A model generated the notes under the pieces. The model was not told the origin of the DNA. It did not search any database and saw nothing but the letters and a program-made list of their open reading frames with translations. A DNA stretch of 64,000 bases, taken from the NCBI GenBank assembly GCA_006738865.1, contig AP019701.1:2166001-2230000 (forward strand), given 5' to 3'. Both the position numbers and the translations under genes were made by a program. How positions within the stretch are numbered: position 1 is the stretch's first letter; each line of letters opens with the position of its first letter. This document shows positions 1 to 64,000 of the stretch, in pieces. Origin of the DNA: Allostella sp. ATCC 35155. Lineage in GTDB: Bacteria > Pseudomonadota > Alphaproteobacteria > ATCC43930 > Allostellaceae.

Positions 1-847
1 GACGATCGGATCGCTCTATCGCCTCGAGATCGTGCTGCCGGAGGAAGACTGGTTCACGGTGACCGACCGTGGCCAGTTCGAGGCCCTCATCGTCAACCTG
101 CTGATCAATGCCCGCGACGCGATGCCCGACGGCGGTCCGATCCGCATCCTGGTCGAAAACCTGTCGGCCGAGGCGCCGCGCCCGGGTCTGCTGAAGGGCG
201 AGCTTCTCGCGATCTCGGTCTCAGACCGTGGCGTCGGGATGACCGAGGCGGTGCGCGCCCGGGCGTTCGACCCGTTCTTCACGACCAAGCCGGCCGGGCG
301 CGGGTCCGGGCTCGGCCTCAGCATGGTGCACGGGGTCACGATCCAGTCCGGCGGCGAGATCGCGATCGACAGCGAAGTCGGATGCGGCACCACCGTGCGC
401 CTGCACCTGCCCCGGGTTGCGGTCTCGCCGGATGAAGCGGCGATCGACCTGGACGACCGGCGACCGCCGGCCAGCCGGCCGCCGCCGATCACGGCGCTGC
501 TCGTGGAGGACAATGATTCGGTGCGCGAATACACCGCGACGGTCCTGGCGGGGGAGGGGCACGGCGTGCGCGTATTTCCGGACGGTCCCTCGGCGCTGGC
601 GGCCGTGGCGGAAGGTGCCGAGTACGATCTGGCGATCGTCGACTACGCGATGCCGAATATGACGGGTGCCGAACTGGCGGCGGAACTGCGCCGCCTCCGG
701 CCGGGCCGCCCGATCCTCGTCCTGACGGGATATGCCGATGCGGGCGCGCTGCAGCGCCTCGCGCTGGACCATGTCGTCGTCAAGAAGCCCTACAGCCTGA
801 TGGAGCTGCGGGCTGGCATGTCGGCCGCCCTGTCGCGCCGCGCATGA
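1..847 (+). CDS. hybrid sensor histidine kinase/response regulator, 5' truncated by window edge
   Basis: The reading frame is open from base 2, so the N-terminal sensor and the phosphoacceptor histidine region lie outside the window. What remains is the ATPase half of a histidine kinase: an N-box (NLLINARDAMPDGG), a G1 box (DRGVG), an FDPFFTTK F-box and a G2 box (GSGLGLS). After a short linker comes a receiver domain with the acidic pair in LLVEDND, the likely phosphoacceptor Asp in IVDYAMP and the conserved Lys in VVKKPYS. This order is typical of soluble or PAS-containing hybrid kinases that control a phosphorelay. The stop overlaps the next start as ATGA, so the two genes are probably cotranscribed. 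The signal cannot be inferred. Confidence 0.9.
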   Translation, partial: TIGSLYRLEIVLPEEDWFTVTDRGQFEALIVNLLINARDAMPDGGPIRILVENLSAEAPRPGLLKGELLAISVSDRGVGMTEAVRARAFDPFFTTKPAGRGSGLGLSMVHGVTIQSGGEIAIDSEVGCGTTVRLHLPRVAVSPDEAAIDLDDRRPPASRPPPITALLVEDNDSVREYTATVLAGEGHGVRVFPDGPSALAAVAEGAEYDLAIVDYAMPNMTGAELAAELRRLRPGRPILVLTGYADAGALQRLALDHVVVKKPYSLMELRAGMSAALSRRA

Positions 848-1614
848 CCGCCGACCCGCTCTATCGCGATCCCGCGCTGGCCGCCTTCTACGACCTGGAG
901 AACGGCTGGGCCGCCGACTTCGAGTTCTGCACGCAGCTCGCGGCCGCAGCGGGTTCTGTGCTCGACCTCGGATGCGGCACCGGCATGCTGGCCGCCGCGC
1001 TGGCGCCGGGGCGGCGTGTCGTCGGGGTCGATCCGGCAGCAGCGATGCTGGACATCGCGCGCCTCCGCCCGGGCGGGAACGCGGTTCGTTGGGTCGAGGC
1101 CGATGTCCGCAGCCTCGATCTTGGCGAGCGGTTCGACCTCGTCGTGATGACCGGCCATGCCTTCCAGGTCTTCCTCGGTGCCGAGGACCGCGCCGCGGCG
1201 CTGGCGGCGGTCGCGCGGCACCTGGCGCCGGGCGGCCGCTACATCTTCGACAGCCGCAACCCGGACTGTGCCGCCTGGCGTGCCTGGGGGCCGGACGAGA
1301 GCCGGCGGCGGCTCGATGGCTCTCCACTCGGTCCGGTTGCGGCCTGGAACGACGCCCGCTGGGATGCCGCGACCGGCATCGTCACCTATCGCACCGTGTA
1401 CGAGACGGCTGACGGCAGGCGGCTGGAGGCGGATGCGCGGATCGCCTTCCCGCCGCGCGCGGAGATCGCCGCCGCCCTGGCCGATGCCGGCCTCGGCGTC
1501 GAACGTTGGTTGGGCAGCTGGGCCGGCGAACCGTGGCGGGACGGCGATCCGGAGATCATTCCGCTGGGCGGCCTTCTCAATGGCGGCCTACCAGCTTCGG
1601 CAGGAAGGTGCTGA
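844..1614 (+). CDS. class I SAM-dependent methyltransferase
   Basis: A protein of 256 residues with the Rossmann-type SAM-binding motif LDLGCGTGMLAAAL near residue 40, an acidic residue after strand 2 (GVDPAAAM), and a motif II/III region (FDLVVMTGHAFQVF). This is the methyltransferase type 11/25 fold; the substrate is unknown. The ATG overlaps the stop of the hybrid kinase by 4 nt (ATGA), suggesting translational coupling. The 3' end overlaps the end of the convergent TRAP permease gene by 38 bp, so there is no room for a separate terminator between them. Confidence 0.88.
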   Translation: MTADPLYRDPALAAFYDLENGWAADFEFCTQLAAAAGSVLDLGCGTGMLAAALAPGRRVVGVDPAAAMLDIARLRPGGNAVRWVEADVRSLDLGERFDLVVMTGHAFQVFLGAEDRAAALAAVARHLAPGGRYIFDSRNPDCAAWRAWGPDESRRRLDGSPLGPVAAWNDARWDAATGIVTYRTVYETADGRRLEADARIAFPPRAEIAAALADAGLGVERWLGSWAGEPWRDGDPEIIPLGGLLNGGLPASAGRC

Positions 1615-2863
1615 GTTCGGGGACCAGCGTCAGCGCCAGCAGGACCAGGATCTGCAGCCCGAGCATCGGCAGCAGCGCGCGCGAGAGGGCGGCCATCGGC
1701 ACCTTGGCGACGAGCGAGACGATGAAGAGCAGGCCGCCGACCGGCGGCGTGATCAGGCCCATCGTCAGGTTGACGATGACGACAATGGCGAAGTGGGTCG
1801 CATCGATGCCGAGTGCGGCGGCCATCGGCGCCAGGATCGGCACCAGCACCATGACGCCCGGCAGCGGCTCGATGAAGATGCCGAAGACGAGGAGCAGGAT
1901 GTTGACGCCGATCAGGAAGGCGAGGGGCGACAGCTCCAGCCCGCCGATCCAGTTGGCGAGCGCCTGCGGCACCTGGGCATAGGTCAGCACCCAGGCGAAG
2001 GCGGCCGACATCGCCACGATCAGCAGCACCGACGCCGTCAGCAGGGCCGAGCGGGCGAGGATGCCCGGCAGCATCCCCCAGGCGAGGGTGCCGTAGACCC
2101 AGCGCCCGACCGCCAGCGCATAGAACACCGCGACCACGGACGCCTCGGTCGGCGTGAAGGCGCCGGAATGGATGCCGCCCACGATCAGAACGGGCAGGAT
2201 CAGCGCCGGCACCGCCCGCCAGCTGGTGGCGACGATCTCCGCCAGGGTCGGCGGCCCGCCCTCGCCGCGATAGTTGTTCCGCCGGCTGATCCAGGCGTTG
2301 TAGCCGAGCATGGCGCCCGAGATCATGAGCCCCGGCACGACGCCGGCCCAGAACAGCCCCAGCACCGAGACGCGCTCGTCCTGCAGGGCATAGATGATCA
2401 TGATGATGGAGGGCGGAATGATCGGCCCGACGATGGAGGCGCAGGCGGTCAGCGCCGCCGCATAGGCCGGCGGATAGCCCGAGCTGCGCATCATCCGGAT
2501 GAGGATGGCCCCGGGCCCCGCCGCGTCGGCCAGGGCCGAGCCGCTGATGCCGGAGAAGAAGGTGATCGTCAGGATGTTGGTGTGGCCGAGGCCGCCGCGG
2601 CGGTGGCCGACGAACATCGCGGCGAAGCGCAGCAGGACGTGCGCCAGCGCGCCGCCGGTCATCAGTTCGGCCGCCAGCAGGAAGAAGGGGATCGCCATCA
2701 GCGGGAAGCTGTCGATGCCGGTGAACAGCTTCTGCACCAGGCTGATGTAGGGCAGGCCCTGCACGGTCAGTGCCGAGAAGGCGGCGGCGCCGATCGCGAA
2801 GGCGACGGGCACGCCGAGGGCGAGGAACAGCACGAGGCTGCCGAAGAGAGTGGCGGTGATCAC
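1577..2863 (-). CDS. dctM: TRAP transporter large permease (DctM family)
   Basis: A 428-residue, very hydrophobic protein with the features of DctM, the 12-helix ion-coupled subunit of TRAP transporters. It begins MITATLFGSLVLFLALGVPVAFA and carries the family motifs FFLLAAELM, SGSALADAAGPG and GPIIPPSI, with FIEPLPGVMVLVPIL and NLTMGLITPPVGG in the second half. It would move an organic acid, delivered by the periplasmic binding protein, using a sodium gradient. The start is GTG and overlaps the stop of the small-permease gene (GTGA). It is last in a dctP-dctQ-dctM operon. Confidence 0.95.
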   Translation of the reverse strand: MITATLFGSLVLFLALGVPVAFAIGAAAFSALTVQGLPYISLVQKLFTGIDSFPLMAIPFFLLAAELMTGGALAHVLLRFAAMFVGHRRGGLGHTNILTITFFSGISGSALADAAGPGAILIRMMRSSGYPPAYAAALTACASIVGPIIPPSIIMIIYALQDERVSVLGLFWAGVVPGLMISGAMLGYNAWISRRNNYRGEGGPPTLAEIVATSWRAVPALILPVLIVGGIHSGAFTPTEASVVAVFYALAVGRWVYGTLAWGMLPGILARSALLTASVLLIVAMSAAFAWVLTYAQVPQALANWIGGLELSPLAFLIGVNILLLVFGIFIEPLPGVMVLVPILAPMAAALGIDATHFAIVVIVNLTMGLITPPVGGLLFIVSLVAKVPMAALSRALLPMLGLQILVLLALTLVPELSTFLPKLVGRH

Positions 2864-3375
2864 AGGGAGCCTGCCGCGTTCGCGTCGATCTCGGCGCCGG
2901 TCTCGAAGCTGCGGTCGCGCACGAAGCCGCGCAGGACCGCCAGGAGATGCCAGAGGGCGAGCGCGCCGCCGACCGGGATGGCGGCGGCGACATAGCCGAA
3001 CGGCACCTCCAGCACCGGCGTCGTCTGCACCATGGTGCGCATCGCGAAGCGCGATCCGATCCAGACCAGGAAGACGCAGAAGGCGAAGACGATCGCCGCC
3101 ACCAGGAGGCGCAGGGCGCGCGCGGCCGGCGGCGGCAGCGCATCCTGCAGGTTGTCGATGGCGACATGGCCACCGATCCGGATCAGCGGCCCGATGCCGA
3201 GGCAGGTCAGCCAGATCATCAGGTAGCGCGCGACCTCCTCGGCCCAGACGATCGACTCCGACGTCAGGTAGCGCAGGGCGACATTGACGAAGACGACGAC
3301 CGACATGACGGCGAGGGCGAGGATCATCAGCGCCCGGTTGGCGCCGAGGATCCAGCGGTCGAGGGTGGCCAGCAT
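2860..3375 (-). CDS. dctQ: TRAP transporter small permease (DctQ family)
   Basis: About 171 residues from the chosen start, with four predicted membrane helices and the DctQ signature around ESIVWAEEVARYLMIWLTCLG. It pairs with DctM to form the membrane part of the transporter. The frame stays open upstream to about 3501, but that extension overlaps the end of dctP and is not membrane-like, so the ATG at 3375 (MLATLDRW) is preferred. No strong Shine-Dalgarno sequence precedes it. The C-terminal tail after the last helix is short and polar. Confidence 0.92.
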   Translation of the reverse strand: MLATLDRWILGANRALMILALAVMSVVVFVNVALRYLTSESIVWAEEVARYLMIWLTCLGIGPLIRIGGHVAIDNLQDALPPPAARALRLLVAAIVFAFCVFLVWIGSRFAMRTMVQTTPVLEVPFGYVAAAIPVGGALALWHLLAVLRGFVRDRSFETGAEIDANAAGSL

Positions 3376-3436
3376 GAACGTCTCGCGGGAGGAAGGGGCC
3401 GCGGGCCGGCGGCAGATGCCGACCCGCGGCACGCCG

Positions 3437-4417
3437 TCAGGGCTTGTAGTTGCGAATGGCGTCGATCTTCGCCTGGCCGAAGCGCTTGGCGTACTCGGCA
3501 TAGGCGGGCGCCAGCACGGCCTGGAACTTCGCCGTATCGACAGCGGTCACGACCTGCATCCCCTGGCCCTTCAAGGTCTCGACGCCCTTGGTCTCGACGT
3601 CGTCGACGAACTTGCGCATGGCCGCCGCCGCCGCCTTGCCGGCCGCGCGGAAGGCGGCCTTGTCGGCATCCTTCAGCCCGTCGAAGCGATCCTTCGAGAC
3701 GATGACGAGGGCGGGGGAGAAGACATGCCGGGTCAGCGTCAGGTGCTTCTGCACTTCCGACAGCTTGGCGCTGACGATGACCGAGATCGGGTTCTCCTGC
3801 CCGTCGATCGTGCCCTGCTGCAGGCCCTGCACGACCTCCGGCCAGGCCATCGGCGTCGGGTTGGCGCCCAGCGTGCGGAAGGCCAGCATATGGACCTGGT
3901 TCTCCATGGTCCGCAGCTTGAGGCCCTTCAGGTCGTCCGGCGCCTGGACCGTACGGCGCCCGTTCGTCAGGTGGCGGAAGCCCTGCTCGCCCCAGGCGAG
4001 CGCGACCAGCCCCTTGGCCGGGAACTTGGCGAGCAGATCCTGCCCGATCGGGCCGTCGAGCACGGCGCGGGCATGGGCGGTGTCGCGGAAGAGGAAGGGA
4101 ATGTCGGTGACGGCGACGTCCGGGACGAAGTTTCCGACCGGCCCGCTCGAGGTGATCACAAGGTCGAGCGTGCCGAGCTGGACGCTCTCGATCATCTCGC
4201 GCTCGCCGCCGAGCGCGCTGGCCGGGAACTGGTCGACCTTGAAGCGTCCCGGCGCGGCGCGCTCGAGTTCGGCCGCGAAGGCGTTGGCGCCGGCGCCGTA
4301 GTGCGAGCTGTTGGGCAGCGCATAGCCGATCTTGACGGCGGTCTGGGCCGAGGCGGACGCGCCGGACGCCAGCACGCCGGCCAGCGCCGCCAGCCCGAGA
4401 AAGCGGGTGATCTTCAC
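3437..4417 (-). CDS. dctP: TRAP transporter substrate-binding protein (DctP family)
   Basis: A 326-residue periplasmic binding protein with a Sec signal peptide (MKITRFLGLAALAGVLASGASASAQ, cut after ASA). Family features include KIGYALPNSSH at the mature N-terminus, the ligand-binding Arg region LKGLKLRTMEN, and GTIDGQENPISVI. The start is a GTG at 4417: it lies 3 nt after GGGAGGAAAT, an excellent ribosome site, and directly precedes the signal peptide. The frame continues upstream to about 4909 but that extension has no sensible content. First gene of the dctPQM operon; the substrate is probably a C4-dicarboxylate or sugar acid, not provable from sequence. Confidence 0.94.
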   Translation of the reverse strand: MKITRFLGLAALAGVLASGASASAQTAVKIGYALPNSSHYGAGANAFAAELERAAPGRFKVDQFPASALGGEREMIESVQLGTLDLVITSSGPVGNFVPDVAVTDIPFLFRDTAHARAVLDGPIGQDLLAKFPAKGLVALAWGEQGFRHLTNGRRTVQAPDDLKGLKLRTMENQVHMLAFRTLGANPTPMAWPEVVQGLQQGTIDGQENPISVIVSAKLSEVQKHLTLTRHVFSPALVIVSKDRFDGLKDADKAAFRAAGKAAAAAMRKFVDDVETKGVETLKGQGMQVVTAVDTAKFQAVLAPAYAEYAKRFGQAKIDAIRNYKP

Positions 4418-4849
4418 GAAATTTCCTCCCGAGGAGATTGGCCGAGGAGATAGGCGGCGCGCAATCTGAGCGCTCGCGGGGCGGCCGGCAAGGCGCATCG
4501 ACGCCGTGTCCGCATCGCGATCCCGCGCCCTTTCGCGATCCCGCCTTCCGGTGATGGTCTCCGGTGATTGCCGAGCACGGTGTGGCCGCACGCCCGCGGG
4601 CCGGGCCGCGGACTCGACGGCCGTGTCCGGGCCGGCCGGCCGTCGGTGGTCACAGAACCGGAAGTCGCGCATCCACCGCAGAAGAGGAAAAGGGGCCGTC
4701 AACCACACGGCATCGCACGTGCCCCGGCCAACCGCCAGCCCCCGGCGAGTGCGAATCCAACCAATCATAGGTGGCGCAGGGGGAGCCAGGTTCCGCGTAT
4801 AGGTCGGATAGCCCCTCGCGTCGGATGATACCCGGAATGATCGTGGTGT
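4418..4849. other. 432-bp spacer upstream of dctP with short direct repeats
   Basis: No coding frame here looks real. The stretch holds the promoter region of dctP (leftward) and the upstream region of the phosphoribosyltransferase-like gene (rightward). Two pairs of direct repeats are visible: TCGCGATCCCGC at 4515-4526 and 4533-4544 (18-bp period), and TCCGGTGAT at 4547-4555 and 4560-4568. They lie about 100-150 bp upstream of dctP and could bind a regulator, but nothing identifies one. Confidence 0.45.
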
Positions 4850-5500
4850 GTGCGATACATTCTGCCGAGCCTTGCCGACAGGCTCCTGTGGCGGCCCTCC
4901 TTGCGGCACCGGAGCGGGGCGACCTACTTCACGGTTCGGGCCTGGCGAGCCAGTAGCCGGACAACGGACCTCGCGATGCTGAAGGCGGAGAAGAAAGCAA
5001 AGACTCCGAGCGTGATCGCGTTCGCGGCCGCAGACATAGCGGCAGAAATATCAGGACTTCTGGGGGTGCCGGCGGGTTGGACGGTCACATGTGTCGCCCC
5101 GGGACATAGTCGCGAAGACGAGGCATGGAGCACGCTCCTGGCCCGGGCGGTCGCGGCGTGCCTCGCCATACCGTTCGAGCCGCTGTTCAAGCCCCGGCCG
5201 GTGAGCGGCAGCAGCCACCCGCGGCAGAACCTGCACCTCCCGCCCCTGGAATGGGCGGACCGTCCGCGTGGGCCGACGTTGCTGGTGGACGATGTCGCCA
5301 CCAGCGGGTGGCATCTCGCCGAAGGACTCGCGATGCTGCGGGGCGCTGGCATACCCGCCCTAGGGGCAGCCTGGATCGGTGGTACGTCGCAGGAACGGGC
5401 GGAGGAACAGCTGCCCCACCGCCCGGTTACTCACCTTCCGCTCGGCCCCTCCGACCATCTGCCGGATGCGATCCGGAGTGGCTCGGACGTCGGGCAGTAG
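4850..5500 (+). CDS. orphan phosphoribosyltransferase-like protein (ComF-like fold)
   Basis: Up to 216 residues. The diagnostic part is LLVDDVATSGWH (about residues 144-155), a PRPP-binding loop of type I phosphoribosyltransferases, followed by LRGAGIPALGAAWIGG, the usual strand after it. The protein has no zinc-finger cysteines at its N-terminus, so it is not a standard ComF, and no purine or pyrimidine salvage family fits well. The start is uncertain: GTG at 4850 gives the longest product, while an ATG at 4976 (MLKAEKKAK) would still keep the PRTase core. Neither has a good ribosome site. It stands alone between the TRAP operon and an SDR gene. The C-terminal 35 residues look unconserved. 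Its function is unknown. Confidence 0.6.
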   Translation: MRYILPSLADRLLWRPSLRHRSGATYFTVRAWRASSRTTDLAMLKAEKKAKTPSVIAFAAADIAAEISGLLGVPAGWTVTCVAPGHSREDEAWSTLLARAVAACLAIPFEPLFKPRPVSGSSHPRQNLHLPPLEWADRPRGPTLLVDDVATSGWHLAEGLAMLRGAGIPALGAAWIGGTSQERAEEQLPHRPVTHLPLGPSDHLPDAIRSGSDVGQ

Positions 5501-5589
5501 CCGGGCCGGCCCCGTTGCGGACCGGGTCGCCGCCGAGGGATTCCCGCTCGGGGTCGAGCACGGCGATGGCCGTGGCCGACCCGCCGTCC

Positions 5590-6378
5590 TCAGAACGGCC
5601 GGCTGCCGGCGCGGCTGGCCGCCCCGCCATCGACGGCATAGACCACGCCGCTGAGATAGGCCGCGCGCGGCGAGGCGAGGAAGCAGACGAGGTCGGCGAC
5701 CTCCGCGGGCTCCGCGGGCCGTCCTTTCGGCAGGTGCCGGAAATACTCGCGCCAGCGCTCCGGGTCGCCGTGCTCGGCTTCGGCACGCGTGCGCATCAGC
5801 TGGACGATGCGGTCGGTCATGACCGCGCCGGGGTTCACCGCGAGGACGCGCACCCCATAGTCGAGGCTCCAGCTGCCGAGCGCGCGGGTGAAGGCCATCA
5901 GCCCCGCATTGCCGGTGCTGCCGGCAATGTAGCCATAGTCGAAGCGTTCGCCCGCCAGCCCGATGACATTGACGATGACGCCGGCCTGCCGGGCCTTCAT
6001 CCGGGCATGGAAGGCGCGGGTGAGGTTGATGTAGCCGAACACCTTGAGGTCCCAGGCGGCGCGCCAGCGCTCCTCGTCGACCGTGTCGAGGCTGCCGCCC
6101 GGGATGGCGCCGGCATTGTTGACCAGGATGTCGGCATCGCCGCAGAGGTCGGCCAGCCCTTCCGCCGACCCGCGGGCCGCAAGGTCGAGCGGATGGGCCG
6201 CGACCGTCACCTGATGGCGCGAGCGGATCGCGTCGGCGGCTGCCGCCAGCCCGTCGGGGCTGCGGGCGACGAGATGGAGATGGCACCCTTCGGCCGCCAG
6301 CGCCTCGGCGATGGCCCGACCGATCCCCTTGCTTGCGCCGGTCACGACCGCCGTCCGGCCGGTCAGTTGCAGATCCAT
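5590..6378 (-). CDS. SDR-fold protein lacking the canonical catalytic residues
   Basis: A 262-residue Rossmann protein with an intact cofactor site: TGASKGIG at 13-20 and NNAG at 87-90. The catalytic part is abnormal. Where SDR enzymes have YxxxK, residues 153-157 read GSTGN, so both Tyr and Lys are absent, and the upstream catalytic Ser position reads VIG (138-140). The rest of the fold is well kept (VNPGAVMTDR, FLASPRAAYLSG, VDGG), so this is not a decayed gene. The ATG at 6378 follows GGGGAGGAACAG, a strong ribosome site. It is divergent from a FadR-type regulator 69 bp away, which probably controls it. It may bind NAD(P) or a ligand, or use a different chemistry. Confidence 0.85.
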   Translation of the reverse strand: MDLQLTGRTAVVTGASKGIGRAIAEALAAEGCHLHLVARSPDGLAAAADAIRSRHQVTVAAHPLDLAARGSAEGLADLCGDADILVNNAGAIPGGSLDTVDEERWRAAWDLKVFGYINLTRAFHARMKARQAGVIVNVIGLAGERFDYGYIAGSTGNAGLMAFTRALGSWSLDYGVRVLAVNPGAVMTDRIVQLMRTRAEAEHGDPERWREYFRHLPKGRPAEPAEVADLVCFLASPRAAYLSGVVYAVDGGAASRAGSRPF

Positions 6379-6447
6379 TCCTGTTCCTCCCCTTTCGCCG
6401 CGGGCCGTCCGGTGCCTATGATTCGGCCGAGACCCACGACGCATCCC

Positions 6448-7194
6448 ATGGCCGACGCCCGATCATCCCGCGACCCATCGTCCAGCGACCGCACCGACCG
6501 CTCCGAGCAGGATACCACCAGCATCGAGGAGCAGATCGCCCGCGAAATCGAGGAGGACATCATCTTCGGCCGGCTGGAGCCGGGCGCCCGCCTTCGCGAG
6601 GAGCACCTCCACCAGCGGTTCGGCGGCTCGCGCCATTTCGTGCGCCAGGCGCTCGTCCGCCTGGAGCGCGCCGGGATCGTCGTGCGCGAGCGCAACAAGG
6701 GCGCCGCCGTCCGCTCCTTCTCGGCGGGCGAGGTGCTGCAGATCTACGAAGTGCGCGAGATGCTGCAGCGCCAGGCGGCGCTGCGCATCCCGCTGCCGGT
6801 CGCGCCGGAGGCGATCGGCCGCATCGCCGCCATCCATGCCGAGTACGAGCGCTGCGCCGACGCCGGCGACCTCGGCGGGGTGCACGAGGCGAACGACCGG
6901 TTCCACACCGCGCTGTTCGGCCTCTGCGGCAACGAGTACCTGCTGGCCCTGGTCAAGCAGTACATGGACCTGACCTATGCCATCCGCGCCAAGACGCTGG
7001 CCGATCCGGACCAGTTGGAGGTATCGCGCGCCCATCATGCGCTGATGATCGAGTATCTCGGCGGCAATGATCCCTGGGCACTGGCGGAGCTGTGCGTCCA
7101 TCACGTCCGTCCGAGCAAGGACGCGTACCTCCGGCGGATCGCCGGCCGCGAGGGTGGCGCCGGCCGCGTCCGCCGCCTCGGCCGGCGGCGCTGA
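6448..7194 (+). CDS. FadR/GntR-family transcriptional regulator (FCD domain)
   Basis: A 248-residue regulator with a polar N-terminal tail, a winged helix (IEEQIAREIEEDIIFGRL to about residue 90, including RQALVRLERAGIV), and a C-terminal all-helical FCD ligand domain. His residues likely to bind the FCD metal are in NDRFHTALF, RAHHALM and CVHHVRPS. FCD regulators usually sense organic or sugar acids and repress neighbouring catabolic genes. It is divergent from the SDR-like gene and 149 bp upstream of the sugar-acid dehydratase, so both are likely targets. The ATG at 6448 was chosen because the frame upstream of it runs antisense through the SDR gene. Confidence 0.9.
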   Translation: MADARSSRDPSSSDRTDRSEQDTTSIEEQIAREIEEDIIFGRLEPGARLREEHLHQRFGGSRHFVRQALVRLERAGIVVRERNKGAAVRSFSAGEVLQIYEVREMLQRQAALRIPLPVAPEAIGRIAAIHAEYERCADAGDLGGVHEANDRFHTALFGLCGNEYLLALVKQYMDLTYAIRAKTLADPDQLEVSRAHHALMIEYLGGNDPWALAELCVHHVRPSKDAYLRRIAGREGGAGRVRRLGRRR

Positions 7195-7343
7195 CGGCCG
7201 GTGGGCGAGGGCGAATGTCGACAGTGCGTTGCCATCCGGTGCCAATCTTCCGGCTTGGCGCGCCGGATTGTTGACAGGTGGTGCGGCGCTCCGCAGGCTC
7301 CGCAGCCCACTGCCTGGCCCCACTGCCCGAAGAGCCTCCGACC

Positions 7344-9062
7344 ATGAAGAAGACCGGTCTCCGATCGCGCCTGACGAGCTACGGCGACGAGGGCTTCGCG
7401 CTGTATCTCCGCAGTGCCTTCCTGAAGTCGGCCGGCTATGACGACAGCGCGCTGGACCGGCCGATCGTCGGCATCGCCTCGACCGCTTCCGACTTCAACC
7501 CCTGCCATGCGACCGTTCCGAAGCTCGTCGAGGCGGTGTCGCGCGGCATCCGGGATGCGGGCGCCATCCCCTTCGTCTTCCACACCGTCTCGCTGCACGA
7601 ATCCTTCATCCATCCCTCGACGATGATCCTGCGCAACCTGATGGCGATGGACACCGAGGAGATGCTGAAGCGCCAGCCGATCGATGCGGCGGTGCTGATC
7701 GGCGGCTGCGACAAGACGGTGCCGGCCCAGATCATGGGCGCGATCAGCGCGGACATGCCGGCGGTGATGCTCGTCGTCGGCCCGACCGTGACCGGCCGCT
7801 TCGAGAAGGAGCGCCTCGGCGCCTGCTCGGACTGTCGGCGGCTGTGGGCGGCGCACCGGGCGGGGGAGATCGACGACCGCCAACTAGCGGACGCCAACGG
7901 CCGGCTCGTCTCCAGCCACGGCACCTGCACGATCATGGGCACCGCCAGCACCATGGCCGCCATGGCCGAGACGCTGGGGCTGATGCTGACCGGCGGCACC
8001 TCGATCCCGGCGGTGCATTCGGAGCGGCTGCGTCATGCCGAGGCGGCCGGGCGCCGTGCCGCGGAGATGGCGATCGCCGGCGGGCCGCGGCCGAGCGAGA
8101 TCGTGACCGCCGCCTCGCTGCGCAACGCTGCCGTCGTGTTGCAGGCGCTGGGTGGCTCGACCAACTGCATCGTCCATCTCTCGGCGATCGCCGGCCGTAT
8201 GGGCATTCCGCTCGATCTCGACGAGGTCGACCGCATCGGCCGCGAGACGCCGGTGCTGATCGACGTCAAGCCGGTCGGCAAGAACTACATGGAGGATTTC
8301 CATGGCGCGGGCGGGCTGCCGGCGCTGATGAAGCGCCTAGGCGATCGGCTCGACCTTTCGGCCGCGACGGTCTCCGGGCAGACGCTGGGCGAGGCGCTCG
8401 CCGGCGTGTCCGACTGGGTCGACGATCGCATCATCCGGCCGCTCGAAGAGCCGATCCAGCCGGGCGAGGCGCTGTGCATCCTGCGCGGCTCGCTCGCCCC
8501 CGACGGCGCCGTCATCAAGCGTGCCGCGGCGACCGACGCGCTGATGCGCCATCGCGGCCCGGCCCTGGTGTTCGAGACGATCGACGACCTGATGGCGCGC
8601 ATCGACGATCCGGACCTGCCGGTCACGCGCGACCATGTCCTGGTGCTGCGCAACGCCGGCCCGGTCGGAGCGCCGGGCATGCCGGAGGCCGGCGGTATCC
8701 CCATCCCGCGGAAGCTGGCGCGGGACGGCGTCAAGGACATGGTCCGCATCTCCGACGCACGGATGAGCGGCACGGCGTCGGGCTCGATCGTCCTCCATGT
8801 CTCGCCCGAGGCCGCGGTCGGCGGGCCGCTGGCGCTGGTCCGCGACGGCGACATGATCGAGATGGACGTGGCCGGGCGGCGACTCGACCTGATGGTCGAT
8901 GGCGCCGAGCTGGAGCGGCGGCGCGCGGGCTGGGTCCCACCGGCACGGGCGGCGCGCGGCTACGAGAAGCTCTATGTCGACCATGTCATGCAGGCCGACC
9001 GCGGCTGCGACTTCGATTTTCTGCAGGCCGAATCCATGCCGAAGCCGACCCGTCCTGCCTGA
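7344..9062 (+). CDS. IlvD/Edd-family [2Fe-2S] sugar-acid dehydratase
   Basis: A 572-residue dehydratase. Cys54 (FNPCH), Cys122 (GGCDK) and Cys195 (HGTCT) have the same spacing as the cluster ligands I recall for the Rhizobium L-arabinonate dehydratase, and Lys124 sits where that enzyme has a carbamylated, Mg-binding Lys. The C-terminal signature ARMSGTASG is present. The length and the SDC pair near 161-164 place it with pentonate/hexonate dehydratases rather than dihydroxyacid dehydratase of branched-chain synthesis. It would convert a sugar acid to its 2-keto-3-deoxy form. The adjacent FadR gene suggests induction by the sugar acid. The ATG at 7344 fits the family N-terminus; the exact substrate is unknown. 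Confidence 0.9.
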   Translation: MKKTGLRSRLTSYGDEGFALYLRSAFLKSAGYDDSALDRPIVGIASTASDFNPCHATVPKLVEAVSRGIRDAGAIPFVFHTVSLHESFIHPSTMILRNLMAMDTEEMLKRQPIDAAVLIGGCDKTVPAQIMGAISADMPAVMLVVGPTVTGRFEKERLGACSDCRRLWAAHRAGEIDDRQLADANGRLVSSHGTCTIMGTASTMAAMAETLGLMLTGGTSIPAVHSERLRHAEAAGRRAAEMAIAGGPRPSEIVTAASLRNAAVVLQALGGSTNCIVHLSAIAGRMGIPLDLDEVDRIGRETPVLIDVKPVGKNYMEDFHGAGGLPALMKRLGDRLDLSAATVSGQTLGEALAGVSDWVDDRIIRPLEEPIQPGEALCILRGSLAPDGAVIKRAAATDALMRHRGPALVFETIDDLMARIDDPDLPVTRDHVLVLRNAGPVGAPGMPEAGGIPIPRKLARDGVKDMVRISDARMSGTASGSIVLHVSPEAAVGGPLALVRDGDMIEMDVAGRRLDLMVDGAELERRRAGWVPPARAARGYEKLYVDHVMQADRGCDFDFLQAESMPKPTRPA

Positions 9063-9092
9063 GATCCCACCCCAACGGAGGTTGAGCGCATC

Positions 9093-9395
9093 ATGATCCA
9101 CGTCCTTGCCGTCATCACCGCCAAGTCCGGCATGCGCGACACGATCCTGGAGCATTTCCGGGCCAACATGCCGGCGGTCCACGCCGAGAAGGGCTGCGTC
9201 GAGTACGTCCCCGTGGTCGATGCCGAGGGCTTCCCCGCGCTCTACGGTCCGGACACCTTCGTCGTCGTCGAGAAGTGGGAAACCGCCGAGGATCTCAAGG
9301 CCCATGCGGCGTCCGCCCATATGGCCGCCTATGCCGCCAAGACGCGCGAGATGGTGGCCGAGCGCAAGATCCACGTCCTGTCGCCGGCGGCCTGA
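9093..9395 (+). CDS. ABM-domain (antibiotic biosynthesis monooxygenase-like) protein, quinol-monooxygenase type
   Basis: A 100-residue single-domain protein of the dimeric alpha/beta ferredoxin-like ABM fold: VLAVITAKSGM strand, HFRANMPAVHAEKGCVEYVPV, then the family-typical FVVVEKWETAEDLKAHAASAH and a C-terminal MVAERKIHVL. The best-known relative is E. coli YgiN, a quinol monooxygenase, but many members have no known role. It starts 30 bp after the dehydratase with a ribosome site (GGAGG about 9 nt upstream), so the two are probably cotranscribed. Confidence 0.88.
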   Translation: MIHVLAVITAKSGMRDTILEHFRANMPAVHAEKGCVEYVPVVDAEGFPALYGPDTFVVVEKWETAEDLKAHAASAHMAAYAAKTREMVAERKIHVLSPAA

Positions 9396-9432
9396 GAAGC
9401 CCTCCACGCCGAACAATTTCGCCGCATGCGAC

Positions 9433-9459
9433 CCGGCGCCGGTGCCCCTGCGGCGCCGG
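9433..9459 (+). terminator. possible hairpin terminator after the dehydratase/ABM unit
   Basis: CCGGCGCC (9433-9440) and GGCGCCGG (9452-9459) form a perfect 8-bp G+C stem with an 11-nt loop, 37 bp after the ABM stop. There is no T-run after it, so it may be a Rho-assisted or pause hairpin rather than a full intrinsic terminator. Confidence 0.35.
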
Positions 9460-9493
9460 CTTCGGGCGTGCGCGCCAGGGATCGCGGGCATCC

Positions 9494-9556
9494 GACCAGA
9501 TTGGACCAAATGCCCGGTTTTCTTCCCGCAATCGACACAACCGAATTGGACCAGAT
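9494..9556. promoter_or_regulatory. duplicated ATTGGACCA motif upstream of the tandem-module gene
   Basis: ATTGGACCA occurs at 9500-9508 and 9545-9553, 45 bp apart (start to start). The first copy is preceded, and the second followed, by GACCAGAT overlap (9494-9501, 9549-9556). TTGGACCAA at 9501-9509 is itself a small palindrome (TTGG/CCAA). The surroundings are less G+C-rich than the rest. The placement about 140-200 bp upstream of the gene suits regulator sites, but no regulator is identified. Confidence 0.35.
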
Positions 9557-9693
9557 AGCGTTTTAGGCGAATAGCACCCTCCCGCCATGATGGCGACACG
9601 CAACACCACGGGGATGCGGAACCGCCCCGATCGCCCGTTCTCCGGTTGATCCCGTTCCCGCCCCCGGCGTCGCCGACGATGGAGGGCAGGGCC

Positions 9694-11817
9694 TTGGATC
9701 ATACCGTCCAGATCACGTGGAACTGGGGCGTTCACGAGACGATCGCGTTCGATCCGTCGCACCAGATTCTGGACTTCGGCTGGATCACCGGGGACTACAT
9801 CGAAATCTCGGAAGTCGACGGCTCGGTGGTGATCGAGCTGCCGAGCAACCAGCGCAGCATCACGCTCGCCGGCGTCACGCTGGACGAGCTGTCGCTCTCC
9901 AACATCACGGCGAACGACCCGTCGACGCTCGACGTCTGGGCGGCAGCGCTCGAAGGCGAAGATGACGGCGGCATGGGTGGGGACGGCGGACATGGTGGCG
10001 GCCACGCCATCGCGATCACCTGGAACTACGGCGTGCACGAGACGATCCAGTTCGATCCGTCGCACCAGATGCTGGATTTCGGCTGGATCACCGGCGAGCA
10101 CATCGAGATTTCGGAGGTCGCCGGCTCGGTGGTGATCGCGCTGCCGGGCAACATGCGCAGCATTACGCTGGACGGGGTCACGCTCGACGAACTGTCGCTC
10201 GCCAACATCATGGCCAACGACCAGTCGACGCTCGACGTCTGGGCGGCGGCGCTGGACGGCGAAGACGACGGCGGCATGGGCGGGGACGGCGGGCATGGCG
10301 GCGGCCACGCCGTCACGATCACCTGGAACTACGGCGTGCACGAGACGATCCAGTTCGACCCGTCGCACCAGATGCTGGATTTCGGCTGGATCACCGGCGA
10401 GTACGTCGAGATCTCGGAGGTCGGCGGCTCGGTGGTGATCGAACTGCTTGGCAACATGCGCAGCATCACGCTGGACGGGGTCACGCTCGACGAGCTGTCG
10501 CTGGACAACATCATGGCCAACGACCAGTCGACGCTCGACGTCTGGGCCGCGGCGCTGGACGGCGACGATGACGGCGGCATGGGCGGGGACGGCGGCCACG
10601 GCCATGGCGGCGACCATATCCTCATGCTCGCCCTGAACCCCGGCGTGCACGCCATGCTGCAGTTCGACCCGACGCATCAGGTTCTCGACTTCGGCTCGAT
10701 CGACGGCGACGACTTCACGGTCGCGGAAGTCGAGGGGTCGGTGGTCATCGCGCTGCCGGCGGCGCAGCAGAGCTACACACTGATGGGCGTCACGCTCGAC
10801 GAGATGTCGCTGGCCAACGTGACGGCCGACGACCAGTCGGTGCTGGACGCGTGGGAGGCCGTGCTCGGCGATGAGGGAACGCAGGATCCCGATCTGCCGG
10901 CCGGCGGCACCCTCTATCAGGTCTCGACGAGCGGCGCCGACATCGTCGGCTTCGATCCCGCGACCGACCGGCTCGACCTCGGCCAGGTGTCCGTCCATGT
11001 CTTCATCCCGGTCGACACGCCGGAGGGGCTGGGCTTCATGAACCCCTGGAACGGCAACATCCAGATCATCGACGGAATCAATCTCGGCGAGCTCGACGTC
11101 GGCAACTTCTCGCCCGTCTGGAACAGCCATCTCCTGCACGACCTCAGCGGCGCCCTGACCTGGGAGCACGGGATCGTCGAGCAGCCGAACACCGTCTATG
11201 CCCGCTCGCACGAGATGAACCAGGTCGACCGGGTCGCGTTCGATCCGGAAACCGACCGGGTCGATTTCCGCTACTACGGCACCCGCGAACTGATCTCGAT
11301 GTACCAACTCGGCGACGACGTGGTGATCGCCAACGGCGGCACCGGCCAGAAGCTGGTCCTGCTCGGGACCGACATCGGCGATCTCGACGGCGGCAACTTC
11401 ATCTTCCATGCGGCCCAGGTCTACGAGGATCACCTCGACCAGCAGCTCGGCATCACCTTCGATCCCGCCAACGTGTGGAGCCGTCCCTCGGCCGTCGATG
11501 CCGGCGCCGGCTCGGCGATGGGGGCGAGCGACGGCGTCGACGGCTATCCGGAGGCGGGCGTGACGACGACGATCGCCTGGAGCTGGGGCAGCCACGACGT
11601 CCTGGACTTCGATCCGAGCGAGGACCGCCTGGACTTCGGCTTCCTGACGACGCAGCAGGCGACGGTGGACGACACGGCGGAGGGCATCCTGATCACGCTC
11701 GTCGGCGGCAATCGCACCTACCTGCTGGAGGCTCTCGATTTCGCCGACCTGCAGGTGGACAATGTGCTCGCGGCCGATGCCAGCATGATCGCCGCCTGGG
11801 CCGGCTACCTCTCCTGA
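9694..11817 (+). CDS. acidic tandem-module protein, likely extracellular; function unknown
   Basis: About 707 residues, strongly acidic, almost without Lys or Cys. It consists of modules of roughly 100 residues. The consensus runs ITWNYGVHETIQFDPSHQ, LDFGWITGE, EISEV.GSVVI, TLDGVTLDELSLANI and DVWAAALDG. Modules 1-4 are close copies joined by Gly/His-rich linkers containing GGMGGD, which matches the GGxGxD core of RTX calcium motifs only loosely. Three more divergent modules follow, the last again ITW-like (IAWSWGSHDVLDFDPSEDRLDFGF). No Sec signal or membrane helix is visible; secretion by a type I system would fit but none is nearby. The start is uncertain: TTG at 9694 has GGAGGG 7 nt upstream, whereas ATG at 9679 and TTG at 9646 have no ribosome site. 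From memory, similar modules sit at the end of secreted carbohydrate-active proteins. Confidence 0.85.
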   Translation: MDHTVQITWNWGVHETIAFDPSHQILDFGWITGDYIEISEVDGSVVIELPSNQRSITLAGVTLDELSLSNITANDPSTLDVWAAALEGEDDGGMGGDGGHGGGHAIAITWNYGVHETIQFDPSHQMLDFGWITGEHIEISEVAGSVVIALPGNMRSITLDGVTLDELSLANIMANDQSTLDVWAAALDGEDDGGMGGDGGHGGGHAVTITWNYGVHETIQFDPSHQMLDFGWITGEYVEISEVGGSVVIELLGNMRSITLDGVTLDELSLDNIMANDQSTLDVWAAALDGDDDGGMGGDGGHGHGGDHILMLALNPGVHAMLQFDPTHQVLDFGSIDGDDFTVAEVEGSVVIALPAAQQSYTLMGVTLDEMSLANVTADDQSVLDAWEAVLGDEGTQDPDLPAGGTLYQVSTSGADIVGFDPATDRLDLGQVSVHVFIPVDTPEGLGFMNPWNGNIQIIDGINLGELDVGNFSPVWNSHLLHDLSGALTWEHGIVEQPNTVYARSHEMNQVDRVAFDPETDRVDFRYYGTRELISMYQLGDDVVIANGGTGQKLVLLGTDIGDLDGGNFIFHAAQVYEDHLDQQLGITFDPANVWSRPSAVDAGAGSAMGASDGVDGYPEAGVTTTIAWSWGSHDVLDFDPSEDRLDFGFLTTQQATVDDTAEGILITLVGGNRTYLLEALDFADLQVDNVLAADASMIAAWAGYLS
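9718..10890 (+). repeat. in-frame tandem DNA repeat, ~303-309 bp period, four copies
   Basis: Counting from the conserved Trp codon, copies begin at 9718, 10021, 10324 and 10633 (the fourth has Leu). Periods are 303, 303 and 309 bp. Copies 2 and 3 are nearly identical at base level (about 93% by eye), copy 1 is somewhat less similar, and copy 4 is clearly diverged. This indicates recent in-frame duplication, with module number likely to vary between strains. The Gly/His linkers (starting near 9961, 10264 and 10567) are the most conserved at base level and are the likely recombination points. Confidence 0.9.
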
Positions 11818-11827
11818 CGCCGGGGCC

Positions 11828-12325
11828 TCATCCGAGGCGGCGGGCGTTGGCGGCGGCGGTGCGCAGCACCGGCGCCGTCATGCTGCCGGCAGCTTCGGCC
11901 ATCGCCCGTCCCAGCCCGAGATAGAACGACCAGGTCCGCGCGGCGGCCTCGCCGGCATATTGCCACTGGGCGCCGACCGCGGCGGACGGCGTGCGGGCGG
12001 TGGCGACGCGGACGCCCGCCTGTACCGCGGCACCGGCCTCGACGGCGACAAAGCGGGCGACGAGCGCTGCGGCTGCCGGCTGCCTGCGCAGGCCCGCCGC
12101 TGCGGCCGCCATGACGGCCGTTCCCTTCTCGCTGACCATCCGCACGAACTCGTGCGGATCGGCGCCTGCGGGATCGTGCAGCGCCGCATGGCCGAGCGCG
12201 AGCCGCCGGCCGATCACCGCTGCGGAGGCAACCGCAAGCCGTGCTGCCTGGACGCTGTTCTTCTGTGTGCGGAGCGCACTCGCGGCGATGCTGCGGGCGT
12301 CCTTGGTGCTGTGGGAGCGGGGCAT
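11828..12325 (-). CDS. phasin-like protein
   Basis: About 165 residues, Ala-rich and mostly helical. The segment AAVIGRRLALGHAALHDP followed by EFVRMVSEKGTAVMAAA matches the pattern of alphaproteobacterial phasins (repeated helices ending in MVxEK), the proteins that coat polyhydroxyalkanoate granules. No pha biosynthesis gene is in the window, so the role rests on the domain only. The start is uncertain: ATG at 12325 (MPRSHSTKD) was chosen; ATGs at 12352-12358 would add about 10 residues. It ends 10 bp from the end of the convergent module-protein gene. Confidence 0.65.
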   Translation of the reverse strand: MPRSHSTKDARSIAASALRTQKNSVQAARLAVASAAVIGRRLALGHAALHDPAGADPHEFVRMVSEKGTAVMAAAAAGLRRQPAAAALVARFVAVEAGAAVQAGVRVATARTPSAAVGAQWQYAGEAAARTWSFYLGLGRAMAEAAGSMTAPVLRTAAANARRLG

Positions 12326-12400
12326 GTCTGACCTGACGCGAATGGTGCAATGCATCATGAACGCCGCGCCCGCCATTCCGCTCCCGCCACCGGACGGGGG

Positions 12401-13069
12401 CTATGCGTGCGCCTGCCCTTCCTGCGGGTCCGGCTCGGAATCGCGCGGCGGGTCGAGTGCGAAGCTGCCCGTCGTAACCGCGCCGGCACGGCGGTAGTTG
12501 GCGACGATCACACCTCCCGGCGAACTCGAGGAGCCGGTCAGCCGGAAGGCGCCCGGCAGTGTACCATTGCCGAACAGGCGCTTTCCCCGGCCCAGCACCA
12601 GCGGGAAGACGAGCAGGCGGAACTCGTCGACGAGATCTTCGGCGAGGAGAATCTGGATCAGCTCGCTGCTGCCCTGCACCAGCAGGGTCGGACCTTCGCC
12701 CTCCTTCAACCGGCGCACGCCGGCCGCGATGTCGGGGCCGATCGCCTGCGAGTTCTGCCAGGTCAGCGTCCCCGGCCGGTGCGTCGCGACGTGCTTGGCG
12801 ACCGCGTTGAAGAGGTCGGCGATGTCCTTGTCAGGGCCCTCGGTCACGCGCGGCCAGTGTCCGGCGAAGATGTCGTAGGTGCGCCGGCCGAGCAGGAGGT
12901 CGAAGGGCGCCGCGAACAGCTCGCCCATCGCCTCGCCCAGCGCATCGTCCCAGTAGGGCACGGTCCAGCCGCCATGGGCGAACCCGCCCAATGCGTCCTC
13001 CTCCGGCCCGCCGGGCGCCTGCATCACGCCGTCCAGGCTGACGAATGCTCCCACCACGATCTTGCGCAT
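12401..13069 (-). CDS. dihydrofolate reductase-family protein (RibD C-terminal/YyaP type)
   Basis: A 222-residue protein with the RibD-C/DHFR fold: MRKIVVGAFVSLDGVMQAPGG at the start, FDLLLGRRTYDIFAGHWP in the middle, LLVQGSSELIQILLAEDLVDEFRLLVFPLVLGRGKRLF toward the end. These stand-alone proteins are common, and their reaction is generally unknown; folate reduction is not implied. The last 25 residues are Ser/Pro/Asp-rich and unconserved. The ATG at 13069 matches the family N-terminus; the open frame upstream is not conserved. Confidence 0.88.
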   Translation of the reverse strand: MRKIVVGAFVSLDGVMQAPGGPEEDALGGFAHGGWTVPYWDDALGEAMGELFAAPFDLLLGRRTYDIFAGHWPRVTEGPDKDIADLFNAVAKHVATHRPGTLTWQNSQAIGPDIAAGVRRLKEGEGPTLLVQGSSELIQILLAEDLVDEFRLLVFPLVLGRGKRLFGNGTLPGAFRLTGSSSSPGGVIVANYRRAGAVTTGSFALDPPRDSEPDPQEGQAHA

Positions 13070-13103
13070 GATCCGTTCTCCGATCGTTGCTCGAATAGAC
13101 AAT

Positions 13104-14942
13104 CTAGGGCCGCGGCGAGAAGCCGTCGGCGCTCCACCGCTCGCTGCCGACCCCATGGTGGACGACGAACAGGCCGCCCGGGTCGTACGTTTCCTTCACC
13201 TCGCGCAGGCGGCGGTAATTGGCGCCCCAGAACAGCGCCTGCCAGTCCGCCGCGAAGAAGTCGCTCTCGCCGAGGTAGGAGCCGTGCTCCGGCAGGATGC
13301 CGCGGATCGCGGCCATCGCCCGGTCGACGGCGGCGGCCTGTCGGCGCGCGCGGGCCCTGTCGGGTTCGTGGCCAGGAACTCCGGGATAGGCGGGCGGGCC
13401 TTCCGCGCCGGCGATGACGAGGGCAAAGGCGTCGCGAACCATCGGATGGATCGCGGTGGCGGCCGATGCGGCGCGGGCGGCCGGCGTCGCAGCCGAGAGC
13501 CCCTTGTTGAGATGCAGGGAGACGGACCAGTGCCGGCTGGCGGCGAACAGGGCGTCGGCCAGCGTCGCCGCGGCGCCAGACCGGAGCAGGCGCTCGGGCA
13601 GCCATGCCGACTGGTAGGCGTGGAGCACCTGCCCGGCTTGGCTGCCGTCGCCGGCCCAGAAGATATTGTCGGGCGGGGCGCCGGGCCGATCGTCGGCGGC
13701 GACCAGGCCGGGCATCCGCCGCAGGAACGCGGGATCCCACAGCCGGCGGGCCGGCACCGCCAGGACGACCGGCGGCGACTCCAGGACGAAGTCGCCGGGC
13801 GAGGCCGTCAGGCGATCGAAGAAGGGCTGCCAGAGGCGCCGTACCGCATCCTCCTCCAGACCCTGGAAGAGCAGGGCGATCGAAAGCGTGTCGTTCGGCC
13901 GGAACGCGATCTGCTCGCCCCAGTGGGGGTTGTGCAGATGCTCCGAATAGAACTGCAGCATGTCTGCTATCAGGCGGTGGAAGGCCTGCGGCGACCGTGC
14001 GCGAACGCTGGCGGACACGGCGCCGAAGGTGGCGGGCAGGGGATGGGTCGCCAGGGTCAGGCGCGTGAGGACGCCGAAAGTGCCGCCGCCGCCGCCGCGG
14101 ATCGCCCAGAAGAGGTCCGGCTCGTTGCAGGCGTTGACGGTCCGCACCGCGCCGTCCGCCGTGACGATCTCGGCCTCCAGCAGGCTGGCGGCGGCAAGGC
14201 CATAGGCCCGCGAGAAGCTGCCGAAACCGCCGCTCTGGACGAGGCCTGCGACCCCGACCGTCAGGCAGCCGCCGCCCTGGACATAGTGGCCGCCATGGGT
14301 CGTGACGGCGTCGTAGACCGGGCCCCAGAGGGCGCCCGCGCCGATGGTCACGGCCGGCGCCGGGTCGGCTTCGCAGCCTTGCGGCACGAAGGCGTCATGC
14401 AGGACGACCGAATTCATGCGCCGCGTCCAGACGAGCAGCGAATCGGCGGCGTTCGAGGTGCCCTGATAGCTGTGACCGCCGCCCTTGACGGCGAGCCGGA
14501 GGTGCCGTGTGCGTGCGAAATCGATCGCTGCGGCCACGTCCGCCGCACTCTCCGCCGCCACGGCAAAGGCGCTGGGACTGGACGTCCAGGCGTCGACCCA
14601 GCCGAGCGTCTGCGTCAGGCCCGGCTCGTCGCCGAGGAAGTAGGGGTTGCGGAGGCTGCGGAACAGTTCCTTGCAGGATGGAGGGGCGGTGCCGTCGGCG
14701 CAGTCGCGCAGCGGCGATCGCACGGGCAGAAGACGGCCTCCGACAGCGCGGCGAAGTCGCTCCCAGCCGGCGGCGTCGGGCCAATCCGCCATGCCGGGGC
14801 GGACGCGGCTCGGACCGGCGGACATTGCCGGCGTCGTGCCCAGGCCGGCAGCGGATGCCAGGGGCAGCGCCGCGGCGACCCGCAGGATCTGGCGGCGGCT
14901 GAGCCGCTCGCGGAAGCTGATGACGGGACTTCCTCTCCGCAT
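13104..14942 (-). CDS. exported FAD-linked oxidase, berberine bridge enzyme type, likely bicovalent flavin
   Basis: A 612-residue protein with a twin-arginine signal (SRRQILRVAAALPLASAAG, residues 15-33), so it is folded with cofactor before export. The PCMH/FAD-binding domain has AVKGGGHSYQG, where His157 is at the 8-alpha-histidyl site, and GGGCLTVGVAG, where Cys226 is at the second, cysteinyl flavin site of bicovalent BBE-type oxidases. The C-terminus YDPGGLFVVHHGVG is the BBE signature region. Its length (usual 450-550) reflects the leader and an extra N-terminal segment. Probable substrates are carbohydrates or alcohols oxidised in the periplasm with oxygen. The ATG at 14942 was chosen as the closest start to the signal peptide. 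Confidence 0.88.
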   Translation of the reverse strand: MRRGSPVISFRERLSRRQILRVAAALPLASAAGLGTTPAMSAGPSRVRPGMADWPDAAGWERLRRAVGGRLLPVRSPLRDCADGTAPPSCKELFRSLRNPYFLGDEPGLTQTLGWVDAWTSSPSAFAVAAESAADVAAAIDFARTRHLRLAVKGGGHSYQGTSNAADSLLVWTRRMNSVVLHDAFVPQGCEADPAPAVTIGAGALWGPVYDAVTTHGGHYVQGGGCLTVGVAGLVQSGGFGSFSRAYGLAAASLLEAEIVTADGAVRTVNACNEPDLFWAIRGGGGGTFGVLTRLTLATHPLPATFGAVSASVRARSPQAFHRLIADMLQFYSEHLHNPHWGEQIAFRPNDTLSIALLFQGLEEDAVRRLWQPFFDRLTASPGDFVLESPPVVLAVPARRLWDPAFLRRMPGLVAADDRPGAPPDNIFWAGDGSQAGQVLHAYQSAWLPERLLRSGAAATLADALFAASRHWSVSLHLNKGLSAATPAARAASAATAIHPMVRDAFALVIAGAEGPPAYPGVPGHEPDRARARRQAAAVDRAMAAIRGILPEHGSYLGESDFFAADWQALFWGANYRRLREVKETYDPGGLFVVHHGVGSERWSADGFSPRP

Positions 14943-15101
14943 TCCTCGACTCTCTCGCGCTTGCTTCCGGCGGCTGCGGATACACCGTTGATCGGCGGCC
15001 CGGGATCGGTCGATGACCTGGGATGTCATCAGGCTGCTAAGGTGCCGCTCGTGTCGCGGCATATTGCTTTACTGAATGGTTAAATAATGGAGCCGGCAGT
15101 C

Positions 15102-15569
15102 ATGAGCAAGGCCTTCATGCGTGAGGATGGTGGCGATCAGGGGGAGAGCGACCTGCCGGAGCGGCCGATCTCGCCACATCCCAACTTCGTCACGGCCGAG
15201 GGCCTGGCCGCCATCGAGGCCACGATCCTTGGCCTGCAGGCGGAGGCGGCGGCACTGGATCCGGACCGCGACGCCGAGGTCGGCGCGCGGATCGCTCGCG
15301 ATCTGCGCTACTGGCTGGCCAGACGGGGGTCGGCCCAGGTCGTCGATCCGCCGGCAGGCGGCGATACCGTGCAGTTCGGGTCCAAGGTCACGATCGAGCG
15401 TGCGGACGGGCGCCGGCAGACCTTCCGGATCGTCGGCGAAGACGAGGCCGATCCCGCCGCCGGCAGCATTTCCTGGGTATCGCCCATGGGCGCTGCGCTG
15501 CTCCGGCGGGAAGAGGGCGACGTCGTTCGCGTCGCCGGCTCCGAGGTCGAGATCGTCGCGGTCGAATAG
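15102..15569 (+). CDS. GreA/GreB-family transcription elongation factor
   Basis: A 155-residue protein: an N-terminal helical hairpin (LAAIEATILGLQAEAA) and a C-terminal FKBP-like domain (VQFGSKVTIERADGRRQTFRIVGEDEAD, ISWVSPMGAALL, GDVVRVAG). Family members rescue backtracked RNA polymerase by stimulating transcript cleavage. The start MSKAF, followed by acidic residues and RPISPHPNFVT, is what alphaproteobacterial members show. ATG 15102 is therefore preferred over ATG 15087; GGAG lies 9 nt upstream of it. It is divergent from the flavoprotein gene. Confidence 0.9.
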   Translation: MSKAFMREDGGDQGESDLPERPISPHPNFVTAEGLAAIEATILGLQAEAAALDPDRDAEVGARIARDLRYWLARRGSAQVVDPPAGGDTVQFGSKVTIERADGRRQTFRIVGEDEADPAAGSISWVSPMGAALLRREEGDVVRVAGSEVEIVAVE

Positions 15570-15630
15570 CCGGCGCAGGAGCAGCGCCGCTCCGCCGTGC
15601 AAGGGCGCGACGAAACAGGGAGCATCGCCG

Positions 15631-16644
15631 ATGCGGATTTGGATCTTCGCGCTTCACCTCGCCGCCGCGGCCTTCGCCGCAGGACCGGCATCGGCATCGG
15701 AGGCGTCGGCCGATCTCAGGGCGGACCTGCGCGACGGGGCGACCGGCCGCGTCGCCTTCGCGTCGCGCACCCCGACCGGGCCGTCGGAGCTGATGGCCGG
15801 GCAGGGGGCGCCGACGGCGGTGACGGCGGAGCTGAAGCTGCCGGATGCGACGGCCGGCCGGCGCATGCCGCTGATGATCCTGAGCCATGGCAGCGGCGGC
15901 ATCCTGGCCGGCCGGGAAGAGGCCTGGGCCGAGCGGCTGCGCGCCTGGGGGGTCGCGACCATGCTCGTCGACAGCTTCACGCCGCGAGGCATCCGCTCGA
16001 CCGGCGAGGACCAGGGCCGGCTCTCGACTGCCGCCAGCGTTGCCGATGCGCTGGCCGCATTGGCCATCGCGGCGACCCATCCCGCCATCGACCCGGACCG
16101 CATCGGCGTCATGGGCTTCTCGAAGGGCGGACAGGTCGCGCTCTATACCCTGCTCGAGCCGTTCCGCCGCGGAATGGCGATGGGCGAGCGGCGGTTCGCG
16201 CTGCATGTGGCGCTCTATGCGTCCTGCTCGCTGCCCTACCGCTCCGAGCGGACCACCGGCGCGCCGGTGGTCATGCTGCTCGGCGGGGCGGACGACTACA
16301 CCCCGGCGGAGCATTGCCGGCGCTATGCCGACTGGTTCCGCACCCGCGGCAGCGCGGTCGAGCTCGCCGTCTTTGCGGGAGCCCACCACGGCTTCGACGT
16401 CCCGGGGCCGGTGCGGCGGCTCAGCCGGGTGCAGACGGCCCGGAACTGCGGCCTCGACATCGAACTGGAACCGCTGCCGACCGGCCGGCGCTGGGCCGAC
16501 GACACGGTGATCCCGAACGACGGGATCGGCGCCTATCTGCGGGGCTGCATGGAGCGTGGGGCCAGCTTCGGCGGCGATCCCGAGGCGCTGGCGGCAGCCA
16601 TCCTCGCGGTGCGGACGGCGGTCGAGCGCCACCTGCGCCCATAG
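15631..16644 (+). CDS. exported dienelactone hydrolase-like alpha/beta hydrolase
   Basis: A 337-residue protein with a Sec signal peptide (MRIWIFALHLAAAAFAAGPASASEA). The alpha/beta hydrolase core shows the oxyanion region LILSHGSGG, the nucleophile Ser in MGFSKGGQVAL, the acid Asp in LLGGADDYTP and the catalytic His in AHHGFDVPG. The C-terminal 90 residues contain two cysteines that could form a disulfide. The substrate is unknown; members of this group cleave esters or lactones. GGGAG lies about 10 nt before the ATG. It stands 125 bp before the cardiolipin synthase-like gene. Confidence 0.87.
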   Translation: MRIWIFALHLAAAAFAAGPASASEASADLRADLRDGATGRVAFASRTPTGPSELMAGQGAPTAVTAELKLPDATAGRRMPLMILSHGSGGILAGREEAWAERLRAWGVATMLVDSFTPRGIRSTGEDQGRLSTAASVADALAALAIAATHPAIDPDRIGVMGFSKGGQVALYTLLEPFRRGMAMGERRFALHVALYASCSLPYRSERTTGAPVVMLLGGADDYTPAEHCRRYADWFRTRGSAVELAVFAGAHHGFDVPGPVRRLSRVQTARNCGLDIELEPLPTGRRWADDTVIPNDGIGAYLRGCMERGASFGGDPEALAAAILAVRTAVERHLRP

Positions 16645-16768
16645 TCCGTATCGGAGCCGATCGCCTTCCGGCATCCGGGAACTGGCGGGGACCCGCCGCG
16701 TTATCGACGCGCGGTCGGACCCGCCGGTCCGGCAAGGCCTTGCGAAACTGAGCAGATCGAGGGAAGCG

Positions 16769-18259
16769 GTGCGCATTATCGAACCCGGGCGTACCTGCTG
16801 GCGCGTGGCGGAAACCAGCCGCGCTTCGGTGCTGATCGACGGCGCCGAGTATTTCCGCCGGCTCGACGCGGCGCTGCGCAATGCGCGCCGCTCCATCGTC
16901 ATCATCGGCTGGGACTTCGACGGGCGCATCCGCCTGCGCCCCGACCTTCCCGGCTCGCCGGAACTGGGTGACCTGCTGCGCAGCCTCGTGGAGGCGAACC
17001 CCGACCTCACGGTGCGCATCCTCATCTGGAGCGTCGCGGTGCTGCATGCCCCGGGCGCGCCGCTGCCCCTCATCCTAGGCGCGGAATGGCAGGACCATCC
17101 ACGCATCGACCTCAGGCTCGACGGCCGCCATCCGATCTATGGCGCGCACCACCAGAAGATCGTCACGATCGACGGCTCCATGGCGTTCGTCGGCGGCATC
17201 GACCTCACGGTCGGGCGCTGGGACACGCCGGAGCACAAGGTCGACGATCCCTTGCGGCTGACGCCCGAGGGCAAGCCGCACGAGGCCGTCCACGATCTCC
17301 AGATGGCACTCGACGGCGAAGGCGCGCGTGCCATCACGGCGCTCGCCCGCCAGCGCTGGAAGGTGGCGACCGGCGAGATCCTGCCGGCCGAACCCCAGAC
17401 TTCGGATCCGTGGCCGGACGATCTCACGCCCGACTTCCGCGATATCCCGGTCGCGATCGCGCGCACCGCCCCGGCCTGGGGAGAATTGCGCGGGGTGGAG
17501 GAATGCGCCGAACTGACCTACCGCGCGATCGACGAGGCCCGGCAGTCGATCTACATCGAGGCGCAGTACCTCACCGCAGGACCGGTCGGCCGCCATCTGG
17601 CGGAATCGCTGCAGCGCCCGCAGGGGCCGGAGATCGTCGTCGTCGCCACCTGCTTCTCCGCCGGGTGGCTCGAGCAGTGGATCATGGGCCGGAATCGCGA
17701 CCGGCTGGTGCGGCGGCTCAAGCGGGCCGATCGCTATGGCCGCCTGCGGGTGTTCTGCCCGGTCGTTCCCGATGGCGAGACGAGCCGGCTGCTGCTCGTC
17801 CATGCCAAGCTGATGCTCGTCGACGACCGCTTCATCCGCGTCGGGTCGTCGAACCTGAACAACCGCTCGATCGGTCTCGACACCGAGTGCGACATCGGCA
17901 TCGAGGCGACCGATGCCGCGACCCAGGCGACCATCCGCCATCTCCGCCATACGCTGCTGGGCGAGCATCTCGGCTGCGCCCCCGCTGCCGTCGCTGCGGC
18001 GGAGGGGTCGGAGCAGTCGCCGCTGCGGGCGATCGCCGAACTCAATCGCGGGCTGCGCGGCCTGCGCCCGATGGACGATATGCCGATCGAGGGGCCGGTG
18101 CGCCCGATCTTCGGCACCTCCATCCTCGATCCCAAGCGCCCGTTCGAGCCGCTGTGGTTCCTGCGCAAGAAGCGGGCGGGCAAGGCGCGCCGCACCGACA
18201 GCCGCACGCCAACGCCGCGCCGCCGACGTTCGGCGGGGCGGATGCAGTCGGCGACCTGA
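16769..18259 (+). CDS. phospholipase D-family protein, cardiolipin synthase (ClsB/YbhO-like)
   Basis: A 496-residue protein with two HxKxxxxD motifs: His128/Lys130/Asp135 (HHQKIVTID) and His345/Lys347/Asp352 (HAKLMLVDD), each followed by the expected GG or GSSN. It lacks the N-terminal membrane helices of ClsA and so resembles ClsB-type cardiolipin synthases or soluble PLDs. The C-terminus ends in a strongly basic tail, which could bind anionic membranes. The GTG at 16769 has GAGGGA 5-6 nt upstream and gives the expected N-terminus. It is convergent with ybhN/ybhP homologues; in E. coli the same three families form the ybhP-clsB-ybhN operon, which supports a shared membrane-lipid role. Confidence 0.87.
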   Translation: MRIIEPGRTCWRVAETSRASVLIDGAEYFRRLDAALRNARRSIVIIGWDFDGRIRLRPDLPGSPELGDLLRSLVEANPDLTVRILIWSVAVLHAPGAPLPLILGAEWQDHPRIDLRLDGRHPIYGAHHQKIVTIDGSMAFVGGIDLTVGRWDTPEHKVDDPLRLTPEGKPHEAVHDLQMALDGEGARAITALARQRWKVATGEILPAEPQTSDPWPDDLTPDFRDIPVAIARTAPAWGELRGVEECAELTYRAIDEARQSIYIEAQYLTAGPVGRHLAESLQRPQGPEIVVVATCFSAGWLEQWIMGRNRDRLVRRLKRADRYGRLRVFCPVVPDGETSRLLLVHAKLMLVDDRFIRVGSSNLNNRSIGLDTECDIGIEATDAATQATIRHLRHTLLGEHLGCAPAAVAAAEGSEQSPLRAIAELNRGLRGLRPMDDMPIEGPVRPIFGTSILDPKRPFEPLWFLRKKRAGKARRTDSRTPTPRRRRSAGRMQSAT

Positions 18260-19207
18260 TCAGCGTCGCCGCAGAATCTCCGACAGGCCGAGAACGAGGA
18301 GCCCGATCGCGAACGGCACGAGGAAATAGGCGACGCGGAACAGGACGACCCCGCCGATCGCCTCCGAGCCGGGGATCAGCGCGAGGACCACGCTTTCGAG
18401 GACGCCGAGCCCGCCCGGCACATGCGAGACGAGCGCGGTGACATTGGCGACGACATAGACCGAGAGCACGTCGAGGTACGCGACATTCCCGCCGGCAGCC
18501 AATGCCTGATGCAGGGCGCCGGCGACGCAGGCGAGATTGAGCGGGCCGATCGCGACCTGACCCAGCGCGACCGGCAGGCGCGGAATTTCGATCGTCCAAC
18601 TGCGGATGCGGATGCGGCCCCGTCCAGCAGAGGCGAGGCCGATGTATGCCAGCGGACCGAGCAGGGCGATGGCGCCGATCGCGCGGACGGCGCCGGCGGA
18701 CAGGCCGGTCCGGTCGCCGGCGAGATCGGGGGCGGCGAGGAGGGCGATGCCGCCGACGCCGGCAAGCGCCAGCCCGATCGTCGTCGCGCAGAACAGGATG
18801 ACGCGGGCGACGTCGCCGGCGCCGAGGCCCCAGCGGCGATAGAAGCGATAGCGCACCGCGCCGCTGCTGAGCACGGCGAGCCCGACCGTGTGGCCGATCG
18901 ACAGGGCGGTAAACGACGCCAGCGCACATCGCCTCCAGGCGAGGCGATGCCCGGCCGCCCGTACGGCCAGCCAGTCGACGACCGTCAGGCAGAGATAGCT
19001 GGCGGCGACGAACGCGCCGGCGGCTGCGATCCGCGCGGCCGGGATCTGGGTCAGCGACCGGCGGATTTCGTCCCAACCGTACTCGGCATGGATGCGCCGC
19101 AGCAGATAGGCGGCCAGAACCAGCGCCGCGGCGGTGGCGGCCCAGCCGAGCCAGCGCCGCCAGTGGTTCGGGCGGGCCGCGCCCGCATCCGCGGAGGCGG
19201 TGCTCAT
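18260..19207 (-). CDS. YbhN/LPG synthase-type integral membrane protein (UPF0104)
   Basis: A 315-residue protein with about 8 membrane helices and the family pattern SFTALSIGHTVGLAVLSSGAVRYRFY and HVPGGLGVLESVVLAL. This is the lysylphosphatidylglycerol synthase transmembrane-like family, without the catalytic soluble domain, so it is not an aminoacyl-lipid synthase. Its activity is unknown; lipid flipping is a reasonable guess. The start ATG overlaps the stop of the upstream endonuclease/phosphatase gene by 4 nt. It abuts, tail to tail, the phospholipase D gene with no gap. Confidence 0.87.
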   Translation of the reverse strand: MSTASADAGAARPNHWRRWLGWAATAAALVLAAYLLRRIHAEYGWDEIRRSLTQIPAARIAAAGAFVAASYLCLTVVDWLAVRAAGHRLAWRRCALASFTALSIGHTVGLAVLSSGAVRYRFYRRWGLGAGDVARVILFCATTIGLALAGVGGIALLAAPDLAGDRTGLSAGAVRAIGAIALLGPLAYIGLASAGRGRIRIRSWTIEIPRLPVALGQVAIGPLNLACVAGALHQALAAGGNVAYLDVLSVYVVANVTALVSHVPGGLGVLESVVLALIPGSEAIGGVVLFRVAYFLVPFAIGLLVLGLSEILRRR

Positions 19208-19941
19208 TCTTCCTCCGCCAGCGCGAAATCCATCAGCAGTGGCAGATGATCCGACGCGACGCGGGCGAGCGTGCTGCGCACCACCTCCGTCCGCAGCACC
19301 CGGACCGCCGGACTGACGAAGATGTGGTCGATGCGGATGACGGGCAGCCGCGCGGGAAAGGTCGGCCGCGGCACGCTGCCGGTGGCACGCTGGGCATCGC
19401 GGAAGCGGGCGGCCATCCGGGCATAGGCGCGCGAGCGGGGGACCGCGTTGAAGTCGCCGATGAGGATGGTCGGGTCGCGGCAGTCGGGGTGGCCGGTCCA
19501 GTCCGGCCCGAGGAGCGCCTGGACCTGCAGCTTCCGCTCGTAGGCCAGCAGCCCGATATGGGCGTTCACGATCTGCAGCGGCCGGCCGCCGATCTCGACT
19601 TCGGCCCACAATGCGCCCCGCGCCTCGAGGCCGGGATAGTGCTCCAAGCCTGGCAGGTTGGCCGCCCGGACGATGCGCGAGGGGTTGGCGGTCAGGATGG
19701 CGTCGCCATAGCGCTCTTCCATCACATGATAGGCGGGATGGAAGTGGAGCTGCATGTCGAGCTCGCGTGCGATCTCGCCGGCCTGGTCGACGCCGCCCGA
19801 GCGTCGGCGGCCGACATCGACCTCCTGCAGCGCCACGATGTCGGGGGCGTGCTCGGCGATGACCCGCGCGATGCGGGCCGGTGACAGGCGTCCGTCGGCG
19901 CCGCGGCAGCGGTGCACGTTGTAGGTCAGGATGCGCGGCAA
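19204..19941 (-). CDS. endonuclease/exonuclease/phosphatase-family protein (YbhP-like)
   Basis: A 245-residue protein of the EEP (DNase I-like) fold: RILTYNVHRCRG at the start, IVALQEVD (metal-binding Glu), LIGDFNAVPRSRAY and the C-terminal SDHLPLLMD, which carries the catalytic Asp-His. EEP members cleave phosphodiesters of nucleic acids, inositol phosphates or lipids. Linkage to YbhN- and ClsB-type genes points to a lipid phosphodiester. The start codon is probably TTG at 19941, because the strand 1 motif begins only four residues later; no good ribosome site is seen. Confidence 0.87.
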   Translation of the reverse strand: MPRILTYNVHRCRGADGRLSPARIARVIAEHAPDIVALQEVDVGRRRSGGVDQAGEIARELDMQLHFHPAYHVMEERYGDAILTANPSRIVRAANLPGLEHYPGLEARGALWAEVEIGGRPLQIVNAHIGLLAYERKLQVQALLGPDWTGHPDCRDPTILIGDFNAVPRSRAYARMAARFRDAQRATGSVPRPTFPARLPVIRIDHIFVSPAVRVLRTEVVRSTLARVASDHLPLLMDFALAEEE

Positions 19942-20210
19942 GCGGTGTCGTCCATCGGCAGGTTCCGGAACTTCCCGGCATCAACGCACGAATCGCGCCC
20001 GGGGTGCCGCGATGATTGACTCTGCCCGCGCGAAGCCAAATCATCACCGGCGAAACGGACGCCCGGGGCATCGTACCCGCGGGCGCGACAGGGAGGAGGG
20101 GCTTTGCAGAAGCCCTGCTCGAGGCCGGTTTGCCGCCCTAGCCCGGATTCCGGGAACGCTCCCCCATTGCCGCCAGCGTCAGCCATCCTTCCCTGGCAGG
20201 AGTGACGGGC

Positions 20211-21500
20211 ATGTCCGCGTCCGACCGCGTTCTCTTCCGAAACGTCCGTGTGATCGACGGGGGCGGCAAGGCGCCCTTCTCCGGCGAGGTGCTGGTCGCC
20301 GGCAACCGCATCGAGGCGGTGTCCCGCCGCGCGGGGACGATCGCCGCCGCGAATGCCGAGGTGGTCGACGGCGACGGGGCGACGCTGATGCCCGGCCTGG
20401 TCGAGGCGCATGCCCATCCGAGCTTCGCCAACACCTCGACCCTGGAGGCGCTGGGCGACATTCCGCCCGAGGAACATACGCTGTTGACGATGAAGCATGT
20501 CCGCCTGCTGCTGGACCACGGCTTCACCAGCATCAGCAGCGCGGCCGCGGCCAAGCCGCGCCTCGACATCGTCATCCGCAACGCCATCCGGGCGGGCGAC
20601 ATTCCCGGTCCCCGCATGCTGGCCGCCTCGCCGGAGATCACGCCGACCAGCGGCCTCGGCGACGTCCGCCTGCACCACATGCACCGCGACACCTTCGCGG
20701 TCGTGGCGGACGGGGCGGACGAGTTCCGGCGGGTCGCGCGGCACTTCGTGCGCGAGGGCGTCGACACGCTCAAGATCAACCCGTCCGGCGACGAGTTCGT
20801 CCCGCATGCCCGGGCGCGCCACACGGTGATGAACGACGACGAGGTGGCGGCGGTTTGCGAGGTGGCGCGCTCGCGCGACAAGCGCGTCGCCGCCCATGCC
20901 CGCAGCGCGGAGTCGGTGAAGATGGCGCTGCGCCACGGCGTCGAGATCATCTTCCACGCCACCCTGTGCGACGAGGAGGCGCTCGATCAGCTGGAGGCCG
21001 CGAAGGACCGCGTCTTCGTCGCCCCGACCGTCGGCGTCACCTGGTCGACGCTGAAGGAGGCGGGGGACTACGGCATCCCGCTGCCGGCCGACGTGCTCCA
21101 TGCGCTGGAGGTCGAACTGGAAGCGGCGGTCGCCGGCATGAAGGCGCTGAAGAAGCGGGGTGTGCGCATCCTGCCCGGCGGCGACTACGGTTTCGCCTGG
21201 AATCCGATCGGCCGCAATGCTCGCGACCTCGAGCATTTCGTGCGCCTGTTCGGATTCACGCCGCTGGAGGCGATCACCGCGGCCACCCGGCATGGCGGTG
21301 AGTTGATGATGCAGGGCGGCGAACTCGGCCAGATCCGCATTGGATACCTCGCCGATCTGCTGCTCGTGGACGGCGACCCGTCGCGCGACGTCTCGATCCT
21401 CCAAGATCGTGACCGGCTGCTCGCCATCATGCTCGACGGTCGGTTCCACAAGCGGCCGCATCCGCGGGCGGCCGCAGCCCGACCGATGGCCGCAGAGTAG
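20211..21500 (+). CDS. metal-dependent amidohydrolase-family protein
   Basis: A 429-residue amidohydrolase-superfamily enzyme. His67/His69 in EAHAHPS are the HxH metal pair after strand 1; LKINPSGDEF carries the possible bridging Lys; AAHARSAESV and EIIFHATL provide further His residues; GGDYGFAW holds the final Asp. The family includes imidazolonepropionase-like and Xaa-Pro dipeptidase (prolidase) enzymes that open amide or lactam bonds. The ATG at 20211 has AGGAG 8-9 nt upstream. It heads a run of genes on one strand that continues with an ABC importer and an IclR regulator, so it probably acts on the imported compound. Confidence 0.88.
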   Translation: MSASDRVLFRNVRVIDGGGKAPFSGEVLVAGNRIEAVSRRAGTIAAANAEVVDGDGATLMPGLVEAHAHPSFANTSTLEALGDIPPEEHTLLTMKHVRLLLDHGFTSISSAAAAKPRLDIVIRNAIRAGDIPGPRMLAASPEITPTSGLGDVRLHHMHRDTFAVVADGADEFRRVARHFVREGVDTLKINPSGDEFVPHARARHTVMNDDEVAAVCEVARSRDKRVAAHARSAESVKMALRHGVEIIFHATLCDEEALDQLEAAKDRVFVAPTVGVTWSTLKEAGDYGIPLPADVLHALEVELEAAVAGMKALKKRGVRILPGGDYGFAWNPIGRNARDLEHFVRLFGFTPLEAITAATRHGGELMMQGGELGQIRIGYLADLLLVDGDPSRDVSILQDRDRLLAIMLDGRFHKRPHPRAAAARPMAAE

Positions 21501-21513
21501 CGACCAGCTCGTA

Positions 21514-21543
21514 TTGACTTGGGGAAGTGGCGCCGGCAATACT
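21514..21543 (+). promoter_or_regulatory. sigma70-like promoter candidate before the livK homologue
   Basis: TTGACT (21514-21519) and AATACT (21538-21543) are separated by 18 nt. The -35 hexamer is 5/6 of the consensus; the -10 is weaker. It lies directly upstream of the palindrome at 21562-21578, which would then cover the early transcribed region. Confidence 0.4.
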
Positions 21544-21561
21544 TTCAAGGGTCGGGACTAG

Positions 21562-21578
21562 TTTTCGTAATACGAAAA
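21562..21578. promoter_or_regulatory. perfect 8-bp inverted repeat, candidate IclR-family operator
   Basis: TTTTCGTA and TACGAAAA flank a single A. It is 51 bp upstream of the ABC binding-protein start and just after the promoter candidate. Its AT-rich arms stand out in this G+C-rich DNA. Opposed TTCG/CGAA half sites are typical of operators bound by IclR-family regulators (PcaU/PobR type), and an IclR-family gene is two genes downstream at 22836. Confidence 0.55.
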
Positions 21579-21628
21579 ACTACGGCGAGAAGGAAAAATC
21601 CTCCGCCGAACCCACGGGGAGAAACGTC

Positions 21629-22822
21629 ATGAAGCGAAGCCTGCTCCTGTCGCTCGCGGCCGTCGGTGCGGTGGCGTACCCGCTGGCTGCGATCGCCGCC
21701 GATCCCATCCGGGTCGGCTATCCAATGATCCTGTCGGGGCCGGGCGCCCTGTTCGGCGAGCCGTCGCTGAAGGGCGCGCAAATGTATGTCGACGAGGTCA
21801 ACGCCAAGGGCGGCGTGCTCGGTCGCAAGATCGAGCTGATCTCGCGCGACACCCGCGGCAGCGCCGACGAGGCGGTGCGGGTCACCCGCGACCTCATCCT
21901 GCGCGACGACGTCCAGTTCATCGTCGGCACGCTGACTTCGGCCGAAGGCCCGGCCGTGTCCCCGATCGCGCGGGAGAACCAGATCGTCTTCATCGCGCCG
22001 ATCACCAAGACCGACCAGCTGACGGCGCCGGCCAACCTTCATCCCTACGTCTTCCGGACGGCGTCGACGACGACCATCGAGGGCCGCTCGGCGGCGGAGA
22101 TCGTCGCCAAGTGGAACGTCAAGCGCATCGGCACGATCAGCCCCGACTACGCCTATGGGCAGGACGCGACCAAGGCCTTCATCGAGCATTTGAAGAAGAT
22201 CAAGCCCGACGTCGAGATCGTCGACCAGCAATGGCCGAAGCTGGGCGAGGCCGACTACACGCCGTTCATCAACGCCCAGATGGGCAAGAAGCCCGAGGCC
22301 GTGTTCTCCTCGCTCTGGGGTGGGCACTTCGTGACCTTCGCCAAGCAGGCGGTGCCGCTCGGCTACTTCAAGGCCCTGAACCACAACTTCGTCGGCGCCG
22401 GCGAGGCCGGGTCGATCGAAAGCGCGAAGGCGATGGGTCCCGACTACCCGGTCGGCATCTGGAGCAACACCTACGACCTGTTCGACTGGCCCGCCGGCCC
22501 GCCCGCGCACAAGGCCTATATCGACCGACTGAAGGCCTACACGAAGCAGGAGTACCCGTCCTCCTGGCCGATCACCGGCTACATCTCCATGCAGTTCCTC
22601 GTCGAAGCGATCCGCAAGGCGGGCAGCGTCGAGTCCGACAAGGTCTCGAAGGCGCTGCTGGGTCTCAGCATCGACACGCCGATCGGCAAGCAGACGATCC
22701 GCGCCAAGGACCACCAGGCCAATCGCGGCCAGTTCTGGGGCAAGATGAAGATGGACCCGAAGTATCCCTTCGCGGTCATGGAGAACGTGACCTACATCGA
22801 TCCCGCGCCGTTCATGGACTGA
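21629..22822 (+). CDS. branched-chain amino acid-type ABC transporter substrate-binding protein (LivK family)
   Basis: A 397-residue periplasmic binding protein with a Sec leader (MKRSLLLSLAAVGAVAYPLAAIAA). The two lobes show typical motifs: GPGALFGEPSLKGAQMYVDEVNAKGG, RDLILRDDVQFIVGTLTSAEG and the cleft-spanning TISPDYAYGQDATKAF. Members bind amino acids, amides, aromatic acids or other small acids. GGGGAGAAAC precedes the ATG. It is followed by the regulator and the rest of the transporter, so the system is complete. The substrate may well not be an amino acid, given the amidohydrolase, tautomerase and lactonase around it. Confidence 0.93.
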   Translation: MKRSLLLSLAAVGAVAYPLAAIAADPIRVGYPMILSGPGALFGEPSLKGAQMYVDEVNAKGGVLGRKIELISRDTRGSADEAVRVTRDLILRDDVQFIVGTLTSAEGPAVSPIARENQIVFIAPITKTDQLTAPANLHPYVFRTASTTTIEGRSAAEIVAKWNVKRIGTISPDYAYGQDATKAFIEHLKKIKPDVEIVDQQWPKLGEADYTPFINAQMGKKPEAVFSSLWGGHFVTFAKQAVPLGYFKALNHNFVGAGEAGSIESAKAMGPDYPVGIWSNTYDLFDWPAGPPAHKAYIDRLKAYTKQEYPSSWPITGYISMQFLVEAIRKAGSVESDKVSKALLGLSIDTPIGKQTIRAKDHQANRGQFWGKMKMDPKYPFAVMENVTYIDPAPFMD

Positions 22823-22835
22823 GGGCGGACGCCCG

Positions 22836-23615
22836 ATGAACGAGTCCGTCGGAGAGACGGCGGACGGCACGGTCAAGAGCGTCGCCAAGGTGCTGGACCT
22901 CCTCGAGCACCTTGGCGCCGCGCGCCAGCCCGTCGGCATCTCCGATCTGGCGCGCGCGACCGGCCTGCATGTCTCGACCGCCCACCGCCTGCTGCGCACC
23001 CTGGTCTGCCGCGGCTTCGTCGAACAGCGGCGCGACAGCCGGCGATACGCGCTGGGCCCGCGGGTCCACGCCCTGGGCGGGGCCTATCTCGGCGGCAGCG
23101 ACATCGTCGGTGCGGCCTACCCCGTGATCGACGAGCTGCGCGACCGGCTGGGGGAGACGATCCACGTCGCCGTCTGGGACGACGGCTCGGTGCTGGAGGT
23201 CTGCCACGCGGAAACCACCCAGCCGGTCGGCGTCTCGCTCCGGCTCGGGCGCCGCGATCCGGCCCACGCGACGGCGATCGGCAAGGTGCTGCTGGCGTGG
23301 CGCGAACCGCTCGATCTGGAGGCCTTCCTCGCCCGGGCGCCGCTGGCCGCGGTCACCCGGCGCACCATCACCGAGGAGGGAGCGCTGCGCGCGGAACTGG
23401 AGCGCGTGCGCGCGCGGGACTTCGCCATCGACGAGGGGGAACTGGCCGAGGGGCTGTGCTGCGTCGGCGTGCCCATCCGCAACCGGCGCGGCTTCGTGGT
23501 CGCCGGCCTCAGCGTCGCCATGCCGGCGGGGCGTTTCGATCCCGCGCGGATCCCGGAATGGGCGGCGGCGCTGCATCGCGCGGCGCAACGCCTGTCCGAC
23601 CGGCTGGCCTGCTGA
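22836..23615 (+). CDS. IclR-family transcriptional regulator
   Basis: A 259-residue regulator: winged helix at about residues 12-75 (VAKVLDLLEHLG, ISDLARATGLHVSTAHRLLRTL) and a GAF-like IclR effector domain (SLRLGRRDPAHATAIGKVLLA, GLCCVGVPIRNRRG, AGLSVAMPAGRF). It sits within the transport gene run, 13 bp after livK, and so probably controls the operon it belongs to, responding to the imported substrate or a product. The palindrome at 21562-21578 is a plausible binding site. Confidence 0.92.
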   Translation: MNESVGETADGTVKSVAKVLDLLEHLGAARQPVGISDLARATGLHVSTAHRLLRTLVCRGFVEQRRDSRRYALGPRVHALGGAYLGGSDIVGAAYPVIDELRDRLGETIHVAVWDDGSVLEVCHAETTQPVGVSLRLGRRDPAHATAIGKVLLAWREPLDLEAFLARAPLAAVTRRTITEEGALRAELERVRARDFAIDEGELAEGLCCVGVPIRNRRGFVVAGLSVAMPAGRFDPARIPEWAAALHRAAQRLSDRLAC

Positions 23616-23627
23616 TCGGAAGCGGCG

Positions 23628-24515
23628 ATGCCGGAACCATCCTTCATCTTCGGCCAGTTCGTCGGCGGCCTCACCGCCAGCATGTTCCTGTTCGTCACCG
23701 CGGTCGGCCTGTCGCTGATCTTCGGCGTCCTGCGCGTGCTGAACTTCGCCCACGGCTCGCTCTACATGCTGGGTGCCTATCTGGCCTGGCAGATCATGAA
23801 CTGGCTCGGTCCGGGGCCCGAGCATTTCTGGCTCGCCGCGCTCGGCTCGGCCGTCGTCGTCGCCGGCATCGGGGCTGCGATCGAGCGCCTGCTCTTCCGC
23901 CACCTCTACGGCCGCGAGGAGCTGTACCAGCTGCTCTTCACCTATGCGCTGGTCCTGGTGCTGGCCGACGTCTGCAAGATCGTCTGGGGAACGCAGCAGC
24001 TGTCCGTGTCGCGGCCGCTCAGCCTGTCGGGCGGGACGACCATCTTCGGAACGCTGGTGCCGCACTACAACCTCTTCATCATCGTGCTGGGACCGGCGCT
24101 GGCGCTCGCCCTGTGGCTCCTCCTGCACCGCTCGCCGGCGGGCCGGATCATCCGGGCGGCCGTCCTCGACCGCGAGATGCTGGGCGCACTGGGCGCCAAT
24201 GTCGGTTGGATCTACACCGGCATGTTCGCCCTCGGCGCATTCCTGGCCGGCCTCGGCGGCGCCCTCGTCACCCCGGTCAAGACGATCGTCCCCGGCATGG
24301 ACGTCGAGGTCATCGTCGAGGTCTTCATCATCGTCGTCATCGGCGGCCTGGGATCGATGTGGGGCACCTTCCTCGGGGCCGTCGTCTTCGGGCAGGTCCT
24401 GGCCTTCGGCATCCTGCTGATGCCGCGCTTCTCGATCTTCTCGGTCTTCGCCCTGATGGCGATCATCCTGATCGTGCGCCCGTGGGGCCTCCTCGGGCGG
24501 CGGCTGACGCGATGA
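23628..24515 (+). CDS. branched-chain-type ABC transporter permease (LivH family)
   Basis: A 295-residue integral membrane protein with the LivH pattern: LSLIFGVLRVLNFAHGSLYMLGAY near the N-terminus, GALGANVGWIYTGMFALGAFLAGLGGAL in the middle and VIGGLGSMWGTFLGAVVFGQ, the loop that meets the ATPases. It forms the channel with the LivM-type permease. It starts 12 bp after the regulator gene and ends 10 bp before the next permease. Confidence 0.94.
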   Translation: MPEPSFIFGQFVGGLTASMFLFVTAVGLSLIFGVLRVLNFAHGSLYMLGAYLAWQIMNWLGPGPEHFWLAALGSAVVVAGIGAAIERLLFRHLYGREELYQLLFTYALVLVLADVCKIVWGTQQLSVSRPLSLSGGTTIFGTLVPHYNLFIIVLGPALALALWLLLHRSPAGRIIRAAVLDREMLGALGANVGWIYTGMFALGAFLAGLGGALVTPVKTIVPGMDVEVIVEVFIIVVIGGLGSMWGTFLGAVVFGQVLAFGILLMPRFSIFSVFALMAIILIVRPWGLLGRRLTR

Positions 24516-24525
24516 GGCGGGCCGG

Positions 24526-25515
24526 ATGAAGCGGATTCCCTGGACCCTCGTCGTCTTCGCCGTGGCGTTCTTCGTGCCCTGGCTCGGCTCGCGCTTCTAC
24601 ACCTTCATCGCCACCGACGTCGCGATCCTGGCGCTCTTCGCACTCAGCCTCAACCTGCTGCTCGGCTATACCGGCCTCGTCTCCTTCGGGCACGCGGCCT
24701 ATTTCGGCATCGGCGCCTATACCTCGGCCATCATGATGAAGACGCTGGGCCTGCCCTTCTGGCTGGCCTGGCCGGCGGCCGGCCTCGCGGGCGGGCTGTT
24801 CGCCCTGGTCTTCGGCTTCTTCTGCGTGCGGCTGACGAAGATCTATTTCGCGATGCTGACGCTGGCCTTCGCGCAGATCGTCTGGGCCGTCTGCTTCAAG
24901 TGGAACGACGTCACCGGCGGCGAGCAGGGCATGCCCAACGTGCCTTATCCGTCGCTCGGCTGGATGGCGGCGATCCCCGGCCTCGACGGCTTCCGGGTCG
25001 GCGACCGCTTCTATCTGCTGACGCTGACGCTCGTCGCCATCGCGGTCGCCGCGCTGCGGCGGATCGTGGCCTCGCCCTTCGGCCGCATCCTGACCCTGAT
25101 CCGCGAGAACCCGGAGCGGGCGGAGTTCATCGGCATCGACGTCCGCCGCTACCAGCTCGCGGCCTTCTCGATCGCCGGGATCTTCGCCGGGCTGGCCGGC
25201 TCGCTCTTCGGCATCTTCAATCGCGGGGTGTTCCCGGACTTCGCCTACTGGACCAAGTCGGCGGAGGTGCTGATCATGACGATCCTCGGCGGCATGGGCC
25301 ATTTCTGGGGACCGGCCGTGGGGGCGGCGGCGCTCACCATCCTCAACCTGCAGATCACCGCCTACACCGAGTACTGGCCCCTCATTCTCGGCAGCATCCT
25401 GATCCTGCTCCTCTTCGCCTTTCCCGGCGGCCTCGTCGGCACCACGGTCGATCTCGCCCGCCGTCTCCGCGGCGGAACGCGCGGCAATGGGGGGCGCGAT
25501 GCTCGACGTCCGTGA
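24526..25515 (+). CDS. branched-chain-type ABC transporter permease (LivM family)
   Basis: A 329-residue permease with LLGYTGLVSFGHAAYFGIGAYTSA, AMLTLAFAQIVWAV, the cytoplasmic ENPERAEFIGIDVRRYQLAAFSIAGIFAGLAGSLFG and the ATPase-contact loop ILGGMGHFWGPAVGA. It makes the second half of the channel. Its last residues, Arg/Gly-rich, overlap the beginning of the following ATPase gene by 17 bp, so these genes are translated from one message. Confidence 0.94.
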   Translation: MKRIPWTLVVFAVAFFVPWLGSRFYTFIATDVAILALFALSLNLLLGYTGLVSFGHAAYFGIGAYTSAIMMKTLGLPFWLAWPAAGLAGGLFALVFGFFCVRLTKIYFAMLTLAFAQIVWAVCFKWNDVTGGEQGMPNVPYPSLGWMAAIPGLDGFRVGDRFYLLTLTLVAIAVAALRRIVASPFGRILTLIRENPERAEFIGIDVRRYQLAAFSIAGIFAGLAGSLFGIFNRGVFPDFAYWTKSAEVLIMTILGGMGHFWGPAVGAAALTILNLQITAYTEYWPLILGSILILLLFAFPGGLVGTTVDLARRLRGGTRGNGGRDARRP

Positions 25516-26233
25516 CCTCAAGAAGTCGTTCGCCGGCTTCCTCGCCGTCGCCGACGTCACCTTCTCGCTGCTGCCGCGGTCGGTGACGGCGATCATCGGG
25601 CCGAACGGGGCGGGCAAGTCGACCCTGTTCAACCTCATCACCGGGCATATTCCGCCGTCGGGCGGGCAGGTCTTCCACAAGGGGACGGATATCACCGCGG
25701 CGGCGCCGCATCGCATCTGCCGCCGCGGCATCGGCCGGTCCTTCCAGCACACCAACATCTTCCCCGGACTGACCGTGTTCGAATGCATCCAGGCGGCCTT
25801 CATCGCCCATCACGGGCGCGGCCGGAACATCTGGGGGCGGGCCGAGCGGCTCTACCGGGCGGAGACCGACGCGCTGCTCGGGCGACTGGGACTGGCCGAC
25901 AAGGCGGACGCGGTGGCCGGCGCGCTTTCGCACGGCAATCAGAAGCAGATCGAGCTCGGCATCGCGTTGGCGAGCGACCCCGACATCCTGCTCCTGGACG
26001 AGCCGACGGCCGGCATGTCGGCGGTCGAGACGCGCGAGACGATCGGGCTGCTGCGCTCGATCACCGAAGAGCGCGGCCTGACGCTGCTCTTCACCGAGCA
26101 TGACATGGAGGTGGTATTCGGCATCGCCGAGCGCATCGGCGTGCTCCACCAGGGCCGGCTCATCGCCCTCGGGACGCCGGACCAGATCCGGGCCGACCCC
26201 GAGGTCCGGCGCATCTATCTGGGCGGCCACTGA
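25499..26233 (+). CDS. branched-chain-type ABC transporter ATP-binding protein (LivG family)
   Basis: A 244-residue ATPase with Walker A GPNGAGKST, a LivG-type loop (GIGRSFQHTNIFPGLTVFE), a signature region LSHGNQKQIELGIAL in place of LSGGQ, Walker B ILLLDEPTAGMS and the switch His in FTEHDMEVV. The length and the C-terminal IRADPEVRRIYLGG are LivG-like. The ATG at 25499 gives the usual MLDVRDL start; an ATG at 25487 would add four residues. Its TGATG end overlaps the next start. Confidence 0.94.
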   Translation: MLDVRDLKKSFAGFLAVADVTFSLLPRSVTAIIGPNGAGKSTLFNLITGHIPPSGGQVFHKGTDITAAAPHRICRRGIGRSFQHTNIFPGLTVFECIQAAFIAHHGRGRNIWGRAERLYRAETDALLGRLGLADKADAVAGALSHGNQKQIELGIALASDPDILLLDEPTAGMSAVETRETIGLLRSITEERGLTLLFTEHDMEVVFGIAERIGVLHQGRLIALGTPDQIRADPEVRRIYLGGH

Positions 26234-26940
26234 TGGCAAGCCTGCTCGAGGTTCGCGACCTGCATACGGCCTACGGCCTCTCGCAGGTCCTGTTCGGGGT
26301 GTCGCTGGAGATCCAGGCCGGCGAATGCGTCTGCCTGCTGGGGCGGAACGGCGTCGGCAAGTCGACGACGATCCGGTCGATCATGGGCCTGACCCGGCCA
26401 AGCCGCGGCGAGGTCCGCTGGAAGGGCGGCAGCATCCTTGGCTGGCCGCCGTTCCGGGTCGCGCGAGCCGGCATCGGCTTCGTGCCGGAGGATCGCCGGG
26501 TCTTCGCCGACCTCACGGTCCGGGAGAACCTGGACGTCGCGCGGCAGGTCTCCCGCCGGCCCGGCGAGTGGACGGCGGAGGCCGTCTTCGAACTCTTTCC
26601 GCCGCTCCGGCCGATCGCCGGGCGGCGTGCCGGATACCTGTCGGGCGGCGAGCAGCAGATGCTGACCATCGGCCGCACCCTCATGGGCAACCCGGAGCTG
26701 CTGCTGCTCGACGAGCCGTCGGAGGGGCTGGCGCCGCTCGTCGTCGAGCACCTGCTGGAGCAGGTGACGGCGCTGAAGCGGCGCGGCCTGACGATCCTGC
26801 TGGCCGAGCAGGGCATCGCCTTCTCGCTGCAGCTTGCCGACCGGGTCTATGTGCTGGAGAAGGGGACCGTCCGCTTCTCGGGGGCGGCGGCCGAACTGCG
26901 CGAAGACGAAGCGCTCCGCGACCGCCTGCTCGCCCTTTGA
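26233..26940 (+). CDS. branched-chain-type ABC transporter ATP-binding protein (LivF family)
   Basis: A 235-residue ATPase with Walker A GRNGVGKST, the LivF loop GIGFVPEDRRVFADLTVRENLD, signature YLSGGEQQMLTIGRTLM, Walker B LLLLDEPSEGLAP and LAEQGIAFSL. It pairs with the LivG-type ATPase to power the importer. Its start shares one base with the previous stop (TGATG), the tightest coupling in the operon. Confidence 0.94.
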   Translation: MASLLEVRDLHTAYGLSQVLFGVSLEIQAGECVCLLGRNGVGKSTTIRSIMGLTRPSRGEVRWKGGSILGWPPFRVARAGIGFVPEDRRVFADLTVRENLDVARQVSRRPGEWTAEAVFELFPPLRPIAGRRAGYLSGGEQQMLTIGRTLMGNPELLLLDEPSEGLAPLVVEHLLEQVTALKRRGLTILLAEQGIAFSLQLADRVYVLEKGTVRFSGAAAELREDEALRDRLLAL

Positions 26941-26971
26941 TCCTGCAACCGCAACCGCCAGGGAGCGATCC

Positions 26972-27172
26972 ATGCCGTTCGTCAACATCCGCATCGTCGA
27001 GGGCCACTCGCCCGCCCGCAAGGACGAGATGGCCCGCCGTATCGCCGCCACCATCTCGGAGGTCGCAGAGGTTCCGCAGGAGGCGATCTGGGTCGTCTTC
27101 GAGGACGTGAAGGCCGACGAATGGTACGTCGGCGCGGATTCCGTGGCGGTCCTGCGCGCCAGGGCCGGGTGA
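26972..27172 (+). CDS. 4-oxalocrotonate tautomerase-family protein
   Basis: A 66-residue protein beginning Met-Pro (MPFVNIRIVEGHS); removal of Met exposes the catalytic N-terminal Pro. The rest (KDEMARRIAATISEVAEVPQEAIWVVFEDV) fits the short tautomerase fold, which assembles as hexamers. Typical reactions are keto-enol shifts in aromatic-ring catabolism. Its place between the importer and the SMP-30 gene suggests a catabolic step on the transported compound. GGGAG lies 7 nt before the ATG. It is somewhat longer than the 60-62 residues of classical 4-OT. Confidence 0.9.
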   Translation: MPFVNIRIVEGHSPARKDEMARRIAATISEVAEVPQEAIWVVFEDVKADEWYVGADSVAVLRARAG

Positions 27173-27174
27173 CG

Positions 27175-28065
27175 ATGTCGGTCGATATCCGCGATCCGCG
27201 AATGGCGGCCGTCGTCGGCGGCGCCGTGCGCTTCGACAAGATCGCCGGCGACTGCCTCTTCACCGAAGGCCCGCTGTGGCATCCGGGCGGCCGCTACCTG
27301 CTCTTCAGCGACATGCCGGGCGACCATCTGCGCCGCTGGAGCGAGGCCGAGGGCGTCACGACCTTCCGCAAGCCCTGCAACCAGTCGAACGGGCTGGCCT
27401 GGGACCGCGAGGGCCGGCTCCTGGCCTGCGAGCACGCGACGAGCCGGGTGACGCGGACCGAGGCGGACGGCACGATCACGGTGCTGGCGAGCCACCATGA
27501 GGGCAGGGAACTCAACAGTCCGAACGACCTCGTGGTGAAGCGCGACGGGGCGATCTATTTCAGCGATCCGACCTACGGCCGGGCGGAATATTACGGCCGG
27601 CCGCGGCCGACGGAACTCGACTTCCGTGGCGTGTTCCGCATCGCGCCGGACGGCGGATTGCGCCTGCTGGCTGACGATTTCGCCCAGCCGAACGGCCTGT
27701 GCTTCTCGGCCGACGAGCGCCGCCTCTTCGTCAACGACACCGACCGCCAGCACATCCGCGTGTTCGACGTCGCCGCCGACGGCTCGCTGTCCGGCGGCAG
27801 GGTGTGGGCGGAGACGCGGGGCGAGGGGCCCGGCGCCCCGGACGGGATGAAGATGGACTCCGCCGGCAACCTCTATTGCTGCGGACCGGGCGGCATCCAT
27901 GTCTTCGCGCCGGATGCCGCCTGCCTGGGCGTCATCCGGGTGCCGGAATATGCCGCGAATTTCTGCTGGGGCGACGACGACCGCAAGAGCCTGTTCGTCA
28001 CGGCCTCGACCTCGGTCTACCGCATCCGTCTGGCCGCGCCCGGGACTTCGCAGTTCTTGGACTGA
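27175..28065 (+). CDS. SMP-30/gluconolactonase-family protein
   Basis: A 296-residue six-bladed propeller. The metal-binding Glu of strand 1 is in FTEGPLWHP, the Asn ligand in SPNDLVVKRDGAIYFSDPTYG, another Asn in QPNGLCFSADERRLFVNDT and the Asp in GAPDGMKMDSAGNLYCCGPGG. Members hydrolyse sugar or other lactones. It starts 2 bp after the tautomerase stop, so it belongs to the same message. It closes the 20211-28065 block and abuts, tail to tail, the histidine kinase gene. Confidence 0.91.
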   Translation: MSVDIRDPRMAAVVGGAVRFDKIAGDCLFTEGPLWHPGGRYLLFSDMPGDHLRRWSEAEGVTTFRKPCNQSNGLAWDREGRLLACEHATSRVTRTEADGTITVLASHHEGRELNSPNDLVVKRDGAIYFSDPTYGRAEYYGRPRPTELDFRGVFRIAPDGGLRLLADDFAQPNGLCFSADERRLFVNDTDRQHIRVFDVAADGSLSGGRVWAETRGEGPGAPDGMKMDSAGNLYCCGPGGIHVFAPDAACLGVIRVPEYAANFCWGDDDRKSLFVTASTSVYRIRLAAPGTSQFLD

Positions 28066-28083
28066 GCCCCGCAGCCGGTGGCG

Positions 28084-29751
28084 TCACTCGTCCCGCGGCG
28101 CGGGAAGGGTGACGCGCACGGTGGTTCCGCGTCCCGGCTCGCTGGTGATGGAGAGGGCGCCGCCATGGAGCGCGGCCAGCCGCGCCGCGATCGGCACGCC
28201 CAGTCCCGTGCCGCCGCCTTCGCCGCCGACCTGACCGAACGGCTCGAGCGCCTTGGCGATGCCGGCGGCGTCCATCCCGATGCCGTCGTCGACGATCTCG
28301 ATGTCGATGCAGCCGTCGGCGGCCGTCGCGGCGTGCAGCACGACATGACCGCCCGCCGGCGTGAACTTCACTGCGTTCGACAGCAGGTTGATCAGGATCT
28401 GCCGCAAGGCCAACTCGTCGGCATCGACGACGAGCCCGGGCACGGCGCGCGTCGACAGGATCACGCCTTTCTGCACGGCCTGCGGGCTGACCAGCCGCAT
28501 GCAGGCCTCGGCGACATGAACCCAGTCGAGCCGGCGGATCGTCAGCTCGCGCCGTCCGGCCTCGATCTTCGACAGGTCGAGGACGCCGTTGACGATCTCC
28601 ACCAGCAGCAGGCCGCTCTCGTGGATGTGCTCGACATACTTGCGATAGCGCGGATTGCCGATCGGTCCCCAGGTCTCCGAGCGCATCAGCTCCGAGAAGC
28701 CGATCATGGCGTTGAGCGGCGTGCGCAGGTCGTGGCTGGCGGCGGCGACCAGCATCGACTTGGCACGGCTGGCCGCCTCGGCCTCGCGCAGTTCGCTGAC
28801 CAGCGAGACGATCGTCAGCACCGTCAGCGCCAGGAGCACGATCAGGACCCCCACCAGCTGCAGCGGATTGCCGATCGAGGGATCCTGGAAGGGCCCGAAG
28901 CCGGCGACGGTGGCCCCGGCCGCAACGATGGCGACGAGGGATACGAGCGAATAGGCCGCGCGCAGGGAGATCCGCAGCGCCACCCACGACAGCGGGATGA
29001 CGAGGAGGAACGGCAGGCCCCAGGGGATCGCGCCCGGCAGGGGCAGGGTGGCGAACAGCGCAATCGCCCCGACGGCGACCGCGATCCAGATCGCCAGATT
29101 GCGCCCGAACGCCTGCTGTCCCTCGTCGGTCGCCTCGCGCTCGATGCCGAGCAGCAGCAGCAGCGCCGGGGCGAAGCAGAGCGTGCCGCCGCTGTCGCAC
29201 AGCCACCACTGCACCCAGACGGAATAGGCCTGGCTGAGGGTGAGGTCGTTCGCGAGCGCGATCGCGGTGGCGCCGGTCGTGGCCGTGATCGCCGGATGCA
29301 GCAGGACGTTGCACAGGATGAAGGCGACGACGCCGGTGAAGCGGGTGAAGACGCCGCGCGCCGGCCGGAAGTGCCGCAGGAGCGCCGCGGCCGCCACCGG
29401 GCCGAGGGAGTTTCCGAGCGATATCAGGACCGTCGCCGGGAAGGAGGCCGAGAACACGAAGAAGTTGACGAGGAACGAGCCGATGAAGATGCCGGGGGCG
29501 AGGCGGATGCCGCCCAGCATGGCCGCCACCACCGCGACGCTGGCCGGCAGCCAGATCGGCGCGGGGAACAGGCCGTAGACGGCGAAGAACTGGCTGACCG
29601 CCAGCCCGAGCACGCAATAGCCGAGTGCGGCCGCCAAGTTGGCGCCGAGCCAGTGGGCCGGGCCGAAGGCGGTACCGGTCGTGCGGATCGCACGCTGCGG
29701 CTTTGCGGCCGGCGGGATCAGCGGCGCATCCGCGGATGCGGACAGGCTCAT
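28084..29751 (-). CDS. membrane sensor histidine kinase with N-terminal MASE1-type domain
   Basis: A 555-residue protein. The N-terminal half (about residues 33-310) has around 8-10 membrane helices, with AVYGLFPAPIWLPASVAVVAAMLGGIRLAPGIFIGSFLVN, the MASE1 pattern. Then comes a HisKA domain with the phosphoacceptor His340 in ASHDLRTPLN and an ATPase domain (LINLLSNAVKFTPAGG, VDDGIGMD, GGEGGGTGLGVPIAARL, GRGTTVRVTLP). There is no receiver domain and no response regulator next to it, so it is an orphan kinase. The ATG at 29751 is preceded by GGAAG; an in-frame ATG exists 14 codons upstream. It is divergent from the phosphatase gene. Confidence 0.88.
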   Translation of the reverse strand: MSLSASADAPLIPPAAKPQRAIRTTGTAFGPAHWLGANLAAALGYCVLGLAVSQFFAVYGLFPAPIWLPASVAVVAAMLGGIRLAPGIFIGSFLVNFFVFSASFPATVLISLGNSLGPVAAAALLRHFRPARGVFTRFTGVVAFILCNVLLHPAITATTGATAIALANDLTLSQAYSVWVQWWLCDSGGTLCFAPALLLLLGIEREATDEGQQAFGRNLAIWIAVAVGAIALFATLPLPGAIPWGLPFLLVIPLSWVALRISLRAAYSLVSLVAIVAAGATVAGFGPFQDPSIGNPLQLVGVLIVLLALTVLTIVSLVSELREAEAASRAKSMLVAAASHDLRTPLNAMIGFSELMRSETWGPIGNPRYRKYVEHIHESGLLLVEIVNGVLDLSKIEAGRRELTIRRLDWVHVAEACMRLVSPQAVQKGVILSTRAVPGLVVDADELALRQILINLLSNAVKFTPAGGHVVLHAATAADGCIDIEIVDDGIGMDAAGIAKALEPFGQVGGEGGGTGLGVPIAARLAALHGGALSITSEPGRGTTVRVTLPAPRDE

Positions 29752-29935
29752 GCGGGTGTGCTTCCTCGTTCGCTGCAACGGCGGCAGGCCCATGCCGGTC
29801 TCGCCCTCGCGCACTGCAATATTAAATCATTCGATGCCGCGGCCAAAGTCGTCTGCGACCACACGTCCCGTGCGGATTTCCCTCCCGGCCATGGTAGAAG
29901 CCGGCGTCCCGGCGCCTGTGGTAGAAAGATCCCCG

Positions 29936-30640
29936 ATGATCAGACGTTGGACGCGGCCTGCGGCAAACCGGGTGCGCCGCTGGCGCGGCACCATGGCGAC
30001 GCCATGGCAGCGGGCGCTGGGTCGCTTCGAATTCGTGTTCATGGATCACGCGTTCTTCCGCCACATCAAGCTCAACCTGCACCAGGTCACGCCGCAGATG
30101 TGGCGATCGGCCCAGCCGTCGCCAAGCCATATCGCCCGGATGGCGCGCCAGGGCGTCCGGACGGTCATCAATCTGCGCGGCGCGCGCGACTGCGCTACCT
30201 ACCTCCTCGAGCAGCAGGCGTGCCGGCGGCACGGCCTGACGCTGGTCGACTTTCCCCTGACTTCGCGCGAGCCGCCATCGCCGGATCGGATCGCCGCCTT
30301 CGACCGGATGCTTGCCCAGATCGAGTACCCGGCGGTGATGCACTGCAAGTCCGGCGCCGATCGCGCCGGCATCGGTGCGGCGCTCTATCTCATGCTGCGC
30401 GAAGGCCGTCCGCTGGCCGACGCGCAGGCCCAGCTCCATTGGCGCTTCGGCCATGTCCGCCAGTCGCCGACCGGCGTGCTCGACTACATGCTCGAACGCT
30501 ACGCCGCCGCCCTCGGGAACGAGGGCATCGATTTCCGCGAGTGGGTGCGCCGCGGCTTCGATCCGCTGGCCATGCGCGCGGAGTTCCGCGCCGGCCGCGC
30601 CGGCACCTTCCTGGTCGAGCGCATCCTACGACGGGAGTGA
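29936..30640 (+). CDS. dual-specificity/tyrosine phosphatase-like protein
   Basis: A 234-residue protein with the cysteine phosphatase loop HCKSGADR: nucleophile Cys137 and Arg143 in the HCX5R motif. WRSAQPSPSHIARMARQGVRTVINLRGARDC upstream is the typical start of the bacterial DSP/PTP domain, where Asp in LVDFPL may be the general acid. There is no signal peptide, so it is cytoplasmic; related proteins act on phosphotyrosine, phosphoinositides or sugar phosphates. The N-terminus (RRWTRPAANRVRRWRG) is unusually basic, and the start ATG 29936 is not certain. Its 3' end overlaps the convergent ABC exporter gene by 15 bp. Confidence 0.87.
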   Translation: MIRRWTRPAANRVRRWRGTMATPWQRALGRFEFVFMDHAFFRHIKLNLHQVTPQMWRSAQPSPSHIARMARQGVRTVINLRGARDCATYLLEQQACRRHGLTLVDFPLTSREPPSPDRIAAFDRMLAQIEYPAVMHCKSGADRAGIGAALYLMLREGRPLADAQAQLHWRFGHVRQSPTGVLDYMLERYAAALGNEGIDFREWVRRGFDPLAMRAEFRAGRAGTFLVERILRRE

Positions 30641-32419
30641 CACGGGCTCCGGGGCGTCGTGGAACTGCATGCGGCTGAGCCGGGCATAGATGCCGTCGGT
30701 TCGCAGCAGTTCCTCGTGGGTTCCGCGCTCGACGATGCGGCCGCGATCCATAACGCAGATGAGGTCGGCCCGTCGCACGGTCGCGAGGCGATGGGCGATC
30801 ACCAGCGTCGTCCGCCCCTCGGACAGCCGTTCCAGGGCACCCTGGACCAGGGTTTCGGATTCGGCGTCGAGCGCGCTTGTCGCCTCGTCGAGCAGCAGGA
30901 TGGGGGCGTCCCGCAGGATCGCGCGGGCCAGCGCGATGCGCTGGCGTTCGCCGCCGGACAGGCGGGTGCCGCGGTCGCCGACCCTGCTTGCGTAGCCTTC
31001 GGGCAGACGCGCGACGAAATCATGCGCGTGGGCCGCCCGTGCGGCGGCCTCGATCGCGGCGTCGTCGGCGCCGGGGCGGCCGAAGGCGATGTTGGCGCGA
31101 ACGGTGTCGTCGAACAGGATGGCGTCCTGGCTGACCAGCGTGATGGCGCCGCGCAGGCTCGCGAGCGTCACGGTGCGGACATCCTGGCCGTCGATGGCGA
31201 CACTGCCGCCGTCGACGTCGAAGAGGCGCGGGATCAGGTTGAAGATCGTCGACTTGCCGGCGCCGCTGCGGCCGACCAGGGCGACGGTCTTGCCCGCAGG
31301 CACCACGAGATCGACGCCGTCGAGGGCGGCGGCCTCGTCGCTATAGGAGAAGCGGACGTCCGAGAAGGTGACGCTGCCGCCGGCGACGACGAGCGGGCGC
31401 GCGTCCGGCCGGTCGATCACGCAGGGCGCCCGGTCGAGCATGGCGTAGATGCGCTCCAGCGCTGCCATCCCTTCCTGGACTACGGCGTTGAGCGTGCCGA
31501 CGGCCCGCACCGGCTGGGCCGCCATCAGCAGCGCCGTCACGAAGCCGGTGAAGGTCCCGACCGTGCCGCCGCCGGTCAGCATCCGCCAGCCGGCGAAGGC
31601 GATGACCCCGCCGACCGCGACCCCGCCGAGCACCTCCAGGATCGGGTCGAGCCGGGCCCGGCTGCGGGTCGACCGCATATAGAGGTCGTACAGCCGTTCG
31701 AACGCCCCGTCGGCGCGCCGGCGCTCGTAGGATTCCAGGCCATAGGTCTTGACCATGCGCGCGCCGGCCAGGCTTTCGCCGAGCATCGAGGTGATCTCGC
31801 CCAGATGCTCCTGCGTCACCCGGGAAACCCGGCGCAGGCGCTTGCCGACACCGATGATCGGCAGGGCCGCGATCGGGTAGACGACGAAGACCACCAGCGA
31901 CAGCATCCAGTCGAGATAGATCATGGCGGCGACCAGCGCCCCGATCATCAGGACGTCGCGCACGAGGTTGTTGATCGCCCGCTGCAGGGCGACGCGCACC
32001 AGGGTGACGTCGTTGACGAAGCGCGAGACGTGAGTGCCCACCGGGACGGCCGTCACCTCGCCGAAATCGGCGCCGAGAAGATGGCCGAACATGCGTTTCT
32101 GGAGGTCGGCGGCCGTGCGCTGGACGAGCTTCTCGGTCAGCACGTTCTGGCCGTAGGTGGCGATCCCCTTGAGGAGCGTCACCGCGAGCGCCAGCGCCGG
32201 AACCAGCCACACGACCATGTGGTCGCGGGCGGTGAAGAGGTCGAAGGTCCAGTCGATGATGAGCGGGTAGACGCCCGCGATTCCGGCAACCGTCGCCATC
32301 AGGATCAGCACGGCGACGATGTCGAAGCCGCGGCCGGCGATGTGGTCCGACCAGAGGCGCCGGATCAGGGACCAGTCGGCGCCGCGTCGCGAGACGGTCT
32401 TGCTGGGAGCGTTCGTCAT
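30626..32419 (-). CDS. MsbA-like ABC exporter (fused permease/ATPase)
   Basis: A 597-residue half-transporter: six membrane helices (residues about 30-320) then an ATPase with Walker A VGRSGAGKST, signature RLSGGERQRIALARAIL, Walker B ILLLDEATSALD and the His switch in VIAHRL. The intracellular loops (FGEVTAVPVGTHVSRFVNDVTLVR) and GESLAGARMVKTYGLE are like those of lipid A flippase MsbA and its relatives. It would act as a homodimer in the inner membrane exporting a lipid or hydrophobic compound. The ATG at 32419 (MTNAPSK) was chosen as the nearest sensible start. Confidence 0.92.
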   Translation of the reverse strand: MTNAPSKTVSRRGADWSLIRRLWSDHIAGRGFDIVAVLILMATVAGIAGVYPLIIDWTFDLFTARDHMVVWLVPALALAVTLLKGIATYGQNVLTEKLVQRTAADLQKRMFGHLLGADFGEVTAVPVGTHVSRFVNDVTLVRVALQRAINNLVRDVLMIGALVAAMIYLDWMLSLVVFVVYPIAALPIIGVGKRLRRVSRVTQEHLGEITSMLGESLAGARMVKTYGLESYERRRADGAFERLYDLYMRSTRSRARLDPILEVLGGVAVGGVIAFAGWRMLTGGGTVGTFTGFVTALLMAAQPVRAVGTLNAVVQEGMAALERIYAMLDRAPCVIDRPDARPLVVAGGSVTFSDVRFSYSDEAAALDGVDLVVPAGKTVALVGRSGAGKSTIFNLIPRLFDVDGGSVAIDGQDVRTVTLASLRGAITLVSQDAILFDDTVRANIAFGRPGADDAAIEAAARAAHAHDFVARLPEGYASRVGDRGTRLSGGERQRIALARAILRDAPILLLDEATSALDAESETLVQGALERLSEGRTTLVIAHRLATVRRADLICVMDRGRIVERGTHEELLRTDGIYARLSRMQFHDAPEPVSLPS

Positions 32420-32463
32420 TGCGTGCGGATAGCTGGAACTGCCGCCCGTGCCAAGGCGGCCAG

Positions 32464-33558
32464 TCACCGCGGCAGGCGAAACACGGGCCGGAGGCGGACG
32501 TGGTCGGGCAGGTCGAAGCCGAGACCGGGGGCGGCAGGGATCGCGATGCGGCCGGCGACCGGCCGGCGAAGGCCGTCCGGCACCAGTTCCTGCAGGTGAT
32601 CATGGACGCGGTGGTGCTCGACCCAGCCGACGCCGGGAATGGTGCCGCAATGCAGCGCGGTCGCCTGCAGGACGGCCGTCGCGTGGCATTGTGGAGACAG
32701 CGGCACGCCATGTTCGCGCGCCAGTGCGGCCAGTTGCGCGATCCCGCCGACACCGCCGACGAGGCCGGGGTTGGCCTGCAGCCAGCCCGCCGCACCGCAC
32801 TCGACCAGGCGGCGCTGAACCGTCGGATCGTATGCGCCCTCGCCCAGCACCAGCGGGATCGGCGCATGGCGAGCGATCTCCGCAAGGCCCTCCAGGTCGG
32901 CCAGCAGGATCGGGGCCTGGAAGGCCGCGACTCCGGCATCGGCGAGCCGCGCCGCCATGCGTGCGCCGCTGCTGCGGTCGTAGCACTCGACGCCGTCGAC
33001 GATCAGCAGCGCGTCCCCGGTCGCCGCACGGGCGGTGCGAACCCGCCGCAGGTCCTCCTCCGCGTCGAGGCCGCCGATCTTCATCTTGACCGCCGGAAAG
33101 CCGTCGCGGACATAGCTCGCCAGTTCGGCCGCCAGCGCTTCTGCGTCCTTGCCCGGCCCGTAGAGGCCGCCGCTGGCATAGGCGGCGACCGCGCCGTGGC
33201 GGCTGCCATGGAGGGCCGCCAGCGGCAGCCCGGACCGGCGGGCGGCGAGGTCCGACAACGCGATGGCGACGGCGCTGGCCGCGCCCGCCTCGGGCCAGCC
33301 GGCCGGCGGCGGGGCGGGCCGTTCCGACAAGGCCTCGGCGTCCGCTCCGACGATCGCGGCTGCCACCCGCTCCAGCGCCGCGAAGCTCAAGGCGATCTCG
33401 TCCTGGCGGCACCACGCCTCGCCGATGCCGAAGGCGCCGTCCTCGTCTTCGATCCGCAGCAACGGCGCCCGGCGCTCCCGCCACACCGTGGCGGGGTTCC
33501 AGGACGGCGGGTCCATCGGCTGCCGGAACTCGAAGGCGGTGACCCGGCGAATGCTCAA
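32464..33558 (-). CDS. enolase-superfamily protein (mandelate racemase/muconate lactonizing type) with altered metal site
   Basis: A 364-residue protein with the superfamily's capping domain and barrel. The KxK pair is Lys158/Lys160 (VKMKIGG) and the first metal ligand is Asp188 (LIVDGVECYD). The second metal ligand, normally Glu in a FEEP-like motif, reads Gln214 (AFQAPILLAD). The third is Glu240 (LVLGEGAYD). The Asp after it is Asn263 (LQANPG), and His292 (PQCHATA) may be the base of the second half. The fold is otherwise intact, so this may be a divergent enzyme. The start is TTG at 33558 with no clear ribosome site. It is divergent from a polar amino acid ABC importer 104 bp away, which may bring in its substrate. 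Confidence 0.86.
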   Translation of the reverse strand: MSIRRVTAFEFRQPMDPPSWNPATVWRERRAPLLRIEDEDGAFGIGEAWCRQDEIALSFAALERVAAAIVGADAEALSERPAPPPAGWPEAGAASAVAIALSDLAARRSGLPLAALHGSRHGAVAAYASGGLYGPGKDAEALAAELASYVRDGFPAVKMKIGGLDAEEDLRRVRTARAATGDALLIVDGVECYDRSSGARMAARLADAGVAAFQAPILLADLEGLAEIARHAPIPLVLGEGAYDPTVQRRLVECGAAGWLQANPGLVGGVGGIAQLAALAREHGVPLSPQCHATAVLQATALHCGTIPGVGWVEHHRVHDHLQELVPDGLRRPVAGRIAIPAAPGLGFDLPDHVRLRPVFRLPR

Positions 33559-33662
33559 CCGGAAGCCGCATCCCGCGCCCGGCGCCGCTCGCTTCTGTTC
33601 AAGCGCGCGTCGGACCGCTTACAGTCTCTCATTGTGGAACTCGTCCTCGAGGAGGGGCTGCG

Positions 33663-34538
33663 ATGAGTGCATCTAGCATCGATCGGCGCGGAATGCTCCG
33701 CGGTTCGGCGGCGGGCGTGGGCGTCGCGGCGGCGGCCGGCCTCCTGGCAGGCGGCCCGGCCATGGCGCAGGCCCCGGCCGGATCGACCTGGAACCAGATC
33801 CGCGAGCGCGGCGAGCTGCGGATCGGAGCGGCTCCGAGCGAACCCTGGTTCGCCAAGGACCAGCGGTCCGGCGAATGGAGCGGGATCGGCTGGGCGATGG
33901 GCGTCGCCGTCGCCAAGGAGCTGAACGTCAAGCCGGTCGCGGTCGAGACGACCTGGGGCAATGCCGTCGCCGGCCTGCAGGCGAACCAGTTCGACGTCAT
34001 GTTCGTCATGGACGCGACACCGCAGCGGGCGCTCGCCATCGACTTTCCGGCCCAGCCCTTCTTCTATTACGCCCAGGGCGTGCTGGTGCGCGACGGCCTC
34101 GCCGCCCGGCGCTGGGACGACCTCAACAAGCCGGAGGTCAAGCTCGGCGTCACCCTCGGCACCTCGCCCGACCGCGACGTCACGATCCGGCTGCCCAAGG
34201 CGTCCATCGAACGCTTCCCCAGCAACGACGAGACGACCGCCGCCTTCCAGTCGGGACGCGTCGACGCCATGTCGTTCTTCCATCCCGCGCTGGTGATGCA
34301 GCAGCGCCGGGTGCGCAAGGGCACCGTCGTGCTGCCCGAGCCGTTCCGCTTCTCCACGACCAGCGCCGGGGTGCGGCGGGAGACCGACAAGACCTGGCGC
34401 GACTGGCTCGGCCTGACGCTCGACTACTACTATTTCACCGGCCAGACGCAGCGGATCTACGAGGAGTTCCTGGCCTCGCGCCAGATCGACCCCAAGACGG
34501 CCCCGGCGATCATGCGCGAACTCTGGAGCCGCAGCTAG
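33663..34538 (+). CDS. polar amino acid-type ABC transporter substrate-binding protein
   Basis: A 291-residue SBP of the PF00497 type with an RR-containing leader (DRRGMLRGSAAGVGVAAAAG) ending near AMA; the twin Arg suggests possible Tat export. Mature protein: LRIGAAPSEPWFAKDQ, GIGWAMGVAVAKELNVKPV, GLQANQFDVMFVMDATPQRALAIDF and WRDWLGLTLDYYYFTGQTQRIYEEF. The usual PPF/PYF after strand 1 reads SEPWF. First gene of a complete importer (SBP, two permeases, ATPase), divergent from the enolase-superfamily gene. Substrate unknown. Confidence 0.9.
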   Translation: MSASSIDRRGMLRGSAAGVGVAAAAGLLAGGPAMAQAPAGSTWNQIRERGELRIGAAPSEPWFAKDQRSGEWSGIGWAMGVAVAKELNVKPVAVETTWGNAVAGLQANQFDVMFVMDATPQRALAIDFPAQPFFYYAQGVLVRDGLAARRWDDLNKPEVKLGVTLGTSPDRDVTIRLPKASIERFPSNDETTAAFQSGRVDAMSFFHPALVMQQRRVRKGTVVLPEPFRFSTTSAGVRRETDKTWRDWLGLTLDYYYFTGQTQRIYEEFLASRQIDPKTAPAIMRELWSRS

Positions 34539-34562
34539 GTCGGCGGCGGGTAGCAGCCGGCG

Positions 34563-35231
34563 ATGGAGTACCAGTGGGATTTCAGCGTCGTGGCGCGCCA
34601 CCTGCCGCTCCTGCTGGAAGGGTTGGCGCAGACGCTGCGCCTCTCGCTGGCCGCCATCGCCGGCGGGCTGGCGATCGGCCTCGTGCTGGCGCTGATGCGC
34701 CTGTCGGGCCGGCGCTGGCTCGCCTGGCCGGCGATCGCGGTCATCGAGTTCTTCCGGGCGACGCCGCCGCTCGTGCACCTCTTCTGGGTCTTCTATGCCC
34801 TGCCGATCCTGATCGGCGTCAACCTGTCGCCGTTCGCCGCGGCGATGCTGGCGCTCTCGGTGCAGTCCGGTGCCTTCTTCGCGGAGGTCTATCGCGCCGG
34901 CATCGTCTCGGTCGAGCGCGGCCAGTGGGAGGGGGCGCGGGCGATCGGGATGCGGCCGGCGCAGGTCATGCGCCGCGTGGTCCTGCCCCTGGCGCTCCGG
35001 CGCATGGTGCCGCCCTTCGTCGAGCGCGCCTTCGAACTCGTCAAGACCACCGCGCTGGCGGCGACCCTGGCCTATGGCGAATTGCTGTACCAGGCGATGG
35101 TGGCGGTCAGCCGCAGCTATCGCCCGCTGGAGATCTATTCGGCCGTGGCGGTGATCTTCTTCCTGGTGCTGTTCGGGGCCAGCCTCGTCATGCGCCGGAT
35201 CGAGGATCGTCTCCGCCGGGTCGAGCGGTGA
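34563..35231 (+). CDS. amino acid ABC transporter permease (HisM/GlnP family)
   Basis: A 222-residue permease with about five membrane helices. It has the family segments VIEFFRATPPLVHLFWVFYALP and FFAEVYRAGIVSVERGQWEGARAIGM, the EAA loop that touches the ATPase, and ELVKTTALAATLAYGEL. It begins 24 bp after the binding-protein gene and is followed by a second permease after 6 bp, so the two probably form a heterodimer. Confidence 0.92.
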   Translation: MEYQWDFSVVARHLPLLLEGLAQTLRLSLAAIAGGLAIGLVLALMRLSGRRWLAWPAIAVIEFFRATPPLVHLFWVFYALPILIGVNLSPFAAAMLALSVQSGAFFAEVYRAGIVSVERGQWEGARAIGMRPAQVMRRVVLPLALRRMVPPFVERAFELVKTTALAATLAYGELLYQAMVAVSRSYRPLEIYSAVAVIFFLVLFGASLVMRRIEDRLRRVER

Positions 35232-35237
35232 GGCGCC

Positions 35238-35900
35238 GTGTACCAGCCGGATTTCACCGACATCCTGCTCAATGTCGACCTGCTCGCCCGGGGCGCGTGG
35301 ATCACGATCGCGCTCTGGGCGATCGCGTTCGCCTTCGGGCTCGCCGTGGGCCTCGGCCTCGGCCTGGTGCGCTCCTCCGGGAACCGCTGGCTGTCGCTGC
35401 CGGCGGCGGCCTATGTCGAGGTCTTCCGCAACACGCCCGTCCTGGTCCAGCTGGTCTGGTTCTACTATGCCTTCCCGGTGCTGACCGGGTGGCAGATGTC
35501 GGGCTTCACCGCCGCGGCGCTGGGCCTCGCCCTCAACACCTCGGCCTATTGCGCGGAGATCTATCGTGGCGGGATCGCCTCCATCGCCCGCGGCCAGTGG
35601 GAGGCCGGCCGGGCGCTCGGCATGGGCTGGGCCCGGCTGATGCGCCGGATCATCCTGCCGCAGGCGGTCCGGCGCATGATCCCGGCCTTCACCAACCGCG
35701 GCATCGAACTCGGCAAGATGACGGCGATCGCCTCGGTGATCGCGGTGCACGAGCTGATGTACGAGGCGCGCCTGCTGTCCTCCCAGACGTTCCGCCCGCT
35801 CGAGGTCTTCACGGTGATCGCCGTCATCTATTTCATCGTCATCTATCCCGGCACGCTGCTCAGCTACCGCATCGAGGCGCGGATGGCGCGCCGGTCATGA
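35238..35900 (+). CDS. amino acid ABC transporter permease (HisQ/GlnP family)
   Basis: A 220-residue permease with YVEVFRNTPVLVQLVWFYYAFP and the EAA loop YCAEIYRGGIASIARGQWEAGRALGM. It starts with GTG at 35238, 6 bp after the previous gene. It partners the preceding permease. Its stop overlaps the start of the ATPase gene as ATGA. Confidence 0.92.
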   Translation: MYQPDFTDILLNVDLLARGAWITIALWAIAFAFGLAVGLGLGLVRSSGNRWLSLPAAAYVEVFRNTPVLVQLVWFYYAFPVLTGWQMSGFTAAALGLALNTSAYCAEIYRGGIASIARGQWEAGRALGMGWARLMRRIILPQAVRRMIPAFTNRGIELGKMTAIASVIAVHELMYEARLLSSQTFRPLEVFTVIAVIYFIVIYPGTLLSYRIEARMARRS

Positions 35901-36673
35901 CCGAGGCGCCGCTCCTGCGGACCGAGGCGCTGGTCAAGCGCTTCGGCGACCTCACGGTGCTCGACGGCATCGATCTCGCCGTCCAGCCGGGCGAGCGGAT
36001 CGCCATCCTGGGATCGAGCGGCTCCGGCAAGAGCACGCTGCTGCGCTGCCTCAACTTCATGGAGCTGCCGACGGCGGGCCGCGTCCATTTCCATGGCGCG
36101 CCCGTCGGCACCGCCGGAAGCCGGGGCGAAGTCCGCTACCGCGAGCGCGACCTGGCGGATCTCCGGCGCCGCATCGGCATGGTCTTCCAGCAGTTCAACC
36201 TGTTCCCCCACATGACGGCGCTGGAGAACGTCATGGAGGGGCCGCGGACGGTGCTGGGCCAGCCGCGGGCGGCGGCCGAGGCGGCGGCGCGGGCCGAACT
36301 CGCCCGGGTGGGGCTGGCCGACCGCGGCGACGCCTATCCGGCGCGCCTGTCGGGCGGCCAGCAGCAGCGGGTGGCGATCGCCCGCGCGCTCGCCATGCAG
36401 CCCGAGGTGCTGCTGTTCGACGAGCCGACCTCCTCGCTCGACCCGGAACTGGTCGGCGAGGTACTGCGGGTCATCCGTGCGCTGGCCGAAGAGGGGCGGA
36501 CGATGCTGCTGGTCACCCACGAACTCGGATTCGCCTATCATTTCGCGACCCGCGTCCTCTTCCTCCATGACGGCCGCATCCTGGAGGACGGCCCGCCCGA
36601 GCGCATCCTCAAGACCCCCCGCGAGGAGCGCCTGCAGCAGTTCCTCGCCCGGTTCACCGAGTTCGGGTTCTGA
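35897..36673 (+). CDS. amino acid ABC transporter ATP-binding protein (GlnQ/HisP family)
   Basis: A 258-residue ATPase: Walker A GSSGSGKST, Q-loop GMVFQQFNLFPHMTALENV, signature RLSGGQQQRVAIARALA, Walker B VLLFDEPTSSLDPE, H-loop VTHELGFAYHFATRVLFL. A short insertion (HGAPVGTAGSRGEVRYRERD) precedes the Q-loop. ATG at 35897 overlaps the previous stop (ATGA). It closes the 33663-36673 operon. Confidence 0.94.
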   Translation: MTEAPLLRTEALVKRFGDLTVLDGIDLAVQPGERIAILGSSGSGKSTLLRCLNFMELPTAGRVHFHGAPVGTAGSRGEVRYRERDLADLRRRIGMVFQQFNLFPHMTALENVMEGPRTVLGQPRAAAEAAARAELARVGLADRGDAYPARLSGGQQQRVAIARALAMQPEVLLFDEPTSSLDPELVGEVLRVIRALAEEGRTMLLVTHELGFAYHFATRVLFLHDGRILEDGPPERILKTPREERLQQFLARFTEFGF

Positions 36674-36726
36674 GGCTGCGCGGGTTCGCCGGTCGGGGGC
36701 GGCAGAGCGGCGCGTCGAGGAAGTGG

Positions 36727-37980
36727 CTAGTCCATCTGGGGGGCGTGCATCCGTCCGGTGGAGGTCATCCGGGCGATCCGGACGAAGGCCGCTACGGCGC
36801 CAACTCCGATCGCGCAAGTGACGCCCAACGCGGCCAGCACGCCGAACTTTTCCATGACGAACGCGAATGCGAAGGGAGCGCTGGCCGACACGATCAGCCG
36901 GATGGCGGCGATGCGGCCGGTGAGGTCGCCATAGCCTCTCCGGCCGAACAGGGCGAGGGGCAGCGTGCCCTGGACAATGCTGCCGAGACCCGAGCCGAGG
37001 CCGAAGACGACCGAGAACATGACGGCTCCCGGCACCCAGGGGGCCGATATCATCAGCGTTGCGACGGCAAGCGGCTCGAACAGCGCGGCGACGACGGCGA
37101 GTGCCGGTGCGCTCAGCCTGCCGCCGAAGACCATGTTGGTGAGGCGGCTGGCAACCTGGGCGGGACCGAACAGGGCGCCGACCAGCACGCCCGTTGCGCC
37201 CAGTCCCAGCGCGCCGAGGAGCGGCAGCATGTGGACCAGGATGGCGGCATTGACGAAGCTGAGGAGCGAGAACCCGGCCGCCATGAGCAGGAAGAGCGAA
37301 CTCCGCTTCGCGGTGCTGCGGTCGCCCGCCGAGGCAGGGGCCGCGGCGGCCGTGCCTGCCGGGTCTGCATCGCCGGCACCCGATCGCGCCACTGTCGAAA
37401 GCCAAGCGTGGATCGGCAAGCACACGAGAAGATGGACAGAAGCAAACAGAAAATAGACCTCGCGCCACGTCAGCACCTGATGCAGTGCCGTAGTGATCGG
37501 CCATAGCAGCGTCGAGGCGAAGCCGCCGATCAGCGTCAGGTAGGTGATGTTGCGCGGTGCGCGCTCATGGTCGATCTGTACCAGCAGGGCAAAAGCCGCG
37601 GTGTACTGCACGAAGGTCGAAGCGACCTCGATTGCCACGAGACCCAGCAGGAAGATCGCAATGTTCGGCGAGAGTGCGGCACCCGCCAGTGCCAGAGCGG
37701 CCGCGACCGACCCGAGCGCCATGACCCGGCCGGCACCATGGCGGTCGCTCCAACGCCCTGCCCACGGCGCGGCCAGACCGCCGGCGAGGAGGGCGACCGA
37801 CAATGCGCCGAAAATCCATTCCGTCGACCAATCGAGGTCCTTCGCGATGCTCGGCGCGAGGACGCTGAAGGCATAGTAGAGCGTGCCATAGCCGATGATC
37901 TGGCTGAGGCCCAATGCGGCCACGACCAGGCGATGGTCGACGCGTCCCGGACCGCGCCGCAGCGGCACAGGGCTCACCAC
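36727..37980 (-). CDS. MFS transporter, possibly an arsenite-type efflux pump
   Basis: About 417 residues with 12 predicted helices. The N-terminal half starts VVAALGLSQIIGYGTLYYAFSVLAPSIA and carries the MFS loop GRWSDRHGAGRVMALG. A polar segment (about 190-215) joins the halves. It lies downstream of an ArsR gene on the same strand, separated by an operator-like palindrome at 38176-38199, so metalloid or other toxic-compound efflux (ArsK-like) is the simplest idea. The start is uncertain: a GTG at 37980 or 37977 fits the first helix, while an upstream TTG at 38187 would place the start inside the palindrome and add 69 Pro/Arg-rich residues. The substrate is unproven. Confidence 0.82.
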   Translation of the reverse strand: MVSPVPLRRGPGRVDHRLVVAALGLSQIIGYGTLYYAFSVLAPSIAKDLDWSTEWIFGALSVALLAGGLAAPWAGRWSDRHGAGRVMALGSVAAALALAGAALSPNIAIFLLGLVAIEVASTFVQYTAAFALLVQIDHERAPRNITYLTLIGGFASTLLWPITTALHQVLTWREVYFLFASVHLLVCLPIHAWLSTVARSGAGDADPAGTAAAAPASAGDRSTAKRSSLFLLMAAGFSLLSFVNAAILVHMLPLLGALGLGATGVLVGALFGPAQVASRLTNMVFGGRLSAPALAVVAALFEPLAVATLMISAPWVPGAVMFSVVFGLGSGLGSIVQGTLPLALFGRRGYGDLTGRIAAIRLIVSASAPFAFAFVMEKFGVLAALGVTCAIGVGAVAAFVRIARMTSTGRMHAPQMD

Positions 37981-38175
37981 GACCGCGGGCGGAGTCGGCC
38001 GTTCGTCGCCGTGTCCGCCAGCCCCGGGCGCGGTCGCTGGCAGAAGCCATGTCGCTCTGCGCCCACCCGGGCGAACCTTTCGCCCCCAGGGACGTCCGGG
38101 ATTGTCATTCGGCGATTCCCTTGGGAGTTGGGATGCGGCGCGAGGAGCGCGGGGCTGCCCCGGTGGCGATATTCC

Positions 38176-38199
38176 ATATTTCCGCAATAACAGAAATAT
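38176..38199. promoter_or_regulatory. ATATTTC/GAAATAT inverted repeat, candidate ArsR operator
   Basis: ATATTTC (38176-38182) and GAAATAT (38193-38199) are perfect inverted arms with a 10-nt spacer. It lies between the ArsR stop (38218) and the MFS start (about 37980). AT-rich imperfect dyads of this kind are usual sites for ArsR/SmtB repressors. The placement means it would repress the MFS gene from its own promoter rather than arsR. Confidence 0.5.
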
Positions 38200-38217
38200 T
38201 GGTCATGCCGATGACGG

Positions 38218-38547
38218 TCAATCTTCGACGCCGATGCCTCCGCCTGACGGCGCGTCGGCGCAGCACTCGGCCACGAGGAACGCGATCAGCGCCTCCATCG
38301 CGGGATAGTTGGCCCGGCAGATCAGCGTCGTCGCATGGCGCTCCTGGGCGACCAGCCGCATGGCGATCAGCCGGCGGAGGTGATGCGACAGGGTCGAGGC
38401 GGCAATTCCCAGCTGCTCCTGAAGCCGGCCGACGGGCAGTCCGGCATCGCCGGCCCGCACCAGGTTGCGGTAGATGCGCAGCCGTGTCGGGTTGCCCAGC
38501 GCCTCGAGCTGGGCGGCCGCCTGGTCGATCATCATGAACGTGGACAT
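38218..38547 (-). CDS. arsR: ArsR-family transcriptional regulator with C-terminal Cys pair
   Basis: A 109-residue winged-helix protein: LEALGNPTRLRIYRNLVRAG, GRLQEQLGIAASTLSHHLRRL (recognition helix) and LVAQERHATTLICRANY. It lacks the CxC motif of the E. coli-type ArsR alpha3 helix. It has Cys77 and a Cys95-Cys96 pair (AECCADA) near the end, like the C-terminal As(III) site I recall from Acidithiobacillus ferrooxidans ArsR (Cys95, Cys96, Cys102). That supports metalloid sensing. ATG 38547 fits the family length; the open frame upstream is not conserved. It would repress the downstream MFS gene. Confidence 0.85.
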   Translation of the reverse strand: MSTFMMIDQAAAQLEALGNPTRLRIYRNLVRAGDAGLPVGRLQEQLGIAASTLSHHLRRLIAMRLVAQERHATTLICRANYPAMEALIAFLVAECCADAPSGGGIGVED

Positions 38548-38716
38548 GCCGCGGTCCGGCGGAACGATCAATATCCATCTCCGCTTCAACAGGGCCGGAA
38601 TCGCTTTTCGGCGCGCGGATTGCGTACGGGCCGTCTCCAGCATGACATGTATTCGGTTGCCCCCCTGCGCGCATGACGCTAGGGATCGGACAGGCCGAAC
38701 ACCATTGGAGGTTCCG

Positions 38717-39523
38717 ATGCGCCGCACGCTTCTCGCCCTCACGGTCCTTGCCGCCGCCGCCCTGCCGGGCGCCGCCGCGGCCGACGTCATCGACAAGATC
38801 AAGGAGCGCGGGACGCTCGTCGTCGGCGTCAAGACCGACTACAAGCCCTTCGGCTTCCGCAATCCGTCGGGTGCCATCATCGGCATCGAGCCCGACATGG
38901 CGGCCGAAGTCGCCAAGAAGCTCGGGGTCAAGCTGGAACTCGTGTCGGTCGTCTCCGCCAACCGCATGGAATTCCTGCGCCAGGGCAAGATCGACCTGAT
39001 GATCGCCACGATGTCCGACAAGCCGGAGCGCCGGAAGGTCGTCCAGGTGGTCGAGCCGCTCTATTATTCCGACGCCGTCAACGTGCTCCTGTCCGACAAG
39101 GTCAAGGTGACGAAGTGGGAGCAGCTCAAGGGCGCCAAGCTCTGCGGCACCACCGGCGCCTTCTACAACAAGGACGTCGCGGCGAAGTACGGCGCCGAGA
39201 TCGTCTCGTTCGACGGCTCGGAGAAGCCGCTGATCGCGCTCAAGCAGGGCAACTGCATCGGCTATCTCTACGACCAGACCTTCATCGCCGGGAAGCTGCT
39301 CGATGACGACTGGAAGAAGGGCTACCACATGCCGCTCGAGGGGATCATGGAGACGCCCTGGGCGATCGCCGTGGCCCCGGGCGAGGACCGTCTCGCCAAG
39401 CTCATGAGCGACCTCACCAAGGAGTGGATGAAGGCCGGCTACATCGTCGCGCTCGAGAAGAAGTGGGGTGTCAAGCCGACCGAGTATTCCGTGCGGATGC
39501 ACAAGGAATACAAGGGCTCCTGA
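38717..39523 (+). CDS. polar amino acid-type ABC transporter substrate-binding protein
   Basis: A 268-residue SBP with a clear Sec leader (MRRTLLALTVLAAAALPGAAAA). Mature motifs: LVVGVKTDYKPFGFRN, GIEPDMAAEVAKKLGVKLELV, FLRQGKIDLMIATMSDKPERR, GTTGAFYNKDVA and a C-terminal WMKAGYIVALEKKWGVKPTEY. Lys- and Asp-rich surface. Two Cys (LCGTTG, GNCIGY) may form a disulfide. The ATG has TTGGAGG 5 nt upstream, one of the strongest ribosome sites in the window. First gene of a second complete polar amino acid importer. Confidence 0.93.
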   Translation: MRRTLLALTVLAAAALPGAAAADVIDKIKERGTLVVGVKTDYKPFGFRNPSGAIIGIEPDMAAEVAKKLGVKLELVSVVSANRMEFLRQGKIDLMIATMSDKPERRKVVQVVEPLYYSDAVNVLLSDKVKVTKWEQLKGAKLCGTTGAFYNKDVAAKYGAEIVSFDGSEKPLIALKQGNCIGYLYDQTFIAGKLLDDDWKKGYHMPLEGIMETPWAIAVAPGEDRLAKLMSDLTKEWMKAGYIVALEKKWGVKPTEYSVRMHKEYKGS

Positions 39524-39538
39524 TCCGGGACGCCCCGC

Positions 39539-40285
39539 TTGGAGGCTTTCTACGAATGGTTCCGGTGGCTCTACGAAGCCACCGGGATCAATCTCACGAT
39601 CTTCTATGACGCGTTCGACCGGAACCGGATGATCTCCGGCTTCTGGATGACGGTCCGACTCTGCCTGCTCTGCATCTTCTTCTCGATCGTCATCGGCGTC
39701 GTCGGCGCCTGGCTGCAGGGCTCGCAGCTCAAATGGACGCGCCGCGCCGTGCACGGCTTCATCGCGCTGTTCCGCGACACGCCGCCGCTCGTCCAGATCT
39801 ACTTCTTCTATTTCGGCCTGGGCGCTCTGCTGCCGCGGGTCGACAACGCCTTCGGCATTCCCGAGCCGATCCTGACCAACGTGCAGTGGGCGGTGATCTC
39901 CCTCTCGCTCTTCGCCGGTGCGTTCAACGTCGAGATATTCCGATCCGGCATCGAGGCGGTGCCGAAGGCGACGGTCGAGGCGGCCGAGGCCCTCGGCTAT
40001 TCGCGGCTGCGCGCCTACATCCACGTCGTCCTGCCGCTCGCCGTCCGCATCTGCCTGCCGGCGCTCAACAACAACATCGTCAACCTGGTGAAGACCACGA
40101 CCCTGGCCTACGCCATCGCCGTGCCCGAGATGCTCTACGTCACCAAGCAGATCTGGTCCGACGCGACCAACGTGCCCGAGATGATGGTCTTCCTGTTGCT
40201 CGCCTATGTCTTCCTGGTCGGCTGCGTCGTCTGGGTCATGGCCCGCATCGAGCGCTGGCTCAAGGTTCCGGGGATCGGGCTGTGA
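39539..40285 (+). CDS. amino acid ABC transporter permease
   Basis: A 248-residue permease with an N-terminal amphipathic stretch (FYEWFRWLYEATGINLTIFYDAFDR), then FIALFRDTPPLVQIYFFYFGLG and the EAA loop NVEIFRSGIEAVPKATVEAAEALGY. The start is TTG at 39539, 15 bp after the SBP gene, with only GGGA upstream. Its stop overlaps the next start as GTGA. Confidence 0.91.
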   Translation: MEAFYEWFRWLYEATGINLTIFYDAFDRNRMISGFWMTVRLCLLCIFFSIVIGVVGAWLQGSQLKWTRRAVHGFIALFRDTPPLVQIYFFYFGLGALLPRVDNAFGIPEPILTNVQWAVISLSLFAGAFNVEIFRSGIEAVPKATVEAAEALGYSRLRAYIHVVLPLAVRICLPALNNNIVNLVKTTTLAYAIAVPEMLYVTKQIWSDATNVPEMMVFLLLAYVFLVGCVVWVMARIERWLKVPGIGL

Positions 40286-41112
40286 AGATCCTGCCGGTCC
40301 TCCTGCCGCCGGCATCGCCGCAGCCGTGGCGCGCGCCGCGACTGCGGCTGCGGCACGGCGTGCTGATCGCGCTCGGCCTGCTCTGCGTGGTCGGTGCCGC
40401 CGACGCGCAGGGGACGGCGGCCGGCCGGCCCTCCGTCATCGCCACGCTCTGGCGCTGGACGCCGCTGCTGCTCGAGGGCTTCGTCTTCAATATCGCGATC
40501 TCGCTGCTGGCGATGGCGATGGGCACGGTGGCCGGCGTGCTGCTCGGCCTGGGCCAGGTGTCCCAGGCCCGGCCGGTGCGCGGCGCCGCATGGTTCCTGA
40601 CCCAGTTCTTCCGCAACGCGCCGTGGCTGGTGCTGCTGTTCTTCGCGATGTTCCTGCTGCCGTTCGAGTTCACGATCGGCGGCGTGACCATTCCCTTTCC
40701 CGGCTGGATCAAGGCCACCATCGGCTTCGCGCTGCCGGTGATGGCGAACACCTCCGAGATTGTCCGCGGCGCCATCCAGTCGATCCCGCACGGCCAGTGG
40801 GAGGCCGCCGAATCGCTGGCCTTCGGACGGCGGCAGACGATGTGGATGATCATCCTGCCGCAATGCGTGAAGCGCATGCTGCCGCCCTGGATGAACCTCT
40901 ACTCGCTGGTCACCATGGCGACGGTGCTGGCGTCGGTCGTCGGCGTCACCGAGATGCTGACGCTGGTGTCGGAGGTCCATGCGGCCGAGGGCGGGCGGCC
41001 GGAGCTGCTGGCGCCGCTCTACGGCTATGCGCTCGTCTGCTTCTTTCTCTACTGCTATCCGATCGGCCGCCTGACCGTGCTCCTGGAGCGCCGGTTCCAG
41101 GTGCGGATCTGA
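40282..41112 (+). CDS. amino acid ABC transporter permease
   Basis: A 276-residue permease. A first helix (GVLIALGLLCVVGAADA) precedes the usual core: WFLTQFFRNAPWLVLLFFAMFLLP, SEIVRGAIQSIPHGQWEAAESLAFGRRQTMWMI (EAA loop). The start is GTG at 40282, overlapping the previous stop. It is about 50 residues longer than most GlnP-type permeases because of the N-terminal extension. It partners the permease at 39539. Confidence 0.91.
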   Translation: MKILPVLLPPASPQPWRAPRLRLRHGVLIALGLLCVVGAADAQGTAAGRPSVIATLWRWTPLLLEGFVFNIAISLLAMAMGTVAGVLLGLGQVSQARPVRGAAWFLTQFFRNAPWLVLLFFAMFLLPFEFTIGGVTIPFPGWIKATIGFALPVMANTSEIVRGAIQSIPHGQWEAAESLAFGRRQTMWMIILPQCVKRMLPPWMNLYSLVTMATVLASVVGVTEMLTLVSEVHAAEGGRPELLAPLYGYALVCFFLYCYPIGRLTVLLERRFQVRI

Positions 41113-41127
41113 AGGACGAGGGGCCCC

Positions 41128-41871
41128 ATGCCGGAATCCGCCGTTCCCCTGCTTCGCCTCCGCGACGTCCACAAGCGGTTCGGCGCCGTCGAGGTGTTGA
41201 AGGGCGTGTCGTTCGACGTCGCCATGGGCGAGGTGGTCTGCATCATCGGCCCGTCCGGCTCGGGCAAGTCGACGATCCTGCGCTGCATCAACGCGCTGGT
41301 GCCGATCGAGAGCGGCTCGATCCTGGTCGACGGGCAGGAGGTCAACGACCCCGCCCTCGACAAGCTGGCGCTGCGCCGCAAGGTCGGGATGGTCTTCCAG
41401 CAGTACAATCTCTTCCCCCACAAGACGGCGCTGCAGAACGTCATGATGGCGCCGATCCATGTGCTGAAGCAGGATCGCAAGGCGGTCGAGGAGCGCGCCT
41501 GGGCGCTGCTCAAGAAGGTACGGCTGGAGGGCAAGGAGGCGAGCTATCCGGGCGAGCTTTCGGGCGGGCAGCAGCAGCGCGTCGCCATCGCCCGCTCGCT
41601 CGCCATGAACCCCGAACTCATGCTGTTCGACGAGGTGACGGCGGCGCTGGACCCCGAAACCGTCAAGGAGGTCCTGGTCACCATCCGCGAACTGGCGGAG
41701 GAGGGGATGACCTGCATCCTGGTGACCCACGAGATGGGCTTCGCGCGCGAGATCGGCGACCACATCTACTTCACCGACCGCGGCGTCATCGTCGAGCACG
41801 GCCCGCCGAAGACCTTCTTCGTCGAGGCGAAGGATCCGCGGACGCGGCAGTTCCTGGATCAGATTCTGTAA
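41128..41871 (+). CDS. amino acid ABC transporter ATP-binding protein
   Basis: A 247-residue GlnQ-type ATPase: Walker A GPSGSGKST, Q-loop GMVFQQYNLFPHKTALQNVM, signature ELSGGQQQRVAIARSLA, Walker B LMLFDEVTAALDPE (Glu then Val rather than Pro), H-loop VTHEMGFAREIGDHIYF. The start ATG follows GGACGAGGGGCCCC. It closes the 38717-41871 importer operon. Confidence 0.94.
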   Translation: MPESAVPLLRLRDVHKRFGAVEVLKGVSFDVAMGEVVCIIGPSGSGKSTILRCINALVPIESGSILVDGQEVNDPALDKLALRRKVGMVFQQYNLFPHKTALQNVMMAPIHVLKQDRKAVEERAWALLKKVRLEGKEASYPGELSGGQQQRVAIARSLAMNPELMLFDEVTAALDPETVKEVLVTIRELAEEGMTCILVTHEMGFAREIGDHIYFTDRGVIVEHGPPKTFFVEAKDPRTRQFLDQIL

Positions 41872-41878
41872 TGGATGC

Positions 41879-42076
41879 CTAGAAGTTGGCCGTGAATGGG
41901 GGTTCTCGACCTGCCTTCGCGGCTGCGTCTCGGATTGCCTGCAGCAGTGCTCGCTTTTCGGCCGTCCGACGGCTGCCGTTGTTGAGCGGGAGGGACTGCT
42001 GCGGGTCCAAGCCGAGCGCCTCCATCCGCTCCGCTACGGCCGCGGCCTGCGCCTCAAGCGTCGTCCGTTTCTCCAT
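41879..42076 (-). CDS. small conserved hypothetical protein (65 aa)
   Basis: A 65-residue soluble protein beginning with a helix (TLEAQAAAVAERMEALGLDP), then LPLNNGSRRTAEKRALLQAIRDAAAKAGREPPFTANF. The Arg-Thr-x-EKR segment and the C-terminal REPPFTANF have the look of a conserved alphaproteobacterial family that I recall only as hypothetical. The ATG overlaps the 3' end of a remnant ORF (42054-42227) by 23 bp, suggesting that it was once the second gene of a coupled pair. G+C is a little lower than its neighbours. Its function is unknown. Confidence 0.6.
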   Translation of the reverse strand: MEKRTTLEAQAAAVAERMEALGLDPQQSLPLNNGSRRTAEKRALLQAIRDAAAKAGREPPFTANF

Positions 42077-42227
42077 TGCTCTGCGCCTTTAGAAACGCCA
42101 AATCGAAATCGTTGAGCGTCTCGGTTCTGATCCGGAGATCAATGTAATACCAAGTCCGGTGGATGTGGAACGGCCCGTCATTGGTGCCGTTGCGTCCCTC
42201 GACTTCGCTCGGTATGAGGGTGATTTC
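42054..42227 (-). pseudogene. truncated 3' remnant of an unknown gene, cut by a REP-like repeat
   Basis: An open stretch of 57 codons with no start codon, bounded upstream by TAA at 42228. Its last part, GPFHIHRTWYYIDLRIRTETLNDFDLAFLKA, reads like real protein, with low-G+C codons. Its first part is encoded by one arm of the inverted repeat (IPSEVEGR). The stop overlaps the start of the 65-residue protein. The simplest reading is that a repeat insertion or deletion removed the 5' part of the gene. I do not recognise the family. Confidence 0.5.
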
Positions 42228-42276
42228 TTAGCGATTATAAGAATGCGCCCCATCCCGAGCGAAGTCGAGGGACGCA
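42191..42276. repeat. REP-like inverted repeat, 26-bp arms
   Basis: Arms 42191-42216 and 42251-42276 match at 25 of 26 positions when reverse-complemented. The core is CCCTCGACTTCGCTCGG. The 34-nt loop is AT-rich. Extragenic palindromes with this CTCGACTTCGCTCGG core are, from memory, common in several alphaproteobacterial genomes. It could form a strong cruciform or a bidirectional RNA hairpin. It lies at the broken end of the remnant ORF. Confidence 0.8.
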
Positions 42277-42299
42277 CGGTCGCTGGTCGGCACCATGAG

Positions 42300-42455
42300 T
42301 CATGGCTTTTCGGAGTGGGTATAAGTTTCAAGTTCCAGTGCAACCTGAATATGTAAATGGCCTGCTTCGCGCAGTGCCATCGTCGCCTTGGCCAACAGGG
42401 CAAGGCCATCGCGAAACAGTTCGCGGTGCTTCAGGACGAGTGGCACGCCGTTCAA
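42300..42455 (-). CDS. small ORF of unknown function overlapping the otnC stop (51 aa)
   Basis: From TTG at 42455, overlapping the decarboxylase stop (TTGA), runs MNGVPLVLKHRELFRDGLAL and then LAKATMALREAGHLHIQVALELETYTHSEKP. The sequence is protein-like, but third-position G+C is only about 60%, against much higher values in neighbouring genes. It could be a coupled small gene after otnC or the remains of the same unknown gene as 42054-42227, separated from it by the repeat. No family recognised. Confidence 0.35.
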   Translation of the reverse strand: MNGVPLVLKHRELFRDGLALLAKATMALREAGHLHIQVALELETYTHSEKP

Positions 42456-43102
42456 CTCGGAAAGTGCCGCCCCAGGTCGTCGATCTGGCCGCTCGTCAGC
42501 CAGCGGGTGCGGCGACCCTCCATCATCAGGTAGAGCCGCGCGGTCTCCTCCAGCTCCTCGGCATTGTAGACGGCGTCCTCCAGGCTCTTGCCGGCGACGA
42601 CCGGCCCGTGGTTTGCCAGGAGTACGGCGTGATGGTCGGCGGCGAGCGCGCCGACCGCGTCGGCGAGCCCCCTGTCGCCCGGGCGGAAGTAGGGGACGAG
42701 CGGCAGCTTGCCGATGCGCATGACGTAGTAGGCGGTGATCGGCGGCAGGACGTTCTCGGCGTCGACATCGGCAAGGCAGGAGACGCAGACGGCGTGCGTG
42801 CAGTGGAGATGGACGACGGCGCGCGCCGCCGGCCGCGCCCGGTACATGGCGAGGTGGAGGAACGCCTCCTTCGACGGCGGGTCGCCGGCCAGCAAGGTGC
42901 CGTCTTCGGCGACCTTGGAAATCCGCTCGGGTTCCAGGTCCCCCATGCAGCTGTTGGTCGGCGTGATCAGCATGCCGCCCGGCAGGATCTCGTCGGGCAG
43001 GCGGACGCTGATGTTGCCGCTCGACCCGTGGGCGTAGCGCCGGTCGTAGAGCGACTTCCCGTGCCGCGCGATGGCGCGGCGGATATCGGCTTCGGATGGC
43101 AT
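42452..43102 (-). CDS. otnC: 3-oxo-tetronate 4-phosphate decarboxylase (class II aldolase family)
   Basis: A 216-residue class II aldolase/adducin-fold protein: HGSSGNISVRLPDEILPGGMLITPTN, the metal-ligand pair in VVHLHCTHAV, LLANHGPVVAG and EELEETARLYL, with the conserved PSKE acid. It is divergent from a DUF1537 kinase 94 bp away; this pairing defines the OtnC/OtnK tetronate pathway, in which OtnC decarboxylates 3-oxo-tetronate 4-phosphate to dihydroxyacetone phosphate. The ATG at 43102 gives the usual N-terminus. The tetronate dehydrogenase and isomerase of the full pathway are not in the window. Confidence 0.85.
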   Translation of the reverse strand: MPSEADIRRAIARHGKSLYDRRYAHGSSGNISVRLPDEILPGGMLITPTNSCMGDLEPERISKVAEDGTLLAGDPPSKEAFLHLAMYRARPAARAVVHLHCTHAVCVSCLADVDAENVLPPITAYYVMRIGKLPLVPYFRPGDRGLADAVGALAADHHAVLLANHGPVVAGKSLEDAVYNAEELEETARLYLMMEGRRTRWLTSGQIDDLGRHFPS

Positions 43103-43196
43103 GTCGGCAGGGCTCCCGCAGGCTGGCATGGCAGGCGGCCAACGGATACGGTTCGGGCCGACCGCGTCAAGAACCCTTGGGAGAGGAAGGCCTCCG

Positions 43197-44456
43197 ATGC
43201 TGCTGGGAGTGATCGCCGACGACTTCACCGGTGCGACCGACATCGCGTCGATGCTGGCGAAGAACGGGATGCGCACGGTGCAGACGGTGGGCGTGCCGAC
43301 GGGTGACGAGGCGCCCGCCGCCGATGCCGTGGTCGTCGCGCTGAAGAGCCGGACGATTCCGGCGGCCGACGCGGTGGCCCAGTCGCTGGCGGCCCTCGAC
43401 TGGCTGCTGGCCCAGGGCGCCCGGCAGATCGTCTTCAAATACTGCTCGACCTTCGACAGCACCGATGCCGGCAATATCGGGCCGGTCGGGGAGGCGCTGC
43501 TGGACCGGCTCGGCGGCATCGCCGTGGTTTGCCCGGCCTTTCCCGCGACCAAGCGCACCATCTATCGCGGCTACCTCTTCGTCGGCGACGTGCTGCTGTC
43601 GGAGAGCAGCATGAAGGACCATCCGCTGACGCCGATGACGGACCCCAGCCTCGTCCGCGTCATGGCCCGCCAGGTACGCGACCCGGGCACGGTCGGCCTC
43701 GTCGGCTGCGAGACGGTCCAGCAGGGGGCGATGGCGATCAAGGCCGCGCTCGACCGGCTGCAGGCCGAGGGCAAGCGCTTCGCCGTCGTCGACGCGGTGG
43801 CCGACGCCGACCTCCGGGCGATCGGCGCCGCCATCGCCGACGCGCCGCTGCTGACCGGTGGGTCCGGCATCGCCATGGGCCTGCCGGACAATTTCCGCCG
43901 CATCGGGGCCCTGGCCGAAGGCGGGACGGCCACTCTGGAAGTACCCGAGGGGCGATCGGCGGTGTTGGCCGGAAGCTGCTCGGCTGCGACCCGCGGACAG
44001 GTCGCCGCCGTGGCCGGGCGCTGGCCCACCATCCGGCTCGATCCGCAGGAACTCGCCGCGGGGCAGCAGAGTGCGGAGGCCGTTCTGCGCTGGGCCGGCG
44101 AGCAGGATCCCGGCAGCCCGATCCTGATCTATTCGACAGCGGAACCCGACGCGGTCCGCGCCGCCCAGGACGCGCTCGGCCGCGATCGGGCGGCGGCGGT
44201 GCTGGAGGAGGCGTTCGCGGCCGTCGCCGCGGGGCTCGTCGCCGCCGGCGTGCGCCGGATGGTGGTGGCGGGCGGCGAGACCGCAGGCGCGGTGGTCGGG
44301 GCGCTCGGGATCGACCAACTCGCGATCGGTCCCGAGATCGACCCCGGCGTGCCCTGGGTGCAGGCGAACGGCGCCGAAGGCCTCTGCCTGGCGCTGAAGT
44401 CCGGCAATTTCGGTACCGAGGACTTCTTCACCAAGGCCTTCGCGCGCCTCGCCTGA
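43197..44456 (+). CDS. otnK: 3-oxo-tetronate kinase (DUF1537, four-carbon acid sugar kinase)
   Basis: A 419-residue kinase with the N-terminal sugar-binding domain (LLGVIADDFTGATDIASMLAKNGM, IVFKYCSTFDSTDAGNIGP, CPAFPATKRTIYRGYLFV) and the C-terminal nucleotide domain (VLAGSCSAATRGQV, RRMVVAGGETAGAVV, WVQANGAEGLCLALKSGNFG). It phosphorylates 3-oxo-tetronate at O4, feeding OtnC. The divergent promoters of otnC and otnK share 94 bp, so a single regulator could control both; none is adjacent. ATG 43197 follows GAGAGGAAGG. Confidence 0.88.
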   Translation: MLLGVIADDFTGATDIASMLAKNGMRTVQTVGVPTGDEAPAADAVVVALKSRTIPAADAVAQSLAALDWLLAQGARQIVFKYCSTFDSTDAGNIGPVGEALLDRLGGIAVVCPAFPATKRTIYRGYLFVGDVLLSESSMKDHPLTPMTDPSLVRVMARQVRDPGTVGLVGCETVQQGAMAIKAALDRLQAEGKRFAVVDAVADADLRAIGAAIADAPLLTGGSGIAMGLPDNFRRIGALAEGGTATLEVPEGRSAVLAGSCSAATRGQVAAVAGRWPTIRLDPQELAAGQQSAEAVLRWAGEQDPGSPILIYSTAEPDAVRAAQDALGRDRAAAVLEEAFAAVAAGLVAAGVRRMVVAGGETAGAVVGALGIDQLAIGPEIDPGVPWVQANGAEGLCLALKSGNFGTEDFFTKAFARLA

Positions 44457-44460
44457 CGCC

Positions 44461-45642
44461 TCACCGCGCGAGGAAGGCCCGGATCGCCGGGCCGGCCTGC
44501 GCGATCGCCAGCACGCCGTCGAGATGCCCGCCCTCGCCGGTGATCGTCACCGTCTCGACCGGGGTGCCGTTCGCCTTGAGGATCGCCCCTGCCGCCGCGG
44601 ACATGCGGGGCGGCAGCAGCAGGTCGGAGGCGGCAGGGATGAGCAGCGTCTTCGCCTTGACCGCCTTCAGGCCCTCGGCCAGGGAGGCGGCGTGGCCGGC
44701 CGAAAATAGCTGGTTCGCCTTGACGAGGTAGAGGAAGTGGTTGGCGTCGCTCGTCTTCGCGCGCGCCAGGGCGGCCTTGTCCAGCGTGTCCTCGATGGCG
44801 AAGCGGTTCTCCATCGCCGCCGCCGGGTCGCGCGCCGGATCGGCCCATTTCCGGCCGAAGGCACGGTCGGCCCAGCCGGCCGCGCGCGCGTGCAGCGTGA
44901 CGATCTTGAGCGCATGTGCCAGCCCGTCCACCGGCTCCGGCCCGCCGTAATAGTCGCCGCCCTTCCAGTTGGGATCGAGGCGGATCGGCGAGGCCCAGAC
45001 GTCGAGCCAGCCGATGAGGAAGGCATCGGCCTCGGCGCCGCCGATGACCGGCACGATGCGCTCGACCATGGCCGGATGCGCGGCGGCCCACTCGAACGCC
45101 TGCAGCGCACCCATCGAGGCGCCGACGACCGCATGCAGTTTGCGGATGCCGAGCGATTCGAGCAGCGCCTTCTGGACCTCGACGAAGTCCCGGATGGTGA
45201 CCACCGGAAAGCGCATGCCATAGGGCTTGCCGGTGTCCGGGTCGATGGTGGCGGGACCGGTGGTGACGGTCTGGGGATGCCGGGGTGACAGGTTGACCAG
45301 CGTGTCGGAGCTGATGACGAAGAAGCGGTCGGTGTCGATCGGCTTGCCGGCGCCGATGATCGCGTCCCAGTAGCCGGGCGCGGCGTCGCCCGCGGCATAC
45401 TTGCCGGCGGCGTGCGAGTTGCCCGAGAAGAAATGTGTCACGAGGATCACGTTGTCGCGGGCGTCGTTGAGCTTGCCGTAGCTCTCCCACCCGACCTTGA
45501 CGTCCTTGATCGTCTTGCCGCCGCGGGTCGTGTAGCTCGGCATCGAGAAGGTCTTCTTCTCGACGATCCCGTCATAGGCCGCGGCGGGCCCCGCCACGGC
45601 GAGGGCGATTCCCAGAACGGCCAGTCCCAGCTTGCGCAGCAT
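44461..45642 (-). CDS. exported MetX-like alpha/beta hydrolase
   Basis: A 393-residue alpha/beta hydrolase of the homoserine acetyltransferase (MetX) group but with a Sec leader (MLRKLGLAVLGIALAVAGPAAA). Core motifs: VILVTHFFSGNSHAAG, nucleophile Ser in VVGASMGALQAFEWA, acid Asp in PAASDLLLPP and His in GEGGHLDGVLA. True MetX enzymes are cytoplasmic and make methionine; export argues for hydrolysis of a periplasmic ester or lactone instead. GGAGGA lies about 6 nt before the ATG at 45642. It is divergent from the TAXI binding-protein gene, 160 bp away. Confidence 0.85.
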   Translation of the reverse strand: MLRKLGLAVLGIALAVAGPAAAYDGIVEKKTFSMPSYTTRGGKTIKDVKVGWESYGKLNDARDNVILVTHFFSGNSHAAGKYAAGDAAPGYWDAIIGAGKPIDTDRFFVISSDTLVNLSPRHPQTVTTGPATIDPDTGKPYGMRFPVVTIRDFVEVQKALLESLGIRKLHAVVGASMGALQAFEWAAAHPAMVERIVPVIGGAEADAFLIGWLDVWASPIRLDPNWKGGDYYGGPEPVDGLAHALKIVTLHARAAGWADRAFGRKWADPARDPAAAMENRFAIEDTLDKAALARAKTSDANHFLYLVKANQLFSAGHAASLAEGLKAVKAKTLLIPAASDLLLPPRMSAAAGAILKANGTPVETVTITGEGGHLDGVLAIAQAGPAIRAFLAR

Positions 45643-45802
45643 CGGCGTCCTCCTTGATGGCGGGTGCCGTCCCGCGACACCTTCGCCGGACCTCGAGCCT
45701 ACCAGTTTCGGATGACGGATGCCCTGTCGCTCTCCGAAGGGTTGGCGGTGCGACCAATTGGCGCTATCTAGCCTCCATCCACGCAATTCAGGGGAGGATG
45801 CA

Positions 45803-46774
45803 ATGCAGAATTGGCGGACGGGCGCGCTCGCGCTCGCCCTGGTGGCCGGCCTGTCGGCCGGCGCCGCGGCACAGTCGACACGCCAGCTCTCGATCGTCAC
45901 CGGCGGCACCGGCGGCGTCTATTATCCGCTGGGCGGCGGACTCGCCAACGTCCTGACCAAGCATGTCCCGGGCTGGCAGGCGACCGCCGAGGTGACCGGC
46001 GGCTCCGTCGACAACCTGAAGCTGGTCGGTGCCGAGCGCGCCGAGCTCGCCTTCGCGATGGCCGATGCGACGCTCGACGCCGTCCGCGGCCAGGACAAGT
46101 TCAAGTCCGGCAAGCTCGACGTCATGACGCTGGCGGTGCTCTATCCGAACCGCATGCACGTCGTCACGACCGAGAGCACCGGCGTCAAGACGATGAAGGA
46201 TCTCAAGGGGCGCCGCGTCTCGACCGGGTCGCCCGGTAGCGCCACCGAGGTCATGGCCTTCCGCCTGATCGAGGCCGCCGGCCTCGACAAGGACAAGGAC
46301 TTGCGGCGCGAGCGCCTCGGCGTCGCCGAATCGACCAATGCCATCAAGGACAACAAGATCGAGGCCTATTTCTGGGTCGGCGGCCTGCCGACCTCGGCCG
46401 TCACCGATCTCGGCGCCACGCCGGGCGTCAAGCTGAAGCTCATCGACCATGACGACGCCGTCGCGCCGATGAACAAGAAGTACGGCCAGCTCTATTCCAA
46501 CGGCGTGATCCCGGCCGGCACCTATCCGGGGCAGGACGTCGCCAACAAGCAGGCCAACGTCTGGAACATCCTCGTCGCCAACCGGAAGATGTCCGACGAC
46601 GTCGCCTACCAGGTGACCAAGATCCTGTTCGAGAAGAAGGACGAGATCGTCGCGGTCCACAAGGAGGCGGCCAGCTTCCTGCTCGAGAACCAGAAGGCGG
46701 AGAACTCGCCGGCGCCGTTCCATCCCGGCGCGCTGAAGTACTATCAGGAGAAGGGCATCAAGGTCGGCGGCTGA
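45803..46774 (+). CDS. TRAP transporter TAXI-family substrate-binding protein
   Basis: A 323-residue binding protein with a Sec leader (MQNWRTGALALALVAGLSAGAAA). TAXI hallmarks: LSIVTGGTGGVYYPLGGGLANVL, VTGGSVDNLKLVGAERAELAFAMAD, MKDLKGRRVSTGSPGSATE and KIEAYFWVGGLPTSAVTDLG. It feeds the fused TRAP permease downstream. GGGGAGG lies directly before the ATG. A strong terminator follows the gene, so most transcripts probably end here and give an excess of binding protein. Confidence 0.93.
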   Translation: MQNWRTGALALALVAGLSAGAAAQSTRQLSIVTGGTGGVYYPLGGGLANVLTKHVPGWQATAEVTGGSVDNLKLVGAERAELAFAMADATLDAVRGQDKFKSGKLDVMTLAVLYPNRMHVVTTESTGVKTMKDLKGRRVSTGSPGSATEVMAFRLIEAAGLDKDKDLRRERLGVAESTNAIKDNKIEAYFWVGGLPTSAVTDLGATPGVKLKLIDHDDAVAPMNKKYGQLYSNGVIPAGTYPGQDVANKQANVWNILVANRKMSDDVAYQVTKILFEKKDEIVAVHKEAASFLLENQKAENSPAPFHPGALKYYQEKGIKVGG

Positions 46775-46804
46775 CGCCGCCCGCCTTCGGCTCCACGACG
46801 ACGA

Positions 46805-46845
46805 GGAAGCCCGGTTCGCGCGTTCGAGCCGGGCTTCCGCTTTTT
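46805..46845 (+). terminator. intrinsic terminator between TAXI binding protein and permease
   Basis: GGAAGCCCGG (46805-46814) pairs perfectly with CCGGGCTTCC (46829-46838) over 10 bp with a 14-nt loop, followed after GC by TTTTT (46841-46845). It is 30 bp after the SBP stop and 33 bp before the permease start, so partial read-through must supply the permease. Confidence 0.85.
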
Positions 46846-46878
46846 GCGGCGGGGCGTTGCCGCCCCGGGGGACAGGAC

Positions 46879-48891
46879 ATGGCGAAGCACGATGAGAAGG
46901 CCACGGCCGTGGTCGAGCCGGAGGTGGACGAGGCCGCGCTGAAGAAGGCGGAGGAGTTCATCGAACAGGAGGAGGGCGCGACCCACCGCATGGGCGGCTG
47001 GGTCGGCTGGTGCCTGACGGCGCTCGCCGTCAGCATGTCCCTGTTCCACCTCTGGGCCGCCTACGACATCGTGCCGACGACGATCCTGCGGCCGGTTCAT
47101 GTCGGCTTCGCGCTCGTCCTGATCTTTCTGCTGTTTCCGATCGCGCCCCGCTTCCGCAACCGCATCCGGATCTGGGACCTGGCCCTGGCGGCCGCGGCCA
47201 TCGCCACCATCTGGTACCTGATCCAGGGCGGCGACGAGTTGACCGACCGGGCGAGCCTGCCCGAGCCGATCGACCAGTGGTACGGCGTCATCTTCCTGCT
47301 GCTGGTGCTCGAGGCCGCGCGCCGCTCGACTGGCTGGATCATGCCGGCCGTCGCCGTCGGCTTCATCGCCTATGCCATGACCGGGCCCTACCTGCCGCCG
47401 CCATGGACCCATCGCGGCTATGACATCGAGCGGCTGACGGGCCAGCTCTACATGACGCTGGAAGGGGTCTTCGGGACCGCCATCGACGTATCTTCCAGCC
47501 TCATCATCCTCTTCACCATCTTCGGCGCCGTGCTGCAATTCTCGGGCGCCGGCAAGTTCTTCATCGACTTCTCGTTCACGCTGATGGGCGGGCGACCGAC
47601 CAGCGCCGGCCGCGCGGTCGTGCTGTCCTCGTTCCTGCTCGGCGGCCCGTCCGGCTCGGGCGTGGCGACGACCGTCACCCTGGGCTCGGTCGCCTATCCG
47701 ATGCTGGCGCGCGCCGGCTATGGCAAGAACGACGCCGGCGGCCTGCTGGCGGCCGGCGGCCTCGGCGCGATCCTGTCGCCGCCGGTGCTCGGCGCCGCTG
47801 CCTTCCTGATCGCCGAGTTTCTCAAGATCTCCTATCTCGACGTCATCCGGATGGCGATCATCCCGACCTGCCTCTACTACCTCGCGCTCTTCGTGATGGT
47901 GGAGCTGGACGGGCGCCGCTTCGGCATGACGTCGGTGACGATGGTCCAGCGCGAGAGCCTGTGGCAGCTGACGCGCCAGTACTGGTTCCACTTCACCTCG
48001 CTGATCTCGATCATCGTCTTCATGCTGTGGGGCTTCTCCCCGGTGCTGGCGGTGTTCTGGTCGACCATCCTGGCCGCTGCCGTCAGCTTCTTCCGCCGCG
48101 AGACGGCGCTGACCCCGCCGCGTCTGATCCAGGCGCTGGCCGCCGGCTCGATCGGTATGCTCAACGTCGCGGCGACCTGCGCGGCCGCCGGCATCATCGT
48201 CGGCGTGGTGACGCTGACGGGCCTCGGCCTCAAGTTCAGCGCGATCGCGATCGAACTGGCGGGCGGGAGTCTCGCGCTGACGGCGGTCTTCACCGCGCTG
48301 GTGGTCTGGGTCGTCGGCCTCGCCGTGCCGGTGACCGCCAGCTACATCATCTGCGCCGTCATCGCCGCCCCGGCGCTGACCAAGCTCGGTGTGCCGGACT
48401 ATGCCGCGCACATGTTCATCTTCTACTACGCGGTGCTGTCCGAGGTGTCGCCGCCGACCGCGCTCTCGCCCTTCGCGGCCGCCGCCATCACCGGCGGCGA
48501 TCCCTACAAGACGACGCTGCAGGCGTGGAAATACACGATGCCGGCCTTCCTGGTGCCGTTCGTCTTCGTCCTCGACCCGCTCGGCGTCGGCCTTCTTCTC
48601 GAGGTGGCCACGGCGGGCGGCTGGATCGACACCGCCTGGATCACGCTCACCACCACGGCCGGCATCGGCATCCTGGCTGCGGCCGGACAGCGCTGGCTGC
48701 TCGCGCGCCTGACCCTGCCCGAACTGGCGGCGGCCCTGCTCGCCGGGCTCTGCCTGCTCTTCCCCAGCATCGTCGCCAGCTATCTGCCGGGCGAGTTGCC
48801 GCTCGGCGAGATCAAGGCGGTGGGGCTGGCGATCGGCGGGCTCCTGCTGGCGCTCCAGTGGCTACGCCGGCGCGCGCTGGCGACGGCGTAG
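46879..48891 (+). CDS. TRAP transporter fused permease (4TM/12TM, DctQM fusion)
   Basis: A 670-residue membrane protein of the fused TRAP permease type that accompanies TAXI binding proteins. After a polar N-terminus (about 35 residues, acidic/Lys-rich) there is a DctQ-like four-helix part (to about 165), then a DctM-like part with SSFLLGGPSGSGVATTVTLGSVAYPML, GGLGAILSPPVLGAAAFLIAEFL, and FYYAVLSEVSPPTALSPFAAAAITGG. It would take up a dicarboxylate, glutamate or related acid with a cation. Starts with ATG, GGGGGACAGGAC upstream. Confidence 0.93.
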   Translation: MAKHDEKATAVVEPEVDEAALKKAEEFIEQEEGATHRMGGWVGWCLTALAVSMSLFHLWAAYDIVPTTILRPVHVGFALVLIFLLFPIAPRFRNRIRIWDLALAAAAIATIWYLIQGGDELTDRASLPEPIDQWYGVIFLLLVLEAARRSTGWIMPAVAVGFIAYAMTGPYLPPPWTHRGYDIERLTGQLYMTLEGVFGTAIDVSSSLIILFTIFGAVLQFSGAGKFFIDFSFTLMGGRPTSAGRAVVLSSFLLGGPSGSGVATTVTLGSVAYPMLARAGYGKNDAGGLLAAGGLGAILSPPVLGAAAFLIAEFLKISYLDVIRMAIIPTCLYYLALFVMVELDGRRFGMTSVTMVQRESLWQLTRQYWFHFTSLISIIVFMLWGFSPVLAVFWSTILAAAVSFFRRETALTPPRLIQALAAGSIGMLNVAATCAAAGIIVGVVTLTGLGLKFSAIAIELAGGSLALTAVFTALVVWVVGLAVPVTASYIICAVIAAPALTKLGVPDYAAHMFIFYYAVLSEVSPPTALSPFAAAAITGGDPYKTTLQAWKYTMPAFLVPFVFVLDPLGVGLLLEVATAGGWIDTAWITLTTTAGIGILAAAGQRWLLARLTLPELAAALLAGLCLLFPSIVASYLPGELPLGEIKAVGLAIGGLLLALQWLRRRALATA

Positions 48892-48960
48892 GGGGACGAC
48901 AGACGGCGTCTGCGGACGGGCCTTGGCGGGGAACCAACGGGGAGTCTAAACTGTCACATT

Positions 48961-49045
48961 GGCTGGGGTGCCGGCGGGGTTCGTTCCGCGACGGCTGAGA
49001 AGACACCCATCGAACCTGATCTGGATCATGCCAGCGAAGGGAGCC
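48961..49045 (+). ncRNA. TPP riboswitch (thi box) controlling thiO-thiS-thiG
   Basis: The conserved thi-box elements appear in order: GGGGTGCC (48965-48972), CTGAGA (48995-49000), ACACCC (49003-49008), GAACCTGAT (49012-49020), CTGGATCATGCCAGCG (49021-49036) and AGGGA (49038-49042). The outer helix P1 can close between GGCT (48961-48964) and AGCC (49042-49045). The ribosome site GGGAG (49039-49043) lies inside the 3' side of the aptamer, immediately before the GTG start at 49047. TPP binding should therefore block translation of thiO directly, with no separate expression platform. Confidence 0.95.
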
Positions 49046-49046
49046 C

Positions 49047-51198
<2,152 letters not shown>

Positions 51199-51202
51199 CC
51201 GG

Positions 51203-52024
51203 TCAGCCGCGGCAGCGCGCCCGCATCTCCGCCAGCGCCCCATCGAGGCCGTCGAGCGGCACCTCTAGCAGGCTGTCCAGCATCCGCACCACGGTCAGGG
51301 TGCGGGCCTGGGCGAGCGCCCGCGCGGTGGCCGCCTCCCGGCCGGGGGAGCCGAGGATGCCTCCGTCGCGGACGATCGCGGCGAGGCGCTGCTGGTCGGC
51401 GAGGAAGACGACCCGCTCGCCGGGGCGGACGAGGTCCTGGTCCGCAGGGCCGGGGGTGAAGCGCAGGACGCCCGCTGCATCGCCTGGTGCTGATCGGTCG
51501 CGCTCGATGGCGAGGCGGCGGCCGCGCGGGCCCGTGCGGGTGACGATGCAGCGCTCGCCGGTCACCGTGACCTCCCAGGCGGGATAGGCGAACGGGACCG
51601 CCGCGGGTCGCGGCCGCGGTGGCGGATCGAGTACGGCGGTGCGTTGCGCGATGGCGGCGGCAATGCAGTCGCGCAGGCGGCCGCTGCCGTCCGGTTCGGC
51701 TTCGCACCGGTTGCGCTGTCGCAGCCAGCCCTGCTGGTCGCGGCGCAGGGCGGCGGCATCGCCGGTCGCAAGCTGTCGGCGATAGAGTTCGGCCAGTCGC
51801 CGATCGGCCGCGGAGAGGCCGGCGTCGGCGCAGATGGCCCGTTCGACGCGGGTGCCGGCGCGCGCGCAGTCGAAGCTGGGGCCGGGGGAAGGCGCCTTGG
51901 CGGCGGCGGGCAGGGCCGCCAGCAGTGTCAGCGCACCAGCCGCAGCTTGGCGGCGAAGACCCGCAGGGCATCGTCGATGTTGCCGGCCTGGGCCAGCCGC
52001 TCGCGTCCGCTCATCACGATCCAT
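51203..52024 (-). CDS. LprI/DUF1311-domain periplasmic protein
   Basis: About 273 residues. A basic N-terminus and hydrophobic segment (LRRQAAAGALTLLAALPAAAKA) form a likely Sec leader. The mature part opens with FDCARAGTRVERAICADAGLSAADRRLAELYRRQLA and DQQGWLRQRNRCEAEPDGSGRLRDCI, the DUF1311/LprI Cys pattern known from lysozyme-inhibitor-like proteins. The C-terminal 130 residues are a separate domain of unknown type. ATG 52024 places the leader after about 24 residues and overlaps the DUF2794 gene by 97 bp, unusually long for same-strand genes. Confidence 0.75.
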   Translation of the reverse strand: MDRDERTRAAGPGRQHRRCPAGLRRQAAAGALTLLAALPAAAKAPSPGPSFDCARAGTRVERAICADAGLSAADRRLAELYRRQLATGDAAALRRDQQGWLRQRNRCEAEPDGSGRLRDCIAAAIAQRTAVLDPPPRPRPAAVPFAYPAWEVTVTGERCIVTRTGPRGRRLAIERDRSAPGDAAGVLRFTPGPADQDLVRPGERVVFLADQQRLAAIVRDGGILGSPGREAATARALAQARTLTVVRMLDSLLEVPLDGLDGALAEMRARCRG

Positions 52025-52326
52025 TGGCTGTTTCCGTCGTTCCCCGGCGGTCCCTTGACGATAGCGTAGAGCGGCCGCTCGTGGGTGTGACGATAGACGG
52101 AAAAAATGGCCCGGCCCGGCGTGTGATCGATCGCGTAGTCGCGCCATTCCCCGCTGCTGACATGCCGGCTGTAGAGGCCGAGCAGGCGGTTCAGTTCGCT
52201 GCGATTGAAATAGACCGGGCGTTGGCGGCCGCGGTGGTCGGACAGGCGTATGACGGTGGAAGCCGTTCGCGCCACGGAGAGCCTCTGTCGCACCCTGGAT
52301 CGGCCGACAGTGTTCCCCATTTTCAT
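51928..52326 (-). CDS. DUF2794 family protein
   Basis: About 132 residues with the DUF2794 pattern: VIRLSDHRGRQRPVYFNRSELNRLLGLYSRHVSSGEWRDYAIDHTPGRAIFSVYRHTHERPLYAIVK. The family is confined mainly to alphaproteobacteria and its role is unknown. Start codons ATG at 52326 and 52320 are both possible; neither has a good ribosome site. It is divergent from the YfgM-like gene and overlaps the LprI-type gene at its 3' end. Confidence 0.88.
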   Translation of the reverse strand: MKMGNTVGRSRVRQRLSVARTASTVIRLSDHRGRQRPVYFNRSELNRLLGLYSRHVSSGEWRDYAIDHTPGRAIFSVYRHTHERPLYAIVKGPPGNDGNSQWIVMSGRERLAQAGNIDDALRVFAAKLRLVR

Positions 52327-52410
52327 CAAATCGTAAAGCGGCGGCACGGTTTGCCTTTGCAGGGGCCTGTCGCTATGGTGCCGGGCGTTTTTCGGGCCGG
52401 AGTGATCGGC

Positions 52411-53061
52411 GTGGCCGATATTTTTCAAGAAGTTGACGAAGACCTGCGGCGCGATCGTGCGACCGCGCTATGGCGACGCTACGGCGTCTATGTGATCGGC
52501 GTGGCGGTCGTGCTGGTGCTTGCCACCGCGGCGTGGTCGGGGTGGCAGTACTACCGGACGAACCAGCGGCTGGCCGCCGGGGACCGCTTCACCCAGGCGA
52601 TGCTGCAGGCGAACCAGGGACAGGTCGACGAGGCGACCACCGGCTTCGCGGCCGTCGCGTCGGACGGTCCCGCCGGCTATGCCGTCATGGCGCGCATGCA
52701 GGGCGCCGTCCTCAAGGTCCGCGCCGGTGATCAGGCCGGGGCGGCCGCGATCTACGAGGGCGTTGCGGCCGACGCCGACGCGCCGGAGATCTATCGCCGC
52801 GCCGCACTGCTGCTGTCGGTGATGCTGCAGGTCGACACCGGCGATCCCGCGACGCTGTCCACGCGCCTCGATCCGCTGGCTGCCGACGACAGCCCGTGGC
52901 GGTTCTCGGCGCGCGAACTCCAGGCCGTCCTGGCCCTGCGCGCCGGCGACCAGGCACGGGCCCGGGCGCTCCTAGAACCCCTGTCGGCCGATGCGACGGC
53001 GCCGCAGTCGCTGCGCAACCGGGCTGGCGAAATGCTGCGCGCGCTGGGTGGTGGTGCATGA
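52411..53061 (+). CDS. YfgM-like membrane-anchored tetratricopeptide protein
   Basis: A 216-residue protein: short cytoplasmic N-terminus (MADIFQEVDEDLRRDRATALWRRYG), one membrane helix (VYVIGVAVVLVLATAAWSGW), then a periplasmic TPR-like domain. This is the usual alphaproteobacterial neighbour of bamB and der and corresponds to E. coli YfgM, a chaperone-network ancillary SecYEG partner. The GTG at 52411 gives the conserved start and has GGAG 8 nt upstream. The stop overlaps the bamB start. Confidence 0.87.
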   Translation: MADIFQEVDEDLRRDRATALWRRYGVYVIGVAVVLVLATAAWSGWQYYRTNQRLAAGDRFTQAMLQANQGQVDEATTGFAAVASDGPAGYAVMARMQGAVLKVRAGDQAGAAAIYEGVAADADAPEIYRRAALLLSVMLQVDTGDPATLSTRLDPLAADDSPWRFSARELQAVLALRAGDQARARALLEPLSADATAPQSLRNRAGEMLRALGGGA

Positions 53062-54395
53062 TGTCGGGCCTTTCTCGTTCCGCCCATCGCGGCATCGCGG
53101 TCGTTCTGCTGGGCGCCGGCCTGGTCGCAGGCTGCGACTGGTTCGGCGAGTCGCTGCCGCCGCCATTGCCCGGCACCCGCCTCTCGGTGCTGGCGCTCGA
53201 CCGGCAGATTCGCCCCGATCCGGCACTGGCCGATCTCCGGGTGGAACTGCCGCGGCCGGTGGAGAACGCCGAATGGCCGCAGGCCGGCGGCTATCCCAAT
53301 CACGTCATGCACCATCTGGCGCTGGGCGACGCGCCGAAGGTCGCATGGCGGGCCAGCCTCGGTGAGGGTGGCGGCGACGACCGTCGCATCATCGCGACGC
53401 CCGTGGTCGCAGGTGGCGCCGTCTATGCGATGGACTCCGGGCGGCGCGTCTCGGCGCTGAACGCGGCGTCCGGCAACGCGATCTGGAGCTTCGACGTCCG
53501 CCCGGAGGGCGAGCGCGACGGCGGGTTCGGCGGCGGCGTGGCCTATGCCGACGGCCGCGTCTTCGTCGCCACCGGCTGGGCGGAGGTGATCGCGCTCGAC
53601 GCCGCCAGCGGCAAGCTGATCTGGCGCGCGCCGCTGGGCGGGCCTTCGCGCACGGCCCCGACCGTCTCGGGCGGCCGCGTCTTCGCGGTGACGATCGACA
53701 ACCAGGTGGACGCCCTATCGGCCGAGGACGGCCGCAAGCTGTGGAACCAGCCGGCCATCTCGGAAACGGCCGGCTTGATGGGCGGGGCGAGCCCGGCCGT
53801 CGAGGGTGATGCGGTCGTCGCCGCCTTCACCTCCGGCGAACTCTTCGCCATGCGGGTCGAGAACGGCCGGGTGGCGTGGCAGGACAACCTCGCCGCCGTG
53901 CGCCGCATCGACGCCATCTCGGACCTCGCGGACATCCGCGGCCGGCCGGTAGTCGATCGCGGCACCGTCTTCGCCGTCAGCCATTCCGGGCGCATGGTGG
54001 CGATCGACCTGCGCACCGGGAACCGGATCTGGGAGCAGGAGATCGGCAGCCTGGAGAGCCCCTGGGTCGCCGGGGACTTCATCTATGTCCTGACGCCCGA
54101 CTCCGAGGTGGTGTGCCTGTCGCGCGGCGACGGCCGGATCCGCTGGGTGCGGCCGCTGCCGCGCCATCGGCGCGAGGTCGAGCGCAAGGATCCGCTGTTC
54201 TGGACCGGCCCGGTGGTGGCGGGCGATCGCGTCGTGGTGGTCGGCTCGAACAAGGAGGCCTTCGCGATCTCGCCGTACACCGGCGAGCTGCTGGGGACGA
54301 TCCAGCTTCCCGATCCGATCTATGCGGCGCCGGTGGTGGCCGGTCGCACGCTGTATCTCGTGACCGACGAAGCCGTCCTGATCGCACTGCGCTAG
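53058..54395 (+). CDS. bamB: BamB-like PQQ-repeat lipoprotein, outer-membrane assembly
   Basis: A 445-residue protein with a lipoprotein signal (IAVVLLGAGLVAGC, lipid-modified Cys about residue 26). The rest is an eight-bladed beta-propeller with repeating blades such as VSALNAASGNAIWSFDV, VIALDAASGKLIWRAPL and MVAIDLRTGNRIWEQE. BamB belongs to the BAM complex that inserts outer-membrane proteins. Order YfgM-like/bamB/der is conserved in many proteobacteria. ATG 53058 or 53061 are both possible. Confidence 0.92.
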   Translation: MMSGLSRSAHRGIAVVLLGAGLVAGCDWFGESLPPPLPGTRLSVLALDRQIRPDPALADLRVELPRPVENAEWPQAGGYPNHVMHHLALGDAPKVAWRASLGEGGGDDRRIIATPVVAGGAVYAMDSGRRVSALNAASGNAIWSFDVRPEGERDGGFGGGVAYADGRVFVATGWAEVIALDAASGKLIWRAPLGGPSRTAPTVSGGRVFAVTIDNQVDALSAEDGRKLWNQPAISETAGLMGGASPAVEGDAVVAAFTSGELFAMRVENGRVAWQDNLAAVRRIDAISDLADIRGRPVVDRGTVFAVSHSGRMVAIDLRTGNRIWEQEIGSLESPWVAGDFIYVLTPDSEVVCLSRGDGRIRWVRPLPRHRREVERKDPLFWTGPVVAGDRVVVVGSNKEAFAISPYTGELLGTIQLPDPIYAAPVVAGRTLYLVTDEAVLIALR

Positions 54396-54398
54396 CGG

Positions 54399-55769
54399 AT
54401 GACACCCCGGATCGCGATCGTCGGTCGGCCCAACGTCGGCAAGTCGACGCTCTTCAACCGCCTCGCGGGCCGCAAGCTCGCCATCGTCGACGACCTGCCC
54501 GGCGTGACCCGCGACCGGCGAGAGGCGGAAGCGCACCTCGGGCCCTTGCGCTTCACCGCGATCGACACGGCCGGCCTGGAGGATGTCCGCGACGAGAGCC
54601 TCGAGGCGCGCATGCGCGCCCAGACGGAGGCCGCCGTCGACGAGGCGGACCTGGTGCTGATGGTGATCGACGGCCGCGATGGCGTGACGCCGATCGACAG
54701 CCACTTCGCCGGCTGGCTGCGACGCCGTCAGCGGCCGGTCGTCCTCGTCGTCAACAAATGCGAGGGCCGGGCCGGGCTGTCGGCACAGGGCGAGGCCTAT
54801 GCGCTGGGCCTTGGCGACCCCGTCGCCATTTCGGCCGAGCACGGCGAAGGCATGGCCGAACTCTACGATGCGCTCGTCACGGCGGTCGGCGATCCGCCCG
54901 ACGAGGTCGAGAGCGCGCCGGAGGGCGAGGAGGCCGAGGCCGCGCCGGACCAGCCGATCTCGATGGCCATCGTCGGCCGCCCCAATGTCGGCAAGTCGAC
55001 GTTGACCAACCGCCTCATCGGCGAGGACCGGATGCTGACGGGTCCGGAAGCCGGGATCACCCGCGACGCCATCTCGGTCGACTGGGAGTATCGCGGCCGC
55101 CGGCTGCGGCTGGTCGATACGGCGGGGTTGCGGCGCCGCGCCAACGTCGTCGAGCGCCTGGAGAAGCTGGCGACCGACGACAGCGACCGCGCCATCCGAT
55201 TTGCCCAGGTGGTGGTGCTGGTGCTGGACGCGACCCAGCCGATGGAGAAGCAGGATCTGACGATCGCCCGGCGCGTCATCGACGAGGGTCGCGCCATGGT
55301 GATCGCGGTCAGCAAGTGGGATCTCGTCGAGGACCGGCAGGCTGCCCTGCAGCGCTTCCGCGACCGCCTCGAGACCTCGCTGCAGCAGGTCAAGGGCATC
55401 GAACTGGTGCCGGTTTCGGGCGAGACGGGGGCGGGCGTGCCGCGCTTGATGGAGGCGGTGTTCCGGACGTTCGAGGCCTGGAACCGCCGCGTGCCGACCC
55501 ATGCGCTGAACCGCTGGCTGAAGGTGATGACCGAGCGCCATCCGCCGCCGATGGTCCAGGGCCGGCGCCTGCGCCTGCGCTACCTGACCCAGACCAAGGT
55601 TCGTCCGCCGACCTTCCAGCTGTTCCTCAGCCGCCCCGACGCCCTGCCGGACGATTACGGGCGCTATGTCGTGAACGGCCTGCGCGAGGATTTCGCCATC
55701 CCGGCCGTGCCGATCCGCCTGGTCCTGCGGCGCTCGGACAATCCCTTCGCCGGCAAGGACGACAGTTAG
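54399..55769 (+). CDS. der: ribosome biogenesis GTPase Der (EngA)
   Basis: A 456-residue protein with two tandem GTPase domains: first G1 [12 protein letters not shown], DxxG in DTAGLED, NKCE; second G1 [20 protein letters not shown] and SKWD. A C-terminal KH-like domain follows ([45 protein letters not shown]). It is essential for 50S ribosome maturation. It starts 3 bp after bamB. Its stop overlaps the stop of the convergent glycosyltransferase gene by 4 bp. Confidence 0.96.
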
Positions 55770-57439
55770 CCGCCGAAGGTTTCGAGGGTGTCGGCTGCTC
55801 GGGCGATCGGCGCCGTCCAGTCGTTGGGACCGTCCGAACGGAAGAGGCGGACGGAAGGATACCAGGGCGAACGGTCGCCGCCGGCCGGCACCAGCCAATG
55901 CCAGAGCAGGCCGCTGCCGCGCGGCAGCAGCACCCAGCATGGCCGTCCCAGCGCCCCCGCGAGGTGGGCGGTCGAGTTGCTGGCGGCGATCACGAGGTCG
56001 ACCGCAGCGATCTGCGCCATGAGGCCGTCGATGTCCGCGACCGGGTCGATGTCGGGATCGACATGGACCTGTCCGCCGGCCGCCGTGATCTCGGCGGCGC
56101 AGTCGCCGTGCTGCAGGCTGATCCAGCGGGCAGGGCGACGGGCGAAGAGGGGATGCCAGTCGGCCAGCGGGATCGACTTGCGGTGTCCGAAGGCGGCGTT
56201 GGTGCTGCGCCACGCGATGCCGACGACGAGCCCGGGATGATCCCGCCGGTAGCGGGCTGCGAGGTCCGCCACCCGGCCCGCGTCGGCGGAGAGGTATGCG
56301 GCGCGGTCGGGAAAGGCACCGAGGTTCGGGCGGAAGAGGCCCGGCAGGCGGCTTGCGGGCAGGTGCGCCGCGATGGCCGGGGGCGGCCCGCCGCGGGCGA
56401 CGGCCGCAATGTCCGGCATCGAGCGGCGAACCGCTGGCAGCAGGCGAGGGTCGCACTCGATCACCAGGCGGCCGGTCCTGGCGGCGGCGTCCTGCGCCAT
56501 CCCGAGGGAGAGCACCTCGTCGCCGATCCCGTGCTCGCTCCACAGCAGGACGCCGTCGACCGCCGCAGCGCCGTCCCATTCGGGGACGGCATGGCGCCGG
56601 GTTCGCGTCGCACTCCAGTGCCGGTCGAGTTCGGTCCACGCTTCGGCGAGCCGCCCGGCGCCGGCCAGCGCGTGCCCGAAATTGTAGCTCCGCGCCGTCC
56701 CCCCGGGGTCGATCCGGTCGGCTGCCGCATATTCCGCGACCGCTTCGGGATAGCGGCCGGCGAGCATCAGCAGGTTGGCGAGATTGGCCCGGATTTCGGG
56801 AGCACGCGGGGCAAGGGTGGCGGCCCGCCGCAGGGCGGCCTCCGCCTCGGGCCAGCGCCCCAGCTCCTGCAGCGCGCTGCCGAGATTGGAGAAGTCGCCC
56901 GCCTGTGCGACGCCGAGCGCCACCACCCGTTGCAGCCGTGCGGCGGCGGCCTGATGGGCGCCCGCCGCCGCGGCCTCACCCGCTTCCTCGCGCAGCATGG
57001 CCGACAGCACTGCGCGTGGCCCGCGGTCCGTGCTTCGCGCGGCGAGGGGTTGGCAGGCCGCGATCGCCTCCGACCTGCGACCCAGGCGGCGCAGGCCGGC
57101 CACCAGCGCCAGCCCGGCGCCGAGGTCGGTCGGTCGCAGACGCGCCGCCTCGGCATAGGCGGCGATCGCGTCATCCGCATGTCCCAGCGCCGACAGCAGA
57201 TGGCCCAGTTCCAGCGCGATCCGCCCTTCGCGGGGCGCGGCGCGCGCCGCCCGCGTCAGCAGGTCGAGAGCGTCCGAGGTGTTGCCGGCGCGTCGGCGCG
57301 CATAGGCGAGCAGGCGCAGGGCACCCGCATGTTCGGGATCGGCGGCGAGGATGGCCTCGCAGCGGCGGACGAGCAGCGGGATGCGGCCGGCATGGGCAAC
57401 CGCCAGGGCGGACCGATAAAGCGCGTCCGTCGGGGCCAT
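55766..57439 (-). CDS. TPR-repeat protein with glycosyltransferase-like C-terminal domain
   Basis: A 557-residue protein. The N-terminal ~270 residues hold around seven TPR motifs (for example [60 protein letters not shown]). The C-terminal part has a GT-B-like fold resembling GT9/GT41-type enzymes: [27 protein letters not shown], and the donor-site-like [24 protein letters not shown]. Related proteins occur in surface polysaccharide or protein O-glycosylation loci, but no such cluster is near. The donor and acceptor are unknown. Confidence 0.82.
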
Positions 57440-57453
57440 CGCGGATGCCGGGG

Positions 57454-58428
57454 TCAGCGCGGTGCCGGCACCGCCATGCCGCGCTGCTCCATCACCCGGC
57501 GCAGGATATCGGGCCGGTCGGTGATGATGCCGTCGACGCCACGGTCGATCAGTCGGGCCATGTCCTCGGCCGCGTTGACCGTCCAGACCACGACCGGCAG
57601 GCCAAGCCGGCGCGCTTCGGCGAGATCGGCGTCGGTCGGGTCGCGCCAGAAGGGCGACCAGACCGCGCCTCCGGCGGCCTTGACCATGCGCGGCACGGAG
57701 CCGTCGTGATCGGCGGGGGCGATGCCGTCCGTCCAGGGACTGACGGTGCTGCTGCCGGCCTGGATCGTGTCCAGGAACTGCTGCTGGGCGGACAGATGCA
57801 CCGTCGGGATGGCGGGCCGCCTAGCGCGGACGAGCCGCAGCGTGCGCCAGTCGAAGGACTGGATGGTGACCCGGCCAGCCATCCCCGCGGCATCGATCGT
57901 CGCGAGCAGGCGCTCGACGATCCGTTCCGGCGAGGCCGTCTCCTCCGGGCGGCGGGGATCGATCTTGGTCTCGATGTTGAAGCGGATACCGGGGTTCGCC
58001 TGCACGGCCGGCATGGCGAAGAGCTGGGCCAGCGTCGGGATGCGCTCGCCGTCGACGGCACGCTGGTCGGGATAGCGGCGGACATGGCGCGAGGCGGGCT
58101 CGGCGCGGCCGACATCGTAGGCCGCGAGCGCAGCGGCGGAGAGGTCGCGGATCAGCGGCGTCGGAGCGACGATCCAGGTTCCGTCCGGGCCCCGGGTCAG
58201 TTCGGGATTGAGGCGCGCATCGTGATGAATGACGACCACGCCGTCCGCCGTCAGCCGGGTGTCGAGTTCGAGCACGGAGACGCCCAGCGCCAGCGAGCCG
58301 GCGAATGCGGTCAGCGAGTTCTCGGGCCAGAGGCCGCGGCCGCCGCGATGCGATTGCAGTTCGAAGGCCGCCGCGACCGGAGCCGCGAGGGCGACGAGGG
58401 CGAGTGCGGCGGCGGCCAGCAGCCTCAC
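57454..58428 (-). CDS. exported glycerophosphodiester phosphodiesterase
   Basis: A 324-residue protein with a Sec leader (MRLLAAAALALVALAAPVAAA). GDPD motifs: HRGGRGLWPENSLTAF (catalytic His, Arg and metal Glu), LELDTRLTADGVVVIHHDARL (metal Glu-Asp, second His), IRFNIETKIDP (metal Glu) and a C-terminal VWTVNAAEDMARLIDRGVDGIITDRPDIL. It releases glycerol 3-phosphate from glycerophosphodiesters in the periplasm. The ATG overlaps the stop of the SDR gene (ATGA), so they are coupled. Confidence 0.93.
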   Translation of the reverse strand: MRLLAAAALALVALAAPVAAAFELQSHRGGRGLWPENSLTAFAGSLALGVSVLELDTRLTADGVVVIHHDARLNPELTRGPDGTWIVAPTPLIRDLSAAALAAYDVGRAEPASRHVRRYPDQRAVDGERIPTLAQLFAMPAVQANPGIRFNIETKIDPRRPEETASPERIVERLLATIDAAGMAGRVTIQSFDWRTLRLVRARRPAIPTVHLSAQQQFLDTIQAGSSTVSPWTDGIAPADHDGSVPRMVKAAGGAVWSPFWRDPTDADLAEARRLGLPVVVWTVNAAEDMARLIDRGVDGIITDRPDILRRVMEQRGMAVPAPR

Positions 58429-59147
58429 GCGAAGGCGACCCGCTCGCCCTGCGCCGTATAGGCCGGCAGCAGCATCGGCAGCATGGCGCGCGCGGCCTCC
58501 TCCGGGGCACGCACCGCATCGGCCTTCTCGCCGGGGAAGGCGGCGGCCCGCAGGCCCGTGCGCATAGGGCCGGGATCGAAGATGTTGGCCTTGACTGACG
58601 TCGTCGCCAGCTCGGCGGCATAGAGGCGCGCCAGCGTCTCGAGGCCGCCCTTGCTGACGGCATAGCCGGCCCAGTAGGCGTCACGCCCGCCGGCCTCGGC
58701 GCAGCTCACGAAGACCGCACGGCCCGCGTCGGACAGGCGGAGCAGCGGATCGAGGCTGCGGATCAGGCGCCAGTTGGCCGTCAGGTTGACGGCCAGGACG
58801 TCGGCCCAGTGCTCCGGCCGGATATGCCCGACGGGCGTCAGCGTGCCGAGCGCGCCGGCCGCCGCGACCAGCATGTCGACCTTGCCGAAGCGCTCGTGCA
58901 GGGCGGCGCCCAGCTGGTCGATGCGATCCGATTCCTTGAGATCGAGCGGCACGAGGGTGGCGCTGCCGCCGGCGCGGCGGACTGCGTCGTCGGTCTCTTC
59001 CAGCCCGCCGACCGTGCGGGCGACGAGCACGAGATGGGCGCCTTCGGCGGCGATGGCTGCGGCCGCGGCGGCGCCGAAGCCGCGCGAAGCCCCGGTGACG
59101 ACGGCGACGCGCCCCGCCAGACGGCGGGGGTGGACAGGTTCGGACAT
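58425..59147 (-). CDS. SDR-family oxidoreductase
   Basis: A 240-residue classical SDR: cofactor motif TGASRGFG, AAAGA in place of NNAG, catalytic Ser in VFVSCAEAGG and YxxxK as YAVSK. In contrast to the SDR gene at 5590, its active site is intact. The radA-cvpA-purF-SDR order is conserved in many alphaproteobacteria, though the substrate is unknown. It lies 5 bp after the purF stop and is coupled to the glycerophosphodiesterase gene. Confidence 0.93.
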   Translation of the reverse strand: MSEPVHPRRLAGRVAVVTGASRGFGAAAAAAIAAEGAHLVLVARTVGGLEETDDAVRRAGGSATLVPLDLKESDRIDQLGAALHERFGKVDMLVAAAGALGTLTPVGHIRPEHWADVLAVNLTANWRLIRSLDPLLRLSDAGRAVFVSCAEAGGRDAYWAGYAVSKGGLETLARLYAAELATTSVKANIFDPGPMRTGLRAAAFPGEKADAVRAPEEAARAMLPMLLPAYTAQGERVAFA

Positions 59148-59152
59148 GAAGG

Positions 59153-60613
59153 TCAGGCGATCTCGGCGAGTAGGGACAGCTGCGAGGACGTTCCTGCCGC
59201 GTCGTAGTCGGCCAGCTGGGTGGGATAGTCGCCGGTGAAGCAGGCGTCGCAGAATTGCGGCTGACTGTTGTTGCGGCCGTCGTGGCCCATCGCCCGGTAG
59301 AGCCCGTCGATCGAGATGAAGGCCAGGGAATCGGCGCCGATGTACTTGGCCATGCCGGCGACGTCGAAGCGGGAGGCGAGCAGCCGCTCCCGCTCCGGGG
59401 TGTCGATGCCGTAGAAGCAGGAATTCGTCGTGGGCGGGCTCGAAATCCGCATATGCACTTCGCGCGCTCCGGCCTGGCGCACCATCTCGACGATCTTGGT
59501 GGAGGTCGTCCCGCGCACGATGCTGTCGTCGACCAGGACCACGCGCTTGCCCTCGATCATGGCGCGGTTGGCGTTGTGCTTCAGCTTCACGCCGAGATGG
59601 CGGATATGGTCGGTCGGCTCGATGAAGGTGCGGCCGACATAGTGGTTGCGGATGATGCCGAGCTCGAACGGCACCTTGGCCGCCGCGGCATAGCCGATCG
59701 CCGCCGGCACGCCCGAGTCGGGGACGGGGATCACCACGTCCGCGTCGATATGGCTTTCGAGGGCCAGTTCGGCGCCGATGCGCTTGCGCGCCTCGTAGAC
59801 GCTGCTGCCTTCGACGATGCTGTCCGGCCGGGCGAAGTAGATGTACTCGAAGACGCAGAAGCGCTTGGGCGGCCGCGCGAACGGGAAGATGCTGCGGATG
59901 CCGCTCTCGTCGATGACGACCATCTCGCCGGGCTCGACATCGCGCACGAAGTCCGCGCCGATGATGTCGAAGGCGCAGGTCTCGGACGTCAGGATCCAGG
60001 TCGAGCCGAGTCGCCCCAGCACGAGCGGCCGCACCCCCAGCGGGTCGCGCACGCCGACCAGTTCCTTGCTCGACAGCGCCACCAGGGAATAGGCGCCCTC
60101 GACGCGATGCAGCGCGTCGATCATGCGGTCGACGACGGTGGCACGCAGGCTGGTCGCGATGAGATGGACGATGACCTCGGTATCGGTCGTCGACTGGAAG
60201 AGGCTGCCACGCCGCACCAGTTCCCGGCGGATGCCATAGGAGTTCGTCAGGTTGCCGTTGTGGCAGATCGCGAGCCCGCCGAATGCGAAGTCGGCGAACA
60301 GCGGCTGGACGTTGCGCAGGGTCGTGTCGCCGGTCGTGGCGTAGCGGACATGGCCGATCGCGGTCGAGCCGACCAGCGACTGCATGGTCGAGGGCGCGCT
60401 GAAATTCTCACCCACCTGGCCGAGGCCGCGATGGGCGTGGAACTGCACACCGTCGTACGACACGATGCCGGCCGACTCCTGGCCGCGGTGCTGGAGGGCG
60501 TGGAGGCCGAGCGCGGCATGGGCGGCTGCCTCGGGATGTCCGAAGATCCCGAAGACGCCGCACTCCTCCTTGAAGTGATCGTCGTCGAAGGGATGGGTGG
60601 TCAGCGTCTGCAT
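59153..60613 (-). CDS. purF: amidophosphoribosyltransferase PurF
   Basis: A 486-residue enzyme of the first committed step in purine synthesis (PRPP plus glutamine to phosphoribosylamine). An N-terminal propeptide of about 17 residues (to HFKEE) precedes the catalytic Cys18 of CGVFGIFG. Glutaminase: GHVRYATTGD, ICHNGNLTN. PRTase: PRPP motif VVLVDDSIVRGTTS and SGVPAAIGYAAAAKVPFELGIIRNHYVGRTFI. The conserved Cys residues of the Fe-S/pro type (CFYGIDTP, CDACFTGDYP) occur near the C-terminus, so it may carry the 4Fe-4S cluster of the Bacillus-type enzyme. Confidence 0.96.
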   Translation of the reverse strand: MQTLTTHPFDDDHFKEECGVFGIFGHPEAAAHAALGLHALQHRGQESAGIVSYDGVQFHAHRGLGQVGENFSAPSTMQSLVGSTAIGHVRYATTGDTTLRNVQPLFADFAFGGLAICHNGNLTNSYGIRRELVRRGSLFQSTTDTEVIVHLIATSLRATVVDRMIDALHRVEGAYSLVALSSKELVGVRDPLGVRPLVLGRLGSTWILTSETCAFDIIGADFVRDVEPGEMVVIDESGIRSIFPFARPPKRFCVFEYIYFARPDSIVEGSSVYEARKRIGAELALESHIDADVVIPVPDSGVPAAIGYAAAAKVPFELGIIRNHYVGRTFIEPTDHIRHLGVKLKHNANRAMIEGKRVVLVDDSIVRGTTSTKIVEMVRQAGAREVHMRISSPPTTNSCFYGIDTPERERLLASRFDVAGMAKYIGADSLAFISIDGLYRAMGHDGRNNSQPQFCDACFTGDYPTQLADYDAAGTSSQLSLLAEIA

Positions 60614-60736
60614 CGCCGTTCTCCGCTGCCCGTCCGCTGCGGCCGATCCGTCCAGGGCCGCCTGCGAGGGCTTATAGCTGTCCGAAAAGAGTCACGCACG
60701 CGCTTTCCTGCCTGCCCGCCGGCATAAAGCGCGAAG

Positions 60737-60754
60737 GCCGGCCCTAGGGCCGGC
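60737..60754. terminator. 18-bp perfect palindrome spanning the cvpA stop, possible weak terminator
   Basis: GCCGGC, CCTAGG and GCCGGC form one continuous palindrome. It spans the cvpA stop codon (60744-60746). On the minus strand it is followed by CTTCGCGCTTTAT, so there is no proper T-run. It could pause polymerase between cvpA and purF, which lies 131 bp downstream. Confidence 0.35.
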
Positions 60755-61394
60755 TCTGATTGATCATTCGGTCCATGTCTCGCCGTTCGTTCGGACTGTA
60801 GCCCGGCTTCGGCGGCGGCGTGCCGACCGGCGGGCTGGTCAGGGCGTCGAACGTGCGGCGGGTGTCCCGGGTCTGCTCGCCGAGCCGGCGGGTCTCGTCG
60901 GCGGCGCGGTCCCGGAACTCCTTGGGCACGAGCTTGGTCAGCCATGTGGCCCCTTGCTGCACCAATGGCAAGGCGCGCGCCTCTTTGACCCAGGGCGGAT
61001 GGTCGGCCGCGGGCACGGCCCAGGTCATCAGCAGGTAGGCGAGGCAGACGAGGACGCCGCCGCGCACGATCCCGAAGAGGAGGCCGAGCGTGCGATCGAC
61101 CGCGCTGAGCGCGCTGCCGCGCACGCGCGTCGCGATGCCATGGCTGATCAGCGAGAAGATGATCAGGGCGAACAGGAACAGCACCGCGCCGAGCGCGATG
61201 TCGGCGATGAGGCCGGACCCGAGCAGGTCGTGGGCGTGCGGACGCAGCGGCGCAAAGCCGTAGAGCGCGACGAGGGCCGCGCCGATCCAGCCGGCGACGG
61301 CCAGCACCTCGCGGACGAAGCCGCGCATCAGGGCGAACAGCGCCGACAGGATGATGACGCCGACGATGGCGATGTCGAGATAGGTCCAGGTCAT
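60744..61394 (-). CDS. cvpA: CvpA-family membrane protein (colicin V production-like)
   Basis: A 216-residue protein with four membrane helices at the N-terminus (IAIVGVIILSALFALMRGFVREVLAVAGW) and the GYG-like GFAPLRP and VDRTLGLLFGIVRGGVLV, which are typical of CvpA. The last 50 residues are Pro/Arg-rich and soluble. Its function is unclear; it is a regular neighbour of purF and contributes to envelope homeostasis in enterics. ATG 61394 (MTWTYLD) was chosen; the gene begins 1 bp after the radA stop. Confidence 0.9.
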   Translation of the reverse strand: MTWTYLDIAIVGVIILSALFALMRGFVREVLAVAGWIGAALVALYGFAPLRPHAHDLLGSGLIADIALGAVLFLFALIIFSLISHGIATRVRGSALSAVDRTLGLLFGIVRGGVLVCLAYLLMTWAVPAADHPPWVKEARALPLVQQGATWLTKLVPKEFRDRAADETRRLGEQTRDTRRTFDALTSPPVGTPPPKPGYSPNERRDMDRMINQSRP

Positions 61395-61395
61395 C

Positions 61396-62790
61396 CTACT
61401 GCCGATCCGGGGGCGACCGGCGGCTGGCCGGCCGGGTGTCGAACAGGGCCACGAGGTCGGCCGCGGTACCGATCTCGGTCTGGGACAGCTCGGTGCGCGC
61501 CGGCCGCCGCCCGCGGAGCGGCGGCATGAGCGCACGCTCGAAGCCGAGCTTGCTTGCCTCCTTGAGGCGCTGTTCCGTCTGGCTCACCGCACGCACCTCG
61601 CCCGAGAGGCCGATCTCGCCGAACACCACCGTCGCCGCCGGCAAAGCCTCGCCCGTCGAGGCCGAGATCAACGCCGCTGCAACGGCGAGGTCGGCTGCCG
61701 GTTCCTGGATGCGCAGACCACCTGCGACATTGAGATAGATATCGTTGGCGCCGAGCGCCACCCCGGCGCGCGCTTCCAGCACCGCCAGGATCATGGACAG
61801 GCGCCCGCCGTCCCAGCCGACCACCGCGCGCCGGGGGGTGCCGGGGGCGGACGGGGCGACCAGCGCCTGGATTTCGACCAGGACCGGGCGCGTGCCCTCC
61901 ATGCCGGCGAAGACGGCCGCGCCCGACACGTCGCCCTGGCGATCGGCGAGGAAGAGGGCGGAGGGATTGGTCACCTCGGCCAGCCCACGGTCGGTCATCT
62001 CGAAGACCCCGATCTCGTCGGTCGGCCCGAAGCGGTTCTTGACCGCCCGCAGGATGCGGAACTGGTGGCCGCGCTCGCCCTCGAAATAGAGGACGGTGTC
62101 GACCATGTGCTCCAGCACGCGGGGTCCGGCGATCGTCCCCTCCTTGGTGACGTGGCCGACGAGAACCAGCGCGAAGCCGCGCCGCTTGGCGAGGCGGATC
62201 AGTTCCTGTGCGCTCGACCGCACCTGGGCGACGGTGCCGGGCGCGGAGTCGAGCGTGTCGAGATACATGGTCTGGATCGAATCGATCACGACCATCGCCG
62301 GCGCCTCGCCCTGGTCGAGGGAGGCGACGATGTCGCGGACGCTGGTCGCGGCCGCGAGCGCCACCGGCGCCGCCGCGACATCGAGGCGGCGGGCGCGCAT
62401 GCGCACCTGCTCGACGGCTTCCTCGCCGGAGATGTAGATCACCGGACCGGTCGCCGCGAGACGCGCGGCGACCTGCAGGAGCAGCGTCGACTTGCCGATG
62501 CCGGGGTCGCCGCCCACCAGCAGCGCGCTGCCCGGCACCAGCCCGCCGCCGGCCACGCGGTCGAATTCGCCGATGCCGACCACGCGGCGCGGCGCCTCCT
62601 CGCCGGGGCCGGACAGTCCGACCAGTTCGATGCGCCGGCCCTTGCCCGGTCCCAGCCCCTTCGGCGGAGCCTCGCCGCCCGACTCTTCGACCAGGGAGTT
62701 CCAGGCGCCGCAATCCTCGCACCGCCCGGCCCATTTGGGATGGACGGCGCCGCATTGCTGGCAGACGAAGCGGGCAGCCGGCCGGGCCAT
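61396..62790 (-). CDS. radA: DNA repair protein RadA
   Basis: A 464-residue protein: zinc ribbon CQQCGAVHPKWAGRCEDCG, ATPase Walker A GGDPGIGKST, Walker B region AMVVIDSIQTMYLD, RadA-specific KNRFG (AVKNRFGPTDEIG) and a C-terminal Lon protease-like domain (GEIGLSGEVRAVSQTEQRLKEA). RadA is a DnaB-type helicase in recombination and branch migration. It starts 37 bp after the mlaF stop and probably shares a message with cvpA. Confidence 0.96.
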   Translation of the reverse strand: MARPAARFVCQQCGAVHPKWAGRCEDCGAWNSLVEESGGEAPPKGLGPGKGRRIELVGLSGPGEEAPRRVVGIGEFDRVAGGGLVPGSALLVGGDPGIGKSTLLLQVAARLAATGPVIYISGEEAVEQVRMRARRLDVAAAPVALAAATSVRDIVASLDQGEAPAMVVIDSIQTMYLDTLDSAPGTVAQVRSSAQELIRLAKRRGFALVLVGHVTKEGTIAGPRVLEHMVDTVLYFEGERGHQFRILRAVKNRFGPTDEIGVFEMTDRGLAEVTNPSALFLADRQGDVSGAAVFAGMEGTRPVLVEIQALVAPSAPGTPRRAVVGWDGGRLSMILAVLEARAGVALGANDIYLNVAGGLRIQEPAADLAVAAALISASTGEALPAATVVFGEIGLSGEVRAVSQTEQRLKEASKLGFERALMPPLRGRRPARTELSQTEIGTAADLVALFDTRPASRRSPPDRQ

Positions 62791-62827
62791 CGCGCTCAGC
62801 GGGGGGCGGGCGGGGCAGGGGCGGCCG

Positions 62828-63604
62828 TCACAGCGGCCGCACCTCCATCTTGATCGGCCCTTCGGCGTGACCGTTCACGAACTGGTCGACATAGGCATTG
62901 CCCGAGGAGTCGATCGCCGAGGCGGGGCCGTTCCAGATGATGCGGCCGCCATAGATCATGGCCACCCGGGTCGCGATCTTGCGGGCCGAGTGCATGTCGT
63001 GGGTGATGGTGATCGTCGTGGCGCCGAGTTCGTGGACGCAGTCGACGATGAGGTTGTTGATGACGTCGGCCATGATCGGGTCGAGGCCGGTCGTCGGCTC
63101 GTCGAAGAGGATGATCTCCGGCTCGGTCGCGATGGCGCGGGCGAGGGCGACGCGCTTCTGCATGCCGCCGGAAAGTTCCGACGGATGGAGGTTGCCGACC
63201 TGCTCGCTGAGCCCGACCGCGGCGAGCTTGTGCAGCGCGACGGCCTTGGCTTCGCCGCGGGAGACGCCGCGGCCCTGGATGAGGCCGAAGGCGACGTTCT
63301 CCCAGACCGGCAGGCTGTCGAACAGGGCGCCGCCCTGGAAGAGCATGCCGAACTTGCCCATGACGCGCTCGCGGCCGCGGCGGTCGAGCTTGGTGATGTC
63401 CTCGCCGTCGATGACGATGCTGCCGGAATCCGGGGCGATCAGGCCGAGGATGCACTTGATCATGACCGACTTGCCGCTGCCCGAGCCGCCGATGACGACC
63501 AGCGACTCGCCCTGCGCGATGTCGAGGTCGACGCCGTCCAGCACCACCTTCGGGCCGAACCGCTTGCTGAGGCCGCGGACCTGGATCTTGGGGGCTGCCG
63601 TCAT
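62828..63604 (-). CDS. mlaF: MlaF-type ABC transporter ATP-binding protein (lipid transport)
   Basis: A 258-residue ATPase: Walker A GGSGSGKSV, Q-loop FGMLFQGGALFDSLPVWENVAF, signature ELSGGMQKRVALARAI, Walker B IILFDEPTTGLDP and H-loop ITHDMHSARKI. The MlaF/MKL type drives phospholipid exchange between the two membranes. Its ATG overlaps the mlaE stop as ATGA. The 20-residue C-terminal tail is also typical of MlaF. Confidence 0.93.
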   Translation of the reverse strand: MTAAPKIQVRGLSKRFGPKVVLDGVDLDIAQGESLVVIGGSGSGKSVMIKCILGLIAPDSGSIVIDGEDITKLDRRGRERVMGKFGMLFQGGALFDSLPVWENVAFGLIQGRGVSRGEAKAVALHKLAAVGLSEQVGNLHPSELSGGMQKRVALARAIATEPEIILFDEPTTGLDPIMADVINNLIVDCVHELGATTITITHDMHSARKIATRVAMIYGGRIIWNGPASAIDSSGNAYVDQFVNGHAEGPIKMEVRPL

Positions 63605-64000
63605 TGGCGAGAGAAGAACAGCTCGGTGATGAGGTAGTTCGACAGCAGGATCAGGATCGAGGCGGTGACGACCGCCTGGGTCGTGGCCGTGCCGACGCCC
63701 TGCGCCCCGCCGCGCGAGCGATAGCCGTGGTAGCAGCCCATCAGCGCGATCAGGAAGCCGAACACCGACGCCTTGACCAGGCCGGACACGACATCCATGA
63801 CCTGGAGATAGTCGAAGGTCCGCTTGAGATAGCTGGCGGGATTGAAGCCCAGCTTGTGGACCGAGACGACATAGCCGCCGAAGACGCCGATGACGTCGGC
63901 CACCAGCACCAGCAGCGGCAGCATGGTCATGCCGGCGAGCAGCCGCGGGGCCACGAGATACTTCATCGGATTGGTGGCGAGGGTCGACAGCGCGTCGATC
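63601..64000 (-). CDS. mlaE: MlaE-type lipid transport permease, 5' truncated by window edge
   Basis: The C-terminal 132 codons are present and the frame runs past base 64000 (IDALSTLATNPMKYLVAPR is the MlaE coupling segment). Helices follow: LLAGMTMLPLLVLVADVIGVFGGYVV, LVKASVFGFLIALMGCYHG, then GGAQGVGTATTQAVVTASILILLSNYLI. This is the DUF140/MlaE permease that works with MlaF. The in-frame ATG at 63966 is internal to the protein, not the start. Confidence 0.94.
   Translation of the reverse strand, partial: IDALSTLATNPMKYLVAPRLLAGMTMLPLLVLVADVIGVFGGYVVSVHKLGFNPASYLKRTFDYLQVMDVVSGLVKASVFGFLIALMGCYHGYRSRGGAQGVGTATTQAVVTASILILLSNYLITELFFSRQ

Follow-up and report, generated by a model that had tools for sequence, protein, structure and literature searches.

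A locus in the genome of Allostella sp. ATCC 35155 raises the question of whether an uptake operon beginning with livK is controlled by a regulator that it encodes itself. The window analysed here is a stretch of 64,000 nucleotides of this genome, in which a palindromic sequence lies between promoter-like elements and livK (Table 1). A sequence-only reading had proposed that this dyad is the operator of an IclR-family protein encoded in the same operon, that feedback control is likely, and that the motif could be used to find the other targets of the regulator. Here, computation was used to locate the promoter-like elements and the site, to compare the site with the family consensus, and to see whether it is conserved and occurs together with the operon. 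The interpretation of the locus as the promoter and IclR-type operator of a locally autoregulated uptake operon is well supported by sequence. More specifically, the second gene of the operon codes for an IclR-family protein, and the dyad is probably the operator through which this protein exerts local autorepression.

Table 1. Features of the promoter region and operon (positions are those of the window).
Feature	Position	Strand	Remarks
Sigma-70-type promoter (predicted)	21514..21543	+	-35 TTGACT 21514-21519, 18-nt spacer, -10 AATACT 21538-21543
Candidate weaker tandem site CTTTCAAGGGTCGGGAC	21542..21558	.	Centre exactly 20 nt upstream of dyad centre
Putative operator dyad TTTTCGTA-A-TACGAAAA	21562..21578	.	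IclR group 1 subgroup iii consensus 17/17
Leader hairpin (predicted) CGGCGAGAAGGAAAAATCCTCCGCCG	21583..21608	+	Between putative operator and ribosome-binding region
livK, periplasmic substrate-binding protein, first gene of operon	21629..22822	+	Pfam PF13458, E 7.9e-74
iclR-family regulator, presumed dyad binder	22836..23615	+	Pfam PF01614, PF09339
livH, livM, livG, livF (two permeases, two ATPases)	23628..26940	+	livH PF02653
Tautomerase-like gene	26972-27172	+	PF01361/PF08450 scan of gene pair; start by eye
SMP-30/gluconolactonase-like gene	from about 27175 (operon part 26972..28065)	+	Start by eye

The operon and its iclR gene

The iclR gene begins 13 nt behind livK, in agreement with the proposal that it lies downstream in the same operon. 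It is followed by livH, livM, livG and livF, the last three of which were named by eye from their translations, and the order of these four genes is kept in both of the relatives described below. The tautomerase-like and SMP-30/gluconolactonase-like genes match PF01361 and PF08450, are syntenic in both relatives, and are likely to form the end of the operon.

Both domains of the regulator score well above their curated cut-offs (HTH_IclR, 64 bits against 22; IclR_C, 151.9 bits against 24). In NCBIfam, the regulator scores under the cut-off of all eight models listed. Among solved structures, the nearest chains are 1mkm, from an IclR regulator of Thermotoga, and 1ysp (KdgR).

Directly upstream of the promoter there is an amidohydrolase gene (window 20202-21500). 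Because it is conserved in both relatives, at 87–88% identity, it may belong to the same pathway as the operon.

Distribution and gene order in related species

The name Allostella was proposed in 2025 for the genus of the window (PMC12488387); the name Stella, that of a genus of star-shaped bacteria, is kept here. The genus sample consists of four genomes, within an order of 43. Of the other three congeners, two (G385 and G387) have orthologs of the regulator, with 77–79% identity. A scan of named genome contigs found one close relative only, Stella vacuolata ATCC 43931 (AP019702.1), in which the regulator has 77% identity and a single locus; this locus and that of G387 are one and the same place. 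The remaining congener, G386, is a draft of about 570 contigs in which there is no close match, the best regulator having 40% identity and the best LivK 34%. All other matches to the regulator in the order (E 1e-30) have 31–40% identity.

In the class sample, none of the other 384 genomes has an ortholog of the regulator at E 1e-50. In the phylum sample, six of the other 397 genomes have matches at E 1e-44, all with 36–37% identity. Since the class and phylum searches scored no more than six candidates per genome, one that ranked lower at first look may have escaped them. A search of plasmids at E 1e-25 yielded 110 matching records, all with less than 60% identity among the matches listed (20 of the 110). 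None of the phylum or plasmid matches was taken as an ortholog.

Eleven genes were tested for synteny, and their order and orientation are the same in both relatives: these are the endonuclease-like, amidohydrolase, livK, iclR, livH, livM, livG, livF, tautomerase, SMP-30-like lactonase and histidine-kinase-like genes, the first and last of which were named by eye from their translations.

The promoter

A promoter scan of a 461-nt region found one candidate, with 9 of 12 matches, against a mean of 0.1 in shuffled sequences. The -35 element TTGACT is identical in all three species that have the operon. The -10 element is AATAAT in both relatives, and is therefore identical to that of the window at five of six columns. 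The spacer is 18 nt long in all three species, with only 5 of its 18 columns identical. The TTGACT promoter that had been proposed ahead of the dyad is thus supported, since the -35 element, the spacing and most of the -10 element are kept. The expected start of transcription is near position 21550, some 7 nt behind the -10 element.

The dyad and its conservation

The dyad stands where it had been described, behind the TTGACT promoter and before livK, and it is perfect: two arms of 8 bp, 100% complementary, are separated by a 1-nt spacer. There are 50 nt between the dyad and the ATG of livK (21629), which places the dyad centre at -59. A search of the window allowing up to three mismatches gives this single match, with 0 expected from 100 dinucleotide shuffles. 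Perfect 8-bp dyads as such are common: with spacers of 0–5 nt there are 32 in this GC-rich window (nested registers of one palindrome each being counted), of which three have a 1-nt spacer. The dyad is by far the most AT-rich of the 32, with a G+C content of 4/17, the next lowest being 10/21. Because 44 of 5000 shuffles of the 128-nt intergenic region contain a perfect dyad of such size, the dyad is, from the window alone, unlikely by chance but not decisive. A third half-site overlapping the -35 element (TCGTATT, 21509-21515) was considered and rejected, as it is absent from both relatives.

The orthologous sites in G385 and G387 are identical to each other, both being TTTCCGCAATACGAAAA. The three species thus give two distinct site sequences, and the independent evidence is correspondingly small. 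The alignment shows identity at 15 of the 17 columns. Both differences are in the left arm, with no change in the right arm, and because of these two substitutions the sites of the relatives are imperfect dyads. The perfect symmetry is not a conserved property: among the three species it is particular to that of the window. The sequence-only reading had held that the dyad should be found in orthologous operons. The site is indeed present in both of the two operons found, but the dyad is imperfect there.

Fit to the IclR consensus

In a comparative study that covered 1340 regulators of the IclR family, the main motif is divided into four variants (PMC8222616, Suvorova & Gelfand 2021). Variant iii of group 1 (WTT-11-AAW) is given there as WTTYCRYW3RYGRAAW (PMC8222616). 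The 17-mer of the window agrees with this consensus at 17 of 17 positions, and so do both orthologous sites. In the rest of the window the top score is 14 of 17, and 16 places score 13 or 14. Both of the substitutions between species sit at Y positions, where the consensus allows either base. Because a random substitution would keep the consensus about one time in four (a hand estimate, with transitions as half of the changes), two substitutions of this kind are weak evidence by themselves.

In the comparative study, most sites are located at -20 to -80 from the gene start, a zone that includes the dyad centre. IclR regulators are there said to act, as a rule, on the gene that encodes them and on one or two operons next to it, and liv transporter genes are listed among the predicted members of IclR-family regulons (PMC8222616). 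The dyad is therefore like the operators of IclR group 1 subgroup iii in being an odd dyad of 17 bp, in matching all 17 consensus positions, in the position of its centre, and in having the regulator gene within the operon. It differs in that its regulator is without a close ortholog outside Stella in the samples searched, and in that this particular dyad is not a box shared in the class sample (see below). The 17/17 fit in three species, and the co-occurrence of the site with an operon that contains iclR, argue for the proposed IclR-type operator.

Comparison with individual members of the family shows both likeness and difference. The operators of PcaU, PcaR and PobR have TTCGAT-like cores (PMC8222616, Table 1). 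Like the dyad, they are palindromes with a TTCG half-site; the inner bases are GTA/TAC in the dyad and GAT/ATC in these operators, and the outer positions are A/T in the dyad and G/C in the others. With the PcaR/PcaU/PobR model TIGR02431 the regulator scores 192.1 bits, under the cut-off of 284.75, and is not assigned to that subfamily. E. coli IclR and gammaproteobacterial KdgR belong to the same protein family as the regulator and act on short dyads. Their operators, TGGAAATNATTTCCA and RWWGAAACGNCGTTTCAKKA respectively (PMC8222616), have half-sites different from those of the dyad, and the regulator is far below both equivalog cut-offs. A search of the literature with the exact half-sites as text returned no IclR operator by title among the matches listed.

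It should be considered whether a different protein uses the site. The genome contains four other strong full-length matches to HTH_IclR and nine weaker ones, and use of the dyad by another IclR protein is less likely than use by the regulator of the operon itself. A protein from another family, such as one of GntR/FadR type, is a very unlikely user. The general GntR/FadR pattern, NyGTM-N0-1-KACNr, does also fit the sequence cGTA-A-TACg in the window, and GntR domains are not scarce in the genome, with 30 matches over the cut-off, two of them in one frame. However, in both relatives the GT core of the left half is changed to GC (CGCA), a change that leaves the IclR consensus unbroken. In addition, there is no GntR match inside the operon, whereas iclR is part of it, and the one GntR gene of the window (5125-7194, domain 6529-6711) is about 15 kb away. 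This gene lies beside an SDR-like oxidoreductase frame (5590-6444, minus strand) and a dehydratase-like frame (7278-9062), both named by eye. We therefore retain the regulator encoded in the operon as the probable binder of the dyad.

The leader and a candidate tandem site

Between the dyad and the ribosome-binding region there is a predicted hairpin, of which 24 of the 26 columns are identical in the three species; the other two columns form one pair, which changes from G-C to A-U. The stretch between the hairpin and the ATG is identical at 18 of 20 columns. Conservation therefore covers the whole stretch from the dyad to the ATG and not the dyad alone, and this counts against the dyad as an operator. 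It could be argued that the conserved element is mainly a leader RNA, consisting of the hairpin and the ribosome-binding region, and that the dyad is a chance symmetry within it. In conservation the hairpin equals or surpasses the dyad, and it also folds well by itself: for a 34-nt piece that was picked by eye, the fold is far better than those of shuffled sequences (z -4.46). One of its pairs is kept by a two-sided change, and in the predicted fold of the window the dyad also forms a hairpin.

Against this, the predicted folds of both relatives contain no local hairpin at the dyad, and their full 83-nt leaders fold no better than shuffled sequences (z 0.79 and 0.36). The 83-nt leader of the window folds moderately better (z -1.56, with 13 of 200 shuffles as good). 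The covariation concerns a single pair, seen in three sequences, and as much is attained by 190 of 500 shuffles. Moreover, a leader RNA would make a coincidence of the fit to the IclR consensus, which occurs at one place per genome. That the dyad is only a chance symmetry within a leader is thus highly improbable, and we prefer to regard it as an operator with a separate hairpin behind it. The hairpin may have a role of its own, message stability and translation control of the binding protein being the plain options. Each of the three genomes that have the operon contains a single exact copy of its 19-nt core, which is absent from G386; in G385 there is one further match with three mismatches. 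In Rfam there is no match at the position of the hairpin up to E 1. A match elsewhere in the 601-nt stretch is far below the gathering score and was taken as chance.

On the other side of the dyad, the sequence CTTTCAAGGGTCGGGAC overlaps the end of the -10 element and the predicted transcription start. In the comparative study, 94 of the 181 groups of regulators have tandem sites at a distance of 18–22 nt (PMC8222616). Binding as a tetramer is possible for IclR proteins. The consensus scores of CTTTCAAGGGTCGGGAC in the three species are 9, 12 and 11 of 17. Because the mean of these scores is equalled or exceeded in 269 of 5000 column shuffles, a second operator site at this place is suggestive only. 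A more elaborate arrangement can be drawn from these features, in which a genus-restricted regulator with one genomic operator would bind as a tetramer at 21550 and 21570 and clamp the -10 element and the start, with the hairpin adding a layer of control at the level of the RNA. We regard this arrangement as doubtful.

Search for further targets

The exact degenerate 17-letter consensus occurs at one place each in the genomes of the window, G385 and G387, and this is always the site described here; in the G386 genome there are no matches. As a control, the reversed pattern gives no matches in any of the four genomes. Allowing one mismatch adds one further place in the four genomes, which is in the genome of the window, against one for the control, in G387. 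An open frame of 429 aa, ATPase-like by eye, contains this place (G000:C1:1595446-1595462). A genome-wide search with a 15-mer and up to two mismatches gives one other place (G000:C1:5179146-5179160), and the reversed-pattern control also gives one; the place was rejected as a further target, the count being not above the control. In the class sample, TTTCGTANTACGAAA is found in 2 of 385 genomes, one of which is that of the window, and the control pattern in 6 of 385. The dyad was accordingly rejected as a box shared across the class.

The suggestion that the motif would lead to the other targets of the regulator is thus not borne out. There is no second exact match to the consensus in the genome, and the scan for similar dyads returned only the match in a coding frame and a count equal to its control. 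With one such site in the genome, the motif does not open the way to a larger regulon.

It is worth adding that an AT-rich patch of the window, ATTCCATATTTCCGCAATAACAGAAATAT (38171-38199), has two overlapping matches to the IclR consensus at 14 of 17 positions. It lies between a transporter-like frame (36727-38187, minus strand, start uncertain) and an ArsR-like regulator frame (38218-38832, minus strand), both named by eye, and is possibly the site of another regulator.

Proposed circuit

We infer that the regulator binds the dyad and represses the operon, and that a ligand relieves the repression. A dimer of the regulator would cover roughly +12 to +28, just behind the transcription start, and when bound would block the promoter of livK-iclR-livHMGF-tautomerase-lactonase. 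The imported compound, or a product of it, would then bind to the C-terminal domain of the regulator and relieve repression. To judge from the binding protein, tautomerase and lactonase of the operon, the ligand may be a small organic acid, or else a lactone or aromatic breakdown product. Because iclR is inside the operon that it would control, the result would be a local negative feedback loop. The feedback control proposed earlier is in this way supported as probable autoregulation, by a site that fits the consensus and co-occurs with the iclR operon.

Judged by the position of the site, repression is the likeliest sign of the regulator, because a dimer behind the start would hinder the polymerase. 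The regulator could in principle bind the dyad and activate, as its PobR- and PcaU-type relatives can. These proteins are activators, and the regulator does score with their model, though below its cut-off. Activators generally bind upstream of the -35 element, however, and the dyad is behind the predicted start, where a bound protein hinders the polymerase. Activation is therefore unlikely, even though the family as described holds both activators and repressors (PMC8222616), and we take repression as the working model.

The circuit is ordinary control of a known kind and no new kind of system. Its interest lies elsewhere. It offers a testable circuit of one operator and one operon in the genus Stella, for which no regulatory study was found among the literature matches listed. 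It adds to the published degenerate IclR consensus an independent example with agreement at all positions. It also illustrates how the perfect symmetry of a conspicuous dyad can be exceptional, confined to one species, while what is kept is a looser consensus. Finally, once the ligand is known, the promoter and its regulator would be a candidate for a compact sensor.
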